Assembly (NCBI RefSeq): GCF_001699815.1 | Contig: NZ_MCGB01000109.1 | Location: 1-47,112 of the forward strand | DNA: 47,112 bases | Origin: Ralstonia pickettii | Lineage (GTDB): Bacteria > Pseudomonadota > Gammaproteobacteria > Burkholderiales > Burkholderiaceae | Reading direction: 5' to 3' | Shown here: piece after piece, positions 1 to 47,112 of the stretch | Numbering within the stretch: the first letter of the stretch is position 1 | Layout of the letters: each line of letters begins with the position of its first letter | Translations under genes and position numbers: made by a program | Notes under the pieces: generated by a model | Told to the model about the DNA's origin: nothing | Database searches by the model: none | Seen by the model: the letters and a program-made list of their open reading frames with translations, nothing else

Positions 1-683
1 ACCGGCACAGGCGGCGCGGCCGGCGTGGGCACCACGGGCGTCGTCATCTTCATGGGCTCGCCCTGCGGCGTGGGTGCGGGCTCGGGCAGCGGGGCCACGT
101 GATCCTTCTCTGCCGCCTTGGCGACCTTGCGGTCCTGGCGGGCGGGGTCGATCTTCAGGAAGTGGTCGACCAGGTTGAAGTAGCGCTCGTAGAACACCCC
201 GGCCGGAATCGTCTCGCTGGCCACCTTCACCATCGAATCGTCCCCCGAGCCGATGGGCAGCGACACCGAGCCCAGGATGCTCAACCCCACGCTTGCCGAC
301 GTGCTCGTCTTCTTTAGCGTGTAGCGGTCTTGCACCGCGTTCACATAGGCCGTGCTGGACGTGCCGTCTGCATTGGCCTCTGCGCACACCACGTGGAACG
401 AGATCACCACGTGCGAATCGTTGCTCGGCTGGAAGTTCTTGCTGCCATCGATCGTGTCCGGGCGCGGCGAACTCGACACATAGCCCTGGCTCAGCAGCGC
501 ACGGCGCGCCGCCTCGCACGTGGCGTCAGACTTGGCGTGGAAGGTGCGCGCGTAGGGGCTTGCCGTCGCATCGAACTGCTCCTGCTGATAGAGCGGCGTG
601 GGCGCAGAGCTGCACGCAGCCAAAGCGGCAGCGATGCTGACAGCAGCGCACAAAACAGACAACGGACGGAAGCGGTATGGCAT
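1..683 (-). CDS. DUF2242 family lipoprotein (3' end outside window)
   Basis: The reading frame begins at an ATG ending at 683 and runs open to the window edge, so at least 227 residues are present and the C-terminus is missing. The N-terminus is a lipoprotein signal peptide: a basic start, a hydrophobic stretch and the lipobox LAAC with the acylated cysteine at residue 24. The body matches what I know of the DUF2242 family of Burkholderiales envelope lipoproteins (QFDA near the mature N-terminus, CEAARRALLSQGY, then VKVASETIPAGVFYERYF). The last visible part is a Pro/Ala-rich tail. The molecular function is unknown; the outer-membrane or periplasmic location follows from the lipobox. No strong Shine-Dalgarno precedes the ATG, but it fits the signal peptide exactly. 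Confidence 0.85.
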   Translation of the reverse strand, partial: MPYRFRPLSVLCAAVSIAAALAACSSAPTPLYQQEQFDATASPYARTFHAKSDATCEAARRALLSQGYVSSSPRPDTIDGSKNFQPSNDSHVVISFHVVCAEANADGTSSTAYVNAVQDRYTLKKTSTSASVGLSILGSVSLPIGSGDDSMVKVASETIPAGVFYERYFNLVDHFLKIDPARQDRKVAKAAEKDHVAPLPEPAPTPQGEPMKMTTPVVPTPAAPPVP

Positions 684-799
684 GGCGTTGGGCAAAAGGG
701 CTTGGCCGGGTGACGGTGCGGCCCGGCGGTGCCACTGCAGGTGCGGCGCAAGTTTTGTGCGCGGCAGGCGGTGGCGGCGTGGGCGTATGGCCGGGCGCC

Positions 800-828
800 A
801 TTATAAGTTTGTCGGGTGACACGTCACC
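800..828 (-). promoter_or_regulatory. Candidate promoter of the DUF2242 gene with a palindrome at -35
   Basis: On the minus strand a perfect TATAAT lies at 805-800, about 117 bases before the lipoprotein start. The -35 region is occupied by an inverted repeat, GGTGAC-N2-GTCACC (815-828), rather than a good TTGACA. A strong -10 with a palindrome over the -35 suggests a promoter needing an activator or blocked by a repressor. This is inferred from sequence only. Confidence 0.4.
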
Positions 829-905
829 CCGCGACATGCGCCCATTCTGCTCGCGCGACATCTTTGGCATCGCGGGTAACGGTTTCATTAGGCCTTTGAG
901 CATGC

Positions 906-1242
906 CTAGCCCTGGGGTTCCACCTTGCCAGTGCGCAGCGCAACCGCCCAATCCTGCCGGCCCCGCTGCTCCGCAATCGCCGCTGCATCGTTCCACGCGT
1001 ATTCAACCGCACAGAACTCGGCAGTTCATTCACCTTCCTGTTCAGTCACGATGGCATAGCGCGCATGCGGGCTGCCGGGTTCAATCGTGTGGGCAAACGG
1101 ATAGGCATCGCTGTAAGCCTGTAGGCCGACGCTGCCCGTGTTGACGATAAAGCGGCCATCCACCAGCTTTATCGCGCGTGGCATATGGGTGTGGCCGCAC
1201 AGCACGAGCTTCGCGCCGGCATCTTCTGCGCAATAGGTGCCG
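906..1242 (-). pseudogene. Metallophosphoesterase (YfcE/MPP type), C-terminal remnant with internal stop
   Basis: The minus-strand frame encodes LVLCGHTHMPRA and VNTGSVGLQ, the metal-binding GHTH and substrate-loop motifs that close calcineurin-like phosphoesterases. The first two thirds of the domain, including the N-terminal metal ligands, are absent: upstream of about 1242 the frame no longer resembles the family. An in-frame TGA at 1026-1028 follows EQEGE, where a Trp codon would be expected. The frame then stays coding-like (EYAWNDAAAIAEQRG, RQDWAVALRTGK) to a TAG at 906. So the gene is both truncated at its 5' end and interrupted, and no active enzyme is expected. Confidence 0.75.
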
Positions 1243-1585
1243 CATCGCGCCCGACAGTTTTTTGCGGGAGTACGAGCAAACCGCCGCGTAGCCAAACGCC
1301 GCCGCACAACGGCGCTTACCGCCCACCCGGCCGCCGCTCGTGCCTCGCATATGAGTAATTTTTAATTCAGATTTTTACCAAATATAAATCTGGCGCCAGG
1401 CTTCGATCTTTATCCAACCCCCGCCCAAAAAAACCCCCAAAAAACCCCACCAACGGGGGCAGCGCAATCCCGATGCATCGCCTATGCTGTTTCCCATTAA
1501 AAAACGGCGCCCTGATTTGAAGCGGATTATCAGAGAAAGCGCCTAGTCCTAAATATCTAAAAAGCATTCGGCCGGGGGGCGGTAA
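1243..1585. other. Non-coding stretch before the nuclease gene
   Basis: No frame here resembles a protein. The part from about 1350 to 1560 is AT-richer than its surroundings and holds C-runs (1421-1450) followed by a G-run near 1455, a weak hairpin possibility without a clean U-tract. It probably contains the promoter of the gene at 1586 and may mark the left edge of the acquired region. No attachment-site duplication was found by eye. Confidence 0.4.
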
Positions 1586-2557
1586 ATGGGGCGGAGGAGA
1601 AAACAAGCATCCACCAGCGACGTGCTGTTGGCGCTGCCGTGGTGGATGCTGGCCCTTGGCGCGGCGGCCAGTTATCTGATTTTTCACAACATCCTCCCGG
1701 CGGCGTTTAGCGCCAATCCGCTGTTGAGCGGCGTCGGGATGTTGGCGCGCGGGCTGGCCTGGATGCCCGCGCTGCTGCTCGGCTTCTTTGCCGTGCTGTC
1801 GTACTTGCGGGAGCGCAGCCAGCAGGCCGATGCCCGGCTCGGCCCCCCGCGCACTGAACCGACTGGGCGATCCCGCCCGCCGAAGGCGCCGCCCCAGCCC
1901 GCCCGCAACGCAGCGGGCAGCATCACGCCCAACCCGCCTCATCCGACTCGCAACACCCGCTGCCCCCCACAAGCCGCCACGCCGGCAGAACCCGCCCCGC
2001 CCCAAAGCTGGACGCTGGAGGCCATCCACGCACTTGAGTGGAAGCGGTTCGAGCTGCTGTGCGTGCAGTACTACGAGCAGATGGGCTTCACGGTGAAGAC
2101 GGTGCCGCACGGCGCAGACGGCGGCATTGACGCCACGCTGTACATGGCTGGCCAGAGCGCGCCCGTGGCGGTGGTCCAGTGCAAGGCGTGGTCCAAGCCC
2201 GTGAAGGTGGAGCAGGTGCGGGCGCTGGGCGGCTCCATGCTGGCGCACAAGGTCAAGCGGGGCGTGTTCTGGTCTTTGTCCGGTTATGTCGGCAACCCGG
2301 TGCAGGAGTATTCCGAGCTTGCCGGTATCCAGCTATTGGACGGGCCGGCGGTGCTTGAGCGCATCCGCGCGCTGGCCGAAGACAAGCAGGCCGCGCTGCT
2401 GGCGAAGGTGTTTGAGGGGGATTCCCGAACGCCTTCGTGCCCGGCTTGCGGGGTGAAGCTGGTGGCGCGGAATGGGAAGAGTGGGGCGTTTTGGGGGTGT
2501 AGCAATTTCCCTAAGTGTTGGAATCGATTGGAGATGAAGCACGGCGTGTCTATGTAG
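1586..2557 (+). CDS. Membrane-anchored Mrr-type restriction endonuclease with topoisomerase zinc ribbon
   Basis: 323 residues. Two hydrophobic segments (about residues 13-33 and 50-72) anchor the N-terminus. A Pro-rich linker (about 83-138) leads to an Mrr_cat-like nuclease domain (about 140-260). Its PD-(D/E)xK-type site is visible as D182 in GGIDATLY followed by the QCK triad (Q198, K200). The C-terminus has a four-cysteine ribbon (C285, C288, C305, C311) like the zinc ribbon of bacterial topoisomerase I. Mrr-domain proteins cut modified or foreign DNA; the soluble domain is expected in the cytoplasm. The gene keeps the local high GC, unlike the block that follows. Restriction is inferred from the family; the membrane-bound subgroup has no well-established target that I can name. 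Confidence 0.8.
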   Translation: MGRRRKQASTSDVLLALPWWMLALGAAASYLIFHNILPAAFSANPLLSGVGMLARGLAWMPALLLGFFAVLSYLRERSQQADARLGPPRTEPTGRSRPPKAPPQPARNAAGSITPNPPHPTRNTRCPPQAATPAEPAPPQSWTLEAIHALEWKRFELLCVQYYEQMGFTVKTVPHGADGGIDATLYMAGQSAPVAVVQCKAWSKPVKVEQVRALGGSMLAHKVKRGVFWSLSGYVGNPVQEYSELAGIQLLDGPAVLERIRALAEDKQAALLAKVFEGDSRTPSCPACGVKLVARNGKSGAFWGCSNFPKCWNRLEMKHGVSM

Positions 2558-2663
2558 TCGCGTTTTGGTTGAGTCAGTGCTCTAGGGATGGAGCTGCGAT
2601 AAGCAGTTAGTACTTCCAAAAAATCTGCAAGGGAAAAGACAAGTTTGAAAAACGGGGGAAGGA

Positions 2664-3669
2664 ATGAAAACTGAATTGCCAAATGAACACGGTCTTTCTG
2701 ACGGCTCCTTACGGCACTTGTTGTTTTATCAAGATGGGAAACCCTCTCTCAGCGATATCCAGCATCAAGGTCTCGTAGCCGGGGTGGCTCGCGACACAAG
2801 CATGTTGGTTGTGTCACCGACTTCCACCGGGAAAACGCAGCTCGCGGTCTGGGCGATTGCCAAGGGTATTGAGAATGACTGTAGAACAGTTTACTTGGTA
2901 ACCCATCGGGCTTTAGCAAAGCAGAAGTTTGACGATTTCAAATCGCTGTTCTTATCAAATTTTCTGTCTGGCAACCCCGCTTCATTAGTGCTCGCAACCG
3001 GCGATAGCGTTGAGGATTCTGAGGGAGAGTTCCCCCCGGAACCTCTGAAAGCATCGCTCTTAGTGGCGACCTATGAGAAATATCTTGCCATGTTGTCTGC
3101 TAGCGGCGTTCCCCGGGACATGAGCAATACAGTAGTTGTGTGCGACGAGATTCAGCTCATTGGAGACAAGAATCGTGGCCAGAACGTCGAGATATTGCTA
3201 ACTCTTCTTCGCAATGCGGGTTGGCGTCAATTTGTTGGGTTATCTGCAGTTTTGCCTTCCCGCGATGCACACGATTTGGCTGACTGGCTGGGCGTGCAAC
3301 TAATTATGAAGGCAACCCGCGAAAAGCATCTTAGCTATCGCACAGCGTTTAGCGTAACCCTGTGTCATCCCGGTGTGGATCCGAGCGTTGCACCCGTGGT
3401 AGCTGCCTGCGGGCGCCTTTGTGTTGTGGAAAGTGTGGATTTGGGGGAGGCACTCCTTCGCTATTGCGAAGGTTCTCTGTCGAACGACCAGCTTTATCGA
3501 TGGCTTGCAACACCCGGGCAAGCTTTGGCGGCAGATCTGCCATTCGTTGAGCGCGTCTAAAGAGAAGCTCGTGCCCATATACAGCAGGGGTGGGAATGAC
3601 CTTCATGAGCGGTTTCGGAGTGGTCGGACTGCTGTGCAAACAGACACATTGCTGCTCGCGCGGGAGTAA
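2664..3669 (+). pseudogene. Superfamily 2 (DEAD/DEAH, Ski2-like) helicase, frameshifted and truncated
   Basis: The first 298 codons give a clear RecA1 domain: motif I SPTSTGKT (K57), motif Ia THRALAKQK, motif II DEIQ (161-164) and motif III as GLSAVLP (SAV in place of SAT). A stretch like motif IV (RLCVVES) follows. The frame stops at 3560. The +1 frame then continues from about 3540 (SASKEKLVPIY) to 3669 with ERFRSGRTAVQTDTLLLA, which resembles helicase motif V, and ends before the usual GVN and motif VI. This points to a frameshift plus loss of the C-terminal half. An intact family member is normally more than 700 residues. Codon use is AT-richer than the flanks, consistent with transfer. 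If the first frame is translated alone, it would be an ATP-binding half-helicase. Confidence 0.65.
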
Positions 3670-3725
3670 AGGGGAAGGGAATGTTCACCGTATTTCTTCA
3701 AGGGGCCAACCGAGGTATCGGAATG

Positions 3726-4226
3726 GGCTATCACAGTTTTGTAGATGAGTTTGAGCGCATTTGCAGAGAGCACATCCGTGAAGGCCGGGCCCGTGCATTC
3801 GCATTTATTTTTTATAACATGACGCATGGGCTAGTTCGACGGGCGCTTAAGAGCACAAATGGTTTCCAAGTTTTGAACTCTGCATCTGGAAAGGATTTGA
3901 CAGTCTTTTATCTCCACTCTGGTGCGGTTGATGGTTTATCGGACAATTTTAATGAGAAATTCCTCAGAATTTTAAGAGTGGATGAGCAAATTACACCGCC
4001 TTGTATTGTGTTTTTTAGAGTGAATGGAGAGAATATTGAGGACCTTGATTTCCGGGCCATAGATGATGAGGTAGGGGATTCGCACCTTATTGTGGAGGAG
4101 TTGAGAAGGTATATTAGTGAATATATCGATCGAATTAATGAGCAGGGAAATTTGTCAGGCATAAGTTGGATCGCCACAGAGATGCTGTCTGGCCTTCTCA
4201 AGAAGGCGTTGCTGCACGCGTGGTGA
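3726..4226 (+). CDS. Uncharacterised protein of the low-GC accessory block
   Basis: 166 residues from the ATG at 3726, chosen because GAGG sits seven bases upstream. An in-frame ATG at 3681, also preceded by a purine-rich stretch, would add 15 residues. I do not recognise the family. The protein is soluble, with no signal peptide or membrane segment. It alternates beta-like stretches (AFAFIFY, LTVFYLHSG, PPCIVFFRV) with charged helices, an alpha/beta pattern, and ends in a long helix-rich part (EELRRYISEYIDRINEQ). It lies just after the decayed helicase and converges on the HEPN gene, so a role in the same accessory system is a reasonable guess. Base composition is well below the window average. 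Function is unknown. Confidence 0.65.
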   Translation, partial: GYHSFVDEFERICREHIREGRARAFAFIFYNMTHGLVRRALKSTNGFQVLNSASGKDLTVFYLHSGAVDGLSDNFNEKFLRILRVDEQITPPCIVFFRVNGENIEDLDFRAIDDEVGDSHLIVEELRRYISEYIDRINEQGNLSGISWIATEMLSGLLKKALLHAW

Positions 4227-4357
4227 GAGATGGTTGGGTAGTCCGCAGCCATGCCGTCTACGTTGTCTGGATGAGATTTGGAGTGGCTAAAACGATAAAG
4301 TGGATCAATCTGTCAGAATGAATGGCGCGCTATCTTTTTGTATACCTGTGTCGAGGG

Positions 4358-5398
4358 TCAAATTTTTTCGACCGTCATAAATTCATCAAAACGAAGATTT
4401 ATGATTTTCTTCTTTATTAGGGCTTGGATTGTAGAAATAAGCAGCGAGGCGCCAAACTGATGTAGTTGGTACAGTTTGGTCGCATCGTCGTCTAGCGCCC
4501 GGTCAATTACCTCGCTATGAATTGGATGGGGGACTGCATAACCACCATGCACAAAAGAGCTGCGAAGATCATAAAGTGACCGAATTTCTTTGTTGAGCTT
4601 TTTCTGTGCAGGTAAGTCAAGATCCAGGATCATTCCCAGTCGACGCACAAGGCCTGACACGCTTTCCCCAACTCGAGTTGATACCAATGCCTCGAGTCCA
4701 TTGAATATCCATATTACAGAGTCGATCCTCGTCTCATCTTTTGCCATATGGAGCAAAACGTATAGTGCTTTTTCAATCCCGGTGCTAGCTCTCTGCTTGT
4801 AGCCAATACTGATCGCTTGAAACCACTCGCGTACATCCTCTATTGGAAGAGCTTCCACTGTCGGCCATCCACCGTCAAGAGATTCAACCCAGCCATTCTC
4901 AAAGCAGAAGGAAGATAGTCTTACCTCTGTCGATCGGGATTCGTTTCCGGAATTTATGAAGAGTGAACGAAAATTCGCTGAGCCTGGGGTGGATAAATTT
5001 GCGATTAAAAAGAACTCATGGATAAATGCTTCTATGAAAAAAGACGGATACCACTTGTAATCTGAATATTTATTTTTGTTGATTGTATTAACTTTGGCTG
5101 TGATTTTTAATGGCCGAGAAACCTTGCTGAACCATTTTTTGTCAAGTGGGGTTCCAATTCGAACTGGGCGTAGCAGATCATTGTCGCGCCGAATTCTATT
5201 AGCCATGCGTTGCCACCCGACGTCAATGGTAATGGTGCAGTCGTTATGAGTGTATTCGCATTGACGAAGGATCTTTGATGCTTTGTGCCAAAACGCTTCG
5301 ATAGATGGATCGATGGTCTTGTAATGATCCTCCATATCCCGACTGAAGTTTTTAAATTCCAGCGAGATTAGATAAGTCGAAGTTGACTGCGCTGACAT
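4358..5398 (-). CDS. Apea-like HEPN domain protein
   Basis: 346 residues from the ATG ending at 5398, chosen because AAGGAA lies seven bases upstream; an in-frame ATG at 5446 has no such site. The N-terminal 200 residues are unrecognised and rich in aromatic and charged residues. The C-terminal part carries the pattern LYDLRSSFVHGG with an R-x4-H motif (R279, H284), the signature of HEPN domains of the Apea group, preceded by WIFNGLEALVS and followed by a helix. HEPN proteins of this motif class are typically metal-independent RNases found in toxin and antiviral systems. No nucleotidyltransferase partner is next to it. RNase activity is inferred from the motif. AT-rich codon use marks it as foreign relative to the flanks. 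Confidence 0.75.
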   Translation of the reverse strand: MSAQSTSTYLISLEFKNFSRDMEDHYKTIDPSIEAFWHKASKILRQCEYTHNDCTITIDVGWQRMANRIRRDNDLLRPVRIGTPLDKKWFSKVSRPLKITAKVNTINKNKYSDYKWYPSFFIEAFIHEFFLIANLSTPGSANFRSLFINSGNESRSTEVRLSSFCFENGWVESLDGGWPTVEALPIEDVREWFQAISIGYKQRASTGIEKALYVLLHMAKDETRIDSVIWIFNGLEALVSTRVGESVSGLVRRLGMILDLDLPAQKKLNKEIRSLYDLRSSFVHGGYAVPHPIHSEVIDRALDDDATKLYQLHQFGASLLISTIQALIKKKIINLRFDEFMTVEKI

Positions 5399-5715
5399 AG
5401 CCAGATTCCTTGCCAATGTGGAATGGGAATAATACTTGCACAGCACTCAGATTTCGATATGTTCCCCGGAGCCAAGGTATCCGCTAAACTCCCACCCGCT
5501 GCGGCAACAACCGCAGCCGAGACTGCAATCTCGATCGTTCCTGTCCGGAAGAAACTCAAGTTTCTACCGCTGTCGTCGTTCGCCCATTCGGGCGGGCCCG
5601 ACAGGGAGGGCTTCGGCCCTGCCGTCATGACAGTAACGTCGGTATTGCAGACCTTGTCGTGTGCCCGCCCACCCTCCCAGGTGGGTGGCTCCTCACTCAA
5701 CCAGAGGGCAAGACA
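5399..5715. other. Intergenic stretch between the HEPN gene and the next plus-strand genes
   Basis: Base composition returns to high GC here, so this is the right edge of the low-GC block. It holds the HEPN gene's ribosome-binding site and presumably its promoter. A UUCG-capped hairpin occurs near 5607-5627 (AGGGC-TTCG-GCCCT core with further pairing outside). The hairpin has no following T-run. No protein-like frame or repeat matching the left edge was seen. Confidence 0.35.
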
Positions 5716-5826
5716 ATGGATCAACCGACCCAAGCTGTACCCATCCCCATCCCACGCGGGCATCGCCCCGCAAACTGTCAGTTCACCAGCATCACGCGGC
5801 GGCATCCGCCCGGAGGTGTCCGATGA
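5716..5826 (+). CDS. Possible 36-residue leader peptide overlapping the next gene
   Basis: A short frame starts at an ATG at 5716 with AGAGGG eight bases upstream. It ends in a TGA that overlaps the ATG at 5823 in the ATGA arrangement, the usual sign of translational coupling. The peptide is Pro/Arg-rich and unlike any family I know. It could be a leader controlling the following gene or a chance frame; the overlap is the only real support. Confidence 0.25.
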   Translation: MDQPTQAVPIPIPRGHRPANCQFTSITRRHPPGGVR

Positions 5827-6101
5827 ACGTCGATGACAATCTCCTGTACGCACAGGGAGCCTTGGCCGCCAAGGAGTACCTGCACAAGGCGCGGATGGAT
5901 ATGAAGATGCACCGCAAGTTCGAGCCACAGACGTTGCGCTGTCATAAGCAGGTCTACGTCAAGGACAAGGCACTCGAATTCCAGGCCGGGTTTATGGACG
6001 CGATCGGGGCGTTCATTCTTAGCTCGCTGGATGGCGTGACGGTGGATCTGTTCCGGTGGGATGTTCTGCACGTGCTGGCGCGTGCGAATAAGCAGAAATA
6101 A
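5823..6101 (+). CDS. Small uncharacterised protein
   Basis: 92 residues. The ATG at 5823 is preceded by GGAGG at a good distance. The protein is soluble and mostly helical by appearance: an N-terminal charged helix (KEYLHKARMDMKMHRKF), a short basic stretch with one Cys-His (RCHKQVYVKDK) and a hydrophobic C-terminal helix (AGFMDAIGAFILSSL) followed by VTVDLFRWDVLHVLARA. Family and function are not recognised. It may be coupled to the short frame upstream. Codon use matches the high-GC flanks, so it is not obviously part of the low-GC block. Confidence 0.6.
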   Translation: MNVDDNLLYAQGALAAKEYLHKARMDMKMHRKFEPQTLRCHKQVYVKDKALEFQAGFMDAIGAFILSSLDGVTVDLFRWDVLHVLARANKQK

Positions 6102-6437
6102 AAGAAAAACAGCAGCAAAGCGACCCCGGGACGGCGGGGGCGCCAGGCCAGGGCACAATGCCCAGCCCAATATGTGCCGAGCCCAACGGGCTACGCGCGA
6201 CACTCAAAGGCCCGACCGCCACGGTCCGAGGCCCATACGCCGAGCGCCAACACCCGAGCGCCGCTCGCAGACATTCAATTTTTCGAGCTCAAACACTCGC
6301 GCGCGAGTGCGGGGAGACGCGTGCCTACCTGAAACAGTCGAGCGCCGGGGGCAGAGGGGCGTATCAGTATTTCCGTGTTCGCGCAGGCGTGCATTCGGCG
6401 CCTTTCGTCACCACCCCTGCACCCCGTCGTGGCCCGC
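6102..6437. other. Stretch without a recognisable gene
   Basis: It starts with an A-rich run after the 92-residue gene and is then GC-rich. Frames crossing it on either strand have no family resemblance and very uneven composition. It may contain debris related to the LuxR remnant on its right; nothing further can be supported. Confidence 0.4.
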
Positions 6438-6796
6438 CTACCGGCTGCGTTGATGAATCGTTGCCAGTTCCGTGCGGTTTCGTGCCCCCATGCGCACGAG
6501 CCGTTGGCGCATGTGGCTTTTGACGGTTTCGACGCTGATGTGCAGCCGTTCTGCGATCTGGGAGTTCGAGCGGGCGCACGCCACCTTCTGACGACATCCT
6601 GCTGTCGCCGCGCCAGGTTGGCGACCAGCTCACCTTCCTGGGCAGCGATGGGGGCCATCCATCGTTCAACGGCTGCATCCAGGGCTTCCGCGTTTAAGCG
6701 GGCGCATTGAGTGCTGTGGAGTTTGCGGCGCTGGCCCGGTGAGGTGATGCGGCATTGCTCGGCACTGGTCGCGACCACAGCTGGGGCAACTCGCAA
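6438..6796 (-). pseudogene. LuxR-type regulator remnant with frameshift
   Basis: The C-terminal DNA-binding helix-turn-helix of the LuxR/FixJ class is clear on the minus strand: VACARSNSQIAERL, then HISVETVKSHMRQRL, ending ELATIHQRSR and a TAG at 6438. Its expected N-terminal continuation (GELVANLARRQQDVV) is in a different frame. The two parts join across a one-base deletion near 6589-6592. Only about 65 residues precede the HTH, with no recognisable sensor domain, so the gene is probably also cut at its 5' end. No functional regulator is expected unless the frameshift is a sequencing error. Confidence 0.65.
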
Positions 6797-6821
6797 GGGG
6801 CGCGCCTAGCCGGGCGCCCCT
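6796..6821 (-). terminator. Hairpin after the FUSC gene
   Basis: AGGGGCGC (6796-6803) pairs with GCGCCCCT (6814-6821) across a 10-base loop, just past the stop codon at 6825. On the minus strand it is followed only by a weak T-containing stretch, so termination may be inefficient or factor-assisted. Confidence 0.45.
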
Positions 6822-6824
6822 GCT

Positions 6825-7895
6825 TCACCCGATATTCCACTGTGGCGCAATCGCCAGCAGTTGCTGACGGAGGTTCTCGATCTCGTTGGCAAAACCGTCG
6901 GCCAGCGCGCTTTCCACCGTGGGCGTGCCGTAGGCATGGCTTACCTCGGCGGAGTCGGCCGCGCGGGGTCGTGCCAGACGCGCCAGCGTGCCAAACCGCA
7001 ACGCGCGCGACATGCCGATCAACGTGTCGCGAGTGCGCCGGGCGCCCACGTCGGGCAGGGCGCCTGCAGGCGCCGCACCCAACGTCCCGCGCGTTGCGTT
7101 GAGCAGTTCCAGCGTGCTGATGCAGATGCGCAGGCTGCGCTGGATGTCTTCCAGCCGCTCCAGGGGCACGTCAATCTCTTTGGACACCGATGGCATGAGC
7201 GAGCGCAGTTGCACCAGCAGCGTATTGAGCTTGCCGAGGTGCTTGCTGCGCTCGCTCGAGGCTTCACCGGGCTGGCCGAGGCCGGCAACCGCCCGGGCGC
7301 ATTCGCGCAATGCTTCGGCCAGCCGGTAGCGCCACGAGTACGTGGCGTACAGCGGCAGTGCAAAAGAGAACAGCAGCGCAATCGCAATCCCCACCAGCAC
7401 GTTGAGCGTGCGCCAGGCGCCGTCGAGCAGGTTGTTGTCACCATGGCCGACCACGATGACCAGCGTGATGGCGGCCAGCAGCGCGATATAGCCGCCCTTG
7501 CCGATTGCGTGATACGCGCAGACGCCGCACGCGATGGCCGTGAGTGCGTATGTGAGCGGCAGATGCCCAAGCCACGTCTGCTGGACGATGAGCAGCAGAC
7601 CCGCGACGGCGCCGATGAGGGTGCCCCACGCGCGCTCTGCCGCGCGCTTGCGGATGTTGCCGTGGTGCTGCAGGCCGGCAATGACGATCAGCAGCGAGAT
7701 GGTGGCCCACTCCCCATGCGGCCATCCCAAGCCCGACGTGACGGCAATGGAGAGCAGCACGCCCAGGCCGACGCGCGTGCCATGGATGTACCGCGCATGC
7801 CGATAGCGCCGGTGCGGATCGCGCACGAGGCGGAGCAGCGAAAGAAAGGGTGCAGGGTGTTTCACGTTGCGGGGTGCACGAATGGAAATTGACAT
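6825..7895 (-). CDS. FUSC family integral membrane protein (YccS/aromatic-acid exporter type)
   Basis: 356 residues from the ATG at 7895. This start is preferred because family members begin shortly before the PHRRYRHARYIHGTRVGLG segment; frames further upstream run into the intergenic region. Four to six closely packed hydrophobic helices (about residues 25-180) carry the FUSC pattern GWPHGEWATISLLIVIAGLQ with RAAERAWGTLIGA. They are followed by a soluble helical tail of about 170 residues. FUSC proteins are inner-membrane components related to p-hydroxybenzoate (AaeB) and fusaric-acid exporters, but many have no proven substrate. No membrane-fusion partner lies beside it. It is divergent from the EIIC-EAL gene across 285 bases. 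Confidence 0.8.
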   Translation of the reverse strand: MSISIRAPRNVKHPAPFLSLLRLVRDPHRRYRHARYIHGTRVGLGVLLSIAVTSGLGWPHGEWATISLLIVIAGLQHHGNIRKRAAERAWGTLIGAVAGLLLIVQQTWLGHLPLTYALTAIACGVCAYHAIGKGGYIALLAAITLVIVVGHGDNNLLDGAWRTLNVLVGIAIALLFSFALPLYATYSWRYRLAEALRECARAVAGLGQPGEASSERSKHLGKLNTLLVQLRSLMPSVSKEIDVPLERLEDIQRSLRICISTLELLNATRGTLGAAPAGALPDVGARRTRDTLIGMSRALRFGTLARLARPRAADSAEVSHAYGTPTVESALADGFANEIENLRQQLLAIAPQWNIG

Positions 7896-8018
7896 AAGCA
7901 AGATCGTTGCAGATTCTGGGGTGCGCCGTACACAGAATGGGCGCCATGTCGGTGCCGATGCCTTGCCGTGGTGCGTTTTGGAGGCAACCGGCACGGCAAG
8001 ACTTCGGGTTTCCCCTAG

Positions 8019-8073
8019 GTATTGCACAAAGCTTGCCATGGGCGGGTGACCATTTTGCGTATTGCGCAAAATG
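8019..8073. promoter_or_regulatory. Direct repeats and palindrome upstream of the EIIC-EAL gene
   Basis: The 12-mer GTATTGCACAAA (8019-8030) recurs as GTATTGCGCAAA (8059-8070), exactly 40 bases apart with one mismatch. The second copy lies inside a perfect palindrome, CATTTTGCG-TATTG-CGCAAAATG (8051-8073). The arrangement, four helical turns apart between divergent genes, suggests binding sites for a dimeric regulator acting on the EAL gene (start 8181), the FUSC gene, or both. Confidence 0.45.
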
Positions 8074-8180
8074 ACGCTTAAGTGCGTGCCGAGTCATGTC
8101 GATTAGGATTCGTAGCTCCATAGGCAACACTTCGGGCTGCCCCGGGATTTGCCGATCCACCTCGAACAAGATCGAGTCCT

Positions 8181-10352
8181 ATGACGACGCAGGCGCTATC
8201 GCCCTGGCTGAGGTTGTTGAGCGCCGCTGAGCGCTTCGACCGCGGGCCGTATTTCATTGCCATTCGGCGCGGGCTGGCGCTCTCGTTGCCGCTCATCATG
8301 GTGGGCGCGGTGGCGCTGCTGTTGCGCAACCCGCCCACCGCCGGCATGCGCCACCTGCTGCTGGAGGCCTTTGGCACGCGGCTGGATGCCTTTTGCGACA
8401 GCGTGCTGGCCGGCACGATCGGCATCGGCTCGCTGGTCGCGCTGTTCGGGTTTGCCGATGTGTTGGCGCAGTTACACAACCAGCGCGCCGGGCACCGCGT
8501 GGTCAACCCCACCGTGGCGGCCGTGGTGGTGGTGTCGTGCTTCTTTACGCTCATCGCGCCGGCTGCGAACGCATCGTTGATGGCGTGGCTCTCGCTGGGG
8601 CAGGGGCTGTTTGGCGCGTTGGTGGTGGCGTCGCTGGGCGGCAGCCTGTTTCTCAAGCTGTGCAGCATCCGCCGTTTGCGCATTCCGTCCCACCATTTGA
8701 GCAACGATCTGCTGGTGGGCGATGTGCTGTCGGTTGTGCCGGCCGGCATGCTGACGATCCTGACGTTTGCCCTGCTCAAAGCCGGCATGGCGTGGGCGGG
8801 CTGGCTGCACTTCATGGCGATAGTCGACCCGCTGCTGGCGTGGCCGTATTCGGCAGTCTCCAATAGCCTGCTGTTTGGTTTGGGCTATGAGACGGCGGCG
8901 CAGGTGCTCTGGCTGTTCGGCATCCACGGGCCGAACGCGCTGTACACGGTGCACCAGCACATCCTGGAGCCCGCCGCGCAGGCCAATGCGGCGGCGGTTG
9001 CCAGTGGTGGCCAGCCGCCGTTCATCTTTACCTATCACTTCTTCGCGGTGTTCGCGCGCATGGGCGGCTCAGGCGGCACACTCAGCCTGATCTTGGCGCT
9101 GCTCATCTCCAGGCGCATGCAACGCGGCCGCAAGATGGCGCTGGTCGTCATGCTGCCGGCATTGTTCAACGTGAACGAGCCCCTGCTCTTCGGGCTGCCG
9201 CTGGTGCTCAACCCGGTCTATGCGATTCCGTTCCTGCTCACGCCGGTGGTGCAGATCCTGATCGCCTATGCGGCCACCGTTGCCGACCTGATGCCCAAGA
9301 CCAGCTACCCCGTGGCGTGGACCACGCCGGCGCTGTTCAGCGGTTACGCGGCTACGGGCTCGGTGTGGGGGGCGGTGGTGCAGCTCATCGGCCTGGTGGT
9401 GGGGGCGGCGATTTACCTGCCGTTTGTCCGCATGGCGGATGTTCTGTCCGCACGGCGCAGTCAGGATGTGCTTGCGTCTTTGCTGCAGATTGCGGAGTCG
9501 GCGGAGGTGAGCCTGAAGGGCCGGCGCTGTCTGGACCTGCCGGGCGACGAAGGCCGCATGGCGGTGGCGCTGGCCAGCGACCTGGAAGACGCCATCAAGA
9601 GAGAAGGGCAGATCTTTCTGGAGTTTCAGCCGCAGGTGGATTGCTCAACCGGGCGCGTGTTCGGCGCCGAGGCGCTGCTGCGCTGGCAGCATCCGGTGCT
9701 GGGGCGCGTGGCCTCGCCGATCGTCGTGGCGCTGGCTGATGACATTGGTCAGATCGATCAGTTGGGCCTGCGGATTCTGTCGCTCGCGTGTCAGCAGCGC
9801 GCGGCCTGGCGCGATGTCTTGCCGGACGATTTCGTGGTCGCCGTGAATCTCTCACCTCGGCAGTTGCTGGACTGCAGGCTGTACCGGAACGTGCTCGACA
9901 TCCTGCATCGCGAAGGGTTGTCGCCCACGCAGCTCGAACTGGAGATCACTGAATCGACGATGCTGCTGCCGGACATCACCGCCATCGGCAACCTGAAGCA
10001 GCTGCGCGAGGCCGGCGTGAAAGTCGCGCTCGACGATTTCGGGATGGGCCATACGTCGCTGCACTACCTGCGCGAGCTGCCGCTGGATACCGTGAAGATC
10101 GACCGCTCGCTGGCAGATGTGAGCGCGGGCAGCGTCAACGAACACATTGTGCGCAGTATTGCCAGCCTGAGCCGCACGCTGAACCTGTCGACGGTGGTGG
10201 AAGGCGTCGAGACGGAGCAGCAGCTTGAGCGCCTGTCGGCCTTGGGCTGTGAACGGTTTCAGGGGTATTTCTTCAGCCGCCCGCTGGCGCCGAGCGTGTG
10301 TCAGCAGTTTGTGCTGGATGCCAACCTGCGGCCGTTGGTGCACGCGCTTTGA
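8181..10352 (+). CDS. PTS EIIC sugar-permease domain fused to an EAL cyclic-di-GMP phosphodiesterase
   Basis: 723 residues. Residues about 15-430 form a polytopic EIIC domain of the lactose/cellobiose class (GFADVLAQLHN; ETAAQVLWLFGIHGPNALY; FNVNEPLLFGLPLVLNP). Residues about 478-710 form an EAL domain. Its motifs are intact: EALLRW (E497), NLSPRQLL, ELEITEST, LDDFGMGHTSL, VKIDRS and EGVETEQQ. The domain therefore should hydrolyse cyclic-di-GMP to pGpG at the inner membrane. No EIIA or EIIB domain is present in the protein or nearby, so the EIIC part probably senses a sugar rather than running a complete PTS. The fusion class is known from databases but, to my knowledge, little studied. Weak Shine-Dalgarno; the ATG is fixed by the domain start. 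Confidence 0.9.
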   Translation: MTTQALSPWLRLLSAAERFDRGPYFIAIRRGLALSLPLIMVGAVALLLRNPPTAGMRHLLLEAFGTRLDAFCDSVLAGTIGIGSLVALFGFADVLAQLHNQRAGHRVVNPTVAAVVVVSCFFTLIAPAANASLMAWLSLGQGLFGALVVASLGGSLFLKLCSIRRLRIPSHHLSNDLLVGDVLSVVPAGMLTILTFALLKAGMAWAGWLHFMAIVDPLLAWPYSAVSNSLLFGLGYETAAQVLWLFGIHGPNALYTVHQHILEPAAQANAAAVASGGQPPFIFTYHFFAVFARMGGSGGTLSLILALLISRRMQRGRKMALVVMLPALFNVNEPLLFGLPLVLNPVYAIPFLLTPVVQILIAYAATVADLMPKTSYPVAWTTPALFSGYAATGSVWGAVVQLIGLVVGAAIYLPFVRMADVLSARRSQDVLASLLQIAESAEVSLKGRRCLDLPGDEGRMAVALASDLEDAIKREGQIFLEFQPQVDCSTGRVFGAEALLRWQHPVLGRVASPIVVALADDIGQIDQLGLRILSLACQQRAAWRDVLPDDFVVAVNLSPRQLLDCRLYRNVLDILHREGLSPTQLELEITESTMLLPDITAIGNLKQLREAGVKVALDDFGMGHTSLHYLRELPLDTVKIDRSLADVSAGSVNEHIVRSIASLSRTLNLSTVVEGVETEQQLERLSALGCERFQGYFFSRPLAPSVCQQFVLDANLRPLVHAL

Positions 10353-10361
10353 GAGCGCGTG
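10341..10361. terminator. Hairpin overlapping the EIIC-EAL stop codon
   Basis: CACGCGCT (10341-10348) and AGCGCGTG (10354-10361) form an eight-base-pair stem with a five-base loop that contains part of the TGA stop. It sits between two convergent genes and could act in both directions. No T-run follows on either strand, so the call is tentative. Confidence 0.35.
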
Positions 10362-10367
10362 CGTGGC

Positions 10368-11042
10368 TTAACGGTATTTGCCCACAAAGCTCTCGCAACG
10401 ACGGACGCGGCCAACCTTTGCGGCCCATCGATAGAGGCCTTCCACCAGGCTCTTGTTGACCGTGACGGGTTGACCGTTGATCTGCCCGAGCACTTCCGAT
10501 TGGTTCGGGTAGGGCTTCTCGAACAGCAGCTTCATCTCGCTGCCGCCGCCCACCGCCAGGTAGACGGCTTCGCGCGGCTCGAACTGCAGCGCGAACGAGT
10601 TGCTGCGCACGCTGGCGCTTTCCACGGACTCGGCAAAGTTGGCGATGAGCGCGGCGTCTTCGGTGCTGTATTCGCATCCGGCGTCTTTCAGTTGCGCTTC
10701 GTCCACGGCCTTGAGCGACGCCATGGCCGGGTCCATCAAATACAACGTGATCGCACGCGCCTTGCGCATCCGCGCGCTCAGCCCTTCGGCCGCCCAATAG
10801 CTTTGTTCGACCTTGACGACGGGCTCCGCCCTTGGGGCGGGCTCGGAGCTGGACGCTTGCGCTTGCGGTGCTTCCGGCATGGGTGCTTCCGCTTGCAGTG
10901 TGCCCGCTTGAAGGACTTCCGCCTGGAGCGCTTCGGTTTGGGGCGCGTCGGTCAGGGGCGCTTCCATTGAGATTTGTCCGAAGGCCACTTGGCTCATGCT
11001 GCAAGCACAGGCCAAGACCAGAGAGATGATCTTTTTCGACAA
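10368..11042 (-). CDS. Secreted protein with an Ala/Glu/Gln-rich repeat linker
   Basis: 224 residues from a TTG start at 11042; AAGGGG lies six bases upstream and no in-frame ATG fits the signal peptide. A standard signal peptide (SKKIISLVLACACSMSQVAFG) is followed by a low-complexity linker in which LQAE/LQAG and APMPEAP-like units repeat (about residues 35-70). A C-terminal domain of about 150 residues with two cysteines (GCEYSTEDA and RRCESFVGKYR) follows, which could form a disulfide in the periplasm. I do not recognise the domain. It converges on the EIIC-EAL gene. Function unknown. Confidence 0.7.
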   Translation of the reverse strand: MSKKIISLVLACACSMSQVAFGQISMEAPLTDAPQTEALQAEVLQAGTLQAEAPMPEAPQAQASSSEPAPRAEPVVKVEQSYWAAEGLSARMRKARAITLYLMDPAMASLKAVDEAQLKDAGCEYSTEDAALIANFAESVESASVRSNSFALQFEPREAVYLAVGGGSEMKLLFEKPYPNQSEVLGQINGQPVTVNKSLVEGLYRWAAKVGRVRRCESFVGKYR

Positions 11043-11061
11043 CTCCTACCCCTTTGAAACG

Positions 11062-11090
11062 TGCGTTGTTGTGTTGTGTTGCGTTGCGTT
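11062..11090. repeat. Imperfect pentanucleotide repeat
   Basis: About five units of a TGYGT-type pentamer (TGTGT, TGTGT, TGCGT, TGCGT and a broken unit) run in tandem just upstream of the TTG-started secreted protein, in its promoter region. It could be slippage-prone, but unit divergence and small copy number make phase variation only a weak possibility. The remaining sequence to 11267 shows no gene. Confidence 0.4.
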
Positions 11091-11267
11091 CTGGATGTTA
11101 AGCCGAAGAGATGACGGAACAGCTTGGCTTGCCTGTGACGGCACAAGCGGTGCTGGGCAACCGCTGCGTGAATGATGTTGTGGACTGCAGGAGTGCCATT
11201 GACGGATCGCACACGGTGCCTGCGGTTCTTATGCTTTCGAGCCACGCATCCAATGTCACCCGCATCG

Positions 11268-11618
11268 CTATGCCAAGTGTTGCATAAAGAAGACCGAGAT
11301 TTCCTCATCCCGAAGCATTGTGGCTTTGGCCGACAGCATGTGCCCTGCTTCCGGAAAGAGGAGCTGCTCTGCCGTTTTTCCTCCAGCTGCATATCGTTCG
11401 GACAGCCGCTTGCTCATCTTCGATGACCATGTTGTGTCTTTCTCGCCAGCGCTGATCAGGAGCCGACCGGGATAACCATCGATTGCAATGGGCTGGGACG
11501 GCATGAGTGCTTCTGAACTGCCTTTCCAAGTCCATGCTCGCCGCGAAGGATCCCACGCCTGCCAACCCGGGTCGCCGGGGTCTCTCCACTCGCGGGCGTC
11601 GAACGCGCCGCATATCAC
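11268..11618 (-). pseudogene. Alpha/beta hydrolase (acyl-CoA thioester hydrolase/BAAT C-terminal type), remnant
   Basis: About 117 codons encode the last third of an alpha/beta hydrolase: AWTWKGSSEALMP, then LLISAGEKDTTW with the acid residue, KMSKRLSERYAAGG and LFPEAGHML with the catalytic histidine. This fits the BAAT C-terminal domain. The N-terminal half with the oxyanion hole and nucleophile elbow is missing, and the frame gives way to the antitoxin region at about 11620. No active enzyme can result, so I treat it as a deletion remnant. Confidence 0.65.
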
Positions 11619-11660
11619 GGAGAGTTTGACGCTGCCGAATACCTGGACAGTGAAGAGACG

Positions 11661-12056
11661 ATGGCCGAATTTCTGTCAGCGGCGCTCGAGACGGGGGATG
11701 CCGCTTTTATTGCGGAGTCGATCGGCGTGATCGCTCGAGCGAAGGGTATCGCTCAAATTGCAGAAGAAACGGGCCTTGGACGTACAAGCCTATACAAGGC
11801 ACTGCGCGCAGAGGGGAACCCGGCGTTCTCGACGGTACTGCAGGTCATGAAGGCACTTGGGTTGCACTTGCAGGCCAAGCCCGCCGTATCCAAAGAGAAT
11901 GTGGAGTCCGGCAAGCGTGGGGCCAACGCCAAAGCGAAAGGTGCAAAGGTGAGCGCGTCCCGAAATGGCGGTGCAAACAAGCCTACAAGCAAGAAGCCCG
12001 CGACTCGTACCAAGCGGGGCTCTGCAACGGGACACGGAAAGGTCATCCCAACTTAA
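11661..12056 (+). CDS. HigA-like addiction-module antidote (HI1420 family), N-terminally eroded and without a toxin partner
   Basis: From the ATG at 11661 the protein has 131 residues. MAEFLSAALETGDAAFIAESIGVIARAKGIAQIAEETGLGR-type sequence followed by SLYKALRAEGNPAFSTVLQVMKALGL is the helix-turn-helix core of solitary-type antidotes that pair with RelE-like killers. The usual start (FDAAEYLDSEET) is also encoded just upstream in the same frame (about 11627-11660) but lacks a start codon. A stretch read in the neighbouring frame resembles the expected start with ATG changed to ATC and one base lost. The last 50 residues are a Lys/Ala/Arg-rich tail unlike the compact family. No RelE-like toxin lies upstream or downstream, so it may act as a plain regulator or be decaying. 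Confidence 0.65.
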   Translation: MAEFLSAALETGDAAFIAESIGVIARAKGIAQIAEETGLGRTSLYKALRAEGNPAFSTVLQVMKALGLHLQAKPAVSKENVESGKRGANAKAKGAKVSASRNGGANKPTSKKPATRTKRGSATGHGKVIPT

Positions 12057-12197
12057 CAACGGTCTGTGCGCGTCTGCTGCCCCACGCCCACACTTCGCCC
12101 CACACCAAACCGTTTCCCGCACACCCAGCGCCCAGCCTCGCTACGATCCTCCTGTATCACGTGGCGGCAGCCTGACCGCCAAACAGGAGGGCACTCC

Positions 12198-13115
12198 GTG
12201 CCGCATACCACCACGCCCGCATCCAGCCACGTCACTGATCTGGCCCTGCTGCTCACGCTGTCGACCTTGTGGGGCGCGTCGTACACGTTCATTCGGGTGG
12301 GCGTGGAGACCATTCCGCCGCTCACCTTCATCGCCGCCAGAACGTTGATCGCGGCGACGCTGCTGTTGGCGTGGATGCGCAGCCGCAATATCCGCATGCC
12401 CCGAGACAGGCAGGTCTGGATGCGCTTCGGCGTGCAGTCGCTGCTCAACAGCGTCGTGCCGTTCACGCTCATCGCCTGGGCCGAGCGCTCGGTTGGCGCG
12501 AGTCTGGCGACCGTCCTGAATTCGACGTCGCCCGTGATGGTGTTTGTGGCCACGGCGTTCGTTACGCGGCACGAATCGGTGTCGTTGCGCAAGCTGGTCG
12601 GCGTGATTGCCGGGTTTGTCGGCACGTGTTTTGTGATTGGGCCGAGCGCGTTCGATGGGCTGGGAGGCCAGCTCGTTGCGCAACTGGCCATCCTGGCGGC
12701 CACGGCGTGCTATGCAGGCGCGGCCATCTACGGCCGGTCGTTCAAGGGGCTGCACCCTGCGGCGCCTGCTACCGGTTCGTTGCTGATGGGCGCGTTGGTG
12801 CTGACGCCCACCAGTCTGCTTGTGGATCATCCTTGGGCACTTCAGCCTTCTGCGCGTTCGCTGATGGCGTTGGTGGCGCTGGCGGTGTTCTCTACGGCCC
12901 TCGCGTTTGCCATTTACTTCCGGCTCATTCAAACGCTCGGCGCGATCGGTACGACTGCGCAGGCCTATCTGCGCGTGCCGATCGGGGTAGCGATCGGCGT
13001 GGTGTTTCTGGGGGAATCGTTGCCGCCTTCAGCGTGGATCGGGCTGGCGTGTGTGGTGGTGGGGGTGGCGGCAATGTCGATGCCGGCGCGGGCCACGCAA
13101 GTGCTGCGGGCGTAG
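12198..13115 (+). CDS. DMT superfamily transporter (EamA type)
   Basis: 305 residues from a GTG at 12198, chosen because AGGAGG is seven bases upstream; longer in-frame starts lack a site. Ten hydrophobic helices in two repeated EamA halves are visible: the first opens LALLLTLSTLWGASYTFIRVGVETIPP, the second LAILAATACYAGAAIYGRSF. The C-terminus keeps AIGTTAQAYLRVPIGVAIGVVFLGE, typical of the second EamA repeat. Family members export metabolites such as amino acids or drugs across the inner membrane; the substrate cannot be read from sequence. It converges on the MASE4 gene. Confidence 0.88.
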   Translation: MPHTTTPASSHVTDLALLLTLSTLWGASYTFIRVGVETIPPLTFIAARTLIAATLLLAWMRSRNIRMPRDRQVWMRFGVQSLLNSVVPFTLIAWAERSVGASLATVLNSTSPVMVFVATAFVTRHESVSLRKLVGVIAGFVGTCFVIGPSAFDGLGGQLVAQLAILAATACYAGAAIYGRSFKGLHPAAPATGSLLMGALVLTPTSLLVDHPWALQPSARSLMALVALAVFSTALAFAIYFRLIQTLGAIGTTAQAYLRVPIGVAIGVVFLGESLPPSAWIGLACVVVGVAAMSMPARATQVLRA

Positions 13116-13146
13116 CGCGGCACAACCGCATCACCGCGTCGATGCG

Positions 13147-14073
13147 TCACCGCTCCCCATCCGCCACATGACTCGCCGCCAGCCGCTTGAGTTCCGCGCG
13201 CGCCGCTGCCAGCCGGGAGTGCAGCACCGTGTTCTCGATCAGCAACAGCAGCAGCACAAAGCTCGCACCCAACAGCCCGAACATGCGGCCGGCATAGAAC
13301 CCCAGGTCATACCGCCCGCCGTTGAATACGGCGCTGAGCGCGACATCGCAGATCCATACGCACAGCACCACCATCAGCCAGACATCGAGCGTCAGGTGCG
13401 GGCGGCTGCGCCAGAGCGCGACCAGCGCAGCCACGCAAAAGCACCACGTGCCGCCCGCCACGATGCCCATGGTGCGTGTGTAGCGGTTGGCGGCCATGAT
13501 GGTGGGCAGCAGGTGATCGCCCACGGTGGCAAGTAACACGCAGGCGATGGACGCGCCCAGCACGGCCGCCACGGTGGCCAGCGCCGTTTGCCGCGTCAGC
13601 GTGTGGACTGGGAAGCGGCCGGGCTCGCGCTCTTCGCGGCTTTTGAGCACGGCGTAAGCGATGACAAACAGCGGAAAGCCCGTGTGCCAGAACATGTAGA
13701 TCCAGGCGGTGCTCTGTGGCCCGGCGCCCAGCAGGCCGCCGGATGCGAACAGCCCCGGAAATGACAGCAGGTGCCCCACCGCCGTGGCGGCCGTGAACAG
13801 GTAGCCGCTGGCGAGCGCCAGCATTGCGCGCGACCGCGTGATGGCGAACTGCCCGAAGAGCAGCGCGGCGGTAATCAGGTCATTGAGGATGAGGGCCGAT
13901 TCGTAGATCGGCACGAACGATGGAAGTTGCGCCAACTGCACCTTGGCGAACGGCACGGCCGACACCAGCACCACCAGCGACAGTATGGCCACTGCCTGCG
14001 CCATCCAGTACGTCCGGCGTCCTGGCGAGAGGTTCAGCAACAAGCCTCGCTGCATGTCCAGCGTTTCCGTCAT
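13147..14073 (-). CDS. Stand-alone MASE4 membrane sensor domain protein
   Basis: 308 residues; AAGGGGG eight bases before the ATG supports the start. Eight hydrophobic helices with conserved polar spots (FVPIYESALILNDLITAALLFGQF; ASGYLFTAATAVGHLLSFPGLF; YMFWHTGFPLFVIAYAVLK; RYDLGFYAGRMFGLLGASFVLLLLL) match the MASE4 domain. In most proteins this is followed by GGDEF, EAL or histidine-kinase modules. Here only about 30 residues of coiled-coil-like sequence (SRLAAARAELKRLAASH) follow before the stop. No output domain remains in any frame downstream. It may be a genuine one-domain sensor working through a partner, or a truncated signalling protein. Confidence 0.8.
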   Translation of the reverse strand: MTETLDMQRGLLLNLSPGRRTYWMAQAVAILSLVVLVSAVPFAKVQLAQLPSFVPIYESALILNDLITAALLFGQFAITRSRAMLALASGYLFTAATAVGHLLSFPGLFASGGLLGAGPQSTAWIYMFWHTGFPLFVIAYAVLKSREEREPGRFPVHTLTRQTALATVAAVLGASIACVLLATVGDHLLPTIMAANRYTRTMGIVAGGTWCFCVAALVALWRSRPHLTLDVWLMVVLCVWICDVALSAVFNGGRYDLGFYAGRMFGLLGASFVLLLLLIENTVLHSRLAAARAELKRLAASHVADGER

Positions 14074-14337
14074 CCCGTTGGCCCCCTTGCCGTGACTGTG
14101 TCACTCGTTCGCTTGTGGTGTGACTTGCTGTGCGACTGCGCAGCCCGGGTGCAACCCCTGCTATAGACGCGTGATAGTCAGCGGCCTGCCCGATGTCAAC
14201 GCGGCGAAGGGGTAGAATTTCAGGCCTGGTGCCGCTGGCGGCCAGCAGGGTGTTACGGGGAACGCCCGAGTGCGGCTTGCGTTGTGCGGGAATAGACTGG
14301 TGGCCACCCCACGGCACCGCCCTGCAAAGGAGTGCGC

Positions 14338-15156
14338 ATGCAACCTCATTCCACCACTGCCGCCACGGCAACCCCCGCCACGAACGACGCACTGGTTCTG
14401 CGCGACGACCACGACGGCGTCGTCACCCTGCGGCTGAATCGGCCCCTGCAGTTCAACGCGTTGTCTGAAGCCATGCTCGATGCGCTGCAGCGCGTGTTGG
14501 ACGACATTGCACAAGATGCGACGGTGCGCTGCGTGGTGCTTGGCGCCGAGGGCAAGGCGTTCTGCGCCGGGCACGACCTGCGTGAAATGCGCGGCACGCC
14601 GGAGCTTGCGTATTACCGGGCGCTGTTTGCGCGCTGCAGCGTGGTAATGCAGGCCATTCAGGCGCTGCCGGTGCCGGTCATTGCGCGCGTGCATGGCGTG
14701 GCAACGGCGGCGGGTTGCCAGTTGGTCGGCAGTTGCGATCTGGCCATTGCCTCGGATGCGGCGCGGTTTGCGGTGTCGGGCATCAACGTCGGGCTGTTCT
14801 GCTCGACGCCGGCGGTGGCGTTATCGCGCAACGTGCTCGCCAAGCGCGCGTTCGACATGCTGGTGACTGGGCGCTTTATCGATGCGGCCACGGCGGCCGA
14901 CTGGGGCCTGATCAACGAGGCTGTGCCGGCGGCGGACCTGGATGACGCGGTTGCCCGCAAGGTGGCGGACATCGTGTCGAAGAGCCCCACCGCCATCCGC
15001 TATGGCAAGGCGATGTTCTACCGGCAACGGCAGATGCCGCTTGCCGATGCCTATGCTTACGCAGGCGATGTCATGGCCCGCAACATGATGGATGAAGACG
15101 CCGGCGAGGGCATCGATGCCTTCCTGGAAAAACGCCCCGCCCGCTGGCGCTCGTAG
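14338..15156 (+). CDS. Enoyl-CoA hydratase/isomerase family protein (ECHDC3-like)
   Basis: 272 residues from the ATG at 14338, five bases after AAGGAG. The crotonase fold is clear: LRLNRPLQFNALSEAML, then AFCAGHDLREM forming the first oxyanion-hole strand, VHGVATAAGCQLVGSCDLAIAS for the second, and INVGLFCSTPAVALSRN. One of the two glutamates of classical hydratases is not obvious: the G-x-x-E positions read AAGCQ and FCSTP. That fits the ECHDC3-like subgroup rather than FadB-type hydratases. It probably acts on a CoA thioester in the cytoplasm, but the substrate is unknown and there is no pathway context. Confidence 0.85.
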   Translation: MQPHSTTAATATPATNDALVLRDDHDGVVTLRLNRPLQFNALSEAMLDALQRVLDDIAQDATVRCVVLGAEGKAFCAGHDLREMRGTPELAYYRALFARCSVVMQAIQALPVPVIARVHGVATAAGCQLVGSCDLAIASDAARFAVSGINVGLFCSTPAVALSRNVLAKRAFDMLVTGRFIDAATAADWGLINEAVPAADLDDAVARKVADIVSKSPTAIRYGKAMFYRQRQMPLADAYAYAGDVMARNMMDEDAGEGIDAFLEKRPARWRS

Positions 15157-15265
15157 GCGCTGTTGGGGCGGGGTCAGGCGGCCGTGCCCGGACATCGCGA
15201 CTGAGCGCCGCCTGCGCTCGGGCGCCGGATACGCGGTTGGATGGCAGCCAGCGAATGCGACGCCA

Positions 15266-16180
15266 TCACGTTTGCCCGAGAAACGTAGCGATGCGATCGG
15301 CAATCGCATCGGGTGCATCTTCCAGGCTGTAATGTCCAACGCCAGGCAACCGATGCACCGGTGCATCCGGAAACAGCTCGCTGAACAGCGGCAGGAAATG
15401 TTCCGCATGCAACGTGCGATCGGCCATGCCCCAGATCGCCATGGCGGGTTTGGTGACAATGGCACGGCGCGCTGCAGCGTCCGGCAGTTCAAAACGATGC
15501 GCGCCGGTAGCAAAGCCTTTGGCCCAGCCGATGGCACCCACGCAGTCTGCTGGCGTCGCAAAGCGCGCGCCGTACGCCTGCAACCACGCATCGTTGATGA
15601 GCCGGTGGTCTTCAAAGCCATTGAGCTTCAGGGTACTGAGGATATTGAAGCCAAGTTCACCCAGCACGGCTTCAATGCGCCCCTCCGATTCCGCCCGCAC
15701 GATCCACTGAAACCACGGCGATACCGCCGCATTGGCGGCCAGACGTTCACCCAGCGTCGCCTGCCCGAACGGCGTCGGCCCATTGACGCTCACAATGCGC
15801 CGCACGCGATCCGGATGACGTGACGCGAGGCCCATGCCGACCGGGCCGCCAAAGTCGTGCATGACGAGGGTGATATCGCGCAGGTCCAGCGCGAGCACGA
15901 AGCGCTCGAGGTTGTCGATGTGGTCTTGCAGCCAGTAGCTGCGTGATGGCGGCGTTCCGCTCTTGCCGAAGCCCATGTGGTCGGGCACCACCATGCGGTG
16001 GGTGCCGCGCAGCACCGCGATCAGGTGCCGGAAGAGGAAACCCCACGTGGGCTCGCCATGCAGGCACAGGACGACTTCGCCATCGGCGGGGCCCTCGTCC
16101 ACGTAATGCATCGGAAAGCCCGGTGCATCGGTAAAGCGAGGTGCATAGGGGTACATCCCATCGAACGTATCAGTACGCAT
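15266..16180 (-). CDS. Alpha/beta hydrolase, haloalkane-dehalogenase-like
   Basis: 304 residues from the ATG at 16180, which has GAGGGG seven bases upstream; a further in-frame ATG at 16201 lies inside the operator arm and has no site. HGEPTWGFLFRH (residues 41-52) is the oxyanion motif of haloalkane dehalogenases. The nucleophile elbow is VMHDFGGP with D109, so an aspartate rather than a serine is the nucleophile. The C-terminus has GVGHYSLED with the catalytic histidine. The halide-binding Trp next to the nucleophile in true dehalogenases is Phe here, so epoxide or other ester chemistry is also possible. It is divergent from an HxlR regulator and probably controlled by it. Confidence 0.82.
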   Translation of the reverse strand: MRTDTFDGMYPYAPRFTDAPGFPMHYVDEGPADGEVVLCLHGEPTWGFLFRHLIAVLRGTHRMVVPDHMGFGKSGTPPSRSYWLQDHIDNLERFVLALDLRDITLVMHDFGGPVGMGLASRHPDRVRRIVSVNGPTPFGQATLGERLAANAAVSPWFQWIVRAESEGRIEAVLGELGFNILSTLKLNGFEDHRLINDAWLQAYGARFATPADCVGAIGWAKGFATGAHRFELPDAAARRAIVTKPAMAIWGMADRTLHAEHFLPLFSELFPDAPVHRLPGVGHYSLEDAPDAIADRIATFLGQT

Positions 16181-16199
16181 GCCGTGCCCCTCTTCATTC

Positions 16200-16260
16200 A
16201 TGTGGTTGCAAAATGAAACCGTTGCGTTATAGCAGTCGAGGTTTTATATTGCAACCACAT
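16200..16260. promoter_or_regulatory. Divergent promoters flanked by a 12-bp inverted repeat (probable HxlR operator)
   Basis: ATGTGGTTGCAA (16200-16211) and TTGCAACCACAT (16249-16260) are perfect inverted copies 37 bases apart. Between and over them lie two face-to-face promoters. On the minus strand, TTGCAA and TATAAC (16234-16229) are 17 bases apart, serving the hydrolase. On the plus strand, TTGCGT (16222-16227) and TATATT (16245-16250) are 17 bases apart, serving the HxlR gene. Each arm overlaps a core promoter element or start region, as expected for a repressor that controls its own gene and the target. Confidence 0.7.
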
Positions 16261-16289
16261 TCAATGTGAGGGCGCGCACGGTATGCGCG

Positions 16290-16781
16290 ATGCAGATGGT
16301 CAAACGTACGAGCCACGCGGATTCTCTTTGCGGCGTCGCCAGGCCACTGGACGCCATTGGCGACGGGTGGTCGCTGCTGATCGTTCGCGATGCGTTTGAC
16401 GGCCTGCGCCGCTTTGGTGAGTTTCAGCGCAGTCTCGGACTGTCGAAGAACATCCTGGCGGTGCGCCTGCGCAACCTGGTTGCGCACGACATTCTCGAGA
16501 CGGTGCCGGCGTCCGACGGCAGCGCGTATCAGGACTACGTGCTGACCGAGAAAGGGCGCGCGCTGTTTCCGCTGCTGGTGGCGCTGCGGCAGTGGGGTGA
16601 AGCGTTCTGCTTTGCGCCGGATGAGGCGCACGTTGTACTCGTCGACAAGGCAACGGGTAAGCCGGTGCCTCGCCTTGAACTCCGTGCGCAGGACGGGCGC
16701 GCGCTGGCACCGGAGGATACGGTGGTCGTCCACCCATCGGCCATCAGGCCGACGAAGCGCCAGCGGGCGAAGGCGAGCTGA
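16290..16781 (+). CDS. HxlR-family transcriptional regulator
   Basis: 163 residues from the ATG at 16290; the ATG at 16296 (MVKRTSHADSLCGVAR) is equally possible and the GTG at 16266 is less likely. The winged helix-turn-helix of HxlR/DUF24 proteins is clear: CGVARPLDAIGDGWSLLIVRDAFDG, FGEFQRSLGLSKNILAVRLRNLV and DYVLTEKGRALFPLLVALRQWG. The cysteine near the N-terminus is at the position used for redox or aldehyde sensing in HypR and YodB-type members. A C-terminal extension of about 60 residues follows the wing (PRLELRAQDGRALAPEDTVV), as in longer HxlR proteins. It most likely controls the divergent hydrolase through the shared inverted repeat. Confidence 0.88.
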   Translation: MQMVKRTSHADSLCGVARPLDAIGDGWSLLIVRDAFDGLRRFGEFQRSLGLSKNILAVRLRNLVAHDILETVPASDGSAYQDYVLTEKGRALFPLLVALRQWGEAFCFAPDEAHVVLVDKATGKPVPRLELRAQDGRALAPEDTVVVHPSAIRPTKRQRAKAS

Positions 16782-16810
16782 GCGTTAGCGCTCAGACGCG
16801 AGCCGCCGTT

Positions 16811-17040
16811 TCACTCGGCAAGACCCAGCCGTTCGAGCAGGCGCCGGGTATCGGAAGGCGCTTCGACCTTTTTATCGTTATCAGCGGATGCGATCGGCCC
16901 AGCGGTCGAGCGCGGCATCGGCATAGGTGCCGCTGTAGAGCGCATCGGCGCCATGCAGGCGGAGGTCGACGCGATGTCTTCTACCAGCCGCCGCGGCCAT
17001 TCGATCAGGAATGCGGGTTGCCCTTTGCGCGCGGTGCGCG
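16811..17040 (-). pseudogene. DUF72 (YecE-like) protein, C-terminal remnant
   Basis: Three pieces of a DUF72 C-terminus are scattered over frames on the minus strand: a stretch with EWPR (FLIEWPRRLVEDI), then LRLHGADALYSGTY followed by AALDRWADRIR in a second frame, and finally DNDKKVEAPSDTRRLLERLGLAE back in the first. At least one frameshift and an internal deletion between WADRIR and DNDKK are needed to explain this, and the N-terminal two thirds are missing. No function is expected. Confidence 0.65.
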
Positions 17041-17199
17041 TCACCGATGCGGCGCGCTCACCTGCGCTTGCACGTGCATCAGGCCGGTTTGCGGCGCGTG
17101 CAGGCCCAGCGGCTCGTCGGTCAGATCGCGGGCAAGCGAATACGCCGTGATCACGGCCAGCGTGACGCCCACGATGGCCAGCATTTCCCGGGTGTCCAT
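17041..17199 (-). CDS. Small single-span membrane protein
   Basis: 52 residues. A strong AAGGAGG lies eight bases before the ATG at 17199. One hydrophobic helix (LAIVGVTLAVITAYSLA, residues about 7-23) is followed by a short polar tail (RDLTDEPLGLHAPQ). The frame stops exactly where the DUF72 debris begins, so its natural C-terminus may have been lost. Family unknown. The excellent start region argues that it is translated. Confidence 0.5.
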   Translation of the reverse strand: MDTREMLAIVGVTLAVITAYSLARDLTDEPLGLHAPQTGLMHVQAQVSAPHR

Positions 17200-17341
17200 A
17201 CGCATCTCCTCCTTGGCTCCTTAGGTTCCTTGTGTGCGTGGTTTGCGCCCTGTCTTGTCGGTGTCGGGCGGCGTCGCAGCACGGACGCAAAGTTCAGGCC
17301 TGAGGAAGCCAAATGGCGGAGTGACGCGGGTGTTTGCTGTC

Positions 17342-18277
17342 TTACCGTGCGCGCAACGAAGACGGCGGCACGCCCAGCAAGCGCTGAAAACTGCGGCGCA
17401 TGCGCTCGGTATCGCCAAATCCGCACTCGGTGGCCACCCGCTGCATGGAGACGGCCCCGCTTTCCAACGCGGCGCGGGCCGCCTCAACGCGCAATTTTTC
17501 CACGGCCTTTGCAGGGGTGAGACCGGTTTCGACCTGGAATGCGCGGGCGAAATGGCGCGGGCTCATGCAGGCGTGCTCGGCCAGATCGCCCACGCGGTGC
17601 GGTGCGCCCAGGTTGCGCCGCACGTGGTCGAGCAGCGGCTTGAAGCGGCCGCGTGCCGAATCCATCTCATTTAGCGCTGAAAACTGCGACTGTCCGCCCG
17701 GCCGGCGGTAGTACACGACCAACTGCCGCGCCACCGCGCGTGCCAGGCGCTCGCCCAGGTCGTCGGCGATGAGCGCGAGCGCCAGGTCGATGCCGGCGCT
17801 GATGCCGGCGCTGGTCCAGATGGGGCCGTCGTTTACGTAGATGTGGTCCGGTTCGAGCTGCACCTGCGGGAACGCGCGCGCGAACTGCTCGCTGCGGCTC
17901 CAGTGGGTGGTGGCGCGTCGGCCGTTCAGCAAGCCCGTGGCGGCCAGCAGCAAGCTGCCCGAACACACGCTGGCGACGCGCGCCCCGCGGGCTGCGCAAC
18001 GCTGCACGAAGCGGCGCGTGCGTGCATCCGCCATGGCCGCATCCACGCCGTCGCCGCCGGCAATGAGCAGCGTGTCGACCTGGCTGGCCGGGGGCAGGGC
18101 GTCGGCATCCCAGCGGGCCCCGGAAGAACTGCGTACAAGGCCGGCCTGCGCGGCAACCGTGCGCAGCGCGTAGTGGTCGTCCCGATACCGGCTGGCGACT
18201 TCAAACGCCGCCACCGGCCCCGCAGCGTCGAGCAGTTGGAAGTCCGGAAAAATGAGCACAGCGATGCGGTGGGCCAT
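17342..18277 (-). CDS. GlxA-type regulator: PfpI/DJ-1 domain plus AraC helix-turn-helix
   Basis: 311 residues from the ATG at 18277, where the domain begins (MAHRIAVLIFPDFQLLDAAGP); an upstream TTG would add 22 unlike residues. Residues 1-180 are a DJ-1/PfpI glutaminase-like fold with the nucleophile-elbow pattern SVCSGSLLLAATGLL and THWSRSEQFA. Residues about 205-305 carry the AraC double HTH: VGDLAEHACMSPRHFARAFQVETGLTPAKAVEKLR and ATECGFGDTERMRRSFQRLLGVPPSSLR. Such regulators sense small nitrogenous metabolites. The divergent isonitrile hydratase gene 100 bases away is the obvious target. The elbow cysteine is kept, but the PfpI domain here is generally regarded as a sensor, not an enzyme. 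Confidence 0.88.
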   Translation of the reverse strand: MAHRIAVLIFPDFQLLDAAGPVAAFEVASRYRDDHYALRTVAAQAGLVRSSSGARWDADALPPASQVDTLLIAGGDGVDAAMADARTRRFVQRCAARGARVASVCSGSLLLAATGLLNGRRATTHWSRSEQFARAFPQVQLEPDHIYVNDGPIWTSAGISAGIDLALALIADDLGERLARAVARQLVVYYRRPGGQSQFSALNEMDSARGRFKPLLDHVRRNLGAPHRVGDLAEHACMSPRHFARAFQVETGLTPAKAVEKLRVEAARAALESGAVSMQRVATECGFGDTERMRRSFQRLLGVPPSSLRAR

Positions 18278-18377
18278 GGCAGAAAAAGTGGGAGACTGGT
18301 CATTGCTGCCAACACGATAGAGCGAGATCCTGTTAAGCGTCAACCTGCCATCACATCACTTTCAGGAGATCCGAACC

Positions 18378-19064
18378 ATGACGACTTCCCCATTCATCGT
18401 TGTCTTTGCGCTGTACAACCGTGTCACCCAGCTCGACTTCACCGGTCCGCATGAGGTGTTCTGGCGGCTGCCCGGCGCGCAATGCGTGGTGGCTTCCGCA
18501 GCCGGTGGTGAGATCCATGCCGATGGCGGTCTCACCATCTCGAACGTGCAGCGGTTGGCGGACATTCCGCATGCTGACCTGATTTGCGTGCCCGGCGGTT
18601 TCGGCGTGATCGAAGCCATGGAAGACGCAGAGTTCGTGCGCCAGGTGCGGCGCCTGGCCGACGGCGCGCGCTATGTCACGTCCGTCTGCAGCGGCTCGCT
18701 CGTGCTGGGCGCGGCGGGGTTGCTGCAGGGCAAGCGCGCGGCCTGCCACTGGGCATGGCGCAACCTGCTGCCCGCGTTTGGCGCCACCGTGGACGAAGCC
18801 CGCGTGGTGCGTGACGGCAACCTCATCACGGGCGGCGGCGTGACGGCCGGCATCGACATGGCGCTGACGGTCATGGCCGACATTGCCGGCGCCGAACATG
18901 CGCAGGCCGTGCAGCTCGGTATCGAATATGCCCCCGCGCCGCCGTTCGATTGCGGCCGCCCCGAGCGTGCGGCACCGGAGATTCTCGAAGCGGTGACGTC
19001 GCGGCTGGATCGTTTGCGTGCGGATCGCCATGACGCCGTGCAGCGGGCGGCGCAGCGCCTCTGA
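18378..19064 (+). CDS. inhA: DJ-1/PfpI family protein, probable isonitrile hydratase
   Basis: 228 residues; AGGAG nine to ten bases upstream supports the ATG. The fold is a single PfpI domain. The elbow cysteine C104 (VTSVCSGSLVLGAAGLL) and D20 (LDFTGPHEVFW) match the catalytic positions of isonitrile (isocyanide) hydratase, which adds water to an isonitrile to give the N-substituted formamide. The motifs CHWAWRN and ITGGGVTAGIDMAL also fit that family. Pairing with a divergent GlxA regulator strengthens the call. PfpI families are hard to separate by eye, so the exact substrate is less certain than the fold. Confidence 0.78.
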   Translation: MTTSPFIVVFALYNRVTQLDFTGPHEVFWRLPGAQCVVASAAGGEIHADGGLTISNVQRLADIPHADLICVPGGFGVIEAMEDAEFVRQVRRLADGARYVTSVCSGSLVLGAAGLLQGKRAACHWAWRNLLPAFGATVDEARVVRDGNLITGGGVTAGIDMALTVMADIAGAEHAQAVQLGIEYAPAPPFDCGRPERAAPEILEAVTSRLDRLRADRHDAVQRAAQRL

Positions 19065-19147
19065 GCGCCGGCGCCGGCCGGAGCCGGATTGCGGCGACAA
19101 TGACGTCTTTCGACGTATCCACGCTCCAGACTGGCGCCGCATTCTGC

Positions 19148-19939
19148 ATGAACACACCGTCTTCCCAACCCAACGCCCGTGGTCCGATCGGCATCGTTGC
19201 TGCCCTGCATGAAGAGATCAACGAATTGCTGACATGGCTGTCTGACGCGCAGTGCATCCACATCGGCAGCCGCGATTTCTGGACGGGCGAGTTGGACGGC
19301 CAAACGGTCGTTGTGGTGCTGTCGCGCGTCGGGAAGGTGGCGGCGGCGTCCACCACTGCCGTGTTGATCACGCAGTTCAACGTACGCGCCGTGGTGTTCG
19401 CTGGCGTGGCGGGGGCATTGGCTCCGGGCGTGGCCGTGGGCGACGTCGTGGTGTCGGAAGAACTGCTGCAGCACGATGTCGACGCGTCGCCGCTATTCCC
19501 GCGCTGGGAGATTCCGCTGACCGGCATGGCGCGTTTTCCCGCCGACGCGGCACTGGCCAGCGGGCTGCTGGAAAGCGCCGGCGCCGTGTTGGCTGATCCG
19601 CATGCGCTGCTCGGTCCGGATGTCATGCGGGCGTTCGGGATTGCCGCGCCGCAGGCGCATCGTGGTCTGATCGTCAGCGGGGACCGCTTCGTCTGCACCT
19701 CGGCGGAAAGCGCGGTGCTGCGCACGGCATTGCCGGATGCCCTGGCCGTCGAGATGGAAGGCGCCGCGGTGGCGCAGGTGTGCCACGAGTGGGGCGTGCC
19801 GTTTGCCGCCATCCGCACGATTTCCGACCGCGCGGATGACGCGGCCAGCGTGGACTTCGCGCAGTTCATCACGCAGGTGGATTCACGCTACGCCGTGGCC
19901 ATCCTGCGCAAATGGCTGTCGACGGCCGCTGGCGCCTGA
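19148..19939 (+). CDS. 5'-methylthioadenosine/S-adenosylhomocysteine nucleosidase-like protein
   Basis: 263 residues from the ATG at 19148; an in-frame ATG at 19100 would add 16, and neither has a clear Shine-Dalgarno. The phosphorylase/nucleosidase fold shows GIVAALHEEINELL at the N-terminus with the catalytic-base glutamate region, VVFAGVAGALAPGVAVGDVVVSEE, then SGDRFVC. VEMEGAAVAQVC holds the ribose-binding Met-Glu pair and RTISDRADD the catalytic Asp. These are the MTAN landmarks. The expected reaction is cleavage of MTA or SAH to adenine and the thioribose, in the cytoplasm. It is about 30 residues longer than the E. coli enzyme, so related purine nucleosidases cannot be excluded. Confidence 0.85.
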   Translation: MNTPSSQPNARGPIGIVAALHEEINELLTWLSDAQCIHIGSRDFWTGELDGQTVVVVLSRVGKVAAASTTAVLITQFNVRAVVFAGVAGALAPGVAVGDVVVSEELLQHDVDASPLFPRWEIPLTGMARFPADAALASGLLESAGAVLADPHALLGPDVMRAFGIAAPQAHRGLIVSGDRFVCTSAESAVLRTALPDALAVEMEGAAVAQVCHEWGVPFAAIRTISDRADDAASVDFAQFITQVDSRYAVAILRKWLSTAAGA

Positions 19940-19944
19940 ACGGC

Positions 19945-20400
19945 TTAATGACCCTTCGCGGCCAGATACTTGTCGAGTGCGTTGGCGCGCTCGCTCAGGC
20001 GGAAGATTTCGTTCTCCAGGCGCTGCAGATCGTCGAGCTTGCCCTTGCCGTAGATGGCGGTCTCAAAGGCCGCTGTTCTGGTGTGGAAGTCCTGCCACGC
20101 CTGCTCTGAACTCACCAGTGCGTCGTTCGCCTTGCTGTTCAATGTGCCGAGCAGCGTCTTGTACGTACGGTCGAGGCGCTCATTCTGCGCGGCCTTTTCT
20201 GCAGACAGGCATGCGCCGATTGCGTCCGCGTTGTCCGGCGCCTTGTCGACGCACGCATACAGTTTGGTGGAAATGCCCTGCGGCGCACGGCGCTTGATGC
20301 CGTTGGCCAGGCTCTCGGCTGCAAATGTGCCGGCGCTGTGTGTCAGCAGCACAACGGCAACGGGAAGGGCGAGCGTCTTCAGTGTCGTCAGCGTGTTCAA
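19945..20400 (-). CDS. Periplasmic LprI/DUF1311-like protein
   Basis: 151 residues from a TTG at 20400 with AGGAG seven bases upstream. The signal peptide is clear (LKTLALPVAVVLLTHSAGTFAA). The mature protein has YACVDKAPDNADAIGACLSAEKAAQNERLDRTYKTLL, the two-cysteine helical pattern of the lysozyme-inhibitor-LprI-like (DUF1311) domain, followed by QAWQDFHTRTAAFE. Family members act in the periplasm; some inhibit lysozyme but most are untested. It is convergent with the nucleosidase gene, with only five bases between the stops. Confidence 0.8.
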   Translation of the reverse strand: MNTLTTLKTLALPVAVVLLTHSAGTFAAESLANGIKRRAPQGISTKLYACVDKAPDNADAIGACLSAEKAAQNERLDRTYKTLLGTLNSKANDALVSSEQAWQDFHTRTAAFETAIYGKGKLDDLQRLENEIFRLSERANALDKYLAAKGH

Positions 20401-20429
20401 GAAATGACTCCTGATCGCGTGTCTGCGAT

Positions 20430-20867
20430 GCGTGAAGGGCCAACCAGTCTATCGGCCCGCTCGCGCCTCCGCGATCAGCCAGGCAGGTGAGGCCGCAGGT
20501 TCGCAGGGCGTTTTCCACATAGGCCTCTTTTTCGCCGACGGGCGCGACGTAGTGCAGCGCTTCAGCGGTGGCTTCAAGGCCCTCTGTGCGTGCAATGATC
20601 CACGCCGCCAGGTACGGCGAAGCAAAGCAGCCGCCGGCCGTCGCCACATTGCCGTTGGCGTAGAACGGCTGGTTCAGCACTTCCACGCCGGTTTCCTGCA
20701 CCCAGGGTTTGGTGGTCAGGTCCGTACAGGCCGGCACGCTGCCGAGCAGCCCAAGCTTGGCCAATATCAACGTCCCGGCGCACCGTGCCCCGACCAACTG
20801 GCGTGACGGATCGAGCGCCAGGCGCGCCATCAACGCCGGATCGGACACCACATCGCGCGTGCGGATG
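20430..20867 (-). pseudogene. DJ-1/PfpI family protein, C-terminal remnant
   Basis: On the minus strand, DPALMARLALDPSRQLVGAR with CAGTLILAKLGLLG gives the elbow cysteine region of a PfpI domain. TDLTTKPWVQETGVEVLNQP, AGGCFASPYLAAWIIARTEG and ALHYVAPVGEKEAYVENALR complete its C-terminus. The N-terminal third is absent: upstream of about 20867 the other strand codes for the end of a MocR protein instead. The frame then runs past the natural end without a stop into the LprI-like gene. It is a remnant left by a deletion. Confidence 0.65.
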
Positions 20868-21055
20868 CTGCTGCCGACAGCGTTGCCGTGGCGCTGCAGG
20901 AGGATGGCATCTCCGTTTCCACGGCAGAGCCGTTTGCGACGTCGAAGCAGGTACCGCATGCGCTGCGGCTGGCGCTTGGCTCCGTTGCGCCCGACCGCCT
21001 CGACGCCGCATTGCAGACTGTCAGGCAGCGCGTGCAAGCGCAGGTGGATCGATAA
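20868..21055 (+). pseudogene. MocR/PdxR-type (GntR-aminotransferase) regulator, C-terminal remnant
   Basis: On the plus strand, 62 codons ending in TAA at 21053-21055 encode ADAAADSVAVALQEDGISVS, TAEPFATSKQVPHALRLALGS and an amphipathic last helix. This is the small C-terminal domain of fold-type-I aminotransferases as found in MocR regulators. Everything upstream, including the DNA-binding and PLP-lysine parts, is missing at the junction with the PfpI remnant. It cannot be functional. Confidence 0.65.
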
Positions 21056-21134
21056 CGAAAACCGTGCCAAACCTCGTGCGCTTGCCTACACTCTCGTCGC
21101 AACGAAATGGCCCAATTTCCCGACAGGAGACCCT

Positions 21135-21995
21135 ATGAAGAACTGGCTTGCGACGATCGCCGGATGGACGCTCTGCGCATGCGCAGCGTTCGGCAACGCC
21201 GCCCATGCGGCCGATGCGCCTGATGACGGTGCGACGCTGAGCGTCAACATCGGCACGGAGCACCGCACGCTGTCGCGCGATGCATTGCTGCACGATCCGC
21301 ACCTGACCAGCGTGACCGTGGAAGACCAGAACCTGAAGCACCGCCTGACCTTCAAGGCGATCCCGGTGACGGCGCTGTTCCGCGGGCAGACTGTCAGCCC
21401 AGAGGCCAGCGCCACCACCGCCGCCAGCGACGGCTACGTATCGCACCTGCCGATGCGCTTGCTGCTGGGCGATCGCGCCGACGGGCCCCGCGCCTGGCTG
21501 GCCGTGGAAGACCCCGCCGCACCGTGGCCGACGCTCAAGGGCCAGGACATCGGCCCGTTCCGGCTGATCTGGACGGCGCCGCCGGCCAAGGCGTCGGTGG
21601 TGAACGAAAGCCTGTGGACTTACAGCATCGTGCGTATCGACATTGCCGCGCTGCCCGGCGAGCGCTTTGCGGCCATCCGCCCGGCTGCGGGGTTGCCTGC
21701 AGATGGCCCGGTCATGCGCGGTTTCGCCACGTTCCAGCGCGTCTGCTTCTCGTGCCACACGCTCAATCGCGCCGGCGATGCCAACCTGGGCCCCGATCTG
21801 AACGTGCCGTACAGCCCGGTGGAATATCTGGGCGACGAGAAACTGCGCCACCTGATCCGCGATCCGCAATCGCTGCGCTGGTGGCCCAACGCACGCATGT
21901 CGGCCATCGACGAGAAGACGCTTTCCGATGCGCAGCTCAACGACCTGCTGGCGTATTTTCACCACATGACCAAGCGCAAGTCGGCAGCGCAATGA
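21135..21995 (+). CDS. Periplasmic c-type cytochrome with an N-terminal molybdopterin-oxidoreductase-like domain
   Basis: 286 residues; CAGGAG five bases before the ATG fixes the start. A signal peptide (about residues 1-26) is followed by a beta-rich domain with EHRTLSRDALLHDP and VTVEDQNLKHRLTFKAIPVTALF, which recalls the sulfite-oxidase-type fold but lacks an obvious molybdenum-ligand cysteine. The C-terminal part is a mono-haem cytochrome c: CFSCH (C204, C207, H208) with a candidate axial Met in NARMSAID. Together they suggest a small electron carrier in the periplasm. No partner dehydrogenase is adjacent, so its donor and acceptor are unknown. Confidence 0.82.
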   Translation: MKNWLATIAGWTLCACAAFGNAAHAADAPDDGATLSVNIGTEHRTLSRDALLHDPHLTSVTVEDQNLKHRLTFKAIPVTALFRGQTVSPEASATTAASDGYVSHLPMRLLLGDRADGPRAWLAVEDPAAPWPTLKGQDIGPFRLIWTAPPAKASVVNESLWTYSIVRIDIAALPGERFAAIRPAAGLPADGPVMRGFATFQRVCFSCHTLNRAGDANLGPDLNVPYSPVEYLGDEKLRHLIRDPQSLRWWPNARMSAIDEKTLSDAQLNDLLAYFHHMTKRKSAAQ

Positions 21996-22011
21996 CGGGC
22001 GCTTAGCGCCG

Positions 22012-22521
22012 CTATTCGGTCGCCCAGTCGACCAGCGTGGCGATGGTGTTCATGTTGCGCGCCGTCCCCGTCTTGGCGGCGGGGATTTTCAGTTTGGAAT
22101 CGGCCATGCCGTCGCCGTAGTGCACGTAGATTTCGCGGGTGCCCAAGGCCATTTCTTCCGTCCGGCGGCCGGTGGCGGCAGCCAATGCATCGGCGGGTGG
22201 CGGCGTATCCAGGAAAATCGCGACCGTCCGGCTGGGCGCCGCTGTCTTGAACGGATTGCCTTCCAGTACCGCCGCCAGCTCGGCGCCCGTGCGCACGAGC
22301 ACGCCCACGGGTTTGCCGGCGTAGTCCTCCAGGCAGCGTTCCAGCTTCGCCTTGACGGTCGTTTCTGCCAGCCGGCTTTGAAAAACCACGTTGCCGCTCG
22401 CAATGTAGGTGCGTACGCCGGTCAGCCCGATCGATTCACACATCGCGCGCAATTCGGCCATGGGCAGTTTTCCTGTGCCGCCAACGTTCACGGCGCGGAG
22501 GAAGGCGATGTAGCTGGGCAT
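22012..22521 (-). CDS. DUF1697 family protein
   Basis: 169 residues starting MPSYIAFLRAVNVGGTGKLPMAEL, the characteristic DUF1697 opening. It continues with TYIASGNVVFQSR, VLVRTGAELAAVLEGNPF and a TGTARNMNTIATL ending, all typical, and AGGAG precedes the ATG. It is a soluble two-domain alpha/beta protein of unknown function and normal length. It converges on the cytochrome gene. Confidence 0.9.
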   Translation of the reverse strand: MPSYIAFLRAVNVGGTGKLPMAELRAMCESIGLTGVRTYIASGNVVFQSRLAETTVKAKLERCLEDYAGKPVGVLVRTGAELAAVLEGNPFKTAAPSRTVAIFLDTPPPADALAAATGRRTEEMALGTREIYVHYGDGMADSKLKIPAAKTGTARNMNTIATLVDWATE

Positions 22522-22720
22522 GGGTTCTCCTGTTCTGTCTGCCTGATCAACGGCTTACGGGCGTGCTCCGGTCCGCAACATTCTGTTACGAGATTGACGA
22601 ATGTGTTTAACCCGCCCTGTTGTACGACTTGTATTCTTCGCCCCGAATCATCGAGCCCGGATCGGCTCCCTCAGTGTTGGTTGAGTGCCGCATCCTGCAT
22701 TTGCGCAAAAGGAGAACACC

Positions 22721-22957
22721 ATGTTGAAGAAAATTGCACCGGCCCTGATTGTGGCAACCCTCGCCGGCCTGACGGCTTTGCCCGCAGCGGCGGATGACCT
22801 GCGCAATGCCATGGGCGGCCACACGGGCGGCATCGTTGGTGCGGGCCTGGGTGGCGGCGCCGGTGCAGCTCTGGGCGGCAACGTCCAGCGCAATTCGTAT
22901 TCCGACCGCGACGACCGGGGCTACCGTCGCCATGGCAAGCACCATCACCACCATTGA
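22721..22957 (+). CDS. Secreted glycine-zipper protein with a His-rich C-terminus
   Basis: 78 residues from the ATG at 22721, preceded by AAGGAG; an in-frame ATG at 22685 is not used because the signal peptide begins at MLKKIAPALIVATLAGLTALPAAA. The mature part has a glycine-zipper stretch (GGIVGAGLGGGAGAALGG), which tends to insert into or pack against membranes. It then has a basic, aromatic tail (RDDRGYRRHGK) ending in five histidines, a likely metal-binding end. Small proteins of this make-up are common in Burkholderiales; the function is not established. Confidence 0.75.
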   Translation: MLKKIAPALIVATLAGLTALPAAADDLRNAMGGHTGGIVGAGLGGGAGAALGGNVQRNSYSDRDDRGYRRHGKHHHHH

Positions 22958-22966
22958 TGTGATGCG

Positions 22967-22994
22967 CCGGTGCGCTCGCCATTGAGCGCACCGG
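22967..22994 (+). terminator. Strong hairpin after the glycine-zipper gene
   Basis: CCGGTGCGCTC (22967-22977) and GAGCGCACCGG (22984-22994) form a perfect 11-bp stem with a six-base loop, nine bases after the stop codon. It is followed by a T/C-rich stretch rather than a clean T-run. Probable intrinsic terminator. Confidence 0.6.
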
Positions 22995-23144
22995 CCGACT
23001 TCCTGCTTTCCTTCCGGCGAAGGCGCTGCCTGCGTATGTTGCCCGGCGCGTCGGCAACTCCTGTTGCCATGACTCGCCGTTGCCGCGTGCGCCGCCTACC
23101 ATAGCGAGACGGCCGCGACCGGCCCGCACACGAAGGAGAGCGCC

Positions 23145-24524
23145 ATGACGCAACGCTTCGACGCCATCATCATCGGCACCGGACAGGCCGGCCCGCCGCT
23201 GGCTGCGCGCCTGTCCGGCGCCGGCCTGAAGGTGGCCATCGTCGAGCGCGGCCGCTTTGGCGGTACGTGCGTCAACACCGGCTGCATCCCCACGAAAGCC
23301 ATGGTGGCCAGCGCCTACGCGGCGCGCATGGCGCAGCGTGCGGCCGAATACGGCGTGGTGATCGACGGCGGTGTCACCGTCGACATGCGGCGCGTAAAGG
23401 CCCGCAAGGACGAGATTTCCGGCCGCTCCAGCCACGGCGTGGAGCAATGGGTGCGTGGCCTGGAGCACGGCACGGTCTTCCAGGGCCATGCCCGCTTCGA
23501 AAGCGCGCGCGCGGTGCGCGTTGGGGACGAACTGCTCGAAGCCGAGCGCATCTTCATCAACGTTGGCGGCCGGGCGTTGGTGCCGCCCATGCCCGGGCTC
23601 GATCAGGTGCCGTTTCTAACCAACTCCACCATGATGGATGTGGACTTCCTGCCCGAGCACCTTGTCGTGATTGGCGGGAGTTACGTCGGGCTGGAGTTCG
23701 GCCAGATGTTTCGCCGCTTCGGCTCGCGCGTGACGATCGTCGAGAAAGGTCCGCGCCTGATCGCGCGCGAAGACGAAGACGTATCGCAGGCGGTGCGCGA
23801 GATTTTGGAAGCCGAAGGCATCGACGTGCAGGTCAACGCCGACTGCCTGAGCGTGCGGCGCGACGGCGCCGGTGTCGTGGTCGGCCTGGAGTGCGGCAGC
23901 GGCGCGCGCGAGGTGTCAGGCTCGCATCTGCTGATGGCCGTCGGGCGCGTGCCCAATACCGACGATCTCGGCCTCGACAAGGCCGGCGTGGAAATCGACA
24001 AGCGCGGCAATATCCGCGTGGACGAGCAGTTGCGCACCAACGTCCCCGGCATCTGGGCCATGGGCGATTGCAACGGCCGGGGCGCCTTCACGCACACGTC
24101 CTACAACGATTACGAGATCGTCGCGGCAAATCTGCTTGATAGCGACCCGCGCAAGGTGTCGGACCGCATCCAGGCGTACGCCATGTACATCGACCCGCCA
24201 CTTGCACGCGTCGGCATGTCGCTCACGGAAGCGAAGCAATCGGGGCGCACGCTGCTGGTCGGCAACCGCCCGATGACGCGGGTCGGCCGCGCGGTAGAGA
24301 AGGGCGAGAGCCAGGGCTTCATGCGCGTGGTGGTCGACGCGCAGACGCACGAAATCCTGGGCGCGTCGATTCTCGGGGTGGGCGGCGACGAGGCGGTGCA
24401 TTCGATTCTCGACGTGATGTATGCCAAGGCGCCGTACACCACTATCAGCCGCGCCATGCACATTCACCCCACGGTGTCGGAGCTGATTCCCACGTTGCTG
24501 CAAAGCATGGAGCCCGAGCAATAA
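23145..24524 (+). CDS. FAD-dependent pyridine nucleotide-disulfide oxidoreductase (mercuric-reductase-like)
   Basis: 459 residues; AAGGAGAG precedes the ATG. FAD-binding IIIGTGQAGPPLAARL, the redox-active CVNTGC (C42, C47), the NAD(P)-binding VVIGGSYVGLEFGQMFRRFGS, the FAD motif GIWAMGDCNG and a C-terminal dimer domain with MHIHPTVSELIPTLL are all present. This is class I disulfide reductase architecture. It lacks the extra N-terminal metal-binding domain and C-terminal Cys pair of MerA and is not in a mer operon. Its substrate is unknown; annotation as mercuric reductase would go beyond the evidence. It is a single gene flanked by terminators. Confidence 0.88.
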   Translation: MTQRFDAIIIGTGQAGPPLAARLSGAGLKVAIVERGRFGGTCVNTGCIPTKAMVASAYAARMAQRAAEYGVVIDGGVTVDMRRVKARKDEISGRSSHGVEQWVRGLEHGTVFQGHARFESARAVRVGDELLEAERIFINVGGRALVPPMPGLDQVPFLTNSTMMDVDFLPEHLVVIGGSYVGLEFGQMFRRFGSRVTIVEKGPRLIAREDEDVSQAVREILEAEGIDVQVNADCLSVRRDGAGVVVGLECGSGAREVSGSHLLMAVGRVPNTDDLGLDKAGVEIDKRGNIRVDEQLRTNVPGIWAMGDCNGRGAFTHTSYNDYEIVAANLLDSDPRKVSDRIQAYAMYIDPPLARVGMSLTEAKQSGRTLLVGNRPMTRVGRAVEKGESQGFMRVVVDAQTHEILGASILGVGGDEAVHSILDVMYAKAPYTTISRAMHIHPTVSELIPTLLQSMEPEQ

Positions 24525-24552
24525 CGCAAGACGTGGCGCCTGAAAAAAAGAA

Positions 24553-24571
24553 GGGCGCCTTCCAGGCGCCC
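24553..24571 (-). terminator. Intrinsic terminator of the ChaA gene
   Basis: GGGCGCC (24553-24559) and GGCGCCC (24565-24571) form a seven-bp stem with a five-base loop. On the minus strand the stem is followed directly by TTCTTTTTTT, a textbook U-tract, 30 bases after the ChaA stop codon. The stem also lies 28 bases after the plus-strand reductase gene. Confidence 0.8.
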
Positions 24572-24601
24572 CACACATCGATTCGCTAGCGTGCGCGCCG
24601 C

Positions 24602-25684
24602 TCAGGGCACGATCGAGAGAAACAGATACGCCGCGAAGATCGCCAGATGCACGACGCCATGCAGGATGGTCGTGCGACCCTTGCCCAGCGTGAGCGACGA
24701 CACGATCAGCGTGAGGAACAGCAGGACCATTTCCTTCGGGCCCAGGCCCAGTTCGAGCGGACGGCCGATCCAGATGAACACGGCGGCCACCGTCGGGATG
24801 GTCAGTCCGATACTCGCCAGCGCCGAGCCCAGTGCGAGGTTCAGGCTCGTCTGGATGCGGTCTGCATTGGCGGCGCGCAGGGCGGCCAGGCATTCCGGCA
24901 ACAACACCAGCGCGGCGATGACGATGCCGACGGTGGCGGGCGGTGCGCCGGCATTCAGGATGGCCGCTTCCACCGAAGGCGACAGCACTTTGGCCAGCCC
25001 AACAACTGCCACCAGCGACACCATCAACAACACCGCGCTGAGCGCCGCCACGCGTGCGGGCGGCGGCGGTGCGTGCACGTCTTCGTTGGCACTGTCGACG
25101 AGGAAGTAATCGCGGTGGCGGATGGTCTGCACGATGACGAAGCAGCCGTACAGCACCAGCGACGTCACCCCGGCAAAGGCCAATTGCGACGAAGTCATGA
25201 CCGGCCCCGGCGTGGAACTCGTGTAATTGGGCAGCACCATGGTCAGCGTGACCAGTGCAGCCAGCACGGCCAGCGCGGCGGTGGCGCCCGGCGCTTGAAA
25301 GGCTTGCTCGCGGTGACGCAGGCCGCCCACGAACAGGCACACGCCCACGATTCCGTTGCAGATGAGCATGACCGCGGCAAACACGGTGTCGCGCGCCAAT
25401 CCCGCCTTCTCTGGCCCCGAAGAGAGCATCACCGATACGATCAGCGCGACTTCGATCACGGTCACGGCAATCGCCAGGACGAGCGTGCCGAAGGGCTCGC
25501 CCACCTTGTGCGCGACGACCTCGGCATGGTGGACGGCTGCAAAGACGGCACTCGCCAGTGCAAGCGCCATCAGTGCGATCAGCCAGCCGGGGGGCGTCAT
25601 GAACGCGCCGCCGGCCAGCACCACCCACGCGAGCAGCGGGGCAGCGACTGTCCAGGGGGGCAGCTTGTTGGAAGAAAGGGCCAC
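24602..25684 (-). CDS. chaA: Ca2+(Na+)/H+ antiporter, ChaA/y4hA type
   Basis: 360 residues. About eleven hydrophobic helices form two inverted CaCA halves, each with its acidic cation-binding signature: EPFGTLVLAIAVTVIEVALI in the first and LVLLPECLAALRAANADRIQ followed by NLALGSALASIGLTIP in the second. A hydrophilic loop (HRDYFLVDSANEDVHAPPPP) separates them. The family exchanges Ca2+ or Na+ (K+) for protons at the inner membrane. AAGGAGAA near the ATG supports the start. It stands alone with its own terminator. Confidence 0.88.
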   Translation of the reverse strand: MALSSNKLPPWTVAAPLLAWVVLAGGAFMTPPGWLIALMALALASAVFAAVHHAEVVAHKVGEPFGTLVLAIAVTVIEVALIVSVMLSSGPEKAGLARDTVFAAVMLICNGIVGVCLFVGGLRHREQAFQAPGATAALAVLAALVTLTMVLPNYTSSTPGPVMTSSQLAFAGVTSLVLYGCFVIVQTIRHRDYFLVDSANEDVHAPPPPARVAALSAVLLMVSLVAVVGLAKVLSPSVEAAILNAGAPPATVGIVIAALVLLPECLAALRAANADRIQTSLNLALGSALASIGLTIPTVAAVFIWIGRPLELGLGPKEMVLLFLTLIVSSLTLGKGRTTILHGVVHLAIFAAYLFLSIVP

Positions 25685-25807
25685 GGAGTTCTCCTTGTTG
25701 TTGCCTCAACGCCGGCATGCAGCGAAGGGATGGATGCGGTGTGGCCCGAATATAAAGCATGTGCGGAGCCTCAGCCCGCACAAGCGGCGTGCGTCACGCC
25801 CGCGCGG

Positions 25808-26662
25808 TTACGGGGCAACGGCCGTGGCGGACACCTCCTGGCTCCAGTAAGTCGGCAGCGCGCCATACGGGTTCGGCAACGTCTTGTTCGTGATGAACAC
25901 GGCGGCAGCGCCCTTGCTGGATGCGTTGCGAACGAAGGTTTGCATCTGCGTGGCCGATGCCGCGTAGACGATGTGCGCAAAGCGTGCCGTCGGATAGTTG
26001 GCCTGCCACGCCAGTGGCGCATAGCTGGCGTAGTGCTTTGCGCTGTCTTCAAACACAACGAGCTGGTCCGCTACCGGCAGGCTTGCATAGATTTCCGGCA
26101 CATTGGTGCCCGGGTTGCCCGTGACCGTGTAGTTGGGCGACAGCCCCTTGATGTAGTTGTAGACCGATTGGTAGAACTGGATGTGTGCCGTTGTGCTGTC
26201 GGCGGTCATCTCGTCGATGAAGAAGCCGTCGACCTGATACAACGCCTGGTAGGTGTTGATGTCCTGCACCACCGCCGACAACGACCGGTTTGCGTACGAG
26301 CTGGACACGTACCCGATCACCTTGCCGCCGGCGGCATGCACCTTGGCGACGGCGGCAACGTAGTTGGCGTCCTGCGTGGTGCCTGGGCCGCTGTTCGGGT
26401 TGAGGATGACTGTGGTCGGTACCGACGTCGCCGCTGTGGCTAGCGCACCCCATTGCGTGGCGCCGGTGCCCGACGGATAGATGTAGGACGGTACCAGCAG
26501 CGCTTCAGCACTGGCATGCGGGGCGCCCATCAGCGCGCCGGACACCAGAGCGAATGCAGCACATGCGGCGCGCGCAAACCTGCGCTTTGCGTTGCCCATT
26601 GGCGATGCCACGGCCAGCGTGGCGAATGCGGGCGAACGCCCCCCCGTTTGTATCGTTTTCAT
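25808..26662 (-). CDS. Spherulation-specific family 4 protein, predicted secreted glycoside hydrolase (GH135-like)
   Basis: 284 residues from the ATG at 26662, preceded by AGGGG. An N-terminal region with a basic stretch (AKRRFARAACAAF) and hydrophobic core to about residue 53 serves as an unusually long signal sequence. The mature domain is the spherulin-4 TIM barrel: LLVPSYIYPSGTG, VILNPNSGPG, KVIGYVSSSYANR, QVDGFFIDEMTAD with the conserved acidic pair, YTVTGNPGTNVPEIY, FEDSAKHYAS and RFAHIVYAA. A characterised homologue, fungal Sph3, cleaves a galactosamine-containing exopolysaccharide. A polysaccharide-remodelling role in biofilm is inferred. Expression is probably set by the riboswitch just upstream. 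Confidence 0.85.
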   Translation of the reverse strand: MKTIQTGGRSPAFATLAVASPMGNAKRRFARAACAAFALVSGALMGAPHASAEALLVPSYIYPSGTGATQWGALATAATSVPTTVILNPNSGPGTTQDANYVAAVAKVHAAGGKVIGYVSSSYANRSLSAVVQDINTYQALYQVDGFFIDEMTADSTTAHIQFYQSVYNYIKGLSPNYTVTGNPGTNVPEIYASLPVADQLVVFEDSAKHYASYAPLAWQANYPTARFAHIVYAASATQMQTFVRNASSKGAAAVFITNKTLPNPYGALPTYWSQEVSATAVAP

Positions 26663-26703
26663 TGTGTGCCCCTGACCACGCAAATCGCTGCGTGCGTCCT
26701 CAG

Positions 26704-26820
26704 GCCCGCCCCCCTGCGGGTTGGCGGGCAACTGGCTGACTTCTTCTGGAGAAGTCCCTGTAGCTTTGCGTCGCCGGATCACTCCGGTTTTGCCCAGACC
26801 TCTGGGTGTGAACCCATTGA
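26704..26820 (-). ncRNA. Cyclic-di-GMP-I (GEMM) riboswitch with terminator-like expression platform
   Basis: Read on the minus strand, the segment has the GEMM landmarks in order. There is GGGCAAAACC, a short stem with a GTGA tetraloop (CCGG-AGTGAT-CCGG), the conserved joining segment GACGCAAAGCTACAGGG, a second stem with loop (ACTTC-TCCA-GAAG) and the AGCC that closes the ligand pocket. A G/C hairpin follows at once: GCCCGCC (26710-26704 side) with GGCGGGC (26729-26723 side). It could be an expression-platform hairpin, although the T-run is poor. The spherulin-4 start is 42 bases further on. Assignment rests on recalled consensus, not on a covariance search. Confidence 0.8.
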
Positions 26821-26830
26821 AGAAGGACTC

Positions 26831-27116
26831 TACCGGGGCGGCGCCAGCCCGGCAAACGGAGAATGCGCAAACGAGTCGGCTGTCGCATGAAGCGTTGTCG
26901 AGACCCCACGTTGCGCGTTGCCATGGCAATCAACCATCACGCCAATGAAGCAGTGACGGCCTTCCGCCATTCTTCCCATGCCGCGCTTCCCCTGACCTGC
27001 GCCAGAACCTCTGGTGCATTCCGCCGCCGCAGACCCCGCCCGTATCGTCAGTCCACGCAGCGCTGCCGGTTGCCGCTGTGTTTCTTGTCCACGTATCTGA
27101 CTGAGGAGAAGCTGCA
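26831..27116. promoter_or_regulatory. Divergent promoter region between riboswitch and secreted-protein gene
   Basis: No gene is seen in these 286 bases. They must hold the promoter that feeds the riboswitch on the minus strand and the one for the secreted protein at 27117. No convincing -35/-10 pair stands out in this GC-rich sequence. GAGGAG lies eight bases before the ATG at 27117. Confidence 0.35.
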
Positions 27117-27572
27117 ATGAACATCCGCTCGAATGTGCTTGTCATCCGTATCGTGCTGTTGACGGTGGTGTCCCTGATCGCCTCGCTGGCGGCCACGGCC
27201 GCGTTGGCTGCGCCGCCAGCGACCGTCGCATCCTGTGACGGCATCAAGGATGCGTACCCGATTCTCGGCACGCAGTGCGCCAACCACTACGCCAAGATCA
27301 ACCACGCGCCCGCCACTGCGGCCGAACGGCGCGAGACGTATTCAGCGCGGATCGCGGTTTTGGACATCTTCCGCAAGGCGCTGCTGTGCAACGGCATGTA
27401 CGGCGCATCGAAACCGGCGCAGCAGCGCTTTTCAAGCGGCGAGGCTGGCCACCTTCAGGCCCTGGCGAACCTGAACGCGGCAATGACGATTGCCGGCGAC
27501 CCGAACGTGCCGGTGCTCTACACCGCCTCCGACTTGAGCGACGTGTCCATCAACAAGTCGCAGTGCAAGTAA
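27117..27572 (+). CDS. Secreted uncharacterised protein
   Basis: 151 residues with a clear signal peptide (VIRIVLLTVVSLIASLAATAALAAP, cut near residue 32). The mature part has four cysteines (TVASCDGIKDAY, TQCANHYAKI, ALLCNGMYG and the final SQCK), which could form two disulfides. It is largely helical by appearance and matches no family I know. It is divergent from the riboswitch-controlled gene, so possible co-regulation is only positional. Function unknown. Confidence 0.7.
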   Translation: MNIRSNVLVIRIVLLTVVSLIASLAATAALAAPPATVASCDGIKDAYPILGTQCANHYAKINHAPATAAERRETYSARIAVLDIFRKALLCNGMYGASKPAQQRFSSGEAGHLQALANLNAAMTIAGDPNVPVLYTASDLSDVSINKSQCK

Positions 27573-27605
27573 GGGGGGGTGGAAGGCAGCGGAGGCCGCG
27601 GCTGG

Positions 27606-27775
27606 TGTCCCTGGTCAAGTTCGGTGGGTACACCATCGTCGAGTTGTGCATTTCGAGCCGGGTGCCGCGTGAGATGTACCTGCGTGCCAAGACCTGGGTC
27701 GATCGCGTGGCGGCCGTGGCGATCGGCGGGCTCGGGCTGCATCGGATCTTCACCGCGCCGACGGTCGGGCTGTGA
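27606..27775 (+). pseudogene. Possible LysE-family exporter, C-terminal remnant
   Basis: The plus-strand frame ending at a TGA (27773-27775) encodes a hydrophobic stretch (YTIVELCISSRV) and then AKTWVDRVAAVAIGGLGLHRIF. This resembles the end of LysE/RhtB transporters, where an Asn/Asp-Arg-Val-x-Gly/Ala motif precedes the last helix. There is no start codon context and no N-terminal part. The resemblance is short, so this is a weak call; the stretch may instead be non-coding. Confidence 0.3.
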
Positions 27776-27793
27776 CGGCTGCGGCGCGGTGCT

Positions 27794-28687
27794 TCAGACC
27801 GCGCCTGCAATCACATCACGCAACCACTGATGCCCGGGGTCTCGATGCACGCGCTCATGCCACAGCATCGACATCTCATAGCCTGGCACCTCCACCGGCG
27901 GTTCAACCGCCTGTAGCGCACTGGCCCCGCGCACCAGCCGCTCGGGCAGCATGGCGACCATGTCAGTGCTTGCCACCGCTGTCATCACAAAGAGGAAGTG
28001 CGGCACCGACAGCACTACGCGTCGCGTGGCACCGGCTGCCGCCAGGGCTTCGTCCGTCACGCCGAAGAAGCCACCGCCATCGGGCGACACGATCACGTGA
28101 TCGAGCGTGCAAAACTGCGCCAGTGTCGGCCTGCGCTTCAGGCGCGGGTGCCCCGCGCGGCCGATCAACACATAGCGTTCAGTGAAGAGCGCACGGCGGC
28201 GCAGGCCGGGTGGCGCGCCGTCTGTGGTGTGGAACGCGAGGTCGATCTCCCCTTGCTCGGCTTGCTTTTCAATACGCGTGGGCACCAGTCCCAGCATGGC
28301 GAGCCGTGTGCCCGGTGCGCTTGTGCGCAGGGTGTTCAGCACCGGCAGCGCGATGGTCGATTCGCCGTAGTCCGTGGCGGCCACGCGCCAGGTGTTGGTG
28401 GCGTGCGCCGGGTCGAACGGGCTGGCGGGTGCGACGGCCTGCTCCAGCGCTTCCAGCGCCAGCCGCAGCGGTTCGCGCAAGCTTTCCGCGCGGGCGGTTG
28501 GGCGCATGCCGCGCGGGCCGGGCAGCAGTAGCGGGTCACCAAAAATGTCTCGCAACTTGGCCAGATGCACGCTCACGGAAGGCTGCGAGAAGTTCAGCCG
28601 CTCGGCCGCACGCGTGACGTTGTGCTCGGTCAGCAGCACATCGAGTGTCACCAGCAGGTTCAGGTCCAACCGCCTGAGATTATTCAT
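27794..28687 (-). CDS. LysR-family transcriptional regulator
   Basis: 297 residues starting MNNLRRLDLNLLVTLDVLLTEHNVTRAAERLNFSQPSVSVHLAKLR, the NodD/LinR-type LysR helix-turn-helix. A periplasmic-binding-protein-like effector domain follows (GEIDLAFHTTDGAPPGLRRRALFTERYVLIGRAGHP). It is divergent from a quinone-reductase-like gene with an inverted repeat in the 86-base gap, so it probably controls that gene and itself. The inducer is unknown. Confidence 0.9.
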   Translation of the reverse strand: MNNLRRLDLNLLVTLDVLLTEHNVTRAAERLNFSQPSVSVHLAKLRDIFGDPLLLPGPRGMRPTARAESLREPLRLALEALEQAVAPASPFDPAHATNTWRVAATDYGESTIALPVLNTLRTSAPGTRLAMLGLVPTRIEKQAEQGEIDLAFHTTDGAPPGLRRRALFTERYVLIGRAGHPRLKRRPTLAQFCTLDHVIVSPDGGGFFGVTDEALAAAGATRRVVLSVPHFLFVMTAVASTDMVAMLPERLVRGASALQAVEPPVEVPGYEMSMLWHERVHRDPGHQWLRDVIAGAV

Positions 28688-28700
28688 GGCTATGCCTGGA

Positions 28701-28724
28701 ATATTGACAATTCATTTCCAATAT
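28701..28724. promoter_or_regulatory. LysR-type operator between divergent genes
   Basis: ATATTG (28701-28706) and CAATAT (28719-28724) are inverted copies 12 bases apart, in the gap between the LysR start (28687) and the flavodoxin-fold gene (28774). Placement and size fit a LysR recognition site. A TTGACA overlaps the left arm (28704-28709), a possible -35 element. Confidence 0.55.
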
Positions 28725-28773
28725 ACCGGGGCGCCCCGCATTCTGGAGCCATTCCTTATTTGGAGTTGCCACC

Positions 28774-29550
28774 ATGAATGTCCTGATCGTCTACGCCCAT
28801 CCCGAACCCAAGTCGCTCAACGGCGCCCTCAAGGACTTTGCCGTCCAGCGTCTGGAAGCCGCCGGCCACACCGTGCAGGTATCGGACTTGTACGCCATGC
28901 AATGGAAGGCCGCGCTGGATGCAAGCGACAGCACTGTTGGGCCGGTCGGTCCGCATTTCCATCCGTCGCTCGATTCCAAGCACGCGTTCGAGAACGGCCT
29001 GCAAGCCGATGACATTGCTGCCGAACAAGCCAAGCTGCAATGGGCCGACGCCGTGATCCTGCAGTTTCCGCTGTGGTGGTTTTCGATGCCGGCCATCCTG
29101 AAAGGCTGGGTCGAGCGCGTCTATGCATACGGCTTTGCCTATGGCGTTGGCGAGCATTCCGACACCCACTGGGGCGACCGCTACGGCGAAGGCACGCTCG
29201 CCGGCAAACGTGCCATGCTGATCGTCACCACGGGTGGCTGGGAGTCGCACTACAGCCCGCGCGGCATCAACGGCCCGATCGATGACATCCTGTTCCCGAT
29301 CCAGCACGGCATCCTGTACTACCCCGGCTTTGAGGTCGTGCCGCCGTTCGTGAGCTACCGCACCGGCCGCATGGACGACGCGCGCTTTGCGCAGACCACG
29401 CAGGCGCTGGGCCAGCGACTCGACACCTTGTTCACCACCGCGCCGATCCCGTTCCGCCCGCAGAATGCAGGTGAATACGAGATCCCGTCGCTCACGCTGC
29501 GTGCCGAGATCGCGCCTGAAAAATCGGGCTTCGCTGCGCATCTCGCCTAG
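28774..29550 (+). CDS. NAD(P)H dehydrogenase (quinone)-like flavoprotein
   Basis: 258 residues of the Flavodoxin_2 (NQO1/MdaB) fold: MNVLIVYAHPEPKSLNGALKDFA with the FMN/FAD phosphate-binding region, ADAVILQFPLWWFSMPAILKGWVERVYAYGFAYG, then TTGGWESHYSPRGINGPID. These are the flavin- and quinone-binding loops of NQO1-type two-electron reductases, which reduce quinones with NAD(P)H in the cytoplasm. GGAG precedes the ATG. Likely induced through the divergent LysR regulator by an electrophile or quinone, which is inference from context. The protein is slightly longer than MdaB because of a C-terminal extension. Confidence 0.88.
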   Translation: MNVLIVYAHPEPKSLNGALKDFAVQRLEAAGHTVQVSDLYAMQWKAALDASDSTVGPVGPHFHPSLDSKHAFENGLQADDIAAEQAKLQWADAVILQFPLWWFSMPAILKGWVERVYAYGFAYGVGEHSDTHWGDRYGEGTLAGKRAMLIVTTGGWESHYSPRGINGPIDDILFPIQHGILYYPGFEVVPPFVSYRTGRMDDARFAQTTQALGQRLDTLFTTAPIPFRPQNAGEYEIPSLTLRAEIAPEKSGFAAHLA

Positions 29551-29592
29551 CCCTCGCCTGGGCGGCAAGCGCTACAATTTCGCATTCATCTC

Positions 29593-29627
29593 CGGCGGCG
29601 CGCTGTAGCGGATACAGCGCGCCGCCG
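29593..29627 (+). terminator. Perfect 15-bp hairpin terminator
   Basis: CGGCGGCGCGCTGTA (29593-29607) and its exact inverse (29613-29627) flank a five-base loop and are followed by CGTTTGTTTC. It ends the quinone-reductase transcript before the TauE gene. It is among the strongest hairpins in the window. Confidence 0.75.
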
Positions 29628-29659
29628 CGTTTGTTTCTCCTCCCTCCCTTCTTGTCGGC

Positions 29660-30442
29660 ATGACGTCTCACGCGGTTTTCACGGGCCTGATCAATTTGCT
29701 GCTCGGCATGGGTCTCGGCGTGGCGGGCGGTTTGCTCGGCATTGGAGGCGGGCTCATCGCCATTCCTCTGCTCGGCTATCTGTACGGAATGGACCAGCAC
29801 TTGGCGCAGGGCACGGCGCTGGTGATGATTGCGCCCAATGTGCTGATCGGCTTCTGGCGGTATCACCAGCGGCATCCGGTGCATGTGCGTTCCGTCGCGC
29901 TGATCTGCGTGTTCTCGATGGGGGCGACCTACGTTGCCGCGCGCTTTGCGGCGGGGCTGGACGCCAACCTGCTGCATACGGCGTTTGCCGTATTCCTGAT
30001 CGTGCTCGCCGTGTACTTTGCCTCGCAGCTCAAGGAGAAGCCGAATGCCGCTGGTGCTGCGCACGCTGTGCCGCACACCATGCCGGCCGCCGCGCTGCCG
30101 TTGATGGGCATCGCCAGCGGCGCGATGTCGGGCATCTTCACGGTGGGGGGCGGGCTGGTGGTGGTGTCGGCGCTGGTGACGTTCTTCGGCATGCCGCAGA
30201 CGCGCGCGCAGGGCATGGCGCTCGCGCTGGTGGTGCCAGGCTCGCTCATTGCACTCGCCGCGTATGCGCATGCGGGCCACGTGGATTGGGGTACGGGCAT
30301 TCCGCTGGCGGCCGGCGGTGTTGTCAGCGTGTCGTGGGGTGTGGCCCTGGCATATCGGTTTTCAGCGCGGCGTTTGCGGCTGGCGTTCTGCGCAGTGCTG
30401 CTTGGTACGGCGCTGATGATGTTGCTGGTCAAGCCAGCCTGA
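29660..30442 (+). CDS. TauE/SafE family sulfite/sulfonate-type exporter
   Basis: 260 residues, eight hydrophobic helices. Two TauE repeats are visible, each with the glycine-rich turn: GVAGGLLGIGGGLIAIPLL in the first and SGAMSGIFTVGGGLVVVSALV in the second. TALVMIAPNVLIGFWRY and ARAQGMALALVVPGSLIAL-like segments follow their repeats. The family exports small sulfur-containing or other organic anions across the inner membrane; the substrate is unknown. A carboxymuconolactone decarboxylase-like gene starts 33 bases downstream and is probably co-transcribed. Confidence 0.85.
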   Translation: MTSHAVFTGLINLLLGMGLGVAGGLLGIGGGLIAIPLLGYLYGMDQHLAQGTALVMIAPNVLIGFWRYHQRHPVHVRSVALICVFSMGATYVAARFAAGLDANLLHTAFAVFLIVLAVYFASQLKEKPNAAGAAHAVPHTMPAAALPLMGIASGAMSGIFTVGGGLVVVSALVTFFGMPQTRAQGMALALVVPGSLIALAAYAHAGHVDWGTGIPLAAGGVVSVSWGVALAYRFSARRLRLAFCAVLLGTALMMLLVKPA

Positions 30443-30474
30443 TCGACCTGATTTTCAATGCGGAGGAGGGCATC

Positions 30475-30870
30475 GTGTCGGAACAAGACAAGCAGGCCGG
30501 GCGCGCACGCCGCGCGCAGGTAATGGGCGACGCATTCGTGGAGCGTGCGATGAGCGGGTTGGACGCTTTCTCGGCGCCGCTGCAGGATTGGCTCAACGAA
30601 CACGCCTGGGGCAGCACGTGGCAGCGGGACGGCATCGACCTCAAGACGCGCAGTTTGTGCACCTGCGCGATGCTCGCCGCGCTGGGCCGCAGCACCGAGC
30701 TCAAGGGCCATGTGCGCGGCGCCATCAACAACGGCGCAACGGCTGTGGAGATCCGCGAAGTGCTGCTGCACAGCGCCATCTATGCCGGCGCGCCGGCTGC
30801 CATCGAGGCGTTTCGTTCGGCACGTGAGGTGCTCAATGAGCTGGGCATCCACATCGAAGAGCCGAGGTAG
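30475..30870 (+). CDS. Carboxymuconolactone decarboxylase family protein
   Basis: 131 residues from a GTG at 30475, with GGAGGAGG five bases upstream. The all-helical CMD domain is typical: DLKTRSLCTCAMLAALGRSTELKGHVRGAINNGATAVEIREVLLHSAIYAGAPAAIEAF. The PcaC-type enzyme decarboxylates 4-carboxymuconolactone in the protocatechuate pathway. Here no other pca gene is nearby, and the Cys-x-Cys in SLCTCAM is not the CxxC of AhpD-type peroxidases. A PcaC-like decarboxylase of another substrate is the best guess. Confidence 0.85.
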   Translation: MSEQDKQAGRARRAQVMGDAFVERAMSGLDAFSAPLQDWLNEHAWGSTWQRDGIDLKTRSLCTCAMLAALGRSTELKGHVRGAINNGATAVEIREVLLHSAIYAGAPAAIEAFRSAREVLNELGIHIEEPR

Positions 30871-30960
30871 CCAGCGTCGGGTTTGCGGCTTGTGCTCACG
30901 GGCCTAACACAAGTTGCGTGGCTGGGGTCGCTTCCCTATTCTCGCAGGATCACGTTTCTG

Positions 30961-31110
30961 GTGGACGGCGACAAGCTGGCCTACCGCGATGCCGGACGCA
31001 AGCGCCTCACGCCACTTGGCTGGGTGCTCGTGGCCATCTTTGCGGCGCCAGCAGCGCTCTGTTACTGGTGGTTCAAGCAGCAGTTTGCGGCACTCGGCTA
31101 TGCCGGCTGA
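30961..31110 (+). CDS. Possible small single-span membrane protein
   Basis: 49 residues from a GTG at 30961. A short polar N-terminus (DGDKLAYRDAGRKR) precedes one hydrophobic helix (LGWVLVAIFAAPAALCYWWF), ending in a helix with Lys and Gln. The AGGA upstream is too far for a strong site, and a TTG at 30883 gives a longer version. The next gene begins 12 bases downstream, so it could be the first gene of a pair. Weakly supported. Confidence 0.35.
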   Translation: MDGDKLAYRDAGRKRLTPLGWVLVAIFAAPAALCYWWFKQQFAALGYAG

Positions 31111-31122
31111 TACCTGATCGAG

Positions 31123-31932
31123 ATGGACACCTTCGACGATGATCTGACGCGGTTTGCCGCCCACGGTGCAGAACCGCTGCCCCCCGCCGTTGAGCAAGGC
31201 CATGTCGAGCACGACGGCGCCCGCATCTGGTATGCGACCTTCGGTGCCGGCACACCTGTGATCTTGCTGCATGGCGGGCTCGGCCATGGCGGCAATTGGG
31301 GATATCAGGTTCCGGCACTCATGACTGCTGGCTACCGGCCTATCGTCATTGATAGCCGTGGGCACGGTCGCAGCACGCGCGATGCGCAGCCTTACGCCTA
31401 CACGCGCATGGCTTCCGACGTGCGGGCCGTGATGGATGCGCTGCGCATCGACCGCGCCGCCTTCATCGGCTGGAGCGACGGTGCTTGCGTTGCGCTCACC
31501 CTCGCCATGCAGACACCGGAGCGCGCTATTGGCGTGTTCTTCTTCGGTTGCAACATGGATCCAAGCGGCGCCAAACCCTTCGCGCCGACGCCCGTCATCG
31601 ACCGCTGCTTCGGTCGCCACCTAAAGGATTACACCGCGCTGTCATCCACACCGGACGACTTCGATGCCTTTGTCGAGGCCGTCACCGAAATGATGCAGAC
31701 GCAGCCGAATGCAACAGCCGAGGAACTGGCGGCGACCCGTGTGCCGGTCACCATCGCGCAGAGCGAACACGACGAGTTCATCTGGCCCGAGCACGCGCAC
31801 TATCTGGCACGGACCCTTCCTGAAGCACAGTTTGTGTTGCTGCCGGGCGTGAGCCATTTCGCGCCGTTGCAGCGACCGGCGGTGTTCAACGACGCCGTGC
31901 GCGCGTTCCTTCACGGAATTTGTCAGACGTAG
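31123..31932 (+). CDS. Alpha/beta-fold hydrolase
   Basis: 269 residues. The oxyanion loop is PVILLHGGLGHGGNW, the nucleophile elbow is FIGWSDGACVAL (Ser within G-x-S-x-G), the acid lies in TIAQSEHDEFIW, and the histidine is in LPGVSHFAPLQRP. It has no signal peptide, so it is cytoplasmic. Closest in feel to esterase or lactonase-type members. The neighbouring CMD protein may hint at lactone metabolism (an enol-lactone hydrolase partner), but this is only context. The substrate is unknown. Confidence 0.85.
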   Translation: MDTFDDDLTRFAAHGAEPLPPAVEQGHVEHDGARIWYATFGAGTPVILLHGGLGHGGNWGYQVPALMTAGYRPIVIDSRGHGRSTRDAQPYAYTRMASDVRAVMDALRIDRAAFIGWSDGACVALTLAMQTPERAIGVFFFGCNMDPSGAKPFAPTPVIDRCFGRHLKDYTALSSTPDDFDAFVEAVTEMMQTQPNATAEELAATRVPVTIAQSEHDEFIWPEHAHYLARTLPEAQFVLLPGVSHFAPLQRPAVFNDAVRAFLHGICQT

Positions 31933-31973
31933 GCCGCGTCGAGGCCGAACGGGTTTGCGCAACACTGGCGCCG

Positions 31974-32012
31974 CGTTATCCACAGAAACAGTGGGTAAGC
32001 CTGTGGATAACG
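31974..32012. promoter_or_regulatory. Inverted pair of consensus DnaA boxes
   Basis: CGTTATCCACAG (31974-31985) and CTGTGGATAACG (32001-32012) are exact inverses 15 bases apart. Each contains the consensus DnaA box TTATCCACA. They sit between two convergent genes, where the same sequence could also form a 12-bp hairpin and terminate both. Which role holds cannot be decided from sequence; both are stated in the findings. Confidence 0.55.
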
Positions 32013-32071
32013 ATGCCCGACGGCGATACCACGCGGCCTGCAGTTCCTTGCTGACGGCGTAGGCAGGCAGC

Positions 32072-32575
32072 TCAACCGCCCGAAACCGGCGTGCTGTAGG
32101 TCGCCTTGATCGCCTTGTGGCGCGCTTCCATTTCCTGCCGCAGGGCGCGGCGCTGCTGCGCGGCTTCGAAGCGTTCCCTTTCTTCGGCGTTGGCGGGCGC
32201 CAGCGGCGGCACGTCGGCCGGCTTGCCGTCATCGTCCACGGCCACCATCGTGAAGTAGCAGCTGTTGGTATGGCGCACGACCTGGTTGCGGATGTTTTCC
32301 GTCACGACCTTGATACCGATTTCCATCGACGTGCGACCGGTGTAGTTGACCGACGCGAGGAACGTCACCAGTTCACCTACGTGAATCGGCTGGCGAAACA
32401 CCACCTGGTCCACCGACAGCGTCACGACATAGCGGCCGGCGTAGCGGCTCGCGCACGCATACGCGACCTGATCGAGCAGCTTGAGGATGTGGCCGCCGTG
32501 CACGTTACCGGAAAAATTGGCCATGTCGGGCGTCATCAGCACCGTCATGCTGAGCTGGTGGGATTGCGTATTCAT
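32072..32575 (-). CDS. Acyl-CoA thioesterase (hot-dog fold, YciA/BACH type)
   Basis: 167 residues. MTVLMTPDMANFSGNVHGGHILKLLDQVAYACASRYAG carries the N-x-HGG motif and catalytic Asp region of acyl-CoA thioesterases. FRQPIHVGELVTFLASVNYTGRTSMEIGIKV and the AVDDDGKP loop are also typical. The enzyme hydrolyses acyl-CoA to free acid and CoA in the cytoplasm. The C-terminal helix (EERERFEAAQQRRALRQEME) is longer than in YciA. The gene converges on the hydrolase gene across the DnaA-box repeat. Confidence 0.88.
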   Translation of the reverse strand: MNTQSHQLSMTVLMTPDMANFSGNVHGGHILKLLDQVAYACASRYAGRYVVTLSVDQVVFRQPIHVGELVTFLASVNYTGRTSMEIGIKVVTENIRNQVVRHTNSCYFTMVAVDDDGKPADVPPLAPANAEERERFEAAQQRRALRQEMEARHKAIKATYSTPVSGG

Positions 32576-32749
32576 GGGGGCGTTGAAGCTGGAATGATGG
32601 GGAAAGCAGGGCGCGCAGAAATGGGTACGCAGCAGGCCGACATTGTGCCGCGCTCAACTCATCTTGTGCTGCATTGCGTGAAATTTGATGGCATCGCGCT
32701 ACACTACCGGTTTGCGCGGCAAACGATTTTCAGCCCCCTCCTGCTTTCC

Positions 32750-33145
32750 ATGCACCGATTCCTGACCCGCCTCCTGCTCTGGCTGGTTGTCCTGGCACTC
32801 CCCCTGCAAGGGTTGGCCGCGACGACCATGATGGCGCGCGGCGGCGCTCTGGACGACACGACGGTTGCCGTGGCAATGCTGGATGACGGCGCCGTCATGT
32901 CCGATGCCTGCCATGAGCATGAAGATGCCATGGCCACCGGCGCCGAGTCGAAAGCGCCGGCACAGTCGCACTGCAAGACCTGCCCGATCTGCGCGGCCTG
33001 TTCGCTCGGTTCGGTCGTTCCCCTGGCCGCCAGCCTTGGTGTGCCGCTGATCAAGCTGCCGGCCGCTGCGCCGCGCGGCCTTGCTGTTTCCTTCCGCAGC
33101 TTCATTCCCGAAGCGCTGCAACGTCCACCCTCGATTCGCGTTTGA
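32750..33145 (+). CDS. Cys/His-rich small protein at the head of the copper cluster
   Basis: 131 residues from the ATG at 32750. A signal-like hydrophobic N-terminus (LTRLLLWLVVLALPLQGLAA) precedes a stretch with AMLDDGAVMSDACHEHEDAM, then SHCKTCPICAACSLGS, a Cys/His cluster of the kind seen in DUF2946-like proteins found beside heavy-metal genes. A second hydrophobic stretch follows (VVPLAASLGVPLIKL). It is the first gene of a run of copper-associated genes in one direction, so metal binding or sensing at the membrane is likely. The exact role is not known. Confidence 0.7.
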   Translation: MHRFLTRLLLWLVVLALPLQGLAATTMMARGGALDDTTVAVAMLDDGAVMSDACHEHEDAMATGAESKAPAQSHCKTCPICAACSLGSVVPLAASLGVPLIKLPAAAPRGLAVSFRSFIPEALQRPPSIRV

Positions 33146-33241
33146 CGCCGCCAGTCCGTCCATAGATCGGGCTGGCTTCTGGTTTGACGGCTCCTTGCAA
33201 GACATGGGGCCGTACGTCATCACGCTCGATCGAGGTTTCTC

Positions 33242-33583
33242 ATGCTTTTCACACGATGGTTCGTGGCTGCCGCGCTGCTGGCGCTGGCGCCGCCATGGGT
33301 GTTGGCGCAAGGTGCTGGGTCTGCGCCTGCAGCATCACCGCCTGACCCACTGAATGCGGACGCGGCCGTGCCCGCCGTGGCCGCGCCGCGCACATTCGAC
33401 AGCTACCACGCGTATCGCGATACCGGCCCAGCACCCTGGCGCGAGACCAACGCGGCCGTGAGCTCCAAGTCAGACGCTTCTGCGGATGGCGGCCACGCGG
33501 GGCACGTCATACCAGCGAGCGCACCAGCCGCCACCTCCAACAAGCCTGCCGGCGAGTCCATGCCCGGCATGCACCACCACTGA
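33242..33583 (+). CDS. Secreted His-rich protein of the copper cluster
   Basis: 113 residues. Signal peptide RWFVAAALLALAPPWVLAQ, then a low-complexity Ala/Pro-rich mature part containing FDSYHAYRDTGPAPWRE, a conserved spot that I associate with copper-locus proteins. It ends in SMPGMHHH with Met and His likely to bind copper in the periplasm. It ends nine bases before the TolC-like gene, so co-transcription is expected. Not a named family to me. Confidence 0.7.
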   Translation: MLFTRWFVAAALLALAPPWVLAQGAGSAPAASPPDPLNADAAVPAVAAPRTFDSYHAYRDTGPAPWRETNAAVSSKSDASADGGHAGHVIPASAPAATSNKPAGESMPGMHHH

Positions 33584-33592
33584 GGAGGCGCC

Positions 33593-35005
33593 GTGCTCAA
33601 ACCATCCACACGCCGCCTCGCCCTGTGCGCGCTGGCCGGCACGCTGCTGCTGTTGGGAGGCTGCGCCACCATCACGCAAGACAGCGGCTTCAAGACCGTT
33701 GCCGACGTGGCGCGCGATCGGCTCGGCAAGGACGCCACGTGGCATCGTTCACCAGAAGCCCGCGACAGCGCCGCGCAACGCACGCGCGAGCTGCTCGCCC
33801 AGCCGCTGACGATGGACAGCGCCGTGCAGATCGCGCTGCTGAACAACCGTGGCCTGCAGGCTTCGTATGCGGAGCTGGGGCTATCCGAAGCCGCGCTCGT
33901 GCAGGCCAGCCGTCTGCCGAATCCCGGCTTCAGTTTCAAACGCACGCGCAGCGGCGACGACCTGTCGATCGAGCGCACGTTTTCGCTATCTTTTCTGAAC
34001 CTGCTGACGCTGCCGATGGCCACGCGCATCGAAGGCCGCTACTTCGAACAAACGAAGTTGCTGGTCGCCAACCAGATGCTGCAGGTGGCGACCGACACAC
34101 GCCGCGCGTACATCAATGCCGTGGCGGCGGAGCAATCGGCGCGCTATGCCGAGCAGGTTCAGCAAGCCGCAGAAGCCGGTGCCGAGTTCGCCAAGCGTCT
34201 GGCTTCCGCAGGTAACTTCAGCAAGCTTGATCGTGCACGTGAACACGCCTTCTATGCGGAAGCCACTGCCACCCTGGCGCGCACGCGTCAGCAGGCGCAG
34301 GCCGAGCGCGAGGCGTTGATCCGCCTGCTTGGTGTGTGGGGCACGGATACCGGCTTCAAATTGCCCGAGCGGCTGCCTGACCTGCCGAAGGATCGCCCCG
34401 AGCTGCAGCAGATCGAGGCCTATGCGTTGCGCAACCGGCTCGATATCCAGGCGGGCAGGTTGCAGGTCGATGGCCTGGCATCGTCGCTGGGGCTCACGCA
34501 GGCCACGCGCTTCATCAACGTGCTCGACCTCGGCTACGTGCGCAATAGCAAATCCAACGAACCACGCGAAACGGGTTACGAGATCGGCATCGAGATCCCG
34601 CTGTTCGACTGGGGCGGCGCCCGCGTGGCACGTGCGCAGTCGATCTACATGCAGGCCGCCGATCAGCTTGCCGACACGGCCGTGCGTGCGCGTTCGGAAG
34701 TGCGCGAATCGTACGTGCGCTACCAGACCGCATATGACCTCACGCGCCACTACCGCGACGAGGTCGTGCCCGTGCGCAAGCGCATCTCCGACGAGATGCT
34801 GCTGCGCTACAACGGCATGCTCGTGAGCGTGTTCGAACTGCTGGCCGATGCGCGCGAGCAGGTGAATGCCGTGAACGGCTACATCGACGCGCTGCGCGGT
34901 TACTGGATTGCACAGACCGACTTGCAGATGGCGCTGGGCGGCAGGCTGCCGCCCGCTGAAGCGAATGCGGCCACCACAGCGCCGAACCCTCCTCAAGGAC
35001 ATTGA
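33593..35005 (+). CDS. TolC-family outer-membrane efflux lipoprotein
   Basis: 470 residues; GGAGG-like sequence upstream supports the ATG. A lipobox (LLLLGGCAT) with the cysteine at residue 24 anchors it in the outer membrane. Two OEP repeats follow with long helices: LTMDSAVQIALLNNRGLQASYAELGLSEAAL and AYALRNRLDIQAGRLQVDGLASSLGLTQ, each with its short beta strands. The protein should form the outer-membrane channel of an efflux or export complex. The RND pump and adaptor expected for a CusCBA-type system are not in this cluster, so it may work with components encoded elsewhere. It overlaps closely (three bases apart) with the oxidase gene. Confidence 0.85.
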   Translation: MLKPSTRRLALCALAGTLLLLGGCATITQDSGFKTVADVARDRLGKDATWHRSPEARDSAAQRTRELLAQPLTMDSAVQIALLNNRGLQASYAELGLSEAALVQASRLPNPGFSFKRTRSGDDLSIERTFSLSFLNLLTLPMATRIEGRYFEQTKLLVANQMLQVATDTRRAYINAVAAEQSARYAEQVQQAAEAGAEFAKRLASAGNFSKLDRAREHAFYAEATATLARTRQQAQAEREALIRLLGVWGTDTGFKLPERLPDLPKDRPELQQIEAYALRNRLDIQAGRLQVDGLASSLGLTQATRFINVLDLGYVRNSKSNEPRETGYEIGIEIPLFDWGGARVARAQSIYMQAADQLADTAVRARSEVRESYVRYQTAYDLTRHYRDEVVPVRKRISDEMLLRYNGMLVSVFELLADAREQVNAVNGYIDALRGYWIAQTDLQMALGGRLPPAEANAATTAPNPPQGH

Positions 35006-35007
35006 AC

Positions 35008-36306
35008 ATGGTTTCCCGACGTCAATTTCTCGGCGGCACGGGCGCGGCCATGCTGGGCGCAGCGATGGTCTCGCGCGCCGGCGCGGCCTCGCTGCCCGAA
35101 GCACCGCTGCAAACGAAGCCCGCCACGCAGCCGCCGCTCGCGCCGCCCAACGGCCGGCCCTACAACCCCGTCGTCACGCTCAACGGCTGGACGCTGCCGT
35201 GGCGCATGCGCGGTGGCTGGAAGGAGTTCCACCTCGTGGCCGAACCGGTCGAGCGCGAATTCGCGCCCGGCATGACGGGCCACCTCTGGGGCTACAACGG
35301 CCAGAGCCCCGGCCCGACGATCGAATGCGTGGAAGGCGATCGCGTGCGCATCTTCGTCACCAACAAGCTGCCCGAGCACACCACGGTGCACTGGCACGGC
35401 ATGATCCTGCCCGCCGGCATGGACGGTGTGGGTGGCTTGTCGCAGCCGCACATTCCGCCGGGCAAGACCTTCGTCTACGAGTTCGAGATGAAGAAGTCCG
35501 GCACCTTCATGTACCACCCGCATTCCGACGAGATGGTGCAGATGGCGATGGGCATGATGGGCTTGATCGTCGTGCATCCGAAAGACCCGGCGCAGCACCG
35601 CGCGGACCGCGACTTTGTCTTCCTGCTCGCCGCGTACGACATCGACCCCGGTTCCTACACGCCGCGCGTGGCCGAGATGACCAACTTCAACATGTGGACG
35701 TGGAACAGTCGCGTCTTCCCCGGCATTGACCCATTGCCCGTGCGTCTGGGCGATCGCGTGCGCATCCGCATGGGCAATCTCACGATGACGAACCACCCTA
35801 TGCACCTGCATGGCCACACCTTCGAAGTGGCCGGCACCGACGGCGGCTGGGTCCAGCCCAGCGCGCGCTGGCCGGAGGTGACGACGGACATTGCCGTGGG
35901 CCAGATGCGCGCGATCGAGTTCATTGCAGACAACCCCGGCGACTGGGCCTTCCATTGCCACAAGTCGCATCACACGATGAACGCCATGGGGCACAACGTG
36001 CCGACCATGATCGGCGTACAGCAGAAAGATCTCGCCAAGAAGATGAATGCGCTGGTGCCCGACTACATGGGCATGGGCCAGGCTGGCATGGCCGACATGG
36101 GCGAGATGGAAATGCCGCTGCCCGACAACACGCTGCCGATGATGACGGGGCAGGGCCCGTTTGGCCCCATTGAAATGGGCGGCATGTTCACGGTGATGAA
36201 GGTGCGCCGGGATCTGCCGCGCAACAGCTATGCCGACCCCGGTTGGTACAAGCACCCCAAGGGCACCGTCGCCTACGAATACACCGGCACCAGCATCGAC
36301 GACTGA
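35008..36306 (+). CDS. Two-domain multicopper oxidase, Tat-exported
   Basis: 432 residues from the ATG at 35008, with AAGGA eight bases upstream. The twin-arginine signal SRRQFLGG sends it folded to the periplasm. All four copper motifs are present: HWHG (128-131), YHPHSD (169-174), HPMHLHGH (263-270) and HCHKSHH with M327, giving the type 1 ligands Cys317, His322 and Met327. Only about 90 residues separate the second and third motifs, so a middle domain is lacking and the enzyme is of the short, two-domain type rather than a CopA-length oxidase. A Met-rich stretch after residue 350 (MGMGQAGMADMGEMEMP) may bind Cu(I). Likely oxidises Cu(I) to the less toxic Cu(II). Confidence 0.88.
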   Translation: MVSRRQFLGGTGAAMLGAAMVSRAGAASLPEAPLQTKPATQPPLAPPNGRPYNPVVTLNGWTLPWRMRGGWKEFHLVAEPVEREFAPGMTGHLWGYNGQSPGPTIECVEGDRVRIFVTNKLPEHTTVHWHGMILPAGMDGVGGLSQPHIPPGKTFVYEFEMKKSGTFMYHPHSDEMVQMAMGMMGLIVVHPKDPAQHRADRDFVFLLAAYDIDPGSYTPRVAEMTNFNMWTWNSRVFPGIDPLPVRLGDRVRIRMGNLTMTNHPMHLHGHTFEVAGTDGGWVQPSARWPEVTTDIAVGQMRAIEFIADNPGDWAFHCHKSHHTMNAMGHNVPTMIGVQQKDLAKKMNALVPDYMGMGQAGMADMGEMEMPLPDNTLPMMTGQGPFGPIEMGGMFTVMKVRRDLPRNSYADPGWYKHPKGTVAYEYTGTSIDD

Positions 36307-36347
36307 TCGATGCTGAATCCACATCCCATACGAAACCGAGACCGAAC

Positions 36348-36836
36348 ATGCAACGCAATCTGCTCCGTTCCACCTTCCTGGCCGCGCTGATGTCCATGGC
36401 CGCCATCGCCCACGCATCCGGCAATCACGCCGGCGGGCACGACCACGGCGATGCCGCCATCGGTGAACCCGGCGACGCCGCCCGCATCACGCGCATGGTG
36501 CACGTCGACATGACCGACACCATGCGCTTCACGCCCGCGCAGATCACCGTTCAGCGCGGCGAGACCATCCGCTTCGAAGTCGTGAGCAGCGGCCAGGTGC
36601 GGCATGAGATGACGCTGGGCACGCCGGCCGACCTCCTCGCCCACGCCGAGCAGATGCGCAGGCACCCCGAGATGGAGCACGCCGATGCCAACGCCGTCAC
36701 CGTTGACCCTGGCCAGCGCGGCGAGATCGTCTGGCACTTCACGCACGCCGGCTCGGTCGAGTTTGCCTGTCTGCAGCCCGGCCATTTCGAGGCCGGCATG
36801 CGCGGCGCCGTGCAGGTGCGCGGCAACAAGTCCTGA
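36348..36836 (+). CDS. Periplasmic cupredoxin-like copper protein
   Basis: 162 residues. A signal peptide (about 1-24) and a short His-rich stretch (GNHAGGHDHGD) precede a plastocyanin-type domain. The type 1 copper ligands appear as His in VRHEMTLG and Cys-x4-His-x4-Met in FACLQPGHFEAGM. The domain starts with VDMTDTMRFTPAQITVQRGETIRFEV, a classic cupredoxin strand. It probably carries copper or electrons for the upstream oxidase. It follows 41 bases after that gene, in the same operon. Confidence 0.85.
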   Translation: MQRNLLRSTFLAALMSMAAIAHASGNHAGGHDHGDAAIGEPGDAARITRMVHVDMTDTMRFTPAQITVQRGETIRFEVVSSGQVRHEMTLGTPADLLAHAEQMRRHPEMEHADANAVTVDPGQRGEIVWHFTHAGSVEFACLQPGHFEAGMRGAVQVRGNKS

Positions 36837-36871
36837 TCCCCCCAACCACCTCTTTCGACAAGGAGCCCAAC

Positions 36872-37198
36872 ATGTTTCGTCATGCCCTGATGCTGACCGC
36901 GCTGCTGGTCGGCACACCGCTTGTTCACGCCGCCGAAGACACCGCCCCTGCGCCTGCGCCCGCGGCCACAACTCCCGCAGCCATGTCCGAAGGCGAGATC
37001 AGGAAGATCGACACGGTTGCCGGCAAGCTGACCATCAAGCACGGCCCGCTCGACAACCTTGGTATGGAGCCCATGACGATGGTGTTCCGCGTGCAGGATC
37101 CGGCCATGCTCACCAAAGTGCAGGTCGGCAGCAAAGTGCACTTCGTCGCCGAGAAGGTGAATGGCGCGCTGACCGTGACCGCGTTGGACGTGCAGTAG
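36872..37198 (+). CDS. CusF-like periplasmic copper-binding protein
   Basis: 108 residues. Signal peptide (about 1-20), Ala/Pro linker, then the CusF/EcnB small beta barrel: GEIRKIDTVAGKLTIKHGPLDNLGMEPMTMVFRVQDP. The His36, Met47, Met49 and Trp44 set of CusF is represented by H-G-P-L, M-x-x-M-T-M; the Trp is not conserved. AAGGAG precedes the ATG. Such proteins pass Cu(I)/Ag(I) to efflux pumps. It is the last gene of the run. Confidence 0.85.
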   Translation: MFRHALMLTALLVGTPLVHAAEDTAPAPAPAATTPAAMSEGEIRKIDTVAGKLTIKHGPLDNLGMEPMTMVFRVQDPAMLTKVQVGSKVHFVAEKVNGALTVTALDVQ

Positions 37199-37588
37199 TA
37201 ACGAGGCGGGCGGGGAGGTACCTACCCGCTCGCGCCTTCAGGGCCGTGGGTGAGGCCAACGTGAGGGGCCGGCCGCGAAAGGCAGAACACTGTGACGCCA
37301 TGACAACGGTCAGCCGGCCGGGAATAGACCCGGTGCGGGAGCGGGCGGCTTGCCACCCAGAAACGGAATGAGTCGCAAGATTCTTACGGTAAAGTGAGGT
37401 CCGCTGCGGATACGAGGCATAACCGGGGCCGACGCGCTGTCTGTAGGGGGAAGCGCGATCGGTGGTCCCGTACATCGGCGGCAAGTAGAAAGTGGATCAT
37501 GTGCCACTCATTTCTGCGGGTGGGGGCTACAGCTTTTCGCCCGAAAAGCGACACCCTGGGTTTAAATTTCCGCGGCATCTTTTGTTTC
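37199..37588. other. Intergenic stretch after the copper cluster
   Basis: An imperfect 13-bp hairpin lies at 37206-37233 (two mismatches, GGTACC at its centre), right after the CusF stop, and may end the transcript, though no T-run follows. The rest, to the GT90 start, becomes gradually AT-richer from about 37480. An in-frame ATG at 37499 could extend the GT90 protein by 30 residues but has no homology support. No other gene is visible. Confidence 0.35.
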
Positions 37589-38596
37589 ATGCGTCATCTC
37601 AAATACCGCTTGAGCAGAGTCTCTGCAAAAAAATTCTGGTATTACTTTTCGAATGCCTCTAACCATTTTCTCGCGCGTGCTACAAAAAATGGAAAAGCTG
37701 AGACGCTTCTGAAAAGAAAAAGTGGTCAGCGTCGTACGCAGGACGTCTTCGATCGATTGAGCTATTACAACTCAATTTCGGAGGCATTCGACACCAGTTG
37801 CAATGCCGTGGAATATTCAAATTTCTTGTTGAAATCCTCAACAAGCACCATCGTCGACAAGCATTGTGAAATAGGGAGTACCTATTTCTATGATCTGGTC
37901 GACCTGATGGATTATTTTGGTCCGGGATACAGCTTTGACTACGACTGCGGGGATGTGACTGTCGAGCCGAACCACCCGGCGTTCGTAAAAAGCCGCCCGA
38001 TCAAGAACAGCTCCCATAATGGCATTCTCTTGAAGCTCGACGCCATCCGGCATTTTTCGCTGGCACGCGACCCCATCGATTTCCAAGACAAGAAGCCCAT
38101 GGCGGTCTTTCGGGGGCCGTGCCATCAGGAACACCGCAGGGCGTTTGTGGAGCGATGTCATGACCTGGCAAACGTTAACATCGGGGATACTCGAAAATCA
38201 GAACTTGGGAAAGCGACTTACAAATCGCCGATGACGATTGCGGAGCAATTGCAATACAAATTTATTGTGAGTGTCGAGGGAAACGACGTTGCAACGAATT
38301 TGAAATGGATCATGGCGTCCAATTCGCTGTGCTTCATGAGGCGGCCCCGGTATGAGACGTGGTTCATGGAAGGAAGGTTGATCCCGGACGTGCATTATGT
38401 CCTTCTGAAAGATGATTATTCCGACCTCCAGGAGAAAATTGAGCATTACCGGAAATACCCTGGCGATGCATTGGCGATCGTCCGCAACGCCAATCGGTGG
38501 GTGGCGCAATTCATGAACCGTGACCAGGAACGCCTGCTCGGTTTGATGGTGATCGCAAAGTATTTCCGGTTGTCGGGCCAACAGTCGTTTTGGTAA
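37589..38596 (+). CDS. Glycosyltransferase family 90 protein (LpsA/CAP10-like)
   Basis: 335 residues from the ATG at 37589; no Shine-Dalgarno is evident and the ATG at 37499 is an alternative. The GT90 domain shows KKPMAVFRGPCHQEHRRAF, the nucleotide-sugar region KFIVSVEGNDVATNLKWIMASNSLCFMRRPRYETWFMEG and the acceptor-side LIPDVHYVLLKDDYSDLQEKIEHYR. Family members add sugars to lipopolysaccharide cores or surface glycans, so it probably works on the cytoplasmic face of the inner membrane. Base composition is lower in GC than in its neighbours and codon use differs, suggesting recent acquisition. It stands alone, outside any polysaccharide cluster. Confidence 0.8.
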   Translation: MRHLKYRLSRVSAKKFWYYFSNASNHFLARATKNGKAETLLKRKSGQRRTQDVFDRLSYYNSISEAFDTSCNAVEYSNFLLKSSTSTIVDKHCEIGSTYFYDLVDLMDYFGPGYSFDYDCGDVTVEPNHPAFVKSRPIKNSSHNGILLKLDAIRHFSLARDPIDFQDKKPMAVFRGPCHQEHRRAFVERCHDLANVNIGDTRKSELGKATYKSPMTIAEQLQYKFIVSVEGNDVATNLKWIMASNSLCFMRRPRYETWFMEGRLIPDVHYVLLKDDYSDLQEKIEHYRKYPGDALAIVRNANRWVAQFMNRDQERLLGLMVIAKYFRLSGQQSFW

Positions 38597-38722
38597 GGCT
38601 CGAACAGGACAGCACATCCCACGTTTGATCCTGCGCAGGCCCGTCGTGTGTCGGGTCTGCAACGCATACGGCGGCGCGTTACACTCATTGTCTTTCGCCG
38701 TCTCCGTACGCATTTTTCCACC

Positions 38723-39514
38723 ATGTCTGCGTCTGCCCCCACCGCCACCCACGCACATCCGCTTTCCGACGAGCAGCAAGCCTTCTTCAAGGAGCACGGC
38801 TACGTCGTGTTGCGCGGGTTTGCCAGCCAGCAGGTGAGCGCCGCGTTACTTGCCGCCGCACAGGACGGGCTGGCCAGCGCGGCGGCGCCGGTGGAGCTGG
38901 AAACCGACGTCGGCTATGCCGGAGCACCGACCTCGCGCGAAGCCGAAGGGGGCCAGACGGTGCGCCGCCTGCTCGACGCCGATTCACGCGGCACGCCTTA
39001 TACGGAATGGGCGCGCGACCCGCGCGTGGCCGCCGCGATTGCACAACTGATTGGCGGCCCTGTGCATCTTTCGCTCGCGCACCACAACTGCGTGATGACC
39101 AAGCACCCCGCGTTTGGCACGGCCACCCATTGGCACCGCGACAGCCGTTACTGGTCGTTCGCACGGAACGAACTGGTGTCGTCGTGGCTGGCCCTGGTGG
39201 AAGAGACGGTCGACAACGGTTGTCTGTGGGTGATTCCGGGCAGCCACACGCTGGACCTGCCCGCTGACCGGTTCGACGCCAAGCTGTTCCTGCGCCAGGA
39301 GCAGCCAGAGAACCGCGCGCTGATCGACACCGCGCGCCCCGTGCCGCTGCTGCCCGGCGACGTGCTGCTCTTCCACTGCAACACCTTCCATGCGGCCCGT
39401 GCCAACCAGACGGCCGCCGTCAAGTTCTCGGCAGTGTTCACGTATTACGGTCCCGATAACTACCCGTTGCCGGGCACGCGCTCGTCGGCGCGGCCCGATC
39501 CCCTGGTCGGTTGA
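38723..39514 (+). CDS. Phytanoyl-CoA dioxygenase (PhyH) family protein
   Basis: 263 residues from the ATG at 38723. FKEHGYVVLRGFAS at the N-terminus is the PhyH opening. The Fe(II) facial triad appears as His-x-Asp in THWHRDSRYW and His in LLFHCNTFHAARANQT. LWVIPGSHTLDLPA is also typical. The enzyme is a 2-oxoglutarate-dependent hydroxylase in the cytoplasm; the 2-oxoglutarate Arg is likely in the HAARANQT stretch. The substrate is unknown, since bacterial PhyH proteins range from acyl-CoA to ectoine and small metabolites. No context clue. Confidence 0.85.
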   Translation: MSASAPTATHAHPLSDEQQAFFKEHGYVVLRGFASQQVSAALLAAAQDGLASAAAPVELETDVGYAGAPTSREAEGGQTVRRLLDADSRGTPYTEWARDPRVAAAIAQLIGGPVHLSLAHHNCVMTKHPAFGTATHWHRDSRYWSFARNELVSSWLALVEETVDNGCLWVIPGSHTLDLPADRFDAKLFLRQEQPENRALIDTARPVPLLPGDVLLFHCNTFHAARANQTAAVKFSAVFTYYGPDNYPLPGTRSSARPDPLVG

Positions 39515-39611
39515 GGTGCGCCCTCCCCCATTTGTAGGTGAGCGGCGGACAGATTTGTGTCACGCGCCTTTGTTAACGTGGTCTTCCAACGATCAACAAC
39601 GGGGAACCACA

Positions 39612-39833
39612 ATGCCAATTCAGGAAGTGACACATGGCGCGCATGTCATCTTCGTTGATCCGCTGCAACGCGATGATCATCGCTGGACGGCCCGTTTCCA
39701 GATCTGTCGCGCCGGCCACATCATCTGTGACTGGGAAAACGTTGAGATGCCCGAGGGCTTCATCTCCGCCCAGCTCGCCTTGAGTGCGAGTGTGCTGCTG
39801 GCCGACCACCGTTTGTCGAGCTTGCCGCATTAG
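39612..39833 (+). CDS. Small uncharacterised protein
   Basis: 73 residues from the ATG at 39612, with GGGGAA upstream and a strong terminator directly after. Composition is balanced, with a likely beta-rich fold: IQEVTHGAHVIFVDPLQRDDHRWTARFQICRAGHII, then CDWENVEMPEGFISA. No signal peptide or membrane helix. It resembles short conserved proteins annotated as hypothetical in Ralstonia, but I cannot name the family. The isolated gene with its own terminator argues that it is expressed. Confidence 0.65.
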   Translation: MPIQEVTHGAHVIFVDPLQRDDHRWTARFQICRAGHIICDWENVEMPEGFISAQLALSASVLLADHRLSSLPH

Positions 39834-39850
39834 CATCCACCTCCACAAAG

Positions 39851-39876
39851 CGCCCGCCGAGCCTGCGGGCGTTTTT
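39851..39876 (+). terminator. Intrinsic terminator
   Basis: CGCCCGC (39851-39857) pairs with GCGGGCG (39865-39871) over a seven-base loop and is followed immediately by five T residues. It lies 17 bases after the small gene ending at 39833. Confidence 0.8.
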
Positions 39877-40056
39877 GTCAGCACGTCTGGCGTGATTCCA
39901 TCAAGCTGTTGTGATTCGCTCATCGCGCGCAAGCGACCGTTTGCGCCGCGGCATCCACACTTCGTCGCAAGACCGCTGACTGGCGCTCAGTGTCCGCCTA
40001 CATTGCCTCCTGACCGCCGGCCTGCCAACGCATCGCCGGCCATTCAGGAGACTTTC

Positions 40057-40497
40057 ATGAGTGCCATGTTTGCTCTGCCGCGCGTTGCGCTGGCCCTGAT
40101 GTTGGCGACGCTTGCCGCAAGTGTGTCCGCAGCCACGCTCACGGTGGTGGTGGAGGGCGCGCAAGGGCGCCAGGGCGCCGTGCGTGCCGCACTGTTCCGC
40201 GACGCCGCCGGCTGGCTCAAGCCCGATTCCGCCATCCGCGCCGACATTGCTGCGCTTGATAGCGTGTCGGGCGCGAGCGTTACCTTCGTCTATCCGGATC
40301 TGCCGGCGGGGCGCTATGCGTTGTCGGTCTTTCATGACACCAACAACGACGGCAAACTCGGCACCAACCCGGCCGGCATTCCCGTCGAGCCCTACGGCTT
40401 CAGCCGCGATGCGCGCGGCCGCTTCGGTCCGCCCGCATTTGACGATGCCGCCATCGACGTGCAGGGCGACCAGCGCGTGACGATTCACTTGCATTGA
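40057..40497 (+). CDS. DUF2141 family secreted protein
   Basis: 146 residues from the ATG at 40057, with CAGGAG upstream. A signal peptide (about 1-25) precedes the DUF2141 domain: ATLTVVVEGAQGRQGAVRAALF, then FVYPDLPAGRYALSVFHDTNNDGKLGTNPAGIPVEPYGFSRDARG. The D-x-N-x-D-G acidic loop recalls a calcium site and the fold is a small beta sandwich. The gene is 19 bases upstream of the carotenoid oxygenase, and the DUF2141/carotenoid-oxygenase pairing suggests joint function. Exact role unknown. Confidence 0.85.
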   Translation: MSAMFALPRVALALMLATLAASVSAATLTVVVEGAQGRQGAVRAALFRDAAGWLKPDSAIRADIAALDSVSGASVTFVYPDLPAGRYALSVFHDTNNDGKLGTNPAGIPVEPYGFSRDARGRFGPPAFDDAAIDVQGDQRVTIHLH

Positions 40498-40516
40498 TCT
40501 TGAGCGAGGCCCCGTC

Positions 40517-42043
40517 ATGCAACGCCGATCCTTCATTGCGGCCCTGGGCGCCGCACCGTTTGGCTTGACCCTGACCGATGTAATGGCCGCCACCCCGGAC
40601 CCATGGGCTGCGGGGTTTGCAGCGGCGCGCGCGCAGTATCCGTGGCTGGCGGGCTACCAGGGCGTCAGCGCCGACATGCCGACTCGCGCGCTGAAGGTGG
40701 AAGGCAGGTTCCCGCCCGCGTTGCACGGCGCGTTCTACCGAAATGGCCCCGCGCGGCATGAGATCGGCGGCGTGCGTTATCACCACCTGTTTGATGGCGA
40801 CGGCATGATCCAGCGCTACGACATCAGCGAGCAGGGCGTAACGCACCGCGGCGTGTTCGTGCGCACTGACAAGTTTGTCGCCGACACCGCCGCCGGCCGG
40901 CCGTTGCGCGCGACGTTCGGCACCGCCAACCCCGACATGGAGCCGGTCGCTTCGCCCGACAGCATCAATGTGGCCAACACCAGCCTGGTGATGCATGGCG
41001 ACGAGATGCTCGCGCTGTGGGAAGGTGGCTCGGCCACGCGTGTCGATCCGGATTCTCTGCGTACGCTGGGAGTGCAGACCTGGCGCGACGACTACAAGGG
41101 CATGCCGTTCTCCGCCCACCCCAAGGTCGAGCCCGACGGCACGCTGTGGAATTTTGGCGTGAGCAGCGCGGCTGGTCTGCTGACTGTCTACTGCGTGGGC
41201 GCGGACGCTGCGCTCAAGCGTGTGGAATCGGTCAACGTTCCGGACGTGGCGATGGTGCATGACTTTGCCGTGACGCAGCGCCACCTGGTGTTTCTGCTGC
41301 CTCCGTTCGTGTACGACGTTGAACGCTCGCACGCCGGCATGTCGTTTCTCGATTCCCATGTCTGGCGGCCGGAGCTGGGCATGCGCGTGCTGGTGCTGGA
41401 TAAGGACGACATCACGCGCATGCGCTGGCTGAAGTTGCCGGAGGGCTTTGTGTTCCACCTGGGCAATGCTTGGTCGTCGCCGGATGGGCAGGAGATCCAC
41501 CTCGATTACCTTCGCTCGGACGATGCCTCGGTCGTCATCACGTCGCTGCGTGAATTGATGCGTGGGCAGATTCGCCCGTCGCCGGGCGCGCGCCTCACGC
41601 AAGTGCAACTGAACCTGCGAACAGGTCGGGCTGAGCAGTTCAGCACCGCGCATGTGGCCGAATTCCCGAAGATCGACACGCGGCGCACCGCGCAGCGTCA
41701 TCGTGCGCTGTTCATGGTGGCCCACACGGCGCCATTGTCGAATGGAAGCCCGCACGCGCTGCACGGCTTCGACACGGTCATGCGCGTCGATACGGATTCA
41801 GGGCAGGCCGAGCAATACCGCTTCGGGCACCGCACGCTGGTGGAAGAACACGTGTTCGTGCCGGCATCGGCCAGCGCCCGTGAAGGCGAGGGCTGGTTGA
41901 TCGGTACGGTGTTCGATGTGGATGCCGGCTGTACGAGGCTGACGGCGTTCGATGCACAGCATGTTGCCGCAGGGCCCGTCGCCACGGCAAGCCTGAACGG
42001 CGTGGCGCCGCTCGGCCTGCATGGATTGTTTCGCGCGGCTTAA
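40517..42043 (+). CDS. Carotenoid oxygenase (RPE65/CCO family), exported
   Basis: 508 residues. The first 25 residues (QRRSFIAALGAAPFGLTLTDVMAA) look like a Tat-type export signal. The seven-bladed propeller of carotenoid cleavage oxygenases follows: FYRNGPARHEIGG, HLFDGDGMIQRY, then the four iron-binding histidines in SAHPKVEPDG, MVHDFAVTQRHLV, FVFHLGNAW and the C-terminal GLHGLFRA. The enzyme family cleaves double bonds of carotenoids or stilbenes with O2. An exported member is unusual because most act in the cytoplasm. It forms an operon with the DUF2141 gene; the M20 peptidase converges on it. Confidence 0.9.
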   Translation: MQRRSFIAALGAAPFGLTLTDVMAATPDPWAAGFAAARAQYPWLAGYQGVSADMPTRALKVEGRFPPALHGAFYRNGPARHEIGGVRYHHLFDGDGMIQRYDISEQGVTHRGVFVRTDKFVADTAAGRPLRATFGTANPDMEPVASPDSINVANTSLVMHGDEMLALWEGGSATRVDPDSLRTLGVQTWRDDYKGMPFSAHPKVEPDGTLWNFGVSSAAGLLTVYCVGADAALKRVESVNVPDVAMVHDFAVTQRHLVFLLPPFVYDVERSHAGMSFLDSHVWRPELGMRVLVLDKDDITRMRWLKLPEGFVFHLGNAWSSPDGQEIHLDYLRSDDASVVITSLRELMRGQIRPSPGARLTQVQLNLRTGRAEQFSTAHVAEFPKIDTRRTAQRHRALFMVAHTAPLSNGSPHALHGFDTVMRVDTDSGQAEQYRFGHRTLVEEHVFVPASASAREGEGWLIGTVFDVDAGCTRLTAFDAQHVAAGPVATASLNGVAPLGLHGLFRAA

Positions 42044-42055
42044 AGCGGCCGCCTG

Positions 42056-43627
42056 TCAGAGCGGGTGCGTCAGCAGGCCGTAGATCGTCCGCACGCCGCC
42101 CACGTAGTTGCCCATCCGCAGGTTCTCATTCGCGGCATGCTGGTTGTTATCGGCATTGACCAGAGGAATGATCGCGAACGGCACCTGCAGCACGCCAACG
42201 ATTTCCGCCGTGGGCACCGTCCCGCCCATCATGCGGATGCGGACCGGCGCCGGGTTCGCACCAAAGGTGTCGGTCAGCGACCTGTAGGCCCATGTGCCCA
42301 CAGCCGAGTCGATCGGTGAACCCGCGGCATCCGCGCCCTCGCTCTGATACGTGAACGTGGCGAGCTTGTCGTAGCGGCTGCGCTCTTCGTCGGTCGGGGC
42401 GTTCTTGACGAGGTGGTAGCCCTGGCGCTCGATGTGCCGCTCGATCAGCTTGCCGAGGTAGGCCGCGCTGGAGTCTGGCGTGGTTCGCAGGTCCAGTTCG
42501 GCGACGGCCTTGTCGGGCACGATGTTCGCCACCTTGTCGCCCACCGCTGCAGAGGCCATGCCGCGCACGTTCAATGACGGGTACTGCATCGCTTCCTGGT
42601 AGTTGGCCCCGACCTTGTCGGCATGCGCAATGCCCAGGCGCTTGTTGAGCGCTGCCTGGTCGTCGGGCACGGCAGCCATGATCTTGCGGTCGGCCTCGCT
42701 GATCTTCACGTGGTCGTAATAGCCTGGCACCGTCACGCGGCCCGCGTCGTTCTTCATCGATGCCAGCAGGTTGGCCAACTGCTGGGCCGGATTGCGGGCG
42801 TAGTTGCCGTAGTGCCCGCTGTGCAGCGGCACCTTGGCCCCGTAGACGGTGAGCCTCGCTTCGGCTGCACCGCGGTTACCAAAGACCAGCGTTGGCAGGT
42901 TGCTCGCATGCATGGGGCCGTCGTGGATGACGATGGCGTCGCAGCGCAGCAGCTCGCGGTTTGCCTGCATGACCTTGCTGATCGACGGCGAGCCTTTCTC
43001 CTCCTCGCTGTCGAGAATGATCTTGACGTTGACGGCCGGCTGGGCGCCGCTGGCCTTCAGTGCGTCGATGGCGGCCAGCATCATCATGATCGGGCCCTTG
43101 TCGTCGGCGGACGATCGGCCGAATACGCGCCATTCCGGATCCAGTGGGCCGCTGAAAAGCTGCGCCGCGTCGATCTCTTCCCAGTCGCCTTGTGCGGTCT
43201 TGTGCTTGAGCACGGGCGTCCATGGACTCTTCTGCGCCCACTGCGCGGGAATCACTGGCTGGCCGTCGAGGTGCATGTAGAACAGCACCGTCTTGCGTCC
43301 GGCATCCGGGTTCGGCAGCTCGGCGTAGAGCATCGGTTTGCCGTTGTTCGCCAACTGTTTTGTTGTGAAGCCGCGCTTGCGGAACGCCTGCTCCAGCCAA
43401 TCGGCATTCTTGCGGACATCCTCCGGCACGATGGCGTCGTTGGGCAGGGAGAGCAGTTGAAAGTATTCGCGGTACGTTGCCTGGGCATGGCGTTCGGCGT
43501 CTGCCGAAGACAGTTCAGCGGCGCCGGCCAGGCCAGTGGCACCCAGCATGAGAGCCGGCACGAGGACCCGGAGGCGATGCGACGCGCGGTGCGCAGTAGT
43601 TTGACGGGCTGCTGGCTGAAGGGGCAT
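42056..43627 (-). CDS. Secreted M20 family metallopeptidase
   Basis: 523 residues from the ATG at 43627, which has GGAG seven bases upstream and starts the signal peptide; in-frame ATGs at 43690 and 43726 would place 21-33 polar residues before it. The signal (RLRVLVPALMLGATGLAGAAE) precedes the M20 zinc dipeptidase. MHLDGQPVIP, GRSSADDKGPIMMMLAA, ILDSEEEKGSPS, AIVIHDGPM and a final NQHAANENLRMG supply metal ligands and the catalytic Glu. The dimerisation lid (PLHSGHYGNYARNPAQQL) is inserted. It should remove amino acids from peptides or cleave dipeptides in the periplasm. It is divergent from the LysR gene that probably regulates it. Confidence 0.88.
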   Translation of the reverse strand: MPLQPAARQTTAHRASHRLRVLVPALMLGATGLAGAAELSSADAERHAQATYREYFQLLSLPNDAIVPEDVRKNADWLEQAFRKRGFTTKQLANNGKPMLYAELPNPDAGRKTVLFYMHLDGQPVIPAQWAQKSPWTPVLKHKTAQGDWEEIDAAQLFSGPLDPEWRVFGRSSADDKGPIMMMLAAIDALKASGAQPAVNVKIILDSEEEKGSPSISKVMQANRELLRCDAIVIHDGPMHASNLPTLVFGNRGAAEARLTVYGAKVPLHSGHYGNYARNPAQQLANLLASMKNDAGRVTVPGYYDHVKISEADRKIMAAVPDDQAALNKRLGIAHADKVGANYQEAMQYPSLNVRGMASAAVGDKVANIVPDKAVAELDLRTTPDSSAAYLGKLIERHIERQGYHLVKNAPTDEERSRYDKLATFTYQSEGADAAGSPIDSAVGTWAYRSLTDTFGANPAPVRIRMMGGTVPTAEIVGVLQVPFAIIPLVNADNNQHAANENLRMGNYVGGVRTIYGLLTHPL

Positions 43628-43709
43628 CTGGACACTCCGCTGGTCGAACAGTTCCGGGTGAGTGTGCGCATACCACACCTTTTTGACCATTAGAATTTTC
43701 TTGGGATAT

Positions 43710-43728
43710 CTTTGCGTTTTCTGCAAAG
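43710..43728. promoter_or_regulatory. LysR-type operator upstream of the peptidase and LysR genes
   Basis: CTTTGC (43710-43715) and GCAAAG (43723-43728) form an inverted repeat with a seven-base spacer, matching the T-N11-A LysR-box format. It lies between the divergent starts at 43627 and 43758. Confidence 0.55.
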
Positions 43729-43757
43729 CAAAAAGGCCCCCTGCGCCTACGTCGCCT

Positions 43758-44675
43758 ATGTCATCTCATCGCCTGCAGGAGACGTCCCTCCGCTATTTTC
43801 TGGAGGTTGTGCGCAGCGGTTCATTGACGGAGGCGGCCGCGCGCCTGCACGTCAGCGCGTCCGCCATCAGCCGGCAAGTGGCGATGCTTGAAGAGCTGCT
43901 GGGCGTGCCGCTGTTCGAGCGGCAATCGCGTGGCATGCGGCCCAGCGCAGCAGGCGAGCTGCTTGCCGCGCACGCGCTGCGCGGGGCGCTGGAGGCAGAG
44001 CGCGTGGTCTCGGATATTCAGGGCCTGCAAGGGCTGCAGCGCGGCCGTGTGCGCATTGCGTGCTCCGATGGCTTTGCGATCGAGTTTGTGCCGCGCGCCA
44101 TCGTGGCGTTTCGCGAGCGGCATCCCGGCATTCAGTTCGACCTGCGCGCCGAAGAGCCCATGCGCGTGACCGAGGCCGTCTTGCGTGGCGACGTGGACAT
44201 CGGCCTGACCTACAGCCGCGCCGCCGTGCACGGCATTCGCGTGGCGTATCAGCAGCGTGGCTCAGTGTTTGCCATCATGCGGCCCGACCACCCGCTGGCG
44301 AAGTTCAACAGCGTGACGCTGGCGCAGATGCACCCGTTTCCGATTGCGCTTTCGGGGCCGGACAACACGGTGCGCCAATTGTTCGACATGGGCTGCAGTC
44401 AGCGCGGGCTCGTGTTCGAGCCGGTGCTGGTCAGCAACCGCTTCGATGGGCTGTTGAGTTTCGTGCTGCAAGGCGGCGGCTTGGGCATCGCGGGGGAGAT
44501 CACGGTGCGCGAGCGCGTGCAGCGCGGTGAGCTGCATGCCGCGGAGATCCGCGAGCGCGGCATGCGCGGGCGGACGGTAGAACTGCAGATCCTGGCGGGG
44601 CGCACCTTGCCCGAGGTGGTGCGGGTGTTTCTGGACTTCCTGCGCGAGGCGCTGCCGGAGCAGCCCCCGCGCTAA
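43758..44675 (+). CDS. LysR-family transcriptional regulator
   Basis: 305 residues from the ATG at 43758; earlier in-frame starts give a Cys/Pro-rich extension with no homology. The helix-turn-helix is SLRYFLEVVRSGSLTEAAARLHVSASAISRQVAMLEELLG, followed by a substrate-binding-like domain with FAIEFVPRAIVAFRERHPGIQFDLR and GDVDIGLTYS. Normal length. Divergent from the M20 peptidase with a LysR box between them, so it probably controls the peptidase gene in response to an unknown ligand. The AMP nucleosidase gene converges from the other side. Confidence 0.9.
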   Translation: MSSHRLQETSLRYFLEVVRSGSLTEAAARLHVSASAISRQVAMLEELLGVPLFERQSRGMRPSAAGELLAAHALRGALEAERVVSDIQGLQGLQRGRVRIACSDGFAIEFVPRAIVAFRERHPGIQFDLRAEEPMRVTEAVLRGDVDIGLTYSRAAVHGIRVAYQQRGSVFAIMRPDHPLAKFNSVTLAQMHPFPIALSGPDNTVRQLFDMGCSQRGLVFEPVLVSNRFDGLLSFVLQGGGLGIAGEITVRERVQRGELHAAEIRERGMRGRTVELQILAGRTLPEVVRVFLDFLREALPEQPPR

Positions 44676-44691
44676 CCGGTGCTCACCCGCG

Positions 44692-46173
44692 CTATCGGAA
44701 CGCGGGTTCGTCAAAGCTGCGCAGCTTGCGCGAGTGCAGCGCTTCAACGCCGCTTTCGCGCAACAGGCGCACGGCCTCCATGCCGATGTCCAAGTGCTGG
44801 CTCACGCGCTGGCGGTAGAACAGGTTGGCCATGCCGCGCAGCTTCAGTTCGCCATGCAGCGGCTTGTCGGACACGCACAGCAGGGTGCCGTAGGGCACGC
44901 GCAGGCGGAAGCCGTTGGCGGCAATGGTCGCGCTTTCCATGTCGATGGCAATCGCGCGCGACTGGTTGAAGCGGCTGTACAGCGCCTGGTACTTCAGCTC
45001 CCAGTTGCGGTCGTCGGTGGAGACCACCGTGCCGGTGCGCATGCGTGACTTCATGTCGGCGCCGGACAGCCCCGTGATGCGCGCCACCGCTTCCTGCAGC
45101 GCCACCTGAATCTCGGCGATGGGCGGCACGGGCACCCATGGCGGCAGATCTTGGTCTAGCACGTGGTCGTCGCGCACATAGGCGTGGGCGAGCACGTAGT
45201 CGCCCAACTGCTGTGAACGCCGCAGGCCGCCGCAGTGGCCGATCATCATCCAGCAGTGCGGACGCAGCACGGCCAGATGATCGGTGATGGTCTTGGCATT
45301 GGACGGGCCCACACCGATGTTCACCAGCGTCACGCCCAGGCGGTCTTCGCGCACCAAATGGTAGGCGGGCATCTGCGGGAGACCCTTGATGCGGTGGGAG
45401 TCGTCAGGCGCCGGGGTGCCGAGTTCGTGTTCGGTGTCGCCGGGCTCGACAAAGCGGATGTAGCCTTCGTCGTTGCCGTCTTCCATCAGCTTGCGGCCGA
45501 GGGCGGCAAACTCATCGACGTAGCGCTGGTAGTTGGTGAACAGCACGAAGCGCTGGAAATGCTTCGGATGCGTGGCGGTGTAGTGGTACAGGCGCTGCAG
45601 GGCCAGGTCGACCCGCTCGGCCGTGAACATCGACAGAGGCTGCGGTTCGTCGCCGATGGGGCGGTACGTGCCGTTGGCAATGGAGTCGTCGATCTGCGCG
45701 AGGTCGGGCAGCGTAAACGCGCCGCCCAACGCGCGCGCCTGTTCGGGCGTGATGTCCACGGTGGACGCCTCCACCACGAACGGCAGCGGGATCGGCCGGT
45801 TGCTCACACCCACCACGACGGGGCTGTTGTGATAGTGCAGCAGCCGCTCGATCTGCACGCGGTAGTAGTCGCGGAAGAGGTCCGGCCGCGTGAGCGTCGT
45901 GCCGTACACGCCCGGATACGCCACTGTGCCCCATGCCGGCCGCGCGTCGCTCACCAGCGTTTTCGGGTCGACGGTGATGCCGAGGTAGGGGTAGCAGGCG
46001 GACAGGTCTTCGCTGCAATCCTCGCCACGCGCAAAGGCGTGGAAGCGATCGCGAACCGCCTGCGCAGAGCGCTCGTAGATGGCGGTGATGCGCTCGACGG
46101 CGGTATTGGCGTCGGTACAGATCGCCAGGTCGTGCGCAGGATAGAGATGGGCGGTGGCGCGGGTATCGGTCAT
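44692..46173 (-). CDS. amn: AMP nucleosidase
   Basis: 493 residues from the ATG at 46173, near the E. coli length of 484. The N-terminal AMN regulatory domain holds LSACYPYLGITVD and TLTRPDLFRDYYRVQIERLL. The C-terminal nucleosidase domain has VTLVNIGVGPSNAKTITDHLAVLRPHCWMMIGHCGGLR, RTGTVVSTDDRNWEL and AIDMESATIAANGFRLRVPYGTLLCVSDKPLHGE with the catalytic Asp and Met-Glu ribose motif. It cleaves AMP to adenine and ribose 5-phosphate, in the cytoplasm, regulating adenylate levels. The reading frame stays open upstream of the ATG into the ABC permease gene, but that is a different protein. Confidence 0.92.
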   Translation of the reverse strand: MTDTRATAHLYPAHDLAICTDANTAVERITAIYERSAQAVRDRFHAFARGEDCSEDLSACYPYLGITVDPKTLVSDARPAWGTVAYPGVYGTTLTRPDLFRDYYRVQIERLLHYHNSPVVVGVSNRPIPLPFVVEASTVDITPEQARALGGAFTLPDLAQIDDSIANGTYRPIGDEPQPLSMFTAERVDLALQRLYHYTATHPKHFQRFVLFTNYQRYVDEFAALGRKLMEDGNDEGYIRFVEPGDTEHELGTPAPDDSHRIKGLPQMPAYHLVREDRLGVTLVNIGVGPSNAKTITDHLAVLRPHCWMMIGHCGGLRRSQQLGDYVLAHAYVRDDHVLDQDLPPWVPVPPIAEIQVALQEAVARITGLSGADMKSRMRTGTVVSTDDRNWELKYQALYSRFNQSRAIAIDMESATIAANGFRLRVPYGTLLCVSDKPLHGELKLRGMANLFYRQRVSQHLDIGMEAVRLLRESGVEALHSRKLRSFDEPAFR

Positions 46174-46220
46174 GTTCTCGATGATACCGACGTTTTGTGA
46201 AGCCAAGATAGCGGTGTGGC

Positions 46221-46994
46221 TCAAGTCACGGCATCTGAAACAGGGCGTTCGCGCCAGCGCAAAAAGCGTTGCCAGGTCGACATGTGGTCCGGTTGCGCCG
46301 CAGGCGTGCGGGGGCCTGCGCGCAACCAATTGGGCAAGGCCTCGATGCCGGTGCACAGCAGGAAATACAGTACGGCCACCGCGCCGAACACCTCGGCCGG
46401 GTAGGCCACCGTGCGGCTGTTGACCTGGCTGGCGGCGGTGGACAGTTCCACCACGCCCACGATATACGCCAGCGATGTGTCCTTGACCGTCGATACCCAT
46501 TGGTTGGCGAGTGACGGCAGCATGATGCGCCACGCCTGCGGCAGCACCACGGTCAGCAGCGCCTGTGGGGGCGACATGCCCAGCGCCAGTGCCGCATTGC
46601 GCTGCCCGGCACCGACGGCACGCAAGCCGGCTTCCATGCTTTGGGTGATGTAGGCCGCGCCCACGGCGGCAAGTGCAGCGACCACCGTGGCGGTTTCCGG
46701 CACCGACACGCCCAGGGCCATGGGGATCAGAAAGTACGCCCAGAACATCAGCATGAGTACCGGGATAGCCCGCAGCGTGGCCAGCAGCCCGCGTAGCAGG
46801 CGCGCCAACCGGCGCAAGCCCGGCGTGGCGTCGAGCCTGTCCAGCAACAGCGCACAACCGACGCCCGCTGCCGTGGCCATCACGCAGGCCCACAGCGCCA
46901 TCCACAACGTGAGCGCCGCCCCGGCCAGCGGACCATTCGGATACGGTCCGATCAGCAGGTAACGCAGGTGCAGGAGCACGGCTTCCGTCGTCAC
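46221..46994 (-). CDS. Polar amino-acid ABC transporter permease
   Basis: 257 residues from a GTG at 46994, chosen because GGAG lies seven bases upstream and the stop of the preceding permease overlaps it (GTGA). The domain has five or six membrane helices and the ABC-permease coupling loop NAALALGMSPPQALLTVVLPQAWR. GAALTLWMALWACVMATAAGVG at the start and PSLANQWVSTVKDTSLAYIVGVVEL afterwards identify the HisM/GltK-type polar amino-acid family. It pairs with the upstream permease to form the membrane channel; the ATPase and binding protein are presumably outside the window. Confidence 0.9.
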   Translation of the reverse strand: MTTEAVLLHLRYLLIGPYPNGPLAGAALTLWMALWACVMATAAGVGCALLLDRLDATPGLRRLARLLRGLLATLRAIPVLMLMFWAYFLIPMALGVSVPETATVVAALAAVGAAYITQSMEAGLRAVGAGQRNAALALGMSPPQALLTVVLPQAWRIMLPSLANQWVSTVKDTSLAYIVGVVELSTAASQVNSRTVAYPAEVFGAVAVLYFLLCTGIEALPNWLRAGPRTPAAQPDHMSTWQRFLRWRERPVSDAVT

Positions 46995-47112
46995 GCGGGG
47001 GCTCCGTCCGGTAGCGTCGATGTCGATGTCCAGCCAAGCCGCCGCAGCACGCGGGGCGCCACCCATTGCAGCAACAGAATCACTCCGGCATACAGCACGG
47101 TTGCCACGGCAA
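46991..47112 (-). CDS. Polar amino-acid ABC transporter permease, 3' end only
   Basis: The last 39 residues of a permease are visible: AVATVLYAGVILLLQWVAPRVLRRLGW, a final membrane helix with a basic C-terminal end, then a polar tail to TGA. The stop codon overlaps the GTG of the next permease by GTGA, so the two are translationally coupled. The rest lies outside the window. The GltJ-type pairing is inferred from position. Confidence 0.75.
   Translation of the reverse strand, partial: AVATVLYAGVILLLQWVAPRVLRRLGWTSTSTLPDGAPA

Follow-up and report, generated by a model that had tools for sequence, protein, structure and literature searches.

The window, by which we mean the whole stretch of 47,112 nucleotides of Ralstonia pickettii DNA that was analysed, carries on its minus strand a c-di-GMP-I (GEMM-I) riboswitch aptamer followed by a gene for a Spherulin-4/GH135-family protein. 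The leader that joins them holds several short segments with competing partners, and a candidate promoter lies upstream of the aptamer (Table 1). Upstream of the riboswitch, and divergent from it, runs a 151-residue open reading frame (27117-27572, plus strand) with an apparent signal sequence and no Pfam or NCBIfam match.

Table 1. Features of the riboswitch locus and of related loci; positions refer to the window unless a locus is named.
Feature	Position	Strand	Basis
Candidate sigma-70-type promoter, TTGCCG-N17-TAGAGT	26827..26855	-	shared by 15/15 Ralstonia leaders
c-di-GMP-I (GEMM-I) riboswitch aptamer	26724..26804	-	Rfam RF01051, 55 bits, full model
G at the Vc2 G20 position (model position 11)	26794	-	RF01051 alignment
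GCC of UUGCC at the aptamer 3' end; also outer base of hairpin A	26727..26729	-	leader comparison
G/C hairpin A (GCCCGCC ... GGCGGGC), putative anti-aptamer/anti-sequester	26704..26729	-	pairing conserved across 34 distinct segments (40 leaders), with two-sided changes in some pairs
Putative anti-Shine-Dalgarno GCC, shared with hairpin A 3' strand	26703..26705	-	by pattern in 40/40 leaders
Stem-loop B (GAC ... GUC), would bring anti-Shine-Dalgarno to Shine-Dalgarno	26674..26698	-	first three pairs kept in 37 distinct segments
Shine-Dalgarno AGGGG + C; its GGC (26670-26668) can pair with the anti-Shine-Dalgarno	26668..26673	-	GGC by pattern in 40/40 leaders
Spherulin-4/GH135-family protein, 284 residues, probable signal peptide	25808..26662	-	PF12138 E 2.3e-51; 5d6t/5c5g; alignment of 24
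RF02278 small RNA	L089 4662-4724; L091 4730-4792; L093 91-153	-	covariance match
Shortened PelA	L112-L115, L126, L129-L131, L136-L139, L146, L147, L149, L150		alignment of 33 PelA

The Infernal search that the original prediction had named as its check returned a significant RF01051 covariance match at 26804-26724 on the minus strand, covering the full model (1-87) at 55 bits (E = 3.8e-8) against a gathering score, the curated threshold for calling an aptamer, of 35 bits. No other match in the 5.24 Mb genome reaches E <= 0.001. Together with its conservation in the genus, this confirms the c-di-GMP-I riboswitch; of the extent first proposed, 26704..26820, the aptamer accounts for 26804-26724, and 26820-26805 lies outside the model. 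The elements expected by eye are present, namely the core segment GACGCAAAGC (26772-26763), a GNRA tetraloop stem closed by GUGA and the closing AGCC, which occurs as CAGCC close to the aptamer 3' end. Since the 10-mer GACGCAAAGC appears at least once in 26 of 100 shuffles and is weak evidence alone, the call is based on the covariance score and on conservation, exactly one RF01051 match being found in 15 of the 16 genomes of the genus, this one included. Model position 11 is taken to be G20 of Vc2, where G presumably favours c-di-GMP and A would suggest cGAMP; across 42 leaders the base is G in 40, A in one (L016) and C in one (L093). The GCC at 26729-26727 contains what we take to be the equivalent of the ligand-contacting C92 of Vc2. 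With G at 26794, this GCC and a place 5' of the gene that is kept in relatives, the leader has the marks of a c-di-GMP-I riboswitch, and it lacks the A of the GEMM-Ib (cGAMP) type. Over the 5' end of the aptamer, the G20 position included, CCCAG...CUGGG (26806-26793, minus strand) could form a small hairpin, which a count by eye found possible in nine of 15 Ralstonia leaders and which, if transcribed, may be a second competitor.

Among 299 genomes of the family, RF01051 was found in 29 and PF12138 in 32, and the 29 include 28 in which the Spherulin-4 gene directly follows the aptamer. The exception (G032) has two aptamers in other settings. One of these (L016 1501-1589, minus strand) is a GEMM-I aptamer with the A at the G20 position that presumably marks cGAMP-type switches, upstream of a 192-residue open reading frame without a Pfam match; the other (L030 1501-1589, plus strand) precedes a protein (1846-3018, plus strand) that matches the HD_5 domain, which is found in phosphodiesterases of the HD-GYP type, and feedback is possible there. 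Four Spherulin-4 genomes have no RF01051 match: G039 and G134, whose Spherulin-4 proteins are divergent and riboswitch-less, and G115 and G160, whose leader contents resemble aptamer remnants (that of G160, L051, is degenerate by eye). The sole Ralstonia genome without a Spherulin-4 gene (G010) also lacks the riboswitch and PelG. A rescan of 37 Spherulin-4 loci outside Ralstonia, which left out L061-L070 as Ralstonia loci of the kind already compared, gave an aptamer at 20, including Oxalobacteraceae (eight of the 20 repeat leaders already compared), and no gathering-level aptamer at 17 (L078, L080, L088, L092 and L095-L107); none was found at Nitrosomonas, Zoogloea, Acidovorax and planctomycete Spherulin-4 loci. 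L078, from Caballeronia grimmiae, retains at 5890-5943 (plus strand) an aptamer remnant of 24.9 bits without the P3 hairpin, and no C of GGC follows its Shine-Dalgarno sequence; to judge by these letters, it is a decayed switch. Three Oxalobacteraceae-type loci carry a Betaproteobacteria toxic small RNA (RF02278) approximately 1.1 kb upstream of the aptamer.

A G/C hairpin had also been predicted between the aptamer and the start codon. Hairpin A does precede the ATG, but it is not simply interposed, its 5' strand being the aptamer's own 3' end (26729-26704): the GCC of that end and the CGCC after it pair with the downstream GGCGGGC. Leaders were compared as 40 distinct sequences, the 42 distinct aptamer loci without the G032 pair. 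Of their 34 distinct hairpin segments, 31 keep the outermost pair, and the next four are kept in 34, 34, 34 and 33; loop-ward, C-G is exchanged in some for U-A, G-C, A-U or G-U, and still further in pairing falls to 32, 30 and 21. Over eleven positions, 274 of 374 cells pair, compared with 217, 114 and 150 of 374 and 171 of 371 when the strands are slid. The three outer pairs are near-invariant, as they would be if the same bases had a second use in the aptamer and the Shine-Dalgarno helix, and such invariant pairs prove nothing by themselves.

The anti-Shine-Dalgarno GCC, begun by the last bases of the 3' strand of hairpin A, and then the Shine-Dalgarno GGC occur in the same order and place in all 40 leaders, a finding that is partly expected since both were located by pattern search in G+C-rich DNA; the C of GGC is not rare alone, as 14 of 28 other genes of these loci also have a C after GGAGG. 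The first three pairs of stem B are formed in 108 of 111 cells (37 distinct segments), A-U/U-A replacements included, against 3, 56, 4 and 24 of 111 with slid strands, and when the segment from GCC to GGC is folded alone the GCC:GGC helix is closed in 36 of 37 minimum-energy structures (the exception is L012). Hairpin A cannot be complete together with the GCC:GGC helix, nor together with the aptamer, so aptamer formation should free the GCC to cover the Shine-Dalgarno sequence. Simple energy models, which omit tertiary structure and ligand, were run with and without the aptamer blocked from pairing with anything outside it, a constraint that by construction disrupts hairpin A. Under this constraint all three GCC:GGC pairs formed with a mean probability of 0.81, against 0.21 without it; the rise exceeded 0.2 in 35 of 40 leaders and was from 0.008 to 0.97 in the window's own. 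With the middle stretch shuffled the probability was 0.24, and 715 of 800 shuffles fell below their own real leader. Pairing remained near 0 with the aptamer blocked in L017, L018, L025 and L073. The mean predicted accessibility of the Shine-Dalgarno core fell only from 0.49 to 0.40, being lower by more than 0.05 in 25 of the 40 leaders and higher in four. One leader (L019) has no ATG after the Shine-Dalgarno sequence, and its end was set with a separate pattern. No U-run lies 3' of hairpin A, and none of the five terminator-like sites of an intrinsic terminator scan is situated between the aptamer and the ATG on the minus strand; an intrinsic terminator was rejected on these grounds.

The promoter region differs between Ralstonia and its relatives. 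All 15 Ralstonia leaders share TTGCC, one base, 17 bases and TAGAGT, with spacers that differ in sequence, and this is a possible sigma-70-type promoter; a stricter consensus promoter scan did not report the site. Leaders were also scored against what we take to be the sigma-28 consensus. All 22 leaders from Paraburkholderia, Caballeronia and genus g16 have their best sigma-28-like match, of the form TAAAGTTT-N11-GCCGATAA, immediately 5' of the aptamer; its -10 box ends 0 to 3 nt inside the aptamer model in 21 (11 nt before it in L018), and its score is equalled by 0 to 11 of 200 shuffles. A similar FliA consensus is given in PMC3627812 (excerpt). By contrast, no TAAAG-N14-GCCGATAA-like sigma-28 (FliA) promoter above chance was found at the aptamer of the window's own leader or of the 14 others from Ralstonia, where the best scores of 6.7-8.6 were reached by 10-177 of 200 shuffles, nor in any of three Oxalobacteraceae-type leaders. 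A strict pattern gave no match in the window's own genome, compared with two for the reversed control, and a sigma-28 promoter in Ralstonia was rejected for want of an above-chance match at the aptamer. Seven of the 15 Ralstonia leaders have their best weak match (TAGAG...) at the place where relatives carry TAAAG, and it is possibly a worn sigma-28 relic. A looser pattern gave 143 matches in 12 relatives against 82 for the reversed control, only 1.7 times as many, so the weight comes from the fixed position; the Spherulin-4 site is among these matches in nine of the 12. One relative (G091) has nine other such sites: by raw count, an MCP or GGDEF/EAL gene follows five of them and an HATPase gene one, and at the remaining three the tested reading frame, the longest nearby and perhaps the wrong one, has no family match. 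The motility link thus holds for the relatives and not for the window itself.

The protein matches PF12138 with 175.1 bits (gathering score 30.2; E = 2.3e-51) and resembles Aspergillus Sph3 (5c5g, 5d6t) in fold; an NCBIfam search gave no match, and a plasmid search for relatives found one. D150, E151 and E205, acidic residues suited to catalysis, are invariant across 24 aligned Spherulin-4 sequences. E205 aligns with Glu222 of Sph3, provided that the numbering offset of the entry is 50, as we infer, and D150 with residue 166; a counterpart of Asp196, named together with Glu222 for Sph3 (PMC12054363, excerpt), was not placed. The enzyme is most likely a secreted GH135 alpha-1,4-N-acetylgalactosaminidase.

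PelG is present in 116 of the 299 family genomes and in 30 of the 32 with Spherulin-4 (Fisher p 8e-12), an association uncorrected for descent and inflated by relatedness; the two without it are G039 and G134. Within single genera, Spherulin-4 occurs in eight of 10 PelG genomes and none of 30 others (g10), and in five of 15 and none of 23 (g21). Since 86 PelG genomes are without Spherulin-4, Pel does not depend on it. The Spherulin-4 gene adjoins pelA, divergently transcribed, in G200, G208, G266 and G164, an adjacency established in four of the 30 genomes with both genes and not seen or not examined in the other 26; PelA was recognized by matches to solved PelA in three of the four and by alignment in G266, and PelB, PelF and PelG were identified in G200. 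In the window's genome another contig holds genes matching PelA, PelB, PelD and PelG, one gene with a PelF-like DUF3492-glycosyltransferase make-up, and two unassigned reading frames where pelC and pelE would be. The predicted tie between c-di-GMP, a secreted enzyme for an amino-sugar exopolysaccharide and biofilm is supported by the aptamer-gene pairing and this co-occurrence with pel. PgaC is present in the window's genome, and it was not found above the cut-off in any of 15 non-Ralstonia genomes with Spherulin-4 and PelG; PNAG was rejected as a general substrate on this account. In 16 of 33 PelA examined (32 genomes, chosen from the 116 with PelG) the N-terminal hydrolase region is shortened to 195-208 of 257 columns, and in 14 of these the Glu of the intact form's FES motif is missing. 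The shortening does not track Spherulin-4 (eight shortened and 11 intact with it, G164 having one of each; eight and six without it), and GH135 as a replacement for the PelA hydrolase was therefore rejected. The four genomes with Spherulin-4 beside pelA are among those with the shortened region.

Taken together, we consider it probable that this is a c-di-GMP-I translational OFF switch on a secreted GH135 enzyme that trims the cell's own Pel; the OFF reading is the best one because the pairings exclude each other and there is no U-run and no terminator-like site. In the absence of ligand, the aptamer GCC (26729-26727) would pair with the downstream GGC to form hairpin A; the Shine-Dalgarno sequence would stay free and the enzyme would be made. 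On binding c-di-GMP the aptamer would retain its GCC, the outer pairs of hairpin A would be lost, and the freed GCC (26705-26703) would pair with the Shine-Dalgarno GGC, stacked on stem-loop B, and block translation. High c-di-GMP would then mean Pel synthesis on through PelD and the Pel hydrolase silenced, and a fall would release the hydrolase, which may aid dispersal.

Class I c-di-GMP switches of the ON kind are known, and c-di-GMP might instead raise hydrolase output, for example for Pel remodelling during biofilm growth. Fungal Sph3 has such a part in polymer making, being essential for galactosaminogalactan synthesis (PMC12054363, excerpt). We regard this as unlikely, however, since the conserved GCC:GGC block fits the formed aptamer and excludes a complete hairpin A, and the sigma-28-like promoters of relatives fit a motile, low-c-di-GMP state. 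Control of transcription by intrinsic or Rho-dependent termination would suit the terminator-like stem of hairpin A; yet the lack of a U-run and of a terminator-like site before the ATG, and stem B and the GCC:GGC pairing, which point to the ribosome site, make it quite improbable. The G at the G20 position, given the meaning we assign to it, and 33 GGDEF matches leave 3',3'-cGAMP as the ligand barely credible. That molecule is bound by GEMM-Ib switches of Geobacter (PMC6456294, excerpt).

As to substrate, the founding member of GH135 is a fungal enzyme (PMC12054363, excerpt), and the available text of PMC12345266 and PMC9135694 describes Sph3 as specific for poly-GalNAc, disrupting GalNAc-rich Pel aggregates of Streptococcus intermedius and not P. 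aeruginosa Pel biofilms and, unlike the PelA hydrolase, freeing nothing from native Pel. The degree of acetylation will therefore matter. These data and the PgaC of the window's genome would allow another amino-sugar polymer or foreign (fungal) galactosaminogalactan as the target, which seems rather unlikely against PelG in nearly all Spherulin-4 genomes, the four genes beside pelA and the 15 genomes without PgaC. Own Pel, the preferred substrate, is itself made under activation by c-di-GMP through PelD (PMC8461298, excerpt).

The aptamer is of the same kind as Vc2 of Vibrio cholerae (full length, GNRA tetraloop, G at the G20 position, 3' GCC), and differs in its GH135-family target and in a platform that combines an anti-aptamer hairpin with a conserved GCC:GGC helix predicted to sequester the Shine-Dalgarno sequence. 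Bc1 of Bacillus thuringiensis shares the aptamer class, but has a long platform with two intrinsic terminators (PMC11218506, excerpt). The merRNA of Bdellovibrio bacteriovorus is likewise a c-di-GMP-riboswitch-bearing RNA and belongs to a motile phase that has 140 phase-specific promoters, 92 of them FliA-type; it differs in having no conserved downstream open reading frame, in its proposed role as a c-di-GMP store and in having no FliA promoter marked in the table of that report (PMC3627812, excerpt). Unlike Aspergillus Sph3, the present protein is bacterial, probably secreted and under a putative riboswitch, and its gene is linked to pel rather than to a galactosaminogalactan cluster, with a predicted substrate. 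The GH166 hydrolase domain of PelA (5tcb) lies within PelA and is of a separate family, and both are present in this genome.

Among the papers listed by searches of open-licence PMC, several of these lists being capped, none described a c-di-GMP riboswitch in front of a Spherulin-4/GH135 gene, or this compact conserved platform and its Pel link. In the accessible part of PMC3766115, 21 polysaccharide-degradation genes under GEMM switches are counted and none is named; a Spherulin-4 gene may be among them. The aptamer class and the enzyme family are already known.

Biofilm exit is less well understood than biofilm building, and c-di-GMP is mostly known for switching polymer synthesis. The anatomy of this leader suggests that the enzyme is kept off for as long as cells stay part of the biofilm and is produced once they are about to depart. 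More tentatively, and with slightly less than even confidence, most host lineages outside Ralstonia may possess a family-wide gate on biofilm exit, in which a sigma-28 promoter and a translation-blocking aptamer would yield the Pel-cutting enzyme only when motility is on and c-di-GMP is low, c-di-GMP acting through PelD to start Pel synthesis and through the RNA to stop Pel destruction. The bacterial GH135 protein gains a predicted substrate and a regulatory setting, and the conserved compact platform offers a means to study how class I aptamers control ribosome access. Almost every genome examined has a single riboswitch with a single target, which makes the idea easy to test; if it is true, one RNA would link a fall in c-di-GMP directly to the release of a matrix-degrading enzyme.
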